From: Eunapius fragilis
Taxonomy: Eukaryota > Porifera > Demospongiae > Spongillida > Spongillidae
NCBI GenBank assembly: GCA_963681505.1
Contig: OY811974.1
Span: forward strand, 1,509,128 to 1,573,127
Length of the DNA: 64,000 nucleotides
Direction: 5' to 3'
Under the pieces are notes generated by a model. The model was not told the DNA's origin, did not search any database, and saw nothing but the letters and a program-made list of their open reading frames with translations. Each line of letters begins with the position of its first letter. The first letter of the stretch is position 1. A program made the translations under genes and the position numbers. This document shows, piece by piece, positions 1 through 64,000 of the stretch.

Positions 1-240
1 ATCGATCACGGCCATCGATCACGGCCATCGATCACGGCCGTCGATCACGGCCATCGATCACGGCCATCGATTACGGCCATCGATCACGGCCATCGATCAC
101 GGCCATCGATCACGGCCATCGATCACGTCCATCGATCACGGCCATCGATCACGGCCATCGATCACGGCCATCGATCACGGCCATCGATCACGACCATCGA
201 TCACGGCCATCGATCACGTCCATCGATCACGTCCATCGAT
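1..240 (-). repeat. 13-bp tandem array, left arm
   Basis: About 18 copies of ATCGATCACGGCC with occasional GGCC to GTCC changes and single substitutions. It is the reverse complement of the array at 2326-2750 and continues beyond the window edge. Confidence 0.95.
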
Positions 241-601
241 CATTTGCCATATGTGCCAATATTTTATACATCATGAATTCATAATTTCATGTTTATAGCT
301 TTAATATATTGCGAGATAATAATTGCGTGCCGGCCGGCGCAGAAATCAGCTACAGTACTGTGCGTACAATCAATGCTATACTTTCTTTTTTCCCCCAGCT
401 TTCTTAAAGGTGGGAGAGTAGATAAGGCGGGAAGAATTCTCTCTTACTGACGCCGACCGGAACTTCAGAAAATGAATGACACTATATGTACTCAGTGCAA
501 GAATTTTAGTTCACTGCAGCATGCAGTCTTTCGGTGGCAATTAATAAATTTTGTTTATCCTATATAGCATTCAAAAAACATTAGTTGTAATTATAATAAA
601 T
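241..601. repeat. Inverted-repeat arm, unique part (left)
   Basis: This segment is matched in reverse complement by 1961-2325 with only a few differences, for example a small indel near the shared CTACAGTACTGT block. The high arm-to-arm identity suggests recent formation or gene conversion. Confidence 0.9.
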
Positions 602-897
602 ACAAGTAAATAAAAACATTCTCTAACGAGAGAGTTGTTGGTATATAGGATTGACCAATGGTGGTGTAAAAAGCACGGAAACATGAGTGACAGAAATTTT
701 ACTGGAAAATTGAAATTGGCCTATATTTAGCCCATTACTCAGGCATGCGCTGTTATTTTGTGAGCGTGCTAAGTATAGGCCAATTTCAATTTTCCAGTAA
801 AATTTCTGTCACTCTTGTTTCCGTGCTTTTTACACCACCATTGGTCAATCCTATATACCAACAACTCTCTCGTTAGAGAATGTTTTTATTTATTTGT
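602..897. mobile_element. Hairpin MITE, family A, copy 1
   Basis: The ends ACAAGTAAATAAAAACATTC and its near reverse complement at 878-897 are the outer part of inverted repeats of about 120 bp around a ~40-bp loop. A conserved internal block AATGGTGGTGTAAAAAG is shared with family B at 52837. No coding sequence is present. No clear target duplication is seen, probably because the copy lies inside the larger inverted repeat. Confidence 0.85.
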
Positions 898-993
898 TTC
901 ATAGGTTTTTTTTCACCGTAGTCAATGAAATGTAGGAAGATCATATAGAATTTGGACGATCCCCTTTATCTCTTAATGCAATAACAAATAACT

Positions 994-1503
994 TTAATAA
1001 TAATTATTATTATTATATGAATTAGTTGTGTTTATTATTAATTGTCCTCGCCTGCACCCTCGTCTCCTGCGGGGACGTCCTCCTCCCCGGCCTCCCCGCC
1101 ATGCCGGGTTGAGCCAAGGTGGCAGTGGCCATGCAGGCCAGGGAGGGAGCACAGGCGGCGGTGGTACCGGCGGGAGCGCAGCTGGTGGTGGTGGCGGCGG
1201 GATTATCACTGCTGGTTGAATTGTTCCACCAGGAACACCGGCGGGGGCAGCACTGGTGGTGCCGGCGGGGGTAGCGCTGGTGGTGCTGGCGGGGGCAGCA
1301 CTGGTGGTGCCAGCGGGGGCAGCGCTGGTGGTGCCAATGGGGGTAGCGCTCTGGTAGTGGTGGGGGCAGTGCTGGTGGTGGTGGTAGGAGTGGGGCTTCT
1401 GGAGGTAGCGGGGTGAAGGGGAGAGGAGTTGGAGGATGTATGTCATCCTCTTCCTCCTCGACCCCTCTTGATAAAAAAAACCAGTTAGGTCTTCAGCTGC
1501 CAT
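994..1503 (-). CDS. Small proline-rich, RGG/basic-tailed protein of the foldback spacer
   Basis: The ORF encodes 169 residues on the minus strand. The product has a basic N-terminus, a His-rich stretch, about five copies of an eight-residue GTTSAAPA-type repeat, a poly-proline segment and a Gly/Arg-rich basic tail (GGRGGGRPRRRR). I recognise no enzyme or transposase domain. Gene structure supports a real transcript: a TATA box at 1636-1642, a short untranslated exon ending in a GTAAG donor at 1590, an intron of about 85 bp, and an acceptor TAG at 1504-1506 directly before ATG. The basic tail could bind nucleic acid (inference). Low complexity could also produce an ORF by chance, but the promoter and splice sites argue against this. 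It sits exactly between the two inverted arms. Confidence 0.5.
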   Translation of the reverse strand: MAAEDLTGFFYQEGSRRKRMTYILQLLSPSPRYLQKPHSYHHHQHCPHHYQSATPIGTTSAAPAGTTSAAPASTTSATPAGTTSAAPAGVPGGTIQPAVIIPPPPPPAALPPVPPPPVLPPWPAWPLPPWLNPAWRGGRGGGRPRRRRGCRRGQLIINTTNSYNNNNYY

Positions 1504-1635
1504 CTACATGTACAAGACAGAGACAGAGAGTATATTTTTTCAAGCAAGTTTACACGTGAATCCACATAGAGTATATTATTCAATTCTTACCTCTTTTTGC
1601 GAAGTGCACTATAATTCAGCGGGTGCATGACTGGC

Positions 1636-1642
1636 TTTTATA
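1636..1642 (-). promoter_or_regulatory. TATA box of the spacer gene
   Basis: TATAAAA on the minus strand lies about 45 bp upstream of a consensus 5' splice site (AAGAG/GTAAG at 1591/1590). A transcript starting about 25-30 bp downstream would have a very short leader exon spliced to the ATG exon at 1503. Confidence 0.5.
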
Positions 1643-1665
1643 CCTGCAAAGCCTTAACCCGTAAG

Positions 1666-1960
1666 TAAGTAAATAAAAACATTCTCTAACGAGAGAGTTG
1701 TTGGTATATAGGATTGACCAATGGTGGTGTAAAAAGCACGGAAACAAGAGTGACAGAAATTTTACTGGAAAATTGAAATTGGCCTATATTTAGCACGCTC
1801 ACAAAATAACAGCGCATGCCTGAGTAATGGGCTAAATATAGGCCAATTTCAATTTTCCAGTAAAATTTCTGTCACTCATGTTTCCGTGCTTTTTACACCA
1901 CCATTGGTCAATCCTATATACCAACAACTCTCTCGTTAGAGAATGTTTTTATTTACTTGT
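1666..1960. mobile_element. Hairpin MITE, family A, copy 2
   Basis: This is the reverse complement of copy 1, including its loop and the one-base asymmetry between its two stems. It was therefore duplicated as part of the large inverted repeat and is not an independent insertion. The outer end is ACTTGT at 1955-1960. Confidence 0.85.
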
Positions 1961-2325
1961 ATTTATTATAATTACAACTAATGTTTTTTGAATGCTATAT
2001 AGGATAAACAAAATTTATTAATTGCCACCGAAAGACTGCATGCTGCAGTGAACTAAAATTCTTGCACTGAGTACATATAGTGTCATTCATTTTCTGAAGT
2101 TCCGGTCGGCGTCAGTAAGAGAGAATTCTTCCCGCCTTATCTACTCTCCCACCTTTAAGAAAGCTGGGGGAAAAAAGAAAGTATAGCATTGATTGTACGT
2201 ACAGACTACAGTACTGTAGCTGATTTCTGCCGGCCGGCACGCAATTATTATCTCGCGATATATTAAAGCTATAAACATGAAATTATGAACTCATGATGTA
2301 TAAAATATTGGCACATATGGCAAAT
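1961..2325. repeat. Inverted-repeat arm, unique part (right)
   Basis: Reverse complement of 241-601, including the shared blocks CCGGCCGGC and GGCACATATGGCAAATGATC. No coding potential is seen. Confidence 0.9.
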
Positions 2326-2750
2326 GATCGATGGACGTGATCGATGGACGTGATCGATGGACGTGATCGATGGCCGTGATCGATGGCCGTGATCGATGGC
2401 CGTGATCGATGGCCGTGATCGATGGCCGTGATCGATGGCCGTGATCGATGGACGTGATCGATGGACGTGATCGATGGCCGTGATCGATGGCCGTGATCGA
2501 TGGCCGTGATCGATGGCCGTGATCGATGGCCGTGATCGACGGCCGTGATCGATGGCCGTGATCGATGGCCGTGATCGATGGACGTGATCGATGGACGTGA
2601 TCGATGGACGCGATCGATGGACGTGATCGATCGATGGACGTGATCGATGGCCGTGATCGATGGACGTGATCGATGGACGTGATCGATCGATGGGTGTGAT
2701 CGATCGATGGGACCGATGGGCTGATCGATCGATGGACGTGATCGATGATC
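2326..2750 (+). repeat. 13-bp tandem array, right arm
   Basis: About 30 copies of the unit GATCGATGGCCGT with GGAC variants, degenerating after 2690. Because 39 nt is three units, it makes a long spurious SIDHGHRSRPSIT-type reading frame on the minus strand. That frame is not a gene. Confidence 0.95.
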
Positions 2751-2809
2751 CAATCGATGGTTCACTCTATTTTTCAATCCATGAGCAGCAGCCGATTTAC
2801 GGTGATCGA

Positions 2810-2885
2810 TTGATGAAAGCACCCTACAATTGCATGATCGATTGATGAAAGCACCCTACAATTGCATGATCGATTGATGAAAGCA
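2810..2885 (+). repeat. Short direct repeat, about 33 bp x 2.5
   Basis: The block GATTGATGAAAGCACCCTAC followed by AATTGCATGATC is repeated next to the decayed end of the 13-bp array. It may mark the outer boundary of the foldback element. Confidence 0.8.
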
Positions 2886-3865
2886 GCCGATTTCGGGCGA
2901 TTGATTATTGACATGATTGGCGTTCCATAAGGTTCACCGTGCTTCATTCCTTATCAGTACCCGCGAGGCTTTACAGCACTGAGCAGTACAATTGAAGTGG
3001 TGGTCAATAGATAACAGTGTAATTCTTCCTCGTACACATTAGATATAGGTTCGGGCTTAGCAAACTTTTTACAACAGAACTGTACGTACCTCAGGTACAA
3101 ACTTAGTTGGGCCTGGGGCCGGGGTCGGCAAAATAAATTATCGTAGACTATCTATGAAATTATAAAACAATGTAAGTGGTCCTTTTGGCTGCTGCCATAC
3201 TGATAGATCCAACTCTTGGCACTTCTTGTGCTTGCAGGATTCTGGTGCCCTACCACCACTAGAATATACAATGGAGAGATGGCCAGCAGCGGACTTGTAC
3301 ATGTCATGTATTAAGCGAATCACGGCAGGGTACGACGTTTAAGTTACACAGTATAATATTTTACAGGTAACACATTACATGTATTTACATATGTGGGTCA
3401 TAGGAGCAGAAGGTATAATACATGTACATGCATGCATGCCATACGAGCCAGAAATAGTACTACTACTGTCGGGCAAAGGAAGCGACCATATCAACATTGT
3501 GGTTGTGCAGAGTACACACAACCCTAAAATCAACTCAGCCAGCCAAAGTAGCAGCTTATATACATGTACACACGTTCTGGGTGCATTACATGCACACAAC
3601 TAATCAACACATTCAGAGTTCTGTCCTCTGAGCATTAGCAGACTTCTTCCTTCAGGTCTCTTACGTGTTTAACATAAAGGATGACTGATCCCCAGATTGT
3701 TAATTAGAGGTGTTCCCTGGGAAGGTAAGCATATATTAAAATGATGATTTACCTTTTTAACACACTAACGTTACTACAGTGCTTCCTTTGACACATGATT
3801 TTAATATTGTCTATAAGGCTTCTTAGTGGAATTACCAAGTGTGCATCTATCAGAAAATGCAGGTA
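2886..3865. other. Non-coding stretch, nothing firm
   Basis: No convincing gene. A minus-strand open stretch at 3138-3323 could be an exon but matches nothing I know and lacks strong splice sites. Confidence 0.4.
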
Positions 3866-4860
3866 GTTGGTGCAGTCTCTACCTCATTTGTCTCTCCATC
3901 AGTGGCGGGGTCTGTTCAGTGGCCCTGATTATTTAGGGGGGTGGAGTCACACACCACACACACACACACACACACATAAACACACATACACACACATACA
4001 CACACACTACACACACACACCACACATACACACACTACACACACACACTACACACACACACACACCACACACACACACACACAGGTTCACGCCTTTCATC
4101 AAAGATGTAGAGTTTTCCCAGTGGAGTTAAAAAATAGCAACATGGGTTAACCTTTAATCCCCCGTCATCCTACGTGTAGGATTTACGCAAGTTTTTAGCA
4201 AACTCATATGAACAGAGAACAAACCAAAATCTCATCGTACCGTCGAAATGGTTATCAATTCAAAAAATACTAGTACTTTCTTGTAATTCTTCAAATATTT
4301 TCAAATACAGTCAATATTGCAGTGCTTAAAGATGTACTTTCGGTAAATCGCAAAGCAACTTCAAGTACCAACAAGTAATGTTGGTTAGAACAATATGTTA
4401 AAAGAAGGGGGGTCTTTTGCACTAAGCAAATAAAAAAGTAAATTGTAGATTTGGTTCCACAAGCATATGAACGATAGGTATTTGTCAGTCGCATGTTGCT
4501 GGAATAGCCAAGTGAATCGACAAAAACTTGAAAACGTACAGTGTGTTTTCGGTAAAAATGGCAAAACCGATTAGAGTTAGAACACTGCCATAGAATGTAT
4601 AAAGTAGCACACACATCATGCTTCAAAAAACATTCAAAAGATGTTTTACTTGTCGTACTTTTTTTGTGACAATTAAATTCTCCACATAATGCATTTTTAA
4701 GAACCGCATCCATTGGTAAATTTTGCACAATAGACACATCAAACAACAGTAGAGAAATGGATGCCAAAAACCTGCATTTCTGTTTATAATGAGATTTTCA
4801 AATATTGGTCCTACGCGTAGGACTTGGATCTGGGGAATTAAGGTTTAACCGGCCCCTATA
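3866..4860 (+). mobile_element. Dispersed ~1-kb repeat, copy 1, with AC microsatellite
   Basis: This stretch matches 54395-55350 in inverted orientation, from AGTTGGTGCAGTCTC to the TAGGAC palindrome. The internal part (about 4145-4855) has imperfect inverted ends, GGGTTAACCTTTAATCCCCC and the complement of AATTAAGGTTTAACCGG. Each is followed by a palindrome, CCTACGTGTAGG or CCTACGCGTAGG. An AC/CA microsatellite fills 3953-4083. A minus-strand ORF at 4291-4767 has no recognisable domain, and the other copy interrupts it. TTAA at the ends hints at a piggyBac-like element, but this is weak. A poly-A run follows at 4861-4881. Confidence 0.65.
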
Positions 4861-4881
4861 GTAAAAAAAAAAAAAAAAAAA

Positions 4882-5377
4882 ACTCCACTAATCCATTCTA
4901 TGCCTAATTGGCGGCTTTGCTAATGTACAAGATATATAGCTATAGCGTGATCGTTAGTACATTTGGGTCTGTGTGTACGAGACTATTAAAGCAGAGCGGC
5001 CTTTGATTAATTGTAATTTTAAACCAAGGACACTTAATTATTTGTCGCCATCCTCGTTGCTCCTAGTTGCCAACCTTTTTGGAAAAACAAAGGCTTTTGT
5101 CAAGCTGTCTTACCCTTGGTCTTGGAGCGACTTTTAAGTTTCTGCTGTTAATGTGAAACGTCTTAAGTTAACCGCGTACGGGCCGGGTATAGGCTGCGCG
5201 TGTTTTGCCTTGCTACGCTACTTTGGTTACGCTCCTCATGGACACACCGATGAGTAGACAATTGTTTTGAAAGGTGTTCACAGCGCTTCATGATATGATA
5301 CAACTGACATGGTAGTTTGTATTGGAAGGGATGCTTCTTACATAAAGGGCAAACCTTCGTCAGGCCAGCTAGCTATA
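4882..5377. other. Non-coding stretch
   Basis: No ORF, RNA gene or repeat that I can support. Confidence 0.4.
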
Positions 5378-5556
5378 GCACAGCAAAAAAACGCATCAGA
5401 TCAATTGTTGATTTCGCAACAGATTTTAAATCAATTGTTAAATCAACGCATGATTTCAAAGTAAAATCAAGTGCACTTGATTTGCGATTGATTTTACTGT
5501 GAAATCAATTGTGAATCAATAATATTTATAGATTTGACGCATTTTTTTTGCTGTGC
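5378..5556. mobile_element. Small MITE-like element
   Basis: It is 179 bp long. The ends GCACAGCAAAAAAACGCATC and the complement of GATTTGACGCATTTTTTTTG + CTGTGC form inverted repeats. The interior is AT-rich with repeated ATCAATTGT/AAATCAA motifs. No target duplication is obvious. Confidence 0.55.
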
Positions 5557-6011
5557 AGTATACCAGGATGGTTAGATTATGTTCACATGATGACTGGACC
5601 TGTATTTATTTCTATACAGTACCTTGAACTGATTATTATTAATTATTGGTTCATTGCTCAGTTTGAATTAGCGATGCCAAAAATAAGCGAAGAATGGTTT
5701 ATACAGAACAAAACACAACGTCACAGCACCCCAGTCAAGTCCCAGTCTTCTGATGCACTACAACATTCACATCGATCGTCGTGTACATGTACTGCATGAC
5801 CGCCTCTTTAATAATTCACGAGCAATGAGGTTGGCGACGTGACATGATGGTGGTTCCCAGTCCATGTACTAAACAGCTGACAACTCAATGGATGCTTTTA
5901 ACAGTTTTAGTTAATTAAGTTGACTTTGTTAGTTTCTGAAGAGCTAGTGTCTGTTATGTAGGCCCCATGCCACTGGGGGTAGCTTATAGCGCTTCTCTTG
6001 CTGGTTTGGAA

Positions 6012-6048
<37 letters not shown>

Positions 6049-8974
6049 AGCTGCAGGGCCCTGCCACAGGGCCCGCGGAGGGTATTATAAAGTGGCGGGG
6101 CAGATTTCGATAATATTCTAATATTCTTCGCACCTCCCTACATGTGGAAGTTATTAATAGAAACGCGCATACAGATATACATGTATAAGCCAAATGCACA
6201 ATAATATCGATCCTACCAAAATGTCGCTTTCGATTTCTATAGAGGCAAACCCACTGAGAGACACCTTGGTTCATGGGTGTGTGTGTGCCAGCCATGCAGA
6301 TGAAATGAAAAACGGTGGGCGTTTAAAAAATATGTGCCAGCAGAACGCAAATCCCGACAATAAGGAAGAGTTACAGCCTAGCTGCGCTGCACGTTCTTTA
6401 ACTCGACCACGCCTCTCCGATGACCTAGCTGATACACCGTGCATTATATATCATGGCTCTGACGTATAGGTTGTAAGCCTATGAATGGCCACGCAATGAG
6501 TGGCACCCAAAGAGTATGATCGAATCAACAGGGACACGATTTCTACATAATTTTGTGCGCGCGTATCGGTACTGGTAATACGTACCGTGTTTTTTGTATG
6601 GTGACGGTAGCTGAATCCCACACGTTTTGATCGCTTAACGAATCTTGTCCATTATAGAAGAGAACCACTGACGTTTGTAAGAACGGTGGTACTTCAGTTG
6701 TACAGGTTAATACAGTACGTGGCATGGGCACGGGAGGTTATTGTATATTCATGTGCTCGGAGTAGCGGGAACCAGGTTGTAGTAGGTTAATGGCGCGGAA
6801 TGAACGAAAAATGTGCAATTACTTTGCACAGCTGTATCTCCGTAACGGATCAAGTAAAAATTAACGAACAGGGCACATCGACAGGTACAGGACCCCTCTG
6901 TGTAATAACCGAATTTGAAGTTAATTGAGACGTCCTGCCGAAAGATATGGCCAGTTTGAACCAAAAGGGGTATCGGACGTTGCAACATTGGCACGAAGCT
7001 AATGCAAGACTCCAAAATCTAATTTACCTTATAGAAATGGTGTAGTATGAAGTGTTGAAAATAGGAAGTCAATAGCGTGTACCGTTACGAAGTTATAGCG
7101 TTTCAAACGTAAGTCATTTTTATAACTTTAAAATTATATAGCGAAGGGCCATTTTCGCGGAGACTGTCCCATATACTGCTGTAGCCCCCCCACCCCCCTC
7201 AGGCATATAAGAATTATTCAGTAATGCAATACAATTGTTGACAACAAACACATAAACATACAAACAACATTTCAGTGGAGTTAATTTTCAATGGGACCAT
7301 GTTTACTGGTGTATATCCATCAATGGATAACAATTGATGGCAGATGGGTTCCAATTGTATCCAGGGAGGTGTTAGTAAGAAATTTGGAATTGAAGGGTGA
7401 GAGTGGCCAAGGATTGTAAGATGGCTGGCCATGCAGCTCTGCTAAGATGGCTGGTCATGTAGCTCTGCTACCAGTTTGGGGCTCCCCTTCCCCATACATG
7501 ACGACATCATGGGGCTCCCCTTCTCCTACGGGGGCTCCATCCAATACATCCAGACACCCTGGCTGTGGCATGTGTTGCGTATACTTTTCTAGTTCAAATA
7601 AGGATGTATTCACTGTCACGGGCCACTCAAACATTAACTTCAGGGAGTTGGGTCAACAGTTTTATCTTGCATAAGGTGACCAGCATACCAGCTCTGATAT
7701 GAGCCACAGGCCCACTTCTGACAATGCCAGGCACCCTCTTCCCCATCCCATCCTATTCCATCCCAATCTCCATGGCAACCTTACCAGCTTCAGTTCTCAT
7801 TCGGACGACTCCTTTGCTTCGCTATCAGCCAATGCCTAAAGGGCTTCTTCATAGCTGTGTGTGTGTGTGTGTGGGTGTGGAAGGGGGAGGGGGTGGCACA
7901 AATTTAGTGGGTGTGGTTTTCACACTACCTGACATGATATAGCACACTCATACACACACACACACACTTTATTAACAATCCAACAGGTGATGTGTGAATA
8001 ACAATACGGTTGCCCCTGGCTACATACGTGTGAAGACCAAGCCATTTGGCCCCAAACCTCTGTGAACGTTGCTATAGGTCCTATAGAAGGACACGCATCA
8101 CAAATGACTCCATTGTTAGACCGCTGCCACATAAAGCCATCAGAGGGTACAAGCGAGACCACACACACACACACAAAGATGACATGACAAATGTCAGTAT
8201 ACACACACACACAGACACACACACACACACACAAGCACACACACACACACAGACAGACATGAACACCTGCAGATGCCAGTCTTAACTAAACCTAAGAGGG
8301 ATTCCCTTCGCACACAGAGGCTTCTTTCTAGCTATGTCATTGGATACCATGTGTTGTGTAACACACACTTATATCAGATAACATCACTTGGCCCCTCCCC
8401 CTTTGCCTGCCTCAGTACACTGAATCCACGACAAAATTTGGAATTGTAAATTGAAACCATCACCCAATGCAATTATTTCCCCTCCTTACAACCCCCCCAC
8501 TCCTCCATCACACCACCACACCCTCCACCTCACAGCATGACCTCATTGGGTATGCTGATGTAGATCAGCAGGTGGCCCACAGGTGGTTGCCATGGATACA
8601 CTAAACTTTATTCTTTTAAAGAAAGAAAAAACACTCTGCATTGCATTATTGACACCTGAATGTCAATGGTGGCATCTTTTACTGACAGGCAAAAGTCATG
8701 TCCAGCAACATACACAACATTAACACTAAATTACTGTGAAAAAAAATGATCACATTCCAATGACCTGTATCCAGGAAGTGACCTGTATCCAGGAAGTGAC
8801 CTGAAATCGGAATTGTTCCTGTAGTAATATTTGGGAATGTAAAATGTAAGCACTGGCCCTATGTTATCACTACTGTTGAATACGAGTACCTCCTTCCCTC
8901 CTCCCCAGGGGGTTATGAGGAATTTATCATCATCATCTTGTAACTGACGTTTTGATCTGGAAGGACACACATCT
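5557..8974. other. Intergenic DNA with simple repeats
   Basis: It holds a C32 homopolymer at 6015-6046, GT and AC microsatellites at about 7856-7876 and 8159-8252, and a direct 16-bp repeat near 8760. No coding region shows family resemblance, and the longest open stretches (6194-6469, 6749-7015) match nothing I know. Confidence 0.45.
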
Positions 8975-9090
8975 GTACCACCCTCCCCCTCCCCACCTCC
9001 CCCTCCCTCCCTCTCCCCACCTCCCCTCCCTCCCCCCCCACCTCCCCTCCCTCCCTCTCCCCACCTCCCCTCCCCCACCCTCCCCATTCA
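8975..9090. repeat. CT-rich low-complexity tract
   Basis: CCTCCC-type polypyrimidine sequence. It generates Gly/Glu/Arg-rich false reading frames on the minus strand. Confidence 0.85.
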
Positions 9091-9589
9091 TTTCACCAAC
9101 GTTGTGACGACCTTTCCATGCACACATGACATAACCATGGCACCATGATCACAGACAATGCAATGAAACACAAATGACAATTAATTTTAGGAAATGTTTG
9201 CAAGTGATGGTACTGTTTAGGGAGCTAAACAGGTTTTAATGGGCACTAGTAATTCCTGTTTACACGCATAACCACATCACATTCAAGCCTAATCTTTGTG
9301 ATATGGGGTAGCCTCACTATTGTCATATGGCGCTGGGCGATGGCCCCTTTGTTCGCTTATTGTTTTGTAATCGCTTATTGTTGTGTAATCGGACGGCCAG
9401 CCTCTGGGTATGCATGTATATAAAGATGATGTACACAACTCCAGCGCATGCTGCTGGTCAACAGGCGCTGGAGAGCTTCACCTTTCCCACCCTCCCCTCC
9501 ACATGTATTTGTACTTTGCTGTATGATGCATTTCCTGGTCAGATTATATTACAGTAAGGCAGGGGGCGGAGCCCTGCGGGCTTGTCCCT

Positions 9590-9775
9590 ACAAAGCCGGC
9601 TTGCCAAGCCTGGACCAGCGTCCTGGCTTGGTACACAGGTCACACAGTTGGTGACCAGCGTCACCCTGGTGCCTGTCTAGCCGGCAGACTTTCCCAACAA
9701 TCCTGGATAGCCAAGCCTGGACCAGCGTCCTGGCTTTGGTACACAGGTCACCCGGTTGTGGTCAGCGGCACTAGC
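9590..9775 (+). repeat. Tandem ~108-bp duplication
   Basis: AGCCTGGACCAGCGTCCTGG followed by a TGGTACACAGGTCAC block occurs at about 9606 and again at about 9714. No gene is evident, and a tRNA fold was considered and not found. Confidence 0.7.
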
Positions 9776-10049
9776 TGGTGCCACCACTGCCGGGGAGTTT
9801 GGGTACAGGGACACAGGCTCGTGGGATACTCCTGCCCCTTGCCCCCATTTGCTGCCAATCAGTTAACCATGAACGTTACACTAGCATTGCGTTTGGGCAT
9901 CTGGCTAGGAATTATTAGGTTGATAATTAATGAAACGCTAATGTCAGTAGCCTCCAGAAGTAAATAGGGCGTAACCAATTGCCGCGCACGTGATCCTATG
10001 TTGTGTTTATACGATCAGAAAAAAAACAAAGAAAGAAAAAAAAACAAGG

Positions 10050-13000
10050 ATGCAGCGATTTCTATGTCTTGGTGACAGTCTAGTAGAGGTAAGTGCGATA
10101 TCTATATGTTAATGCAGTCGACTGCGATTCATACCGGTAATTGAAAATATCAGGCTCGTAGGGCCTACCGTAGCCAGATCGGGAAGGTGGGGGGAGGGGG
10201 GGTTGGAAAACGATAATTGTGGACCTAACTAGTGGGCGGCGGCCGTGGTGGGCTGGCCGATACGAAAAGTGGGCCACTTTCAACAGTGGGAGGGCTGGGG
10301 CTGTCCGCTTACTACCGTACAACCAGACTGCGCTGTACGCTCCCCCGGCCTGGGGCGGAGCCCCAAGTTGCAACACTTTTACAATGTTTAAGTCTCAATA
10401 CATACATGTAGCATGCAGATAGAATAGTAAATATGACAAGAATTACTTGCATTGAACGGCACAATGATGGATATATGGAGTGGGGACCAACGAGCCCAGT
10501 GCATCGATCTTCGTAGGCCTACCGTACTCCCGGCCACCTAGCCCATCATATTAAAACACAATGCTTTTGATCCAATGCTGAGTCATACTGAATGGCTTGT
10601 ACGTTCACGAAATATTAATACTACATTTATCATGACACCTAGCCTAGGTTATACACACAAGTGACATGCAGAGTGTTGAAAGAATGTAAAAATAAAAATT
10701 AAAGGGCCGATGAGGGAGTCAAGTTCAAGCTTCCTCGGGTACAAATGAGCATAGCGTGTGATGTTGTCTTTCGTTTCGCAGCTGGCAAATAAATATCTAG
10801 TGTTTAGCAAGATGCAGCTGCTCGTTTCTGCTCTCTTTCCTTCTGCTCAGTAGGAGCGACCCGGCATTGGCCATTGTCGATCGGCCTAGCTGCCGACAGG
10901 TCCTACTCCCAATTTAAAAAGTAGTACTAGTCTAAATTAGTCTAAATTAGTAAACATTCACTAAAACATGTTAGTGCATGTACTCGTCCGGTCTTACTGG
11001 GGTGCGACGATCGATGGTTTTCAGACAGTTCAAGGCTTCAGCTGCAACAGATATTTATGGAACCGTACGCGTGTTGCATTTTGCTGTGCATGTATAAGAA
11101 ACATATTGCTACGTAGTAGTACGTACTGTATGTCGCTCTCAAACAGAGGCAGTTATTATCGGGCCATTATAGGTTTGCAGGATGTGATTGTGCACTACAT
11201 TACATATGTATACACGTACATGCATGCAAAGCAATTGAACATATGAAAGAAACGTAACTGACAATATGTTTCATCAAAGTCTATTTTAGTGATCTTGATG
11301 TTAGGCATATTGAAGTGATTGAAATGTTAATGTCAGCCTTCAACCCAATAGGGCGTAACCAATGTGTTTATACGATCAGTTTGTTTTGCATTGCCAGAAA
11401 AAAAAATCAAGGGTGAAGCGATTTCTATGTCTTGGTGACAGTCTAGTAAAAGTAAGTACGATTTTTATATATGTTAATACAATCGATTGAGATACATAAT
11501 ATAGTAGTACTAGCACTACGCCTAAGGCTACGGTACGACCGTACGAGGTGCAAACATATCATATTAATGGAACCGTATATGCATGTTACATTTTGCTGTA
11601 TAAGAACATGCTACTGTATGTCGCTCCAAACAGAGGCAGTTACCGGGCCATAATAGGTTTGGTATACTCATGATATACATATGTCATGATATGTGTACTG
11701 ACGTGAACATGCAGACCTGACGAATGGTGGAAGGCTCCATTCATTTGCAGCTGTCTTTGCTGCTTATAGGCTTGCAAGTAACAAGCTCCAATTCATTTGT
11801 TAATCCTTGTTCGAAGTCATTGGAATGTTGTAGGTTGTGCACCACACTACGTTGTAGCTTCTGGAGTACTATCTTAGGGGTGGGAGGAGGCTGTAGCATT
11901 TATCATAGTTTAAAATGACACCAGAGATGAAGTGAAACTGACCTTTTTAAAATACTTTGCACCAACAATAGGCAAGGTGAAGTGTAAATACTCTATATAA
12001 ATTTTGTTACTTCTATAGAGTATAGTAACATAGTCGAGCGACCGTCGTTTCGTAATTTTATCATGTGAAACCTTTACAGGGCTATACGTTTGTTCAGTTT
12101 AATTTGGAGTTTCACCCTTTTTCAATTGAGCTGAAGAGACTTCTTGCTGATCATTTGAAAGGCAATGTAGAGGTCAGTAGAGCAGTTATCTGTGCAGTGT
12201 TTAGAGTATATTTTAGGTGGACACCATGGGGGTGTCAGGAGAACGTGTTTTTCCCACTATGGCAGCTCGTCTTCAAAGAGTTTTGTCTGACAGTAACAAG
12301 AAGTATGACTGGATCATCATCCTAGGAGGTACATTTATCTTGTGTGGATGTGAACAGTAATAAACTGTTTTTAAAACACTAAGTGTTTATTTATTTTTTG
12401 CAATTATTATATTTATTGATCACTTAAGCACCTATACATGTGAATCAGATCCATTCACTCGTTGCAGGCACCAATGATTTAGGGATGGGATTAGATGGAG
12501 AAACAATTCTGGCTACACTATGCTCCATGCATGATAATGCCAGAGCATCTGGTGCACGCACTGTGTGCCTTGCAGTGCCACCATTTGCATTGGAGAAGGT
12601 AGGGACAGATTGCTTGAGTGAATAAGTATAATTATATTTATATTTCTCATTAGGAACAAAATTTCTGTTCTCTGCATGAAGAGAAAAAAAGGTTAAATGA
12701 TGGGCTGAGGTAAGATGTCCTGCATGCATTTATATTTATGCCATGCACCTCACGTAACTGGCAGGTGAAAGCTTGGCACAGTCCCAGATCTGAATATACG
12801 TTTTCTCTACATATAGGATTGTTTATAATGCTAACTCTCATATCATTAAAATAGAATGCATCTCAGTGGTGCTGCACAATACTTTTGTTATGCATGTGAA
12901 CTGTTCCAACTTTCAGACAGTATTGTGATTGCTCTGGAGATCAGTCAGTGTTTGTGGACCTTTATAGTGAACTCCCACATCCAAACAAAGGAGATGCAGA

Positions 13001-13456
13001 GCGAGATATGTAAGGATGTTTTGTGTGGGTTACAGATGGCTGATAGTTGCTTGTGATCATGCTGCTGTTGCATGTGATCATGCTGCTGTTGCATGTGATC
13101 ATGCTGCTGTTGCATGTGATCATGCTGCTGTTGCATGGGATCATGCTGCTGTTGCATGTGATCATGCTGCTGTTGCACACTCTTAAAAAATATAAATTAA
13201 ATAAATCTACAGATGTGAACAAGTTTCTCAGGTTTGAAATAATGCATGTGTGCTGTATTGAATGATCTATGGAGACAGCTTGACACAGTTCATTGTATAT
13301 TATGCACCTACACCTTCCTTTCATGTGATGTGTTTTTTTTTTTTTTCCAGATACTGGTGTGATACACTTCATTTGACTAAACATGGATATGATGTCATGG
13401 CAAATATAATCTTCTCAACTTTAAAGCAACATCTTGCAGACTCCTCACATCATTAA
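10050..13456 (+). CDS. SGNH/GDSL-family hydrolase
   Basis: This looks like a small intracellular esterase or acyl-hydrolase of the SGNH fold; the substrate is unknown. Exons are 10050-10088, 12080-12172, 12217-12328, 12468-12598, 12654-12709, one starting at 12817 (3' end unresolved), one near 12915-13010, and 13351-13456. Phases agree across the first five junctions. Family blocks run in order: FLCLGDSLVEG with the nucleophile Ser in exon 1, a FHPFSIEL block, GVSGER (block II Gly), IIILGGTNDLG (block III Asn) and finally DTLHLTKHGYD with the catalytic Asp and His in the last exon. There is no signal peptide. A CACGTG box and CCAAT precede exon 1. The junction of exons 6 and 7 could not be fixed, so a break there is possible. 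Confidence 0.8.
11345..11700 (+). pseudogene. Duplicated promoter and first exon of the SGNH gene
   Basis: The promoter block AGGGCGTAACCAAT, the exon (11413-11451) and the donor copy 9960-10088. Sequence further downstream also matches 11040-11180 (for example GGAACCGTA followed by AACAGAGGCAGTTA). The start codon is GTG in place of ATG, so this exon cannot start the protein the same way. It lies inside the first intron of the intact copy. Confidence 0.75.
13053..13178 (+). repeat. 21-bp intronic minisatellite
   Basis: Six copies of GTGATCATGCTGCTGTTGCA(T) within the last intron of the SGNH gene. They encode false HDHMQQQ-type frames on the minus strand. Confidence 0.95.
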
Positions 13457-14475
13457 ATTATTTGTGTTGCATATTACATGTAGTTTAGATACACGTTAAT
13501 ACCTTTTTTGTACATTGTCTTGATTTATTGATACTGCTAATGATGCCAAGTATACTGAGCTGGGGTGGGTATATACATGTATATATGGGACAGTTTCTGA
13601 CAAAATGACCCATTGTAATAGTATTAGTATTTCCTCTAGTGAATCAGTGATATAGTGCATGGGCATGAGGCAAGGAGGCTCAGGTTCATGTCATACATAT
13701 GCACAATTACAATAATCAGGTAGTTCATTACCCATCCCTCTGATTGATGTGGTAAACTATTGAGTTGATGAGGTGAACTGTTGAGCACATAAATAATCAG
13801 GGTTTCCTTCGCATGTTAACGTTTGAGCAGACCACCAAAGATGGCTGAAAACAGAATGGATCCATCACAACAGTACAATTTTTATGATTTCCTGCTTTTT
13901 CACTATATGTAGGCCTACATGTATATGCTCTTTGCCAAGTGCCACACAACAGATATTCTTTTCTGTAGTAGGGCACCAATAGATGCATTAGTGAGACATC
14001 TCTCTTTCCATTGCAGCTGAACTACCTGTTTCAGTAACCTGAACCAGCTTTAATCTAGTCAGTGGTGGCATTATATTGCCCATCGGTAAGTGCAGTACTT
14101 GGCAATGCACCCAGGACTGTCCCAGCAACATTTACAATCACCTGACAAATTTAGTTGTTTGCTCTTGAGAATTCATCTTGTTAAGAAGCATATGCAGTGA
14201 AATAAATATTCCTTCTGAAGGTATGAAAGGATAAGTATAGGCATACACATGTAAATAGCAAGTCAGCCTCCATATTTGCCACCAGACCCAAAACAGCATA
14301 TTGCATACTAAAAAGTTTCCCAGCAGCCACGCTTGGAAAGGCTTAAGGCTTAAGCCTTAAGGATTATAAGACTTAAGGATGCATGTTCTACCAGTGGAAT
14401 GGAGATGGACTTATAATCAGTCTAAGCATGAGCATTAAGACATTTGGAGCAACAGAAGAAAAATTGCAGACATGT
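13457..14475. other. Non-coding stretch
   Basis: Probable 3' flank of the SGNH gene. No exon, RNA or repeat that I can support. Confidence 0.4.
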
Positions 14476-15258
14476 CAGGGGCGGATCCAGGATTTGGGGA
14501 AAGGGGGGGTCCAATAAATATATTCACAACTGGGGGAGGGTACGGGAGGGGGCGTGCCCCCTCCCTTGACAGCAAGGGGGTCTGGGGGAGCGCTGATAGC
14601 TCTCCCAGTGGGGTCTGGGGCGAAGCCCCAGCCGCTTTTTGCTTTTGCGTTTATTTAGCATGAAATTCATAGTGACATCCAATACAAACATCATGCGATA
14701 TCCGGATTTCTAGAGCCTGCACTTGCATGGATAGCGACGAGAAAACTCTTCATTTTTCACAATGCTATGGTACCTACTGCTACTTCGTGACGTAAAGCTT
14801 TTGTGAATTTGTGCCCGAAGCGTGCACGTGGCCATGCACCAGCTACATGTCGGTCTATAAACGACTCGCGTATGTTTTACTACAGTATTAGTACTTTTAG
14901 TTTGTTTAGCTCTATAGCTACGGTAATAACCTAGGAAAAGAATCTGAGATCCATCCCATTCACGTCTTTCGATCGCTTACCTCAATTCCTGCTCACACGC
15001 ACCATTCGATTGATCGCGCGATTAAATTCTGATTAACCACACATGCAAAATTAAATTTCGTTAATAGGGGAGGATTTAGTTAGATCGATCTAGATCCCGC
15101 TTGGCTAGAACAATGGGCAAGCCTGCAAAGGATGGTAACATGCAGAACGCTGCATAGATTACAGTATGCATTACGTCATTCTTATGCATTACGTCATTCT
15201 TCATATAGGAAAGGGGGGGTCCGGACCCCCTGGACCCCCCCCCCTAAATCCGCCCCTG
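14476..15258. mobile_element. hAT-like non-autonomous element (783 bp)
   Basis: It starts CAGGGGCGGATCCAGGATTT and ends with the complement of CAGGGGCGGATTTAGGGGGG. These are typical hAT-type CAGxG ends seen widely in marine invertebrates. CATGT flanks both sides (14471-14475 and 15259-15263); that is shorter than the 8 bp expected for hAT, so the superfamily call is provisional. No transposase is inside. A G/C homopolymer palindrome sits at the right end. Confidence 0.75.
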
Positions 15259-15390
15259 CATGTGAAGTAGTGTGAGTGTCTGTGAAGTTTAAGGATGGAA
15301 GTAGCATGGAATAAACTTTACTTGCAGTGCCTACTATATGTGAACAACTCATAGGACATGGTACAGCCCATAAGGGACTCCATGTGAATG

Positions 15391-15961
15391 TTTCCACACT
15401 TGGCAGGTATAGAGTTGGCCAACCCTGATCGCAATGATCAAGATCTAGAAGTCAGCATTCTCATAGGATCAGACCTGTACTGGACGTTAGTGACAGGAAG
15501 GGTGAGACGGGGCATGAATGAACCAACAGCAGTAAAAACTAGGCTTGGCTGGGTCGTCAGTGCCTGTGCACAGTTCGCCATTCCAAGTATCTTATTTCCT
15601 CCCATGTATTGAAACAGGAAGCATCATGCATACAGCACCATGAAAAGATTCTGGGATCTGGAAACATTAGAATTTGGAGAAGCTGAACCTAGCTGATGTG
15701 TATGACAAATTCCTGGAAGGTGGGTCGTTAAAAGCTGGCAGGTATGAAGTAGAACTCCTCTCAGAAAACTACCATTTGTGTCAGAGAAGGCTTTGGAACA
15801 TTGTAAAACGTCTTCAACAAGAGCCATCGGAATTATCAAGGAGCAATCAAACATGGGGGATCGTGGAAGTAGTCACTGAAGACGGGAGCAGTAAGCTTGC
15901 AAAGGTACACTATCTTCCACAACATACCATAATCATGCATGAAAGACAAACAAACAACTAA
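15391..15961 (+). pseudogene. Decayed Bel/Pao retrotransposon pol fragment
   Basis: Three pieces lie in sequence but in different frames. The first (15391-15612) has the ILIGSDLYW...LGWVVS signature of the DUF1758/retropepsin region of Pao polyproteins. A short stretch at about 15640-15690 contains RFWDLE. The third (15674-15961) has VYDKFLE...GRYEV...VHYLPQH, characteristic of the Pao/A17 region. Frame changes and stops separate them. I see no LTRs. It is a dead fragment next to the hAT-like MITE. Confidence 0.8.
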
Positions 15962-16666
15962 ATGCGAATAGTATATGCATGATGCATCATATCACACCCT
16001 GGGTGTCATCCATACTATCTTTTTTGAAAGAGTGAAATTGCAAAAAAAAATGAAACACTAATATCCCTTGTTAGTTCTGTGGACGAGGCATCTTCTGTGC
16101 CATGGCTTAGCCCTAGAGGGGCAGTGATGCCAAGTGATAGTGGTGCAGAGGTGCCAATCAGCTGCCTGATTTGCTTTAATGATAAAGTGAAGGACCAGAC
16201 ATGACTCAAAGTGGGTGATTACTGAGGACAAACTTATATGTATAGCCAATTAGTGGATTGGATTACACTGTAATACTGCATTCAGTTGTCATGTAGGGTG
16301 ATGTGTGATTTATGTAAAACATGTTATTAAGATTTTTTAAAGAACCAAATCAGGTGAATCAGTTATCTAATAGTGATGGTTTTGTTTTGATCCGTTTATC
16401 TCAAATTAATGAGATCCAAGTAGGTTAGCAGAAATGATGCTATGTACCAGGTCTGCATGGGTGTAATGAAACCATATTCATGCAGGTGAGCAAACATTCC
16501 ACTTGTACTGCATAGTACAAAATACAACATCTTTTTAGGAATGTATTACATTGTAATATTGGTATGCATTTGTGTAATAGCAGCTACACATAATGAGCAG
16601 ATATAATGACCACACAATAAGTATGGTATACAATAACTAGCTTTAATTACGAGGTCCGACATAAAG
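15962..16666. other. Intergenic/3'-UTR sequence
   Basis: Lies downstream of the EGF receptor stop codon on the minus strand. Nothing coding is recognised. Confidence 0.45.
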
Positions 16667-19600
16667 CTACATCTTGGTTTCTTCAATGTCCAGATTCATA
16701 TAGATAGGATCAGTTTGCAAATCAGGTCCTTCAGTGGGAGCTGTGGCTGGGCCAATTGTACTGTAATGGTCAATGACCATACCTTTATCCTTTGCTGTGT
16801 TGAACAAGGGATTGCTGTTGTGAGAGAATATTAATGGGCACATTTAACTCCCAACTTTACGCAGCAGAGAGGCAACAGGCATACGTCTGTTACATCTAGG
16901 TTAACCTGTGATAATGACTTACATGATTTTCAGTGTCCTCCTCCTTAACTTTATGGCAATAAGCAGAGATGCAAGGCCAACTATGACAATCACCAAGATA
17001 ATGGCAATAGCCACACCCACTGACAGGGCAGCATTACTAGGTGCCTGGCTCTCGCCACTAATGGCTTGACAGAATGGATTATCCAAGGACTGAAGAAGCA
17101 CCTTGCAGGTACTGTCCACAGTGAGTGTCAAACCCAATGCAGTAATGGTGGTTGCTGAAGTTGTCACCCATGTCTCGAAATATTTCAACCACATTTGGTC
17201 TATTGATCCTCGCAATATCAAACTAAGCCCGTCTGGACAATACAGCTTAGGTTCTTGTACAGTGAAATTGCATGTGCAGAATGTGTCCATCTGGTTTTTG
17301 ATGGCCTGATATACTGCATCAGGGGCTGTTAGTGTCTGTATAAGAATGCATGTGTTTACTATTTTTTATTAATGTTATGCTACCATGGTTACCTTCCATT
17401 TTGTGCAATCAGCAATGCCGGTCATTCTGGTCTGTATGTAGACATGTGAAGTAACAGTAGGGCTTCCAGTCAGTATTGGAGAAGTGATGATAGCTATTGA
17501 GATAGAGTAAAGCCTGTACACATATGTAGGAATCTAACAAATGTAGCAATCATAGTCTCTACACATATGAAGCAAGGTATAGTAACTATAAGATACAATG
17601 AATTGCAAGCAGATAACAGCATTGTTTGATGAATAAAAATGGATTAGTTACATTAGCTAGAACCCTGTATACATGATGCAACTGTGGCATAATCTCTCAT
17701 TATGAGCTATGCCTGCAACAGATTTAACAGACACAATAAACAGATGCACTAAAATAAACACATTGTGTCTAGTTAGACATGTAACTTTCTCTGTTTTATA
17801 ACTTTGATGAATAGACACATTTCTTTAATATGACAGGTCATCTTAAAACCATTTCAACTAATACATATTAGTGATTGTTATTATCTGTGCATTATAATAT
17901 TACCTTTGCAGGCATATTCAGATAGTGTGTACCCAGGCTGACAGGTACAGTAGAATGATCCAATGGTGTTGGTACATATCTGGTCACATGGACCCAGTCC
18001 TCCATTTGGTAGACATTCATTGATGTCTAGTAGTAGAAGCAAGCATTGTTACAATGCATACAACCTTCATTCAAAATCACAAAAAAGTACATATATAAAT
18101 TAAGCTTAAGCCTGTCATGCATACCATTGCAGACATATCCCGACAGATTGTATCCAGGCTGACAGCCGCAGTAGAATGATCCAATGGTGTTGATACATAT
18201 CTGTGCACATGGCCCTAATCCTCCATTTGGTAGGCATTCATTGATATCTGAAATGTGCCACAATGCAAACGAATCATTAAGTGCATTTTCAAACATTAAT
18301 CATTATAATTGCAATTACACTAATTCTTACCATTGCAGGCATATCCAGATAGTGTGTACCCAGGTAGACAGCTGCAGTAGAATGATCCGATGGTGTTGGT
18401 GCAGTTTTGTGCACATGGCCCTAATCCTCCATTTGGTAGGCATTCGTTGATATCTGCATAGGATGAAGTTATATGCTTTGAAATAACAGTTTTGTGCTGT
18501 TTAAACTCACCTATGCAGGACTCATTATCAGATGACAGTTGATAGCCAGGATTGCACAAGCACACATAGCTACCAATAGTGTTATTACACAGCTGGGAGC
18601 AGCCACTACTGCCGATAGCACATTCATCAATGTCTGAATGCAAGGTAAAGTGCAACGGTCACTGCTCAGCTTATTTGTATACAGAACACATATAAAGGAC
18701 ATTAACACTTTTGCAATACATTAACAAAAATGAATTTGTTTTAATTTAAGTTTCTCACCATTGCAGGCATATCCATACTGTGTGTATCCAGGCTGGCAGC
18801 TGCAGTAGAATGATCCAATGGTGTTTATGCAAGTTTGGTTACAAGGTCCATGTCCTCCATTTGAAGCACACTCATTGATATCTACATGGAAGACAGTTAC
18901 AGCCTATAGATATATTTGTGCACCATTACTACCATAAAGCACCTGGTTTTAATAGGTTTATGCTAACCCTAGATACATGTACATGTGAACCAATGACCCT
19001 GTTGTAACTTCAATCACATTATCACATGTACCATTACCAGACTAAGAGTACCCTGAAAAGTAGCTCCAATAGTAGGACACAATTGCGTTGGTACAAATTT
19101 GGTCACATGATACTTTCCCACCATTGGTATCACATGAATTGATTGCTATATTTTAATAAAAAAGTTGATAACATTGTGTGCAACATGTAATACTAAACCA
19201 CAAGTGACCAACATATCACTACATGTAACTAACATACCACCACACGTGACCAACATATCACTACATGCAATGCACATGTGACCCACATACCACCACATGA
19301 CTTGTTGTCTGAAGCTAACTGGTAGCCATAGTAGCAGCCACAAATATAACTACCAATGGTATTTGCACTGATCTGGGACCATCCACTGGTCCCCAAGGCA
19401 CACTCATTCATTTATGCATGAATATTCCACACATACTATTATAGCATACATGATGCAACTGTAGTGTAACCTCCCACTATGACTATGCCTGCAACAGAAT
19501 TAACAGACTAAATAAATTGACGCACTAAAAGAAACACATTATGCCTAGTTAGACATGTAACTTTCTCCCTTGTATAACTTTGATGAATGGACACATTTCT

Positions 19601-21045
19601 TTAATATGAGAGGTCATCTTAAAACCATTTCAATAAGTACACATTAGTGATTGTTAATAATCATGTATTATCTGTGCATTATAATATTACCTTTGCAAAC
19701 ATATTCAGATAGTGTGTACCCAGGCAGACAGGTACAATAGAATGATCCAATGGTGTTGGTACATATTTGGTTACATGGACCCAATCCTCCATTTGGTAGG
19801 CATTCATTGATGTCTAGCATTAGAAGCAATCATTATTACAAAGCATACAACCTTCATTCAAAATCGCAAAAAAGTACATACGCAAATTAAGCTTAAGCCT
19901 ATCATGCATACCATTGTAGACATATCCCGACAGATTGTATCCAGGCTGACAGCCACAGTAGAATGATCCAATGGTGTTGGTACATATCTGTGCACATGGC
20001 CCTAATCCTCCATTTGGTAGGCATTCGTTGATATCTGCATAGGATGAAGTTATATGCTTTGAAATAATAGTTGTGTGCTGTTTAAACTCACCTATGCAGG
20101 TCTCATTATCAGATGACAGTTGATAGCCAGGATTGCACAAGCACACATAGCTACCAATAGTGTTATTACACAGCTGGGAGCAGCCACTACTGCCGATAGC
20201 ACATTCATCAATGTCTGAATGCAAGGTAAAGTGCAATGGTCACTGCTCAGCTCATATGTATACAGTGGCACAACCTGCGCTGCAGTGTCATCGTAACAAT
20301 AATAACTAAACACATATAAAGGACCTTAACACATGTGCAATACATAGACAAAGATGAATTTGTTTATTTTATAGCATGTTCCACACCATTGCAGGTATAT
20401 CCCGATAGGGAATATCCAAGTTGACAACTGCAGTAGAATGATCCAATGCCTCTATTTGGTAGGCATTCATTTGTGTCTTTAGGTTATAGGGTAAAGTGTA
20501 AGTTTACTCACTCACACCTGAACGCACATCTTCATAGTATCTCACCATTGCAGCCATATCCAGATTGTGTGTATCCAGGCTGACAGCTGCAGTTGAATGA
20601 TCCAATGATGTTTATGCAAGTTTGGTTACAAGGTCCATGTCCTCCATTTGAAGCACACTCATTGATATCTACATGGAGGACAGTTACATGTAAGTAGTTG
20701 CAGCCTATAGATATATTAGTGCACCATTACCACAATAAAGCACCTGGTTTTAATAGGTTTATGTTAACCCTAAATACATGTACGTGTGAAGCAATGACCC
20801 ATTTGTAAGTACCATTACCATACAAAGAGTACCCTGAAAAATAGCTCCAATAGTAGGACCCAATTGTGTTGGTACTAATGTGATCATATTTTCCTATCAT
20901 CGGTACCACATGAATCAATTGCTAGTGCCTTCTGATTGGAGATCCGATGTAGGAAACATACAAAGAGCAGGTATCATAATATTCGACAGAGACGGACTGG
21001 CTTACAAGGACGTTTTGACGCGAGCAGGGTGGAACAGTTGTCACA
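16667..21045 (-). CDS. Multi-EGF single-pass receptor with tyrosine-motif tail
   Basis: A type-I membrane protein, read right to left. The array of EGF exons is uniform: each intact exon is 123 nt (41 residues), flanked by phase-1 introns, with the calcium-binding form D-I-N/D-E-C...C.C.PGY. Intact exons: 20546-20668, 20092-20214, 19912-20034 (last Cys changed to Tyr), 19691-19813, 18759-18881, 18511-18633, 18331-18453, 18125-18247 and 17904-18026. Then follow 17393-17493 and 16923-17335, which encode a Cys-containing membrane-proximal domain and a ~25-residue helix ([20 protein letters not shown]) with a KLRRR stop-transfer. The last exon (16667-16814) gives a ~49-residue tail with YSTIGP and DPIYMNL. 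The 5' end is unresolved; an exon ending near 21045 may belong. The ligand is unknown. Adhesion or recognition is a plausible role (inference). Confidence 0.8.
19032..19145 (-). pseudogene. Degenerate EGF exon 1
   Basis: 114 nt with splice-like borders, but with Cys-to-Tyr/Trp changes and an in-frame TAG just before the donor. Inclusion would truncate the receptor. Confidence 0.8.
19291..19413 (-). pseudogene. Degenerate EGF exon 2
   Basis: An EGF-like exon with two Cys lost (GWSQIS in place of GCSQLC). The 3' splice acceptor AG has become AA, so it is probably skipped. Confidence 0.8.
20387..20476 (-). pseudogene. Shortened EGF exon, 33-nt in-frame deletion
   Basis: The exon is 90 nt instead of 123. 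Eleven residues containing two Cys are missing, yet both splice sites and frame are kept. It could be included to make a defective EGF module, or skipped. Confidence 0.75.
20813..20921 (-). pseudogene. Degenerate EGF exon 3
   Basis: 109 nt, with a 14-nt net loss, a frameshift and an early TGA. It is the counterpart of the degenerate exon at 19032-19145 in the other duplicated block. Confidence 0.8.
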
Positions 21046-21499
21046 CTAATGAAAAGTAAGTATATCAGAGGCATAATAAGTATGTGAGAACCTTTTTGTT
21101 CTCTCGACAATATCGGTAAAGGGTGCGTTGTCATAGACATCTGAGCATAGAAAATTGATGATTCTATTTAGTGCCGTCGAAGATGTTACCGCCACAACAG
21201 CTTGCTCTGTACTCTTGAAGTGTACGGTTTTACTTTGTCTTGCGTATATGTGCTTCGATGCCAATAGGGTTGCGGCGTATGGAAGTTGTCAAGCGCATCG
21301 ACGAAGCTAATGAGACGCACGCTGTGACTGGCAGGTGGAGACTTGTAATTCAAATTATCAGTGGTAAGCAAGTAGTTTTTAGGCTAGTACTTTGGGGTGG
21401 TAAGGTACACCAAAACACCATTACGTGCCGTTGAAGGGTAATTCTATACGTTAGAGTGTCTTGTTCATTGCTATGGATAGGGGTGTTGAGATGTATGTG
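21046..21499. other. Possible 5' region of the EGF receptor gene
   Basis: Open stretches on the minus strand are too short to call. The signal peptide exon expected for the receptor was not found here. Confidence 0.35.
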
Positions 21500-23575
21500 T
21501 GCATTGCTATGGGTGTGCACTAGTTTTGAGGGGGATGTGTGCATACCTATGATGTGTGTGCTGGGTGTTGAGGGGATGTGTGTGCTGGGTGTTGAGGGGG
21601 ATGTGTGTGCTGGGTGTTGAGATGGGTGAGTGTGCGCTGGGGGTGTTGAGGGGATGTGTGTGCTGGGTGTTGAGATGGGTGAGTGTGCGCTGGGGGTGTT
21701 GAGGGGGATGTGTGTGCTGGGTGTTGAGATGGGTGAGTGTGCGCTGGGGGTGTTGAGGGGATGTGTGTGCTGGGGTGTTGAGGTGGATGTGTGCGCTGGG
21801 GGTGTTGAGGTGGATGTGTGCACTGGGGGTGTTGAGGGGGATGTGTGCATACCTATGGGTGTGCGCTGGGGGTGTTGAGGGGGATGTGTGCATACCTATG
21901 CGTGTGCACTGGGGGTTATGAGGGGGATGTGTACATAGCTATGTGTGTGCACTGGGGGTGTTGAGGGGGATGTGTACATACCTACGGGTGTGCACTGGGG
22001 GTGTTGAGGGGGATGTGTACATACCTATGGGTGTGCACTGGGGGTGTTGAGGGGGATGTGTACATACCTATGGGTGTGCACTGGGGGTGTTGAGGGGATG
22101 TGTACATACCTATGGGTGTGCACTGGGGGTGTTGAGGGGGATGTGTGCATACCTTCGGGTGTGCACTTGGGGTGTTGAGGGGGATGTGTGCATAGCTGTG
22201 GGTGTGCACTGAGGGGGTTGTGTACATACCTATGGGTGTGCACTGGGGGTGTTGAGGGGGATGTGTACATAGCTATGTGTGTGCACTGGGGGTGTTGAGG
22301 GGGATGTGTGAATACCTACGGGTGTGCACTGGGGGTGTTGAGGGGGATGTGTACATACCTATGGGTGTGCACTGGGGGGTGTTGAGGGGGATGTGTACAT
22401 ACCTATGTGCGTGCGCTGGGGGTTATGAGGGGGATGTGTACATACCTATGGGTGTGCACTGGGGGTGTTGAGGGGGATGTGTACATACCTACGGGTGTGC
22501 ACTGGGGGTGTTGAGGGGGATGTGTGCATACCTATGGGTGTGCACTGGGGGTGTTGAGGGGTGTGTGTACATACCTATGGGTGTGCGCTGGGGGTGTTGA
22601 GGGGGATGTGTGCATAGCTATGTGTGTGCGCTGGGGGGTGTTGAGGGGGATGTGTGAATACCTACCGGTGTGCGCTGAGGGTGTTGAGGGGGATGTGTAC
22701 ATACCTACGGGTGTGCGCTGGGGGTGTTGAGGGGGATGTGTACATACCTACGGGTGTGCACTGGGGGTGTTGAGGGGGATGTGTACATAGCTATGTGTGT
22801 GCTCTGGGGGCGTTGAGGGGGATGTGTGCATACCTATGGGTGTGCACTTGGGGTGTTGAGGGGGTTGTGTACATACCTGTGGGTGTGCACTGGGGGTGTT
22901 GAGGGGTGTGTGTACATACCTATGGGTGTGCACTGAGGGGGTTGTGTACATACCTATGGGTGTGCTCTGAGGGTGTTGAGGGGGATGTGTACATAGCTAT
23001 GTGTGTGCGCTGGGGGTGTTGAGGGGGATGTGTACATACCTACGGGTGTGCACTGGGGGTGTTGAGGGGGATGTGTGCATACCTATGGGTGTGCACTGGG
23101 GGTGTTGAGGGGTGTGTGTACATACCTATGGGTGTGCACTGAGGGGGTTGTGTACATACCTATGGGTGTGCTCTGAGGGTGTTGAGGGGGATGTGTACAT
23201 AGCTATGTATGTGCACTGGGGGTGTTGAGGGGGATGTGTGCATAGCTATGTGTGTGCACTGAGGGGGTTGTGTACATACCTGTGGGTGTGCACTGAGGGT
23301 GTTGAGGGGGATGTGTACATAGCTATGTGTGTGCACTGGGGGTGTTCAGGGGGATGTGTGCATAGCTATGTGTGTGCGCTGGGGGGTGTTGAAGGGGGTG
23401 TGTGAATACCTACGGGTGTGCGCTGGGGGTGTTGAGGGGGATGTGTACATACCTATGTGCGTGCGCTGGGGGTGTTGAGAGGGATGTGTACATACCTATG
23501 TGCGTGCGCTGGGGTGTTGAGGGGGATGTGTACATACCTACGGGTGTGCGCTAGGGGTGTTGAGGGGGATGTATA
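21500..23575 (+). repeat. 43-bp minisatellite, about 2.1 kb
   Basis: Roughly 45 copies of a unit built from TGGGGGTGTTGAGGGGGATG plus TGTACATACCTATGGGTGTG and CAC, with length and base variants. The first ~350 bp use a shorter unit. It yields long false frames on both strands. Confidence 0.97.
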
Positions 23576-23802
23576 CCTACTTATTTCTTCCATACCACAG
23601 GTAGCATTTTGAAGTGGCAACAACTCATCATCTGAATGAATGTTATGTCACACCTATGTTGAACCCATGCCATATACTAGCTCCTACCGTTGCTATCGAT
23701 GTCACTGTCTGGTCTATGCTTCTTTTTGCGTTCAACAATGCACACTGCACCTACATGTATGGTATTTTATACGTGTATGTATTGCATATGCTAATAGTTT
23801 AC

Positions 23803-23959
23803 CATCCATATTTTCCTGTTCAAGGTCGCTGAATTCACCATCACTCCCTGACATAACAGGCTCGTCAGGGTCACTACAATAGCTCTCCAGGGCATCGTCA
23901 TCCTTGTCAAAAAGCTCTATAACGTCTTCGCGGTTTATCCTGCGCGAGCGCTTCGCCAT
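23803..23959 (-). CDS. Acidic N-terminal exon of an unidentified protein
   Basis: This is an ATG exon whose product starts MAKRSRRINREDVIELFDKD and continues as an Asp/Glu/Ser-rich segment (about 52 residues). It ends at a good donor (GATG/GTAAAC). Basic-then-acidic N-termini of this kind are common in PiggyBac-derived transposases (weak inference). No downstream exon was found in the satellite-filled DNA to the left, so the gene may be truncated. Confidence 0.4.
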
Positions 23960-24002
23960 TCTCTTTATGTGTTATCAATTGAATTTTATCGGTGCATGCA
24001 AT

Positions 24003-24120
24003 TAGTCTCGTACCCAGACCCACATCGCAGCTGCTGATGGAATACATCACCGCCTACGCGAGTAGTGGAGCGGTGATGTAATCCATCCGCAGCTGCGATG
24101 TGGGTCTGGGTACGAGACTA
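24003..24120. mobile_element. 118-bp near-perfect hairpin MITE with 9-bp target duplication
   Basis: The ends TAGTCTCGTACCCAGACCCA and its exact complement begin ~52-bp stems around a short loop. GCATGCAAT is present at 23994-24002 and again at 24121-24129. A 9-bp duplication is typical of Mutator-like (MULE) elements. Confidence 0.9.
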
Positions 24121-24297
24121 GCATGCAATCGATTGTTTACCTTGTACGCTGATTTAGTAGAAACCCACAATAGCAAGCCTACTAGTTCGATAATAAACTG
24201 AATAGTACAGGAACGGGTGTACACAACTGTGTAAGTTTCAGAACCAAACGTCTCACCGATTGTGGATGGCGCTTAATGTACTGTAGTGTATACGGCT

Positions 24298-24359
24298 AGA
24301 CGCAAATTTGCGTCTACCGCGCTTTACGTGAAATAATTGTTAGACGCAAATTTGCGTCT
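24298..24359. promoter_or_regulatory. Two copies of a perfect 18-bp palindrome
   Basis: AGACGCAAATTTGCGTCT occurs at 24298-24315 and 24342-24359, 44 bp apart and followed both times by ACCGCG. It could be a paired binding site for a dimeric factor (the half-site ACGCAAAT resembles an octamer) or the end of an element. Confidence 0.5.
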
Positions 24360-24478
24360 ACCGCGTATAATCGGTTAAAAGTATTATTCTCTTGACTGGT
24401 ATACTCTGAGGTATGAGTCTCATTCATAAATTCAAATTCAAAAACCTTCTTCAATGATCTAATTGTTGACTTACATGT

Positions 24479-24660
24479 AGTTTCCAGCCGCATACAACTG
24501 TACGTGCACGTGTACAAATGTATAGCTATATACGTGCGCCGATTTATTCCACGCGCGGGTCATATACGCTAATTATACAGGTTCGAGGGGGGGTGGGGGG
24601 TGGGGTTTCAACCCCTGGAAACCATCCCCCCCCCCCCCACTGTATCCACCACTGTGCATA
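24479..24660. other. Repeat-derived sequence ends
   Basis: AGTTTCCAGCCGCATACAAC at 24479-24498 recurs exactly at 36809-36828, with a shared AATGATCTAATT upstream in both places. A poly-C/G block ending CACTG at 24655 resembles a hAT-like end. Confidence 0.5.
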
Positions 24661-24816
24661 TCACAGTTGTAGCCCTCCTCCTCCTCCTCCCCCTCTCCTC
24701 CCCCTGTGCTTGACAATTAAAGTCAAAAGTGCGGCTCACTATACTATATAGCAGCTAGGCCTACATATCCACTACAGTGTTCTATCATGCAGCAATTATT
24801 TATTTTTTCACTTTTT

Positions 24817-25694
24817 TCATGGCTGAATAACTCTGCAGGTGTTTTGAGTAGTGCAGTAGTAAGGATTCCTATTTGGTCGCAGAGGCCAGGCTGAGCGTAT
24901 ATTATTATTTGCATCCATCTGAAGCACCGTTTTGTGGTCCAGAGTGTTTGTGCGTTGATTGTAAATCTCGAAACAGTAACGATTATTCCGTGATGGTTGC
25001 AGGCGGTTGCAGGGAACTAAGTTAAGGTTGTTGTAGAGTGATGTGAGGTAGTTCACTGTGCTTTCAAAACTTCCTGAATAGAAGAGTTGTTCACTGTTAT
25101 GTGGGTTTAATTTTGTCACAAAATTCGCCGGGCGCCCGGCGTTCCATACCTTTGTCGTCCTCCAACACTTCATGGTTGAACGTAAGCCGACTAAGTCTTG
25201 ACATCGGTCTCTGAATTCGACAACACGATTGCGTGACGGTTGGCCGTTTCCTAGGCCATGCACTCCTTTAGCTATTGGATTTACTGTATTTGGATTGTTG
25301 ATTTGTCCACAGAAGATGTGAGTGAGAGACACTCGGGGTTGCGTATTGCTCCACACTTCTCTACCAACTGGGCTATTTAAGTCGCAAGTGAATTGGCTCG
25401 GGTCCTCTGTAACCAGCTGCTGGATAAGCTGCATGATGTGAAGGTAAGAGTATAGTGCATATGTCAGTGCATGCATATATAAACATATCAACACAATGTG
25501 CAATCTATATATACTTAACGTAAAACATTTACAGCATAAAATGCATGCACAGAATGACATAAATATCTGAGCCACTCAATGTGTAATCATGATATCATGC
25601 ATGAATTGTTTACCAGCTCATTCGATTGGTCTGGCCTCTTTCCATTGGTCAGAGCTAGGCACAGAAGCAGCGCTAAACCAGAAAATGCTGCCAT
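24817..25694 (-). CDS. Small secreted protein, EndoU-like (tentative)
   Basis: Two exons: 25614-25694 (27 codons, mostly a signal peptide MAAFSGLALLLCLALTNG) and 24817-25428 (204 codons including stop). Together they encode about 230 residues. The mature part has THIFCGQI, then AKGVHGLGNG, FVTKLNP and a Cys-containing C-terminus (YYCTTQNTC). The spaced His residues in HxF/HIF-x-G and G-x-H, followed by Lys/Tyr, recall bacterial-type EndoU RNases; I infer this and it is not certain. A TATA box sits at 25745-25752. The gene is complete, and a broken paralogue lies 2.2 kb away. Confidence 0.55.
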
Positions 25695-25739
25695 CTTTAA
25701 ATAACTCTTTAGTCTTGCGCTTAGAATTTGAAGTTGGTT

Positions 25740-26070
25740 GAGGGTTTTTATATTGTGTGTGTTTGGAGGAAAAGGATATTGTTTACTACATCAGTGTAGA
25801 TAAAAGGAAAAAGAAACTACGAAGATATTCATTTTGGAGATAATGTAGGATACATCCAACTGCATTAATTCCACGTAATGCCATCAAACAAGGTGGTGGC
25901 TTAGACTATACCATATTACTGCATGGCTAGAGAAGGGCTTTATGGCAATGCATGTAAGGTATGCTAACATCACAGGGCATTAGCATCTAATGATGTCAAC
26001 CTTCACGCATCTTGATACTTATGATGCTTGTCCTGCACTTCCTGCTGCTCTTTCAGTCGAAGCAGTGTTA
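25740..26070. repeat. Promoter-upstream duplication, copy 1
   Basis: Matches 30455-30820 in reverse complement, including AAACTACGAAGATATTCATT and GTTTGATGGCATT(G/A)CGTGGA on the opposite strand. It is the upstream region of the EndoU-like gene. Confidence 0.85.
25745..25752 (-). promoter_or_regulatory. TATA box of the EndoU-like gene
   Basis: TATAAAAA on the minus strand lies about 50 bp upstream of ATG at 25694, giving a short leader. The same TATA block occurs on the plus strand near 30793 and 30928 in orphan promoter copies. Confidence 0.7.
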
Positions 26071-27100
26071 CTACCTCATTTTAACATCTTCTCTATTCTC
26101 TTTAAGGTTAGACTTAATATTCTTTCTCATGAAGCACGGCTGTTTCGAGATGGAAATTAGGTTGTTAATTAGAAAACGTATGTATATTACGGTACAATTC
26201 TTATCCGGGTCCCATAGGAGCTCATTAAAATGTGGTTAATGTTCTAATCCCTATTTTGTAAAGATGCGTTTACCATAAAATACCGATATATTTTTTCACT
26301 GTTCTATATTCAGTTTGGCACTACAAAACGTCAATGCGCACTATTGAGGGATGTTTTTATTAGCCCACTAAAGTCGCGCATCTCACGGTTTCTTTGTTTT
26401 TGTTTTGACATTCCTGAAGCACTCGAACGGCAAGCCGTTTTTTTCGAGAAAATGCATGAGAATTGGGTGTAAAATGCACCTTGTTGTAAAGATAGATCAT
26501 TGCCCATTTTAAACATGCCTAGCTTATGTGCAGACTTATTTTCTGAAGCGAGAACAAAACCCTTTACCCTGGACTAGCTAATCATGAATAAAGCAGTATC
26601 ACGTGCGCTCATGCTGCAATAGAAATTTCTTTATGTCAAGTGCAGTACAGTGAGTAAGGTATACCGGGCCTTTTATGCGGACAATATTAGTTGAAAAAAT
26701 CGTCTCGAGGCAATCTAGAGTCAATCAACAGCTGTGCTAGCCTACTTTCTCTGTGGAACTACTGCTTCCCGCTAATTTCTACAAAACGATAGCTTTACAA
26801 GGAGGTGCTAATCCTTTCATCCCCAGGGCACTATAATATACAGTTCAGCATAGTAAGCCCCGCCCCTCTGGCGATAATGTTTCCCTCTGCTGCCACGCCA
26901 GTTTTCACCTCTTTATGTTGGGGAGTCAGGCATACCTGCTAATTCAAGATGTGTTTGGCGAGCTCTACAGATTTATTTTGCCCTTTTTCTGCAATGAGAC
27001 ACGGCTATAGCCTATCTACACAATACATGTGAGTGGAGCAAGTCATGTGACTAGAGCTTGTGATGATGTATTGTTGAATGTGTATATCCCACAAGCCCCA
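26071..27100. other. Intergenic stretch
   Basis: No supported gene or RNA. Confidence 0.4.
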
Positions 27101-27102
27101 TG

Positions 27103-27593
27103 TCCTTGTGTTTTGGCCTACATTCACACCCTCTTGCTCCCTTCCTCACACTTCATCTGCCTTCCTTTCCTCACTCTCCCTTCCTTTCTTTCCTCCCTCC
27201 TTTCCACTCTGTCCCTTCCCTTCCTCCCTCCCTCTCCTTCCCTTCTTTCCTTCCTCTCTTCCTCCCTCTCCTTCCTCCCTCCCCCTCCCCCCCTCCCTCC
27301 CCCTCCCTCCCCCTCCCTCCCTTCCTCCCTCCCCCTCCCTCCCTCCCCCTCCCTCCCTTCCTCCCTCCCCCTCCCTCCCTCCTTCCCTTCGTCCCTTCCC
27401 CTTCCTCCCTCCCCCTCCCTTCCTCCCTCCCCCTCCCTCCCCCTCCCTTCCCCTTCCTCCCTCCCTCCCTTCCTCTCCCCCTCCCTCCCCCTCTCTCCCC
27501 CTCCCTCCACCTCCCTCCCCCTCTCTCCCCCTCCCTCCCCCTCCCTCCGCCTTTCTCCCCCTCCCTCCCCCTCCCTCATCCCCAGGATTGTTG
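27103..27593 (+). repeat. CT-rich tract 1 with duplicated leader
   Basis: Starts with TGTGTTTTGGCCTACATTCA, the same leader as at 28111, then 450 bp of CCCTCC-type sequence. Long Pro/Ser/Leu frames (+) and Gly/Glu/Arg frames (-) are artefacts of composition. Confidence 0.9.
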
Positions 27594-28105
27594 TAGAGTA
27601 ATGCGAGGTAGTTCACTGTGCTTTCAAAACTTCCTGAATAGAAGAGTTGTTCACTATTATATGGGTTTAATTTTGTCACAAAATTCGCCGGGCTTCTTCT
27701 GGCGTTCCATACCTTTGTCTTCCTCCAAAACTTCATGGTTGAACGTAAGCCGACTAAGTCTTGACATCGGTTTCTAAATTCGACAACACCATTGCATAAC
27801 GGTTGATTGTTTCCTAGGCGATGCACTCCTTTAGCCTCTGCATTTCTTGTATTTGGATTGATGATTTGTCCACAGAAGATGTGAGTGAGAGACACTCGGT
27901 TGGGGTTGCGTGTTGCTCCACACTTTAGTACCAACTGGGCTATTTAAGTTGCAAGTGAATTGGCTCGGGTCCTCCGTAACCAGCTGCTGGATAAGCTGCA
28001 TGATGTGAAGGTAAGAGTATAGTGCATATGTCAGTGCATGCATATATAAACATATCAACACTATGTGCAATCTATATATACTTAACGTAAAACACTTACA
28101 GCATA
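27594..28105 (-). pseudogene. Truncated EndoU-like paralogue
   Basis: Copies exon 2 and the adjoining intron of the gene at 24817-25694. The region THIFCGQI to SLYNN-equivalent is preserved, but the C-terminal third is replaced by the CT-rich tract at 27593. A frameshift lies near 27905-27925, and no signal-peptide exon is present. It is not functional as an intact enzyme. Confidence 0.85.
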
Positions 28106-28110
28106 AACTT

Positions 28111-28850
28111 GTGTTTTGGCCTACATTCACACCCTCTTGCTCCTTCTCCCCCTGCCTTCCTCGCACTTTGTCTGCCTTCCCTTCCTCACTTTCCCTTCCC
28201 TACTTTCCTCCCTGCCTTCATCCCTTCTTTCCTCCCTCCCTTCCACCCTATCCCTTCCCTTCCTCCTTCCCTCCCTCTCCTTCCCTTCTTTCCTTCCTCC
28301 CTCCCTCGCCTTCCTCTCCCTTCCTCCCTCCCCCTCCCTTCCTCCCTCCCCCTTCCTTCCTCCCTCCCCTTCCCTCCCTTCCTCCCCCTCCCTCCCTCCC
28401 CCTCCCTCCCTCACCCTCCCTCTCCATTCCCCTCCCTTCCCCTTCCTCCCTTCCCCTTCCTCCCTTCCCCTTCCTCCCTTCCCCTTCCTCCCTTCCCCTT
28501 CCTCCCTTCCCTTCCTCCCTCCCCCTCCCTCCCTCCCCTCCCTCCCTTCCTCCCTCCCCTCCCTCCCTTCCTCCCTCCGCTCCCTTCCACCTCTTCCTCC
28601 CTCCCCCTTCCTCCCTCCCTTCCTCCCTCCCCCTCCCTCCTTCCCCCTCCCTCCCTTCCTCACCATCCTCCCTCCCTCCCTTGCTCTCCCTCCCTCCCCC
28701 TCCCTCCCTCCCCCTCCCTCCCTCCCCCTCCCTCCCTCCCCCTCCCTCCCTCCCCCTCCCTCCCCCTCCCTCCCTCCCTCCCCCTCCCTCCCCCTCCCTC
28801 CCCTCCCCTCCCTTCCTCTCCCCTCCCCTCCCTCCATCCCTTGTTCACTT
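28111..28850 (+). repeat. CT-rich tract 2 with duplicated leader
   Basis: Second copy of the leader plus about 720 bp of CCCTCC/CCTTCC repeats. The gene fragment 27594-28105 is thus bracketed by two copies of the same tract in direct orientation. Confidence 0.9.
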
Positions 28851-30454
28851 ATTTTCTTGCTCAATTTGATTATTTTATTTGTGTAAGTCTATGTGTTGTA
28901 TTTATTTTACTTGTACATGGTCTTTAAGGTGTTGAGGTTTCTACTGTATTCTGCATGCCTCATGAGGACTTCGTGTTACATGTGTGGGGTGTGTAGAGGC
29001 ATGATTGTACCATGTGTTGTTTTATGATGCTGTTATCTATAATGTAGGGGTCTCAAAGGTCAAACTATGCGACCACTCTCCATGCAGCACACCACTGACA
29101 CAACTCAGCACACCTCATCACATTTTCCATCCAGCCAGGTGGTGAACCAACCTATACTGATGTACATGGTCCCCTCTAGATACTAACAGCCAGACTATCA
29201 TGTGAGCAGCTTCATTGTCATGGCTACAACTTGTAATGACTCTTCTCTTGTACAGATTGGCTCCACCCACTTGCACCGACCTCTACCCCTATCACTAAGC
29301 TGCACTCAGCATACCATTTGTTCTTTGCCTCAGGAACAATTTATCCCATGCAGGCACTGTCTCTTGACCTCCTCTCTTCCACCGCTAATTAGAATGTTGA
29401 ACCGCACACAGCATGCAAAAATCAAGGCTAAAGTTGTATATATGCATGCTACGTCAGATCTGGCTACGTACTTCAGTTTACTGCCACAGGGATACAATTA
29501 AAGCTCCAATGTTGTTGTCCAAGCTGTTTAATTGAGAGATCACAGTAATCCATCACCCCTTTTTGAAGTGTGCATGATCGACCATCTACAATAACATACA
29601 ATGATACTAAGTACATGTATTGCAATCGGACCGCCGCCATGCTTGTAGTATACATAAATTGGTCGTATTCAGCGCCTTGGTACGACTCACAGAAAATAAG
29701 TCTGCTAACAAAAACAACCAAATCGCATACAACCAGCACTTCTGTATACGTTTATACAAGTCTTTGTAACTCATGTCAGGCAAATTAACGAAAAAAAGCT
29801 TTTTAAAACCAACCCCTCTAAATGGAGCGCTATTAGTCACGTATCATGGCGTATGTTAGCATTAAAAAGATAAAATTTATATCATTGTAGGGTGTGAAAC
29901 ACAGATATCACTGCGCTTACTTTGAACGGATTACAAAAGATAAGCCGAATTCCAATGCCATGCGATAATGAGGGTCCAGTTACTTGTTACGTACGAAATT
30001 ATGGGGACGAGACCTAATGTCCATTTTTTCAATGCAATGAAACACCCGTGGAACATGGGCTTACATGGCTTTAATAATTTAATTAATTCACTCTTCAACG
30101 CTTCTGTTTGTTCTGCCAGAAGTCCTTCCTTCGGTTCCAAGGGCCGTGTGGCCACGTTAAACCACAGGTGGTGAAGGTGCCGATCTTGATTGATGCAGGT
30201 GCACACGCATATGCTGGTTAGTTACGTGTATATCAATCTTTTATTCAAATCAACTGAGCACTTACTAATTAACAGTTCAGTTTGTGCAACAAACGACTTA
30301 CTACACCCTTTGCACCATGCACAGCAGTTGGTTTGAAATCCTGGTTTGGTCGCCAGCATAAGCAATGAAATATAGCATGACATCAAAAGTTTGGCGGTTT
30401 CAGCAGTTACAATGAATAATAAAGCTACATGTAGTATTAAGTATCAAGTCATTT
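28851..30454. other. Intergenic stretch
   Basis: No supported gene. Minus-strand open stretches at 29473-29840 and 29931-30206 match nothing known. Confidence 0.4.
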
Positions 30455-30960
30455 GTTACACAAACTGATAGAGCAGCAGGAAGTGCAGGACAAGCATCAT
30501 TAGGATGCTTGAAGACCATGCATGCAGGAGATTCCAGATGTTCTCATCGATTCATTAGGTGCTAATGCCCTGTGATGTTAGCATACATTACATGCATTGC
30601 CATAAAGCCACTCTCTCAATAGCCAGTAATATGCATGGTAGTCTAAGCCACCACCTTGTTTGATGGCATTGCGTGGAATTAATGCAGTTGGGTGTATCCT
30701 ACATTATCTCCAAAATGAATATCTTCGTAGTTTCTTTTTCCTTTTATCTACACTGATGTAGTAAACAATATCGTTTTCCTCCAAACACACACAATATAAA
30801 AACCCTCAACCAATTTCAAATTCATCTTCGTAGTTTCTTTTTTCTTTCTTGTGGCGTGGAGGAAAATGAGTTTGTTTATCTACATGTAGTAAACAATATC
30901 CTTTTCCTACAAACACACACAATATAAAACCCCTCAACTCCTTTCAAATCCTCACTGCAA
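30455..30960 (+). repeat. Orphan promoter copies of the EndoU-like gene
   Basis: 30455-30820 is the inverted copy of 25740-26070 and ends in the TATA block (CAATATAAAAACCCTCAACC). A shorter second copy of the same block follows at about 30890-30960. No EndoU coding sequence follows on the plus strand, so two promoters point into non-genic DNA. Confidence 0.8.
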
Positions 30961-31966
30961 GCAGGCCCATAGCCGATGGGAGGGGGGGGGTTAGAACTAA
31001 CGCAATTGCACCCCTCTGGATGCTTGGCAGGCTATGAAATTATTCACCCGATTGTGCAATCTACACATATTAATAAGAACTGCCAGTTGTATAGTATGCA
31101 CGAGTGGATGTAAGAGCACTGGTACGGGATGAAATCAGGGCCGTAGCAGCCGGTCAGGCATTCGGACTATAGTGGCGACTCGGAAATGTAAAAAGTAACA
31201 CCTCGGAACTGTAGACTTTTACAGCGATTCATAGTATACTTTGGAGTCCCATAATTCGATAATGCGGTCAGATCAGCGTGGCAATTATGATTATGACAAG
31301 TCTAAGTCAACAGTCCAGGTGGTGATTGCCCAGCTATTTATGTAACTTTTCCAGTGGTCACACGTGCTTCCTAGCTGAACTCCTGTAACTTACTTGTACT
31401 TGTACGTAGTCAGTATGGTGCATGCATGCATCTGAGTTTAAAACACGAATACTCGCACGCACTCACACACAAGCACAAACACAGTTAAGACCAATTACGG
31501 GCATGCTATGTAAGTAATATAACATACCTACAGCTAAAATTCGAAGGGCTGAACTTAGGTGTAAAAGCTGCACATGTATACACCCGCATGTGAAGCGTAT
31601 TTCATTGTGCATTTAACAACGAAGTTGACAGCACATATAATACAGCTTACCTATCGCTTCGACGTACAGAGTGAACCGAAAGTGCTCCTTAATTAGGCTC
31701 ATGTACTGATGTAGGAAAAAGTTTTTTTTTACTTTATTGGCTATTTAATCCTTGCACTGACTCACCGTTTTTGATATATATATATTTATATCCCATCCAT
31801 TCCTTCCAATTATATGATTAGTAAGTACACTCTAGCTAGCGACAGTATTGACGGCTATTAAATTTTATGCCAAGCATCCAATTATACGTATACAAAAATT
31901 GATTTTGTTTTGCGACGGTAGAAGATGTACTTTTTTCAGTGTAAGGCAGAGCATGCATGACACACA

Positions 31967-32031
<65 letters not shown>

Positions 32032-32379
32032 GTGCACACACACAGAAACTAAGAAGAACTAGAGCTTTGATCGTTGCTGATTGTGGTTATGTGCGTGTAA
32101 CCCCCTCAGTTTTCGCCCCATTACGCCGCTGAGCTGCAGATTAATTGGCCATGCAACCAGTATCAACTTTATCTCGGCTGATCTGTAACCGTGTGCGCCA
32201 CTGTTGAATTTATTATTGAGACTTTCTAAAATCAGTCACATGCAGGCCGTGCCAGTCGAGTCTATTCAACTGCATCATAGATAGATGGTACTATCCGATG
32301 GAAAAGATTTGGCGTCAAGAAAAGAAGGTAAATTCATGTGCTGTTTATAACTAGATTTTCGTGTAGGGTAAGAAAACAC
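30961..32379. other. Intergenic stretch with AC microsatellite
   Basis: CGCA/CA repeats at 31963-32044. A short ATG stretch at 32287-32331 ends at a donor-like GTAAAT, but no partner exon was found. Confidence 0.4.
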
Positions 32380-32946
32380 GCTATAGAGCTCTTTCATCGC
32401 GTGATCCGTAGCAGCAATCATGTGATATGTTACACGGCGGTCTGCTCTCATTGAACGCGTGGAAACTAGGCCCTACGCCCCAAAATATTGAAATGGCTAC
32501 GTAGTCCCATAGCAACGAACCTAGCAACCGATGTCCTGTAGAACAAGCTGTGCACGAGGTACATGAAACGTAATCAACACCTAAAAGCCATACTAGCAGT
32601 GACAAACACCTCTGACCTTTATTGTAGGCATAAATCACGTGCCCTGGCGTTGCGAACTGTTGGCTCTGGATCTTCGAAAGCTATTGACTTACGCACGGTG
32701 AACACCGACCACGTGTGTTCAAAAAAGGATAACGACCCTCGGTGACTGAGATGGAACATGCCGAAACTATTACGGTAAAGTTCGTTGAATGTACTGTCGT
32801 TTTCTGGTACACGTTAATGGCGACATGCTTTCTGAAATAGTTTTCAAGCCTTTGAAAATCCACCATTTTTGTGTCATTTTAGGGGTGGAGAATATTTGCG
32901 CAATAAGGTTTGATTTGACTTCATGTTGATATGTATATAGATTGAA

Positions 32947-35900
32947 TTACATAGCTACAGTATTCTTTACTCTCTTAGCCGGAGGAGGGATGGCAGCTAC
33001 CAATTGTGGCTCAATACTTAGTAAGTGTTCTTTCACAATGCACTTCAGGTTCTGCACCCGGTCTTTAATGGGAGCAAATACCAAGCCAAGTTGATTAAAC
33101 TTGGCATGGATTGACTCGGCTCCTTGTTCACCCAGGAGGCCAAAGCCAACGTGATTACTATTCGCACACTGTGACGTGTGATCCTCTAGTAGATGCATTT
33201 TAATTGGGACTGTTGCCTCTGGATATGTGTCTCGGAAAAAGGCCATGAACTCTTGAATAGCCTAGTTAGTTATAATGGAGCATAAAGTGAACCCTACATG
33301 TACACTGAACATTGTTAACTTACCAGGTCTAGTGCATGTGCTTGTGTCACATTAATGAAGTTCTGATCACATATATTGTGACATTTTCCATACAAGGAGA
33401 ATGCGGTGATGAACTTAGTCACTTGATCAGCTACCTCTCCAGATCGGTGAGGCAGTTTCTCTTGTGCCAACTGAGATATAGATGTGCACAGAGTCTGGAT
33501 GTTTGGTACCTAATAATTATTTAAGCGGTATGAATTATTCATATCTACATGTATAGCACTTTATATAATTACCTTCAATGCCTTGTGTACATGGTTGCCA
33601 ATAAATGCCCCCCCAAAATACTGCTGTCGTTGAACTCCAAATGATTGTAGTGCACTGTCAAGTGTCTTGACAAAGGGCCCTTCTTTTTCAGAGTACCCTC
33701 TTTTCACATTTGCTGTGCATTTGGCCACTTCTGCTTCCTATTATAACTAACTTGAATACAATTGTGCATGTTGGATAATGACTTACAAGTGCCTTCACTG
33801 ATCTCTTTTTTGCAGCAGATTGCTTCAAAAGATCCACAGCAAGAGGGTTTTTCTTTCCATGGACTAAGGCCACATATGTTGCCACCTGCTGCAACACTTC
33901 ATGTGCATGCTGGGCAGCTTCAAGGTCTGCTTGGAGCAATGGAAGCCTTTGCAGTGCCTGGCTGTACTTGGAAAAACTGGAGGAGTCGAAATCAGTTGTT
34001 TGAGATGTTAGTTCCAAGTCCAGTTGACAGCATAGAGCTTCCAGCAGATGGAACATCTTCGTGAAGATCCCCAACATGATGTGGAGACCAGGTGGGCAGA
34101 CCTGTATGGTGTAATTTTGAATAATTGTAATGTTGGATTCATTTACCTGTGAAACAGGGATGTCAAAAATAGGTTCTGAGATGCAGTTGAAGAACATCTG
34201 TGCATCCTTTTTAACACTCCCTGATGATACATAGCACTGGTGGTCAGCACACATATCCTCTAGTGACCTTTCTTTGGCATGCCCTCGAACGATTAGAGGT
34301 GTAGCCATCTGGTCACTGTGAATTTTGCAGTATAGGCAAGGGTAGCATCCTATTGCATGGTCATCATTTCACATCATGCTTGCATTTAAGTATACTACTG
34401 CATACCACTGGCTCCTGACAAGCCATACATCTTTGACAGGAACTCGTAGTCACCACATATAAACACCTTCACTGTGTATTGCCTGTAATTTATAGCACTT
34501 GTATATTTAACATGATTTAGGTATAGAGCTCTTACCTCCACTACATTCCATGTAGATGTTCTACTTGATCTTTAAAGCGATCAAGTGCCACATGGAGGTT
34601 GGTGACGCTGTCACCAGCCGCAAAACAGCTGAATACACAGGTGTTATGGACTGAATTGGGTGTGGCAACATTTAAAATCTGAAAGGTCATCTTAAATGTT
34701 CCACCCCCCTTGTCTCCTCCAATCTTCAACCAGATCTCATTGGCTGGTATAAACCCTTCATGCCAGGTAAGCCTGTCAGTTCTGCAACCATGTTTTAACA
34801 ACCATTGTATTTCACTGTCTTACCATTTCCCTGTCTTACCTTTCATTCCCTTCCAAGAGCTGCACAACTTTATCCACCAGCTGTGGAATGTATACCAAAG
34901 GAGCTCCTTTGATTTCCTCTCCACCAGATGGAATTGGAAATGAAAACGGGGCTATCTCTCCCTTGAGGTTATCACCAACAATTTGGCTGGAAATGTGGCG
35001 CATCCTTTCCTCACCAGCCAGACAGATGCCTGACGATTTGAGCCACCTGAAATAGCAGTGAGCTAGAATTGGTACCTTTGATGCATGATGTGACATACCG
35101 CCTCAGAAGCCTCAGTTTATTCCAAGGTATGGCAAGTCCTGCCTTAATTGCCAATACCTGAGCTGCCCCAAGCTCAATCGATGATGAGATTCCTGCCTTA
35201 TCCAACAAAGATCGCCTCTCTTCCTCGCTAAGGATGAGGACCTCTTTCTGGATAAGTGCAGATGCTTCTCCACCACTGACAATGCCTCGGATTGTCTGCA
35301 TTTGAGAACATTGCAACTTTACAGTCCGCGAGCAGGCAGCTGTGGTTTCTTGGTGAGCTCTGGTAACACGCATGAATGTCATTGGCTAAAGTGTGTGTAG
35401 ATATTGTGTAACCTCAGTACAAGTCAATGACATTCACTTAACTGTTCCTCCTGTAGGAAGTTGTATGATGCCTTTGTCAGGACTGGTAGAGATGGCCCTC
35501 TTCAGCAATCCCGCTGCTTGCTTCTCCTCCTCAGGTGTAAGTGATGGTACACAGTCATGCCCTTCGTAGTCACCAGCCTTAATATCCCTGCTGCAGTCTG
35601 TACAATTTACCAGAACATCCGATAGCAGGAGGAGTATCACACCTGGTGCTTGTCTGACATGGGAGGGAACCAAGGGACCATCCTCCGAGCAGCAGGGACA
35701 GTTCACAGCACCTGTTGCGGCTATCCACTCCGGGAGGCACTTGACACATACCAGTGCACCACACTGCAGTTCCAGTGGCTGTGAGAGGATGTTGGAGCAC
35801 AGTGCACACTTCAGCTCCTTTAACATCAACTGGTTGTTCATGCTTGCCAAAGGTGGACTAGGCTCACGTAAGAGAACTGGAGGAGGGGCAATCTTCTCAA

Positions 35901-36352
35901 GATGAGCTATTAATAAATTAGGTGTGAAGCCTGCCTGACGACCTCTACGAACTGTTGACCTCCTCTTGTGTCCACTTGAGCATGCATGGAAGTGCTCACA
36001 TACCTAAGCACCATGATGTCATATGTTTGTTTACTTAAAGCCTATGTGTACTGTTTACCTTGCATTCTTGGTCTGTATGTTTTAGCCAATTAAATACGAT
36101 CACTGCACATTTATAATGGACTCCCTTTTCGATGGCACTGATGGTTCTCTGCATTGAGAGCTGACATTGCTTGCAAAACATCTCTGGGTGAATGTTTACA
36201 TCATCCCCAGACGTGTCGATGTCAAAAGCAATTTTCAGCTCAGCTGAGAATACTTTGCACTCATAGCTAATACCCTTCTTTGCCCTGTACTTCGTTAGCC
36301 TCTGCCCACAAACTCTACAATGTATGGGAACTTGTTGGTTGTGGTAATCCAT
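32947..36352 (-). CDS. RAG1-like protein, probably of an N-RAG-type transposon
   Basis: Eleven exons: 36059-36352, 35443-36003, 35099-35385, 34840-35046, 34536-34781, 34406-34482, 34147-34349, 33787-34101, 33573-33737, 33324-33509, 32947-33261 (about 950 residues). The N-terminus aligns by eye with vertebrate RAG1. The zinc-dimerisation part has CRVCG, then IHPEMFCKQC, then WLKHTDQECK/VCEH, its C-x2-C completed across intron 1. Next come a RING (CALCSNIL...CGALVCVKC...CPCC), a finger (VNCTDCSRDI..YEGHDC) and a TGGTP/TRA segment. The core has KIGGDKGGG (first catalytic Asp), GDYEFL..MYGLSGASG + CYPCLYC (zinc site) and GEQGAESIHAKF (final Glu). The Asp708 position appears to be LHIML, so an acidic residue is missing there. 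A stop precedes the donor of exon 5 (34541-34543). Such N-RAG proteins are known from a mollusc transposon (N-RAG-TP). No RAG2-like Kelch gene is nearby. Confidence 0.8.
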
Positions 36353-36836
36353 ACCTATAATCATGTATACATGTACATGTAGGGACAAACCACAACACAT
36401 GCCGATTATTCATGCAATTCGCTCAGCTTGTTTGTGGTGATAGAAAACGTGTCGCCACATTAGGTTTGCCAATACTTATAGCCACATGCCTCCTGACCAT
36501 CGCTGCAGTATGCTTACCTTCCAGCTCGGTCACCAAAGGCCACGTTGTCTAATTTAGTAACGCCCCCCCTTCTAATTACGTGCCGCGTGGCCTTATGAAA
36601 CGGTATGCGCATGCTATCTATGTGGGATGTGAATTGTGCGCATCTATTGGACATGCCAGGAAAGGGAGTGCAGTGTTTGGGCTCGTTGTAATTTTTTGAT
36701 TTGCTCGTTCTGCTGAGTCATGGTCACTTTATAAACATGGGATGTCTATAATGAGGCATCTTTTTAAGAATGATGTGTTAATACCGTAAATGATCTAATT
36801 ATAGACCTAGTTTCCAGCCGCATACAACCGTGGTTA
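36353..36836. other. Upstream region of the RAG1-like gene
   Basis: No TATA box or ORF stands out. It contains the 20-bp block at 36809-36828 shared with 24479-24498. Confidence 0.4.
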
Positions 36837-36899
36837 GTTGACGTAATCAATTATCCGCCATATTGGTGCTCGGGTATTCCGCTCTTTTAAACGTAAAGC

Positions 36900-37165
36900 A
36901 TGTCAAAGCTGTCTTTGTATGCAGATAGCTTGCCTCCAGATGCAAAGACTCGATATGTGGATAAAATCGAAAGCATTGGTGGGTTAGATCCGTTCTCATC
37001 TGACTTCGTTGGAGAAAAATCGGACGTTGTACCACCAGTTAGTGGATGCGATTTGGTATCGTATTTAGTATTGCAGACCAGTTTTATAACTAGCAAACAG
37101 TTCAAAGCCCATAAATCTCTGGAGGCTTATAACCAGTTTGTTAGTGGATGGGTGAAAGACATACT
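36900..37165 (+). pseudogene. N-terminal fragment of a SWIM/YqaJ-type transposon protein
   Basis: The ATG reading frame has the DP...YLV...FKAHKSLEAYNQFVSGWV pattern that opens a large family of invertebrate transposon-borne proteins with SWIM zinc fingers and a YqaJ-like exonuclease. Homology stops after GWVKDI, where the frame runs into the antisense of the THAP gene. The SWIM and nuclease parts are absent. Confidence 0.55.
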
Positions 37166-38056
37166 ACAAACGCACATCGTCTCGGTGGACATACCCCCGC
37201 TACTTTCATTCCGCTCACTATCCACAGCCTTTGACTTTGCCGCAACTCCTGGTACACTGCACTTTTTATTCGCATTTTGTTCTCGCTTAGTAGCTGCGCG
37301 CCGTCTTTTCGAGTACCTAAGGAGCCGTTCAATGTCGCTGTTACTTGGGCTTTTCTTACATATACCCGGAAGATCCAGTGAAGACAGCCAATCTGGGACT
37401 AATTCACTATACAGTGACTGCGCTGGTTTGCCCTTGATGAAGGGCAGGGAACATATCCGAGCGTTATAAAGTGACGCCGAGTCTTTACGACCGATTGCAG
37501 CCAGGAAGCCGTTCCTTCGTCTCTGTGACAATTCTAGCTCATATTCACCATACTGGGCTCTTACTTTAGGTATCCCGTACAATCTTGTGCCCTTGCCTAC
37601 CATAGAATTGGTCAAACAATGGTCGACAACGCCAGCCCCGGATCCAGGATTTGGCTAAGGGGGGGGCGGTTTTACTGGAGGGGCGGCACATTGACAATGA
37701 ATGCATGCGAAGCCAGGGGCGGATACAAAAAGCCGGGGGGGGGGGGGGGGGGGGGGGGGGGGTGCTGTCCGTTTTAGGCCCGATCCAAAAGCTGGGGGGG
37801 GGGGGGGGTGCTGTCCGTTTTAGGCCCGATTCAAAAGCGGGGGGAGGGGGGGGGGGGGGGCTGCTTGCCGTACGATGACTTATATCTTGGTTTGTGCGCG
37901 CGTGCGTGATAGTGCGTGGGGAATGGAGCGGGGGGGGGGGGGGTGGGGGGTGGGGCGGCAATTGGTCCCAGAGGGCGGCATTTCGTATGAATGGGGGGGG
38001 CGGCCGCCCCCCCCGAGCCTATGCTGGATCCGGGGCTGGACAACGCAGACTCCCAT
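37166..38056 (-). pseudogene. THAP-domain gene split by a hAT MITE
   Basis: The first codons, encoding MGVC (38047-38056), are separated from the rest (37624 downward) by the 406-bp insertion 37633-38038. Without the insert the frame reads on as C-x4-C, then GIPKV, RRRNGFLAAI, ICSLPFIKGKP and PDWLSSL, the order of a THAP zinc finger. The last zinc ligand, normally His in the CSLHF-type motif, is Pro here, so the finger was probably weakened before or after the insertion. The remainder is basic and ends near 37166. Confidence 0.75.
37633..38038. mobile_element. hAT-type MITE with perfect 8-bp target duplication
   Basis: The ends CAGCCCCGGATCCAG and its exact complement define a 406-bp element. 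GACAACGC is present at 37625-37632 and 38039-38046. The interior is G-homopolymer rich (37734-37860 and 37930-37960) and contains a second, nested CAGGGGCGGATAC-type end near 37717. Confidence 0.92.
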
Positions 38057-38100
38057 ATCAGCCGAGCACCAATATGGCGGACACGATAACGTCATTACAT

Positions 38101-38574
38101 TTACGTGATTAATTGCTTTTTGTCATGTGACCATGAAAGAGCTCTATAGCAGGATTGTCCCCAAGGAAGAAACATCATGTGTTTGTCAAAACATCGTCAC
38201 GCCTGCTCTGTTAAGGTATACATATTGAGGAGATTGACATATTTGTAGAGTAGGTGTTTTGCCATATCGATTGGGCAGTATACTAGTAAGACACGCTATA
38301 CTAGAAGTGCATGGTGTGCGAATCGCAATAGCGGTACAATTACATTTTTTGTTCGCTTGGCCAGGGAAGGAATAGAAACATGGGCCAGGAGCCATTGTTT
38401 TTCAAGAATTGTAAACTGTGACTCAGACTGGAGAATGTCCCTGATGTATGCTTAGGGTGTGGTGAGGAAAGTCACTGAGGTACATGTATGGGGAGTGCTG
38501 AGGAAGCCTGCTGCATGAGGTATAGTTAGGAGGTGGGGAATACAGTATGTTTTTATTTTTAAAAATGCAAACAA
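38101..38574. other. Intergenic stretch
   Basis: Nothing coding is recognised. It contains the right half of the 18-bp inverted pair described at 32380-38150. Confidence 0.4.
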
Positions 38575-38921
38575 TAGGTCCATGGTAGGCCTATGTACAG
38601 TAGGTTCAGGGTAGGCCTATATACATGCAGTAGGTTCATACAACTATGAAGAAATTTGATTATTTCATTAGAAGGACAAAGGTTGACTTGTTCATGTGGT
38701 GTAGTACAGTAGGCCTATTTAAATCTATACACCTACCCTGGCTGGGAATCCAAATTTTTTCCCATAGGGTAGACTTTCATAGGTACATGTAGGTCCAGTG
38801 TCAGGTCCAGGGTAGGCCTATATACAGTAGGTCCAGGGTAAGCCTATATACAGGGTAGGCCTATATACAGTAGGTTCAGGGTAGGCCTGGACCTGACACT
38901 GGACCTACATGTACCTATGAA
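38575..38921 (+). repeat. AGGCCTATATACAGTAGGT-type minisatellite and 34-bp hairpin
   Basis: Irregular copies of a GGGTAGGCCTATATACAGTA unit. 38777-38810 and 38888-38921 are perfect 34-bp inverted repeats around a 77-nt loop. Confidence 0.85.
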
Positions 38922-38923
38922 TT

Positions 38924-39908
38924 CTCCTTCAGAACCACACCCATAACATAACCATTAAAAATATGCTCTAATAATAAAATAACCGTTAATCTTTTTAATT
39001 ACGTTACGTCCCCTGTGCTAATGTGATTTTACACATGTATGTTGCATGTATGCATGTATGTATGTATGTATGTATGTATGTATGTATGTATGTATGTATG
39101 TATGTATGTATGTATGTATGTATGTATGTATGTATGTATGTATGTATGTATGTATGTATGTATGTATGTATGTATGTATGTATGTATGTATGTATGTATG
39201 TATGTATGTATGTGTATGTATGTATGTATGTATGTATGTATGTATGTATGGATGCATGTTGCATGTTTGTATGTTGTATGTTTGTATGCATGTATGTATG
39301 CATGCATGTATGTGTGTATTCAATTAATAATATCCTCCAAGAATAAATTAACCATTAATCTTTATTGGTTAATAAGTTCCACCCCTTAGCATAACCATTA
39401 TTAAATAAACCTTTCAGCCATTCAGTAATTAAAATTACCATTAAAGATATAACCAATTACCATTATTAGCAATGCCCCAAGTCCCCAGACCCTAGCTGCA
39501 ATTAGGTTAATACTTTCTTCTTGCCCCGCCTCCATTACCACCAATAACCATTAATAATGCTTATAACTATGTCATAGTTAACACCATGTATGTATGTATG
39601 TATGTATGTATGTATGTGTTAGAAGCCAGACGTCCCTGTGCTAATGTGATTTTACGTGTGTGTGTGTGTGTGTGTATGTGTGTATTTATGTACGTTTGTG
39701 TATATAAAGACAAGTAAAATTAATACCATTTTCATCAAAAGAAGTAAACTATACTGCAATTAATTATTCACATGTTAATTTATTTAAATCGCCAGCCAAG
39801 CATTGGGGATCCACCTCCTCCTTCAGAACTACACCCATAACATAACCATTAAAAATATGCTCTAATAATAAAATAACCGTTAATCTTCTTAATTACGTTA
39901 CGTCCCCT
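38924..39908 (+). repeat. Direct repeat flanking a TATG microsatellite
   Basis: An ~88-bp block (CTCCTTCAGAACCACACCCA through GTTACGTCCCC) at 38924-39011 recurs at 39820-39908 with few changes. Between them lie (TATG)n at 39040-39250, a second TATG run at 39587-39616 and a repeated CCTGTGCTAATGTGATTTTA block (39011 and 39631). The long Met-Tyr-Val-Cys frames are spurious. Confidence 0.9.
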
Positions 39909-39938
39909 TTAGGGTTAGGGTTAGGGTTAGGGTTTAGG
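39908..39938 (+). repeat. Interstitial telomere-type tract
   Basis: Four consecutive TTAGGG units plus a partial unit, directly abutting the end of the 88-bp block and the start of the GC-richer region that holds the recombinase and SET genes. Confidence 0.95.
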
Positions 39939-40069
39939 AACCCTTCAGACTCGCTTAAATGCATTAAGCTGGATCGCTCAGCGTGGATTTGGACTCTTCC
40001 CAACAAGTTATTTATTGTGCGTACACGCACGGCCTGCCTACCTGCCTGCCACCGCCCCCCACGTCATAA

Positions 40070-40077
40070 TGACGTCA
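40070..40077. promoter_or_regulatory. CRE-like palindrome TGACGTCA
   Basis: A perfect CRE consensus in the GC-rich leader about 1 kb upstream of the recombinase start. It may be a promoter element of the mobile unit; a 37-codon ORF starting here has no known match. Confidence 0.35.
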
Positions 40078-41054
40078 CACAGCCAAAACGTTTCACTGTC
40101 CAACACTGGAGAAGAGCCGGTGCTTGTCGTCGGCTCAGGCGAACTTGGCAGTGAAAGATCTATCGGCCAAGGGGTTTTTTGAGGTCGTGGGACCTCCAGT
40201 CTCTAAACGCCGACCACATTCTTGGGCCATGTTGGATCTCCGCGACTGTATAGCTCCCGCTCGAAAAGAACCCTTCGGACTACGTGGAACCTACACATGA
40301 GCTTGCCCACCCGATTTTGTCGCTCTACCCTACTCGGGCGCCTTGCAGTGGCGACTGAAAGTGTGTCGTGAATATCATTACCACTAGGATCCCTGCATAA
40401 TTATTAACGAATTACTCAGCAGCTGGGCTATGGGAAACGTATCCTCACGTGCGCCGTATGAAATTATTAATCACTGAGCCCCTGGGCCGGCCGCGCACCT
40501 CCGCGTATTATCTAACCTAGTGTCCGTATACATATGTGTATCCGCCCCCTTCCTTACGATACACGCAACAGTTGTGTATATATATATCTAACTTTATGCC
40601 TGGGCTATCCGACGCTGTTGCGCTGGCCCTCTCCCCTCCCGCCGTCTCAAAGTTCACTCGATTATAAACCACTGGCTATGTCGCTCGTACCGTATATCCA
40701 TTTCAACAAATGTATTCCTTGTACTGTATGCGTGTCGACAAGCCGTTTTAAAACCGCACGAGCCGTGACCGGTGGCATACTCCTGCACACAATTCCTTGC
40801 TGCCCCCTCCCCCCCCCCCCCCCTGCTTAGATAGACGTTCCGTAAATTGCAGCAGCTAAGTTAGGCTGCCGTATATCCTTTTCAACACATCATTATATTT
40901 TATTCATACCGAAATTTTAAAATATATCAATGGAACCAATGCAATTCTTAGCGTCGCGCGTTGAACGCTTCCAGCATCATTATACAAACGATTCTTTTTT
41001 TTTTGCATTCTTCTGCACTGCGTTTACAGTACATACTGGTCACTATAATACTGC
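40078..41054. other. Leader region of the recombinase gene
   Basis: No supported CDS. An ORF at 40534-40830 is Pro/Ser-biased and looks fortuitous. A C-run lies at 40808-40823. Confidence 0.4.
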
Positions 41055-43011
41055 ATGGAAAGCGGTTCAGAACGAAGCGACGCCGGCGAGCTTGCACCTC
41101 CGGCAGCAGATCCTGTCCGTAAACGACCCCGCCGTGAAGCGCTTCAGCTACGTCTGGCTGACTTTCCTGCAACGCAGCGTCAAATGACACTGCTAAAGGC
41201 ATTCCTGCAAGAACCTTTGTCGGAGACGCGTCGAACCGAACTGCTTAGCAATATAACCGTTCAGGCAACTCAACGACGCCTTTTGAGTAAGTCAGTCGAT
41301 ATATTTATTGCATGTTGCAGTGATGATATCTCTACATGCACCCGCCCAATGCAGCTTTCTTGGGATACGTGCACAGCCGACACCCTAGTACTGAACCCGA
41401 CATGACTCAAGTCACAAATGTTGAACTGTTGAGACTATTTTTAAAATTCATGGAGGCATGTTCTATACACTTCGTATACGCAACGTGCATTATACTCTTT
41501 ATATAGGACGAGAGAAGGTCAGCTCCAGGGACGCTGTCCACCTACTGCCAATCTTTTCTGCACGCCATAAACTTCATGGCGACCAGCAGCGACTGTGCCG
41601 CTACATGTAATATCGTCAGAAACTGGTTAACCTCATACCAGAAAGCTGCTCACCGGGCTAGAGACGTTTCCTGGCAAAGGCTGAAAGCCAAAGGTGAAGT
41701 ATATAATATATAATATCATTATAAATTTAAATTCATATAATAATAATGATAATTATAATTATAAATATATAATATATATACATACATGCACGTTTCAATT
41801 TACATAAATTTTTTTTTAATGTTCGTATATATATATATACAGGGAAGTGGCTCATGTGGTCCAAAGTTCTGGACGTTTTAAAACTACAGAGAGAGCTCTA
41901 CGAATCCGCCGCTTCCACTTTCAGCAGGGGGTGGGAGTCTCAAAAATTCACTGTCCTGTTGTTGTACTGTGCTATCCCACCGGCGAGGGGTCGCGAATAT
42001 CGACAACTCAGGTACACTTTTACCGACGAGGACCTGCAACTCTGGGCACCTCCTGATACGGCACAGTCAAATTGGCTTCTTTTAAGAAACGACCATTCGC
42101 GTGCGTTGCTGTATATTGGATCGCATAAAACATTCAGGCATACTGGACTGCAGAGGATTGAACTGTGCGCAGAAGGCTCGACGAAGCTGTTGCTAGAGCA
42201 GTTGATTGCCTTTGTCTGCCGAGACAGGCCGGTACTCGTTCAAGGGCGTACGCACGACTATCTCTTCGTGGTAAGATTATTGAAATTGATAAACAATTGC
42301 CCCTGTTAATATAATTATATACATCTCTCACAGAACCAGGAAGGTCAACAGTACGATACTTCCGATAGCTGGACCAAATACTTGCAAGCTATCTTCAGGC
42401 AGCACAAAGACGTCTCGATTTCCACCAACGCCATGAGAGCGTCATACGTGACACACCTCTTGAGCGGGGAAGCTCCTCTGTCAGACCACATTTTGACTCA
42501 GGCTGCGAGGGCCATGCGCCATTCCAGGAAAGAACAGGCACGGACGTACGACTGCAGAACTTCTTCAGATAAAGTTGCCCACGCCGTACAACTCTCTTCC
42601 AAAGAGGCTGCATCTGCATTAGGCGATCGAGTCTCCGATGTGGAACCATCGACGTCCGGCGGGAACTCGAAAAAGAAGAAGCTCCTCCCTTGTGTGGGCG
42701 ATATTGTAGCCCTTGTCGAAGAGAGATCCACCAGAGATGAGCCCGTCGTAATGTTGGGCAAAGTTTTACGCCTGTACCAGGATAGCCAGGAGGTATTACT
42801 AGCCCATCTTCGTCTCGTGGAAAAGAGTAGGAAGTCGAGCCCCACCTACAAATTAACCATTGGAAAAGACGCTTGGGTCGAATCCTACGATTCGCTGGTC
42901 TTCCCCGTGGACGTCGCCTACGACTCCGCGAGAGGCGTTTACTCTCTGCGGACGCCATCGACAGAGATTCACGACCACGTCCACAACGGACAGGATTCGG
43001 ATTCGGACTGA
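41055..43011 (+). CDS. Crypton-like tyrosine recombinase
   Basis: Five exons with consistent phases: 41055-41286, 41355-41473, 41507-41693, 41843-42270, 42334-43011, encoding 547 residues without interruption. The N-terminus has a basic nuclear-localisation-like RKRPRRE. Exons 2-3 give a helical, core-binding-like region. The catalytic part has box-I Arg in IPPARGREYRQLRY (about residue 228), Lys in IGSHKTFRH (about 275), TNAMRASYVTHLL (Arg about 357, with Asn where His is usual in HxxR), His in AMRHSRKEQ (about 386) and the nucleophile Tyr in ARTYDC (about 395). The C-terminus (LPCVGDIVALVEE...SLVFPVDVAY) resembles a small BAH/SH3-like barrel and ends in an acidic tail. Expected function is DNA cutting and joining through a 3'-phosphotyrosine. 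It could instead be a domesticated gene. Confidence 0.82.
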
Positions 43012-43195
43012 TGTTAAAATTCTTCTCATATGTATATATATATTATATACAGTTTTCCTCTTGTCTTTTTCTGTAAAATGGGGGGGGGGGGAAAGAAAAG
43101 GAAATAAAAATAGTTTTAACATGCGCACAATATATATTTAATTCATGCGCAACTAATTACATTAATCATTCCACGTTGCGACCACAAATTCGATT

Positions 43196-46195
43196 ATGGC
43201 TACATCTACAGAAATCCTACAACATCTGCGGGACGATCTCGGCTTGATCGATGCATCGCGTTTGAGGGTCACGCTGAGGACCATCCTTGACCAGGTGACC
43301 CTATGGCTGAGGCAATTGGAGACACCATCACCCGCACCTCGCCAAGCTCAACCATCTTCAGCTACTCCTCCTGGGAGGAAGAGGCAGCGGTCTCAAGGAG
43401 GTAGTAGGAGGGAGGCCCCATTACCATCAAGGGAGCTATCACCACCAGCTTCACCCCATCCATCACCCTCGTCACCTGCAACGGCAGAGGCAGCCTCACC
43501 ACCACCACCACCATCACCCTCGTCACCTGCAACGGCAGAGGCAGCCTCACCACCACCACCATCACCCTCGTCACCTGCAACGGCAGAGGCAGCCTCACCA
43601 CCACCATCCCAGTGCAGGGCAAACACCGTAACCTCATATAGACCTACAACATCTTCCTGGGCCGGCTCAACCAAGGTGATGCCCCTGGAGCCCTGCATAG
43701 CCACCTCGAAGGCGGACATACTGGTGGACAGAGCATGTGAACGGCACCCAGAATGGATGCATAGGTTTTTCATACATCTGGCCAACAGGCCTAACACGCT
43801 GGCACAGGAGGGTGTGGCTGGCATGCTGGAGTGGTCCCTGCCTTTACCTGAAACAGTGGCTGAGGCACTAGAGCAGGCGACCACACTCCTGACCATTCCA
43901 AACGCGGTCAAGGTCATGGCATGGTGGAAGCTGGGCGAGATCCTCCGGGCTTGTGTTGGCGACGATGAGGTTACACCTGCGAAGCTGGCAAATGCAGCCA
44001 ACGAGGCCAAGGACGCCATGTATTGCCAGTTGGTGGAAGAGTGTGCTGCAGGTGGCTGCGTGGACTGCCTTGGGTTCTCTGCTAAGACTCGCCCCTACCC
44101 ATGCAGGTCCACGCAGTTCACCTTCAAGATGCTGCAGCCGCTCTCCACCAACCTCACCGTGTCCCACCTTGAGGCTTGCAAGAGATTGTCTACCAAGGTC
44201 CAGCCTACAAGCCCCCTGCTCACGTCGGGGCTATTCCTGCCATCCTCCTTAAAGAGGTTTGCGACCCATTCAATGGACGGGATTGTGAGGTGGAATGCTG
44301 TCCTGGGGATTGGTACACCGCCTCCACAGCCCCCTGGACCACCAACACTTCTCCCGCCCCAGCCCCATGGACCACCCACACCTGTCCCCCCCCCTGGATC
44401 GTCAACAGCTGGCCCGCCCCAGCCCCATGGACCACCCACACCTGTCCCATCCCCTGGATCGTCAACAGCTGTCCCGCCCCAGCCCCATGGACCACCCACA
44501 CCTGTCCCACCCCCTGGATCGTCAACAGCTGGCCCGCCCCAGCCCCATGGACCACCCACACCTGTCCCATCCCCTGGATCGTCAACAGCTGTCCCGCCCC
44601 AGCCCCATGGACCACCCACACCTGTCCCACCCCCTGGATCGTCAACAGCTGGCCCGCCCCAGCCCCATGGACCAACGACACCTCTGCCGCCCCCTGGATC
44701 GTCAACAGCTGTCCCACCCCAGCCCCATGGACCAACGACACCTCTGCCGCCCCCTGGATTGTCAACACCAACGTCTTATCGGCTGAGTGCTGGGTACTCG
44801 CCAGTAGTTGCAGTCCAGTACGTCGACGGCGATGGGGGCGTGCTGATCGCAGAGTATTTTCGGGGCCTTCTGGATGTGGCACTTAAATACAGAGTGCCCT
44901 GTCAGAAGATACAGCCCCATGGCCTGACTCTGGTGGCCTTTCGTGAGCCTGGTCACGATACACCAGAGTTGGGCCATGTGTACCAGCTGGGCACCACAAC
45001 TGACAGCGCAGGCCCTTCCTCCTCAGCATGCACCTCCACCACCTGCACCAGTACCACGAAGGTGCCTTTTGGGTACCTGGCACTGGTACATGCCAGGAGG
45101 CAGATGGCCAAGTGCGATTCGGTGGTGGTAGTCCCTCATGGGGAAGATGGAAGCGGGAGACGGCTTGTGGTGGAGGTATTGAGGACCAGCAGGTCCGACA
45201 CTGTGGACCCCACAGTGCCCACCGGGGTTGGCAGGATCTTGGCCGGCCTGAGTTATCCGGTTGAAGGCGCTCCACGGCAGTACCACCTCGCCTACCAGCA
45301 GGCAGTGACGGCACGTCTTGGTCTCCATAGGTTTAAAATCCTTGGAGATGAAAGGGTGCTACCGAAGGCTCTTAAAGGCCTTCTTACGGGGAAAGGGGCA
45401 CCAGCGGTCACACTCGAGAACCGTAGCCTCAACGAGGTGTGCACCATCGTGCAAGACACGACGTACCTCAACGAGGCAAACATCCTCGTCCTGCCATCCA
45501 CCATCGAGGGGGCAGGCCTGGCGCTCTTCCTGAGGCCAACACCAGCAGGCCGGAAAGACTATGCCATCCCAAGAGGACGCCGCCTGTGCCAGTATTCTGA
45601 CAAGGTTGTGGGGGAGGAGGAGGAGGTCAGTAACACTGACTACTGCCTTGACAGGGTGGAGGGAGCGAGGAGGATCACATGGAACCCCCTGCATCCAGAC
45701 GGGGCCAACCTTGGTAGATACATCAACCAAGGTGGCCTCGTCGAAGGACTGAGGGCTCTGATCTCCTCCTGCGACAGGACCAGTGGGGCTGGATCATTCT
45801 CCCCCAAGGAGGCAGAGGCAGTGTTTGCCCGGCACTGCAATGTTACGTACAAGTACGTCAAGGAGCCAGCACCAGGAGGACGTGGCCACAAGGACACGCT
45901 TGTGGTGACCATGGCGAGGGACACAACATCGTCCAGTACCCATGCCATAGAGTTACTGGGCAACTATGGCATCGGGTACTGGATACCCTATGTCCTTAGC
46001 CACCACCAGGAGTGGGGTAATGACCACACCCTGGTCACCCTGGTGCTGTGGCTACTGTTGGCCGACAACAGTGCGATGGAGTTGAGCGTGAGACAAAAAT
46101 TCCTCACCGGTTATGATATCGCCCCGGCAACCTATGCCATTTTTAAGGACATGCCCTGCCCCTGGACCACCACTACCAGAAGATGCAGGCATTAG
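43196..46195 (+). CDS. Intronless 999-residue SET-domain protein
   Basis: Residues 1-50 are a leucine-rich helix-forming start. About 80-140 are Pro/Ser repeats with three copies of an ASPPPP...SPSSPATAEA unit. About 180-375 is a novel Cys-containing domain. About 380-522 hold seven 20-residue PQPHGPPTPVPPPGSSTAG-type repeats (60-bp DNA repeats). The C-terminal ~240 residues look like a SET domain: STIEGAGLALFL near 768, GRYINQGG near 840 (the FINH-like site) and AIELLGNYGIGYW near 918 (the EEL..DYG-like site). SET domains usually methylate lysine using SAM. Here the Asn-His pair reads INQ, so activity is uncertain. It lies 184 bp downstream of the recombinase, same strand, with no splice sites needed. 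Confidence 0.75.
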   Translation: MATSTEILQHLRDDLGLIDASRLRVTLRTILDQVTLWLRQLETPSPAPRQAQPSSATPPGRKRQRSQGGSRREAPLPSRELSPPASPHPSPSSPATAEAASPPPPPSPSSPATAEAASPPPPSPSSPATAEAASPPPSQCRANTVTSYRPTTSSWAGSTKVMPLEPCIATSKADILVDRACERHPEWMHRFFIHLANRPNTLAQEGVAGMLEWSLPLPETVAEALEQATTLLTIPNAVKVMAWWKLGEILRACVGDDEVTPAKLANAANEAKDAMYCQLVEECAAGGCVDCLGFSAKTRPYPCRSTQFTFKMLQPLSTNLTVSHLEACKRLSTKVQPTSPLLTSGLFLPSSLKRFATHSMDGIVRWNAVLGIGTPPPQPPGPPTLLPPQPHGPPTPVPPPGSSTAGPPQPHGPPTPVPSPGSSTAVPPQPHGPPTPVPPPGSSTAGPPQPHGPPTPVPSPGSSTAVPPQPHGPPTPVPPPGSSTAGPPQPHGPTTPLPPPGSSTAVPPQPHGPTTPLPPPGLSTPTSYRLSAGYSPVVAVQYVDGDGGVLIAEYFRGLLDVALKYRVPCQKIQPHGLTLVAFREPGHDTPELGHVYQLGTTTDSAGPSSSACTSTTCTSTTKVPFGYLALVHARRQMAKCDSVVVVPHGEDGSGRRLVVEVLRTSRSDTVDPTVPTGVGRILAGLSYPVEGAPRQYHLAYQQAVTARLGLHRFKILGDERVLPKALKGLLTGKGAPAVTLENRSLNEVCTIVQDTTYLNEANILVLPSTIEGAGLALFLRPTPAGRKDYAIPRGRRLCQYSDKVVGEEEEVSNTDYCLDRVEGARRITWNPLHPDGANLGRYINQGGLVEGLRALISSCDRTSGAGSFSPKEAEAVFARHCNVTYKYVKEPAPGGRGHKDTLVVTMARDTTSSSTHAIELLGNYGIGYWIPYVLSHHQEWGNDHTLVTLVLWLLLADNSAMELSVRQKFLTGYDIAPATYAIFKDMPCPWTTTTRRCRH
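44338..44760 (+). repeat. 60-bp coding repeats in the SET gene
   Basis: Seven in-frame 60-bp copies (CCCCAGCCCCATGGACCACC at the core). Alternate copies carry GGC/GTC and CCA/CCC variants in an ABAB order, pointing to 120-bp higher-order expansion. Confidence 0.95.
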
Positions 46196-46200
46196 TCCCT

Positions 46201-46980
46201 CTCCTCCTACCCCTCCCCCCCCAAAGTTCATTCTTTCTTTTATGTGTAACTTGTTAGTTGTCTTAATCAAGTAGTTATAAGGTAACATGTGAAAATTATT
46301 GGGGCAGGGCAAAACTTTACCAGTAAGTGTGCCATGATTTAACCATCACACCCTAAGTCCTTTCAAACACTGTACCCTCACAAGGTGCCCAGCAACCCAC
46401 AGCTATCATTTCGGTTGAGCGTGCATCCCTTACGGTGGTATATACTGTACCTATATCAATGGCGCCACATCACTCCAAGAACGGTGACTGCTGTGTTACT
46501 CATCAAAAAGCGATGTAGGGACTAAATAGAGAAGCGTTCGGCATTTCCATAGCATTGGGAAGAAGACTCACCTCAACTTGCTAAAATTCACATCCAATCA
46601 GCTCCTTTCAGAGTGCTACATTCTCTCACTGTAATAGCGCAGCACGCGGGAATTATGTCATAATAAAATCCACCCCTATTTCAATATTTTTATTACATTT
46701 ACATTAAACAGCAAGCATTTACGGTATAGCACATAAAAAAATAAAAATAAAAATCTACTTCCTTTGTCTCAAGTCCAATCACTTGCACATTCCAGCCAAG
46801 AGGACCTGCAGTCAGCAAAAATAAAATACAAATAAAAACACAAGTTACTAATAAATTCCCTACCAACTTAGGTAGCTTTCAGTAATCGCATGTGTGACAA
46901 GCCCACCATGCAGTCAGGGACAGACAACTCACACACACAACACAACACACACACACAGACCACATACACACACACACACA
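46201..46980. other. 3' flank of the SET gene
   Basis: The gene's 3' UTR and probably the right end of the mobile unit. No clear terminus or polyadenylation choice can be fixed; AATAAAA-type signals occur near 46663 and 46740. Confidence 0.4.
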
Positions 46981-47410
46981 CAGAAAATATGCAACTGACT
47001 AATGAAATCATATGCACACAAGCAGTGGGGGATGTACTTAGTGTGTGTGTGTGTGTTTGAACCAAGCTCTGTTATGCACAGAAAGCCCACAATTAGGGTC
47101 ACCTCTCAGAGTTGGATACAACTGTGTGACCCAACTCTGATGCACATGTGACTTCTAGCCTATGCCTGGTGTGGTGTGCAAGTGGCTATCACGTGTCACA
47201 GGACGGTGGGCGTGGTTCGGTTGCCTAGGAAACCACCAGTTAAGCAATCACTGTGTAAATAGAATGGCCGCCATATTATTTCAATCAGGACATTTATTTG
47301 CACATAAAAATGGCAGTTACATGCACCCTAAAATGAACTGGTTTCCTTTGGAAGATACACACACATACACACACACATACACACACACGCACACACACAC
47401 ACACATACAC

Positions 47411-47471
<61 letters not shown>

Positions 47472-47752
47472 AACACACAGAAAATATGCAACTGACTAAT
47501 GAAATCATATGCACACAAGCAGTGGGGGATGTACTTAGTGTGTGTGTGTGTGTTTGAACCAAGCTCTGTTATGCACAGAAAGCCCACAATTAGGGTCACC
47601 TCTCAGAGTTGGATACAACTGTGTGACCCAACTCTGATGCACATGTGACTTCTAGCCTATGCCTGGTGTGGTGTGCAAGTGGCTATCACGTGTCACAGGA
47701 CGGTGGGCGTGGTTCGGTTGCCTAGGAAACCACCAGTTAAGCAATCACTGTG
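46981..47752 (+). repeat. 498-bp-spaced direct duplication with AC microsatellite
   Basis: 46981-47250 is repeated almost exactly at 47479-47752 (CAGAAAATATGCAACTGACT through AAGCAATCACTGTG). The intervening DNA has an AC/CA microsatellite at 47358-47478. Confidence 0.95.
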
Positions 47753-47754
47753 GA

Positions 47755-48390
47755 GAGGGGTCTCTCTACATGACAGGAAGAGAGGGGTCTCTCTACCTGA
47801 CTGAAAGATAGGGGTCTTGTGTCTCTGTACCTGACTGGAAGGCAGGAGTCTCTCACCTGACTGGAACTGAAGGATGATCTCTGCCTCTCTATTTGACAGA
47901 AAGAAAATGCTTTTTCTGTCTCACTGATAGAGGGGTCGCTCTACCTGACTGGAAGGGAGGAGTCTCTTCATTTCACTTGGAGAGAAAGGTCTCTCTACCT
48001 GACTGGAAGAGGAAGGTCTCTCTGTCTCACTCAGAGATGGGGTGTCTCGCTTCCTGACTGAAACTGAAAGGTGATCTCTGCCTGATACAGAGAGAGGGGT
48101 CTCTCTATCTGACAGAAAGTGTATGATCTTTCTGTCTCACTCAGAGAGGGGTCTCGCTACCTGACTGATAGAGAGGGATCTCTCTACCTGACTGGATAAG
48201 AGAGCGGTCTCTCTACCTGACTGGAAGAGAGGGGTCTCTCTACCTGACTGTAATAGTAGGGTCTCTCTACCTAACTGGAAGAGAGGGGTCTCTCTACCTG
48301 ACTGGAAGAGAGGGGTCTCTGTACCTAACTGGAAGAGAGGGATCTCTCACCCTGACCAGAAGAGAGAGGTCTCTGTACCTCACATACATA
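47755..48390 (+). repeat. ~27-bp imperfect minisatellite
   Basis: About 22 diverged copies of GAGAGGGGTCTCTCTACCTG plus ACTGGAA. Each unit has an internal GAGA/TCTC palindrome. Confidence 0.9.
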
Positions 48391-48970
48391 TATTACAGTG
48401 CACATCATGCGCTCTACAACACATATGCCTGGATATTAACTAGCAGGGGCCAACTTATTTTGAGCAGGTGGGCCCACAACTTCCCCAAGATGAAATCCTT
48501 ATAAAAAGGATAATCCGAGTTCAAATCTTTCATGATTGCTTTAATGGAAGAGTTTAATTCTCTCATCTTGACTTGCACACTCCGTCATGTGCACAATGTA
48601 CACATGTTAACCTGGTTGCTCACAATAGGGGGAAAGTGGGTACACAATATGCCTAGACTGATTCTAACATGCATTCTCCAACCTTATATGTACAGATGGG
48701 CATGCACACACAGCTGAAGACTCATTGTGCACCATATGTGCTCTCCATCATACACCCCTAAGTTCACACACTGTCTTCGTGCTTACGTGTACATGTAAAT
48801 GTACACTGCATGCACAACACATGCATGTAGGCCTACATGTATGTATTCTGCTGGGAGCATAATTGGTTCCTCTAAGGAGTTATGACAGAAATGTGTATCA
48901 TCTGACCACTGACCTCTATAATATGTTCATGTAGGTGCGGTTTGTAACTATGGTTATCTTTATTACACAG
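48391..48970. other. Intergenic or intronic stretch
   Basis: May be an intron of the LRR gene that follows. No exon could be supported. Confidence 0.4.
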
Positions 48971-51347
48971 AGGCAATGTTAAGAAAGAACAAGGCCCTCA
49001 CATCACTTCAACTTGTGGGCTGTTTACTAGGTCCAGAGGACCTTTGTGAAGTGCTTAGAGCTGTTACAATGAACACCACATTGACTTCACTTGATCTATC
49101 AGAGAATATGTTTGATGACCAAAGCATAGCCAGTCTTGGTAAGTTGTTAATAGTACATATTAACCGGTGGTTGTACATATAGAAGATGGATAACATTTAT
49201 GTTGGTACCAGGGAAGGAATGGGGGTAGGGGGTAAGGGCATTTGCATTGGTCTATATACAAATGGGAAAGTCACTTCAAATCATGTTATGCATGTGCATA
49301 AATGTGAGGAGTGATGTGCTCTATCTGGAGCAGGAGCTAGATGAGTAGTTAGAGTACAAAGGTCTGCCCCAACTTCCCCACCAGCTGTATGTGCTACTGC
49401 ACATAATATGCATGTTTCTTAGAACATATTTATTACACCCAATGGAGCGAGGTCTATCAAAGGCTGCAAACAAGGGGCAAAAAACAAAGTGGAAGACAAC
49501 AACCCCCAACATTGATGAGCTCATTGAGAGCATCATGTATATATGCTATTATTTTTGTCAGGAGGGAGGGAGGGTAGGAGGAGGGGTCTTTGCCAAAAAT
49601 GAATTATAAATAAACTTCATCACTATTTTGAAAATGCTCCATGGCGTGATGGAATCATATATTCATGCATGTCCAACTCATGCAAAGATAGGGCTTACAT
49701 GTAACTGCCTATCTTGTGCAATTCTACGTTACTTCATCCTGGAGAGCATATCATCATGTGACTGAGACATGATTTGTGGATTTTGCCTTCAAATAACATT
49801 GAGCGATCAGCCAATGACATCAATCTATTAGCACAACAATTGAAGTGTTGCAAAGCAAATTAAATATAGAGGCTATTCTAACGCTAGTTAGACTCCCCTT
49901 TCCCAAATTCCTGGATCCGCCCCTGTACACGTACCGTACACTTATATTTACTATACACACACTTATTACCTCAAATCATATTTCGTAGCATACCATACAT
50001 GTATATACAAACATAACAGGGCAAGGATGCAATTTAATAAAACCCGGACCGCTTTTGGCAACCTGGACTAAATTTGGCAACCAAAAGTGGTCCGAGTCGG
50101 ACCAAATTTGGCAGCGAAAAGTGGTACACCCGGACCACATTTTGCCCAGACCAATTAGCGCGTGACAGTTCCCAGTTCCTCCAATGAGGCCACCAATGGA
50201 GAACCATCCTGCTGGTTGTGAGGCCATGCAGCATGATAAGGTCAGGACAGGAGAATATAGGTGTTGATGGGGAGACCAGAGATAGTGCTCAACTAGTATA
50301 CTACTAGTGGTGCTTGCTTCAAGCTAAATGTAGTAGCAAGCATTGCAAAACTAAAAGTCAGGTTTCTACTAAGGTTTGCCAGGAAGTAAAATTTACATCC
50401 ACTTTTTTTTACGTTTTTTATAAGGCAGATCATTATTTTACAGCCAATGTGGAGCCAAGATGAAAAAGGTTGGTTACGGACTTGGGAGTGATTTGTTTCA
50501 GTTGCAGTCAGAGAGGGTGCCCTGGAGGTACCAACTGTAGTATAGTTATATTGTATTTCTATTTAGTGCCTTGCGCATATGCATGTGGTCATCTTTTTGT
50601 ATGTGTATCCCTATATGGTTGGGTGTCATGAACCTTGTTGGAGTCTAGAACACACTATATTACACCAACCATCCCTGCGGCCTTACAACATGCGGTGCCA
50701 CAGGAACACCAGGGGCCTTTGTGAAGCAGTATGTGGCCACCAGGTCAAGTGGGTCCTATAGTGGGGATAAAGAAGCCAGTGAGTGGTAACTGAAGAGGTT
50801 GGAACAAGAAGCCTCAGAAGTGATACCTCCAGAAAGATAATGAACTTAGTGTTATGCTAAGGGAGTAACCTGAGGATCACGTGGGACTCACATGATCCAC
50901 CTCTTGTTAAAGTTTGTTGTGTGTGTTGTTCAGTGATGTTTGGTGCTGTGATCAGTACAGAGTACAGACACTACTGTTATAAATTGTGCGCAACGCCATG
51001 CCACTTTATAACTCCTCAGACAGTGAGTGGTTGGTGTGGCAATTGTGGACTATCAGTTCCTCCATATGTACCCTGTTTCCGCCACTGATTAAATACACAT
51101 AACATACCTGATGTTTGATGTTCCCTCCACAGTACATCTACTGACCAACAACCAAACATTGGAAGACCTGAGCTTGAAATGGTGTGGTCTGGATGATGAT
51201 GATGATGCTATTTGTTCACTGGCCAAGGGTCTTCAACACTCTAAACTGAAGAAACTTAACCTTGTAGGCAATCGCATCACCATCAGAGGATTTACTGAAC
51301 TTGATCGTGTTTTAAAGGACCATCCAACCCTACTAGTGACATGGTAG
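48971..51347 (+). CDS. Leucine-rich-repeat protein, 3' part only
   Basis: Two exons, 48971-49138 and 51133-51347, join in phase (CTTG/TA gives Leu-Val). The product has about four RI-type (ribonuclease inhibitor/NLR-like) repeats: ALTSLQLVGCLLGPEDL, TLTSLDLSENMFDDQSI, TLEDLSLKWCGLDDDD and KLKKLNLVGNRITIRGF. It ends VTW-stop. The first exon starts at a good acceptor, so upstream exons must exist or have been lost; none was found to the left. RI-type LRRs occur in NLR receptors and many scaffold proteins. Without the N-terminus the role is open. Confidence 0.65.
49892..49924 (-). mobile_element. Solo end of a CAGGGGCGGATCCAG hAT-like element
   Basis: The complement reads CAGGGGCGGATCCAGGAATT, the same terminus as at 14476. 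No second end lies nearby. It sits in the LRR gene intron. Confidence 0.65.
50038..50155 (+). repeat. Short imperfect repeats (CGGACCAAATTTGGCA type)
   Basis: Four or five diverged ~25-bp units around CCGGACC...TTTGGCAACC/AAAAGTGG in the LRR intron. Confidence 0.7.
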
Positions 51348-52265
51348 AAATGCCCTAGTCATGGTTACTGTTGTCACATTATTCGACTCTCCATTTGTTG
51401 CAGAGACAATGCAATGTTTGTAGATGCATTAAAATATATATTTATGTAATTGATTTTATACTATGGTACTCGTACATATAGCACATATAGCTGCAGACCT
51501 CCTTGGTAGGCTGGCTAGCCTTATCACCTCTTATAACATGCACCTTTATGCAGCCCTTTAAAATGACCACCTCCATATGACTCCCAAATAGCTACATGCA
51601 AGCTAGATCGATGTTTTGATAGTATTTGGGGGACGTAAACCGTGTTACAGTGAAACTATAATGATTGGATTGATATCCATAATTAAACTAAACCCACAAA
51701 TTGCACATTTCCAGTAAATTGTTGTGTCATCTGTAGGTGTACATGTATGTAGCAATTTTTTTTTAGTAATGTCATGGCAAGGAAACTCTATAAACACACA
51801 AAAAGTATTGATATTGGAAGAAGACCAGTCACTCGTTTCATTTTGTACAAAGAAATGCGACAACAAAAATGTGGTAAAAGCTACATCTCTAAGTTCAGCT
51901 CAAAAGAAGTCCTGTAGTAAGTGACAGAATTAAAAGGCTCAGCAGGAAGTGTGCCAATCATCATTAGGTTGTTACTTGATCTTGTGGGTGTGGCCAGTTC
52001 ATACTGTTGTTGGTGTGGCCAGTTCATACTGTTGGGAGGGAAAGAGTTGTTAGAGAAAGGGCAGATTGAGTGTTGGTTTACCAAAGATTGTCTGTAACAT
52101 ATACACCAACACAATACCACAAACCATGCACTACCCATATCTTCAATACATATTTTGATACCAGTACTAGTGGAAGATCAGGAGATTGAGGGACATGGAA
52201 AGTGACATACAAAACTCATCCTATACCAAGGTTTCTGGGACTTTGCCAATTGGGAAACTGTACAG
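51348..52265. other. Intergenic stretch
   Basis: Only a short direct repeat (GTGTGGCCAGTTCATACTGT, twice, near 51990 and 52012). No gene supported. Confidence 0.45.
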
Positions 52266-52267
52266 TG

Positions 52268-52560
52268 CTCCCCCCATCTAAATACTTACCAGTGGCTCCA
52301 GATAAACCATACATCCTAGATTGAAAGTCCTCGCAAATGAACACCTTTATAGTGTATTGGCTGCAAGTGTTGATTTTGAAATTAACCGTGCATTTATAGT
52401 GTAATCATAACTTACTGCCACTTCATTCCCTGAGCTCTTTCACCTGCTCCTTGAACCAATCTTGTTCACTATGCAGATTGGTCCGGTGATGCTGTCATCA
52501 GCGGCAAAACAGCAGAATACACATGCAGGTATTGTGTACAGAATACAAAAATTCTTAATA
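52268..52560 (-). pseudogene. Decayed fragment of a second RAG1-like gene
   Basis: Matches 34406-34640 of the RAG1-like gene, exons 5-6 plus the intron between them. It retains YTIKVFICED, RMYGLSGAT and FKEQVKEL. A TGA replaces an expected Trp codon just before the exon-5 donor, and nearby codons are lost. It shows that the RAG1-like sequence is multicopy, as expected of a transposon. Confidence 0.75.
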
Positions 52561-52609
52561 GTGTACATGTTTGCATTTCCGATTATGCATGAACACTGAA
52601 GCCGAGTTC

Positions 52610-52740
52610 AGAAATCTTAGCTGCAAACTTTGGAGTCTTTCCTGCACCATAATTGATCTCAGCCATGTTTTAAGCCTTGTCAATGCAGAAAAGGCACGTT
52701 CAGCTGTACTCGCACTGTACGTGAATTAACATGTTGCCGC
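52610..52740 (-). pseudogene. hAT transposase C-terminal (dimerisation) fragment
   Basis: The minus strand reads STAERAFSALTRLKTWLRSI followed by MVQERLQSLQL, matching the hAT family dimerisation motif (S.AER.FS.L.R.K..LR..M...RL). Only this piece survives. Confidence 0.75.
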
Positions 52741-52836
52741 AGTATGGAATACGCTTTACTTGCACAGGCCAAGAAACACTTCGTAGACGCAAGGTTACTA
52801 GTATAATGTGTGTGAATATGGGAGAGTCCTATATGT

Positions 52837-53123
52837 ACAAGATATAAAAAACATATTCTCTCTGAGAAAGGTAGTGGTATATAGATATAGGATTTGAAAG
52901 AAATGGTGGTGTAAAAAGGAAGGGAACAAGGGATTCAGTGGAGATACAATGATTATTCCTATATTTTGCAACATAATAGTAATGACGTTCTATACAGTGC
53001 TAAATATAGGAATAATCATTGTATCTCCACTGAATCCCTTGTTCCCTTCCTTTTTACACCACCATTTCTTTCAAATCCTATATACAACTACCTTTCTCAG
53101 AGAGAATGTTTTTTATATCTTGT
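52837..53123. mobile_element. Hairpin MITE, family B
   Basis: It is 287 bp long. The ends ACAAGATATAAAAAACATAT and the complement CTTGT (53119-53123) start ~125-bp stems. The block AATGGTGGTGTAAAAAG and its spacing match family A at 602, while the inner stems differ. Confidence 0.88.
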
Positions 53124-53257
53124 TTCATTCATTTTTTTAAATAAGTGACTACTAGTATATAGGTATACATGTAGTATAATGTTGAATACGATTGTACGAT
53201 AAAATCCAGCCGTTGTAATTCCCACGTTTATTGCCTAGCAACACAATGTTTACAGTT

Positions 53258-53625
53258 ATGTTACATTTGCAGCTGTTCCATTAGTTCGAAACTCACGCGC
53301 CAAGCTTTCCCTCTTATATTAGAAGCTCGTTTCTGGTCTGAGTTCAGTTCATAACGTCGCTTCTTAGAAGCTCGCACCGCAACAGAATTCTTTTCCTGTT
53401 GCCACCTCTTAGAAGCTCGGTTCGACTCCAGATTTGCTCTGTACATGTCACGAGCTGAGCCTCAGCAGACGCCCGCCTTTGTTCAGCATCAGCATCGTAC
53501 CGGTACCGAACTCGGGAGGACTCTAACTCCTAGTCTCGATTTAGGAGGTATTCCTCTAGTCGCTTAGCTTTCCTCTTTCGTAGCCGTAAACGGTAAAGGC
53601 ATTTTGACAAATACAACATCGCTAG
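53258..53625 (-). pseudogene. Broken gene for a basic repeat protein
   Basis: A minus-strand frame starting near 53625 (LRLRKRKAKRLEEYLLNRD, then TAG) is followed by NRASKRWQQE and RASKKRRYELNSDQKRASN. These resemble the repeated basic helical motif (AVRAAKRARY type) of many sponge and cnidarian transposon-associated proteins. A stop and a frame change separate the two parts. Confidence 0.35.
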
Positions 53626-53928
53626 CTAAAAATGGTGAGCAAAACTAAAAACACAAACGAAACTCACACCTGTTCCATGCCAATCATACACAATCCACAA
53701 TTCTGAAGCATTGTCATGGAACGGTTTTAATATAGCTAACTCTCTATATTACGTGAGATTACGTACTGATATCTTGGCGCGCGAGAACAGCTGCAAATTA
53801 CGTATATTGGTTACATGCTTTATTTATATATCTGATACCTGAAGATGTATTTTCAGAATTTTCTACGATTTTTGGTGTAACTGGCGCTCTTTAAAACCTT
53901 TCCTATCTCGAATTATACCCACCCATAA

Positions 53929-53966
53929 AGACGACGTCGACGACGACGACGACGACGACGACGACT
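53929..53966 (+). repeat. (GAC)n microsatellite
   Basis: About 11 GAC units near 53935-53965. Confidence 0.95.
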
Positions 53967-54394
53967 ATGGACAAATTACGGTCTGGGAACGAGAACTACG
54001 AGCTTTTTTTGTTCTCTTAAAGTACACGGTCTAGCGACTTGAACAAAACATGAAAATGATCGTCTTTCCATTGTGGATCGATAGCAATATAGAGGTGCAC
54101 TATCAGTTTCTCGGTTCGTGAGTTATACGCGGGACGCGTTAATGATTTCATGATACGGCACAAATCCTATATGAGATCTAGAGTTACTGCCGTAACTCTC
54201 GATGCTGCCACAAGGTTTATTGGATAGGAGACATGTCAGATTTTTTCTTTTCCAGGAAAAAGTGGCTATTCCATGTAGACCTGGATAGGAGACAACAGCC
54301 CTGCATACATGTATATGTCCTGTATATCTTGTGGTACCTTGCTTTTCTGAAGTGAGCATATGCCCCTCCCCCCAAGTCTTATGGTACATGTATG
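53967..54394. other. Non-coding stretch
   Basis: Nothing supported. Confidence 0.4.
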
Positions 54395-55350
54395 ACTCAC
54401 CCATGTCCAGGTCCAAGTCCTATGTGTAGGACCAATATTTGAAAATCTCATTATAAACAGAAATGCAGATTTTTGGCATCCATTTCTCTACTGTTGTTTG
54501 ATGTGTCTATCGTGCAAAATTTACCAATAGTCAATCTATTTTTTATATCACACCCTTGGTTACACGATGCGGATGCAGTTCTTAAAAATGCATTATGTGG
54601 AGAGTTTAATTGTCACAGAAAAAAGTACGATATGTATAACTTCTTTTGAATGATTTTTGAAGCATGATGTGTGTGCTACTTTATACATTCTATGGCAGTG
54701 TTCTAACTCTAATCGGTTTTGCCATTTTTACCGAAAACACACTGTACGTTTTCAAGATTTTGTCCATTCACTTGGTAATTCCAGCGACATGCGATTGACA
54801 AATACCTATCGTTCATATGCTTGTGAAGCCAAATCTACAATGTACTTTTTTATTTGCTTAGTGCAAAAGACCCCCATGTTGTTCTAACCAACATTATTTG
54901 TTGCAATTGGTGTTTGAAGTTGCTTTGCGATTTACCAAAAATACATCTTTTAGCAATGCAGTATTGACTGTATTTGACAATCTTCGAAGAATTGCAAGGA
55001 AGTACCAGTATTTTTTGAATTGATAACCATTTCTACAGTACAATGAGATTTTGGTTTGTTCTCCGTTTTTATGAGTTTGCTAAAAATTAATTTTAACTTG
55101 CATAAATCCTGCACGTAGGATGACAGGGGGATTAAAGGTTAACCCATGTTGCGATTTTTTAACTTCACTGGGAAAAACTCTATATCTTTGATGAAAGGCG
55201 TGAACCTGGTGTGTGTCTCTGTGTGTGTGTGTGCGGTGTGTGTGTGTGGTTGTGTGTGTGAGGTGACTCCACCCTCCTAAATAATCAGGGCCCACTGAAT
55301 AGATCCCGCTACTAATGGAGAGACAAATAAGGGGGAGACTGCACCAACTG
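54395..55350 (-). mobile_element. Dispersed ~1-kb repeat, copy 2 (inverted)
   Basis: Reverse complement of 3866-4860, about 50 kb away. The microsatellite (55205-55262) is shorter. The internal ORF of copy 1 is interrupted here, with a ~50-bp insertion near 54530-54575. Confidence 0.8.
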
Positions 55351-57057
55351 ATGCGAGCCCTTGTGCCTTGTGGTTATGGCTCTGATGACGTCTGTGATCC
55401 ACGGACTTGGGTTCCTTGCCGGACAGAAGCTGGGGATGTCCATAAGGGTGATGACCATGGCACACACCTACTGTACACCAAAACTGTGAGGCCATTCTTA
55501 AATGCATGTAGGCCCCTCTTCCACATACCAAGTGCCATGAGTCCCCTCCCACATGAGGCTCCTCCCACTTGCATATACTCTATAAAGTAATCAGCATTCT
55601 CATCACTTGCACATGTGTACTGACCATCAGTGGGTATAAACACTCCCCCTCGTACATATCCCATGTATATGTGTAATTCCAATTTGAAGTTCAAGGGTTA
55701 TGTGAACCACAGTTGGTTATTGTAATAAACTCAGTTGGTTATAGTTATTGTAATACTCTACTCCCTTATAGGGTATAGTTCTAGCTAGTGTAGTTATAGC
55801 TAGAAAGGATGGCTTGTTGTCTGAGTTGTCAGTTGTGGTTGTTAGCAGCAGCATTTTGTAATTAACACAGTGGTGGCTAGGAATAACTGACATTGACCCT
55901 AATCATAGCCCATACTAAAGTTGTCAGCATTTTCATAACTTTTTCTAGCAATCCCATTGGCATGTTCTAGGAATAATTTGAAAGCTTTATCTTTGCGGCT
56001 CTTTCTAGTGGATATCTTGGGTTTCTAATCAGTCATAGCTGGAAGGCGACAGTGGCTTCTGAAGTCAGGGAGGCAAGGAAAACCGATGATTGCTTGCACA
56101 TCATGTGGCCAAATCATCTTTTTGGTTGAAGTACATGTACAGGCCAATCTAATGACTATAGAATTCCCAACTAGTTATTCGTTTTAAGTATTACCACAAA
56201 AGAACTGAAGCTTAAGAAAGGTCAAGTGGTCATTCTTTCCATTGACAACACCGAAAACCATATTGCGGTGAAATGCATGTTTGAATGCTTTTTGTCTGAG
56301 CAGATCTAAGCTGTATAGCTGATACCAGCCCATTTGCGTAATTGGTACCATTACAAAGAATCCAAGTGATAGAGCTGAAGATGTGTGGTGCTCCAGAGGT
56401 GCCTGGGGCATGATTTTGTGCCTTAAATTTGTAGCATCTAGAAGGTCTCCCTGAGCTTCCTATGATGATTGGGGCCATAGAATGTATAAAAGTTATACTG
56501 AGCTGATACAGTTATGATTGGTAGGAACCAATGATACATTTCCTAAAATATATACGCAGATACATGTAGCTGAGAGTAGGGGATATTGATTGGTGCAAAG
56601 CCTGACCTAAAAGGGATACATCAATTTGTAAGAACAACCAGTCAAAGGACAAAATTGATAATTTTTGTTGTCACATATGGTTAGTGTGTGTTAGATAGTT
56701 TGATTGTATTTAGCACAGGTGGTGGCTTGATTTTAAAATATGTACATGTATCTATGCACCTGAAGTGATCATATGTATGCTTTATCTGCCCTTCTCCCTT
56801 CCCCAACACTTTAAGACATGCACCCTTGCCCAAACCTCACCCCACCTCTGCCCAAACCTTTGTTATGTACCCACACGATGCATACAGTACGTGTACATGT
56901 ACCTTTCTCAGGTCCTGAAACTTAGTCATGTGACTATAGGACTAGTTACTACTGGTCACGTGATCAACCTTGCATCTAATGATGTTCAAAGGTTTGATCA
57001 AGTTTAATGGTTTAATTACATTTCAGTTTATCTTGACGTATTTTTCATCCTTACAAG
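55351..57057. other. Region upstream of the ABC transporter exons
   Basis: I looked here for N-terminal ABCC exons on the plus strand and found none. Open stretches on either strand match nothing known. Confidence 0.4.
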
Positions 57058-63961
<6,904 letters not shown>

Positions 63962-64000
63962 TGATAGGACCACATGTACATGTACATGTACATTGGTAGG

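Follow-up and report, generated by a model that had tools for sequence, protein, structure and literature searches.

A Chapaev-group DNA transposon whose transposase has a RAG1-like N-terminal part in the genome of the sponge Eunapius fragilis

The transposase gene and the state of the window copy

The window analyzed here is a stretch of 64,000 nucleotides of contig OY811974.1 of Eunapius fragilis (assembly GCA_963681505.1), and positions are counted from its first letter. On the minus strand, from 36352 to 32947, 11 exons can be spliced through GT-AG introns without a frameshift into a protein of 948 amino acids (aa). Exon 1 (36059 to 36352) contains the start codon and a RAG1-type zinc region (Chapa/RAG1_imp_bd), and exon 2 (35443 to 36003) contains a RING (aa 164-203) and the zinc finger that follows it, to about aa 250. 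The putative catalytic aspartates lie in exon 5 (34536 to 34781; D473, together with a DUF1280 domain) and exon 6 (34406 to 34482; D540, together with a GLSGASG block), followed by a C-x2-C motif (C559 and C562) in exon 7 (34147 to 34349) and a GNHVH motif in exon 9 (33573 to 33737). Exon 11 (32947 to 33261) carries an H-x4-H motif (H867 and H872), a terminal acidic region, GEQGAES (aa 888-894), recognized by motif comparison, and the stop codon. Exons 3 (35099 to 35385), 4 (34840 to 35046), 8 (33787 to 34101), and 10 (33324 to 33509) follow from the splice model and are conserved in related copies. A preliminary description had taken this locus for a full-length RAG1-like gene; the multiexon gene and its RAG1-type N terminus were confirmed, but the product is a Chapaev transposase encoded in a multicopy transposon.

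In the first 11-exon model, which supplies the residue numbering of D473, exon 5 ended at 34545. Sister copies continue nine bases past that donor, to a GTAAG-type donor, and sequence comparison makes this longer exon the likely true end in the family; the donor at 34545 was rejected as the family donor, as it was present in none of the 15 other copies read. Those same 15 copies (nine near-identical ones and six from related families) all have a sense codon at the place, at the end of exon 5, where the window copy reads TAG in frame (34541 to 34543, minus strand); two further loci, in which the match was misplaced, were left out of this comparison. On contig 1, two sister copies showed open frames over all exons when these were delimited as in the window copy, and the nine extra bases added no stop to either of them; a third sister copy (contig 19) carried numerous stops as well as indels in its first three exons. 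The window copy is, therefore, probably dead, unlike the family, which probably is not. However, the GT used in the first model could bypass the TAG, so that the window copy might still be expressed. The 11 exons of the first model splice cleanly, but by way of a donor that is absent from all 15 other copies and skips the TAG.

Element ends, copies, and insertion site

The real unit at the locus is an element of 4400 bp at 32433 to 36832 (minus strand), of which the gene is a part; its other genomic copies begin and end at the same points, and we annotated it as a whole Chapaev DNA transposon with CAC..GTG ends. It is flanked on the left (32429 to 32432) and on the right (36833 to 36836) by GTTA, read as a target site duplication (TSD), and a single GTTA is present in uninterrupted sites. 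The left terminus (32433 to 32470, plus strand) begins with CACGG and has an inner TGGAAACTAGG block at 32460-32470, and the right terminus (36806 to 36832, minus strand) reads CACGG...TGGAAACTAGG as its reverse complement, the two forming an imperfect inverted repeat. A DNA search with window positions 32200-36900 as the query gave at least 88 matches in the sponge's own genome (219 Mb, 24 contigs); copy counts from this search are lower bounds, with 40 of 510 candidates scored. At least 11 copies, including that in the window, span 32433-36832, 10 of them running through both ends and one (C21) falling 6 bases short, and the ten copies other than that in the window were 95 to 99% identical to it. 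The left terminus was common to all 11 copies read, with few differences, and the right terminus to 10 of the 11. All 11 started with CACGG, 10 finished with CCGTG, and the TGGAAACTAGG block recurred, inverted, close to either end. Among the 11 copies whose two ends were read, 7 had perfect 4-bp target duplications, which differed in sequence from copy to copy; the flanks of C2 and C6 agreed in three of four bases, C18 had no duplication, and C21 had lost its right end. The CAC..GTG ends and the short TSD are those of a Chapaev. A 4-bp TSD is a hallmark of Chapaevs, a point for which our literature search met no support.

Additionally, three copies on contig 9 (C9:8806532-8807986, C9:5929243-5930697, and C9:4899601-4901055) each consisted of two pieces of the element, identical in extent in all three (query positions 2848-3471 and 3785-4633), at 95 to 96% identity. 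They are possibly nonautonomous derivatives or a duplicated stretch.

When the flanks of the window copy were joined with one GTTA, the resulting sequence was found uninterrupted in at least 40 other places (40 of 56 candidates scored) at 93 to 99% identity, and all of these matches spanned the junction. Thus, the Chapaev copy is a precise insertion into one unit of a different high-copy repeat, and the high identities among copies suggest that the jump was recent. The ends of this older repeat, identified by a repeat search and by the joined-flank matches, lie at 32380 to 32397 (plus strand) and 38133 to 38150 (minus strand) and are complementary in 18 of 18 positions. The Chapaev copy is nested in this inverted-repeat element (32380-38150), whose left part occurs at at least 40 near-identical places. 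Two pairs of inverted repeats were rejected as Chapaev ends because they lie outside the element: 32380-32397/38133-38150, which belongs to the older repeat, and 36854-36873/38062-38081, which falls within it. The body of the older repeat contains open reading frames (ORFs) at 36897-37469 (plus strand) and 37127-37654 (minus strand), which by eye we take to resemble YqaJ- and THAP-type pieces; the pieces of them that were searched gave no Pfam match at an E value of ≤0.01. The ORF at 36897 was ruled out as a partner gene, since it lies outside the Chapaev element. Long G-rich stretches were observed at 37740-38020, also inside the older repeat. Elsewhere in the window, adjacent long plus-strand ORFs at 41773-46195 have the look of a further mobile element; one of them encodes 1009 aa and contains proline-rich repeats, and their pieces at 42310-43008 and 43166-46192 had no Pfam match at an E value of ≤0.01. 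EGF_CA domains detected with Pfam on the minus strand at 19820-20239 mark a probable host extracellular protein. In the whole genome, 7 Wnt matches scored above the cutoff, apparently at three loci; Wnt genes are specific to animals, and a small Wnt set together with short introns would suit a sponge host.

The two parts of the transposase and their joint history

In phmmer searches against the PDB, aa 2-247 matched RAG1 residues 120-372 (9jpu_A/6oem_A) with an E value of 3.8e-8, the best of 81 sequences, and aa 2-104 alone matched RAG1 chain 21wb_A with an E value of 5.9e-5. In the 948-aa protein, the Pfam family RAG1_imp_bd (PF12560) was found at aa 40-118 above its cutoff (E = 5.5e-7), and three RING models matched aa 164-203, all under their curated cutoffs (best E = 6e-4). 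The RING stretch was also matched, more weakly, by TRAF2, RNF8, and TRIMs in the PDB, and the RING alone is therefore not RAG1 specific. Taken together, the Pfam and PDB matches show that the N-terminal resemblance noted at the outset is real, with the zinc region, the RING, and the next finger all following RAG1. A Chapa-type zinc domain was recognized through PF12560 and the RAG1 chains of the PDB, not through a Chapa model as such, and the RING lies within the RAG1 match. A fold of exon 2 alone, computed without an alignment, had a mean pLDDT of 32 and was discarded.

The core of the protein behaved differently in these searches. DUF1280 (PF06918) was matched at aa 452-527 (hmmscan against Pfam; E = 4.4e-13, 49.8 bits versus a cutoff of 25) and by all five members of a core alignment, A1, made of the window copy and four relatives. 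Beyond RAG1_imp_bd, the RING models, and DUF1280, no other Pfam family matched the 948-aa protein at an E value of ≤10, the RAG1 core family PF12940 being among those without a match, and PF12940 had no match across the genome either, in a search that yielded nothing in the control genomes as well. Searching the PDB with a core profile built from A1 brought up no chain of RAG1 at an E value of ≤10, and in the phmmer search with the whole protein any RAG1 homology of the core was below significance. When a 13-row core alignment, of which 7 rows were left after filtering, was compared with the mouse RAG1 core in hhalign, the score was 21.0, and 1 of 20 shuffled controls scored as high; the best block paired GDYEFL..GLSGASG..C-x2-C with D708..C-x2-C of RAG1, the same block that the preliminary description had named. 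The order of motifs (D473, D540, C559-x2-C562, H867-x4-H872, and E889) is that of RAG1, with C559 19 residues after D540 and E889, in GEQGAES, 17 residues after H872; in RAG1 the second D and the first C are residues 708 and 727, likewise 19 residues apart. All seven residues were invariant wherever covered (10 to 18 of 18 rows, many of which are close copies of one another), with C559 and C562 each invariant in 16 of 16 covering rows and H867 and H872 each in 11 of 11. The core agrees with RAG1 in its motif order, but none of the sequence tests identified it as RAG1: the hhalign score was matched by a shuffled control, and PF06918 was found in place of PF12940. The identity of the core is based on one Pfam family over 76 residues and on the motif order. 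DUF1280 corresponds to Chapaev transposases, which fall in one clade with RAG1 (PMC3985635, in its excerpted text), and together with this equivalence the DUF1280 match identifies the core, at the level of sequence, as that of a Chapaev and only a remote relative of RAG1.

DUF1280 was matched at least 131 times in the genome, with two matches falling in a single gene in some cases (150 of 168 candidates scored). Among 18 copies, the divergence of aa 1-285 and that of aa 381-727 were strongly correlated (r = 0.96 across all 153 pairs, including many between near-identical copies), and relatives with 34% identity in the N-terminal part and 42 to 48% in the core retained both parts. The joint divergence and the presence of both parts in distant relatives indicate that the joined architecture is old in this genome, as opposed to a fusion of recent date. 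FastTree trees built separately for the N-terminal part and the core were not wholly alike and disagreed at two nodes: whether L038 or the clade of the window copy is nearest the distant families (support of 0.998 for the core and 0.89 for the N-terminal part) and the placement of L008 (0.74 and 0.35, respectively). An exchange of parts between families is possible. No relatives were confirmed in the viral contigs and genome contigs collections.

Interpretation and relation to known systems

We interpret the window locus as one copy of a Chapaev-group transposon, a DNA element of the cut-and-paste type, lodged in an animal genome (probability of about 0.95). The exact ends, the 4-bp duplications, the near-identical copies, the uninterrupted target, and the domain matches were seen directly. 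The gene is not a RAG1 orthologue but a member of a kind of transposon that is already known. Its transposase combines a Chapa zinc domain, a RING with a finger, and a D/D/E-type nuclease core with C-x2-C and H-x4-H. By analogy with related enzymes, it would bind the CAC..GTG ends, excise the element by means of D473, D540, and a glutamate of GEQGAES (E889 or E893), as in RAG1 and Transib, and join it to the target with a 4-bp stagger, while the RING may serve as a ubiquitin ligase like that of RAG1.

The excerpted text of Kapitonov and Koonin 2015 (PMC4411706) describes Chapaevs with Chapa, RING, and core and draws from them an inference for RAG1 assembly. Chapaev, Transib, and RAG1 have been grouped by their C(2)C and H(3-4)H motifs in a clade, CMCT, which mostly has CA..TG ends and duplications of 2 to 5 bp (PMC12730594, in excerpt), and the window element fits this clade in its CAC..GTG ends, its 4-bp TSD, and the presence of both motifs between the second D and the last E. 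With the RING-bearing Chapaev subgroups as excerpted from PMC4411706 it shares Chapa, RING, a DUF1280-type core, CAC..GTG ends, a short TSD, and multiple copies, whereas it has 11 exons and was matched here to no named family. Vertebrate RAG1 and RAGL/ProtoRAG have in common with it the N-terminal zinc region, the RING and finger, and the order of core motifs, but the window core is not recognizably RAG1 by sequence, and its TSD is 4 bp, not 5 bp. Transib shares the D/D/E residues with C-x2-C and H-x4-H (PMC12730594) but has a 5-bp TSD and, in its canonical form as given in the excerpts of PMC4411706 and PMC7204232, is without the N-terminal domains. The Aplysia N-RAG-TP likewise places a RAG1-like N-terminal part in a transposon, but, in the accessible portion of PMC8355894, that part only, whereas the window gene adds a core. 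RAGL transposons have N-terminal fingers with a ring in molluscs and without one in a jellyfish (PMC7204232, in excerpt). The view that known transposons reach no further than the N-terminal part has been superseded by the Chapaevs with Chapa, RING, and core of PMC4411706; a joined N terminus and core were indeed found on one gene in a nonvertebrate, but the point about RAG1 assembly was published in 2015, and, as Chapaevs and RAGL elements with both parts are on record, the key point of the preliminary description was already known. A weak literature search met no report of sponge Chapaevs with a RAG1-type front; among 12 of 762 matching papers, none contained the term Chapaev. In another set, PMC5745447, PMC10379824, and PMC4298943 contained both Chapaev and a term starting with "sponge", which in PMC4298943 is the transposon name Spongebob.

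A true RAG1-like gene of the RAGL/ProtoRAG type that had lost its RAG2 partner would account for the N-terminal similarity, the RAG1 order of motifs, and the equal D-to-C step, but it is very unlikely: PF12940 was matched neither by the protein nor by the genome (with the control silent), the core profile found no RAG1 chain in the PDB, DUF1280 was matched by the protein, and the TSD is 4 bp and not the 5 bp reported for Transib and, in experiments, for RAG1/2 (PMC8355894) and for TransibSU (PMC4411706). As for a RAG2 partner, PF03089 had no match in the genome, but the same search gave nothing in the control genomes either, so that a RAG2 gene may have escaped it. Still less probable is the recent fusion of an N-RAG-TP-type element, which in the accessible text of PMC8355894 is wholly RAG1 N-terminal-like, to an unrelated core; the disagreement of the trees at two nodes would suit such an origin, but the correlated divergence of the two parts and their joint retention in distant relatives argue against it. 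The least credible reading, suggested by the many introns, is that of a host gene present once and domesticated from a transposase; it was refuted at this locus by the copies of the element (at least 11), by the ends and TSDs, and by the uninterrupted target; the in-frame stop in the window copy also speaks against it.

The Chapaev-group transposon thus adds one more animal genome in which Chapaevs bear the front end of RAG1 on one transposase, and it fits the published view that the zinc domain, RING, and core of RAG1 came together within a transposon long before there were vertebrates. The window element alone leaves the account of the origin of RAG1 unchanged. As a low-divergence multicopy family with open-frame copies, it is useful for testing Chapaev transposition. 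There is a slim chance that the family is a Chapaev branch whose N-terminal RAG1 part and core are nearer than those of the described Chapaevs to the lost TransibVDJ ancestor; if so, its presence in a sponge would place the joining of the RAG1-type parts as far back as the root of the animal tree.
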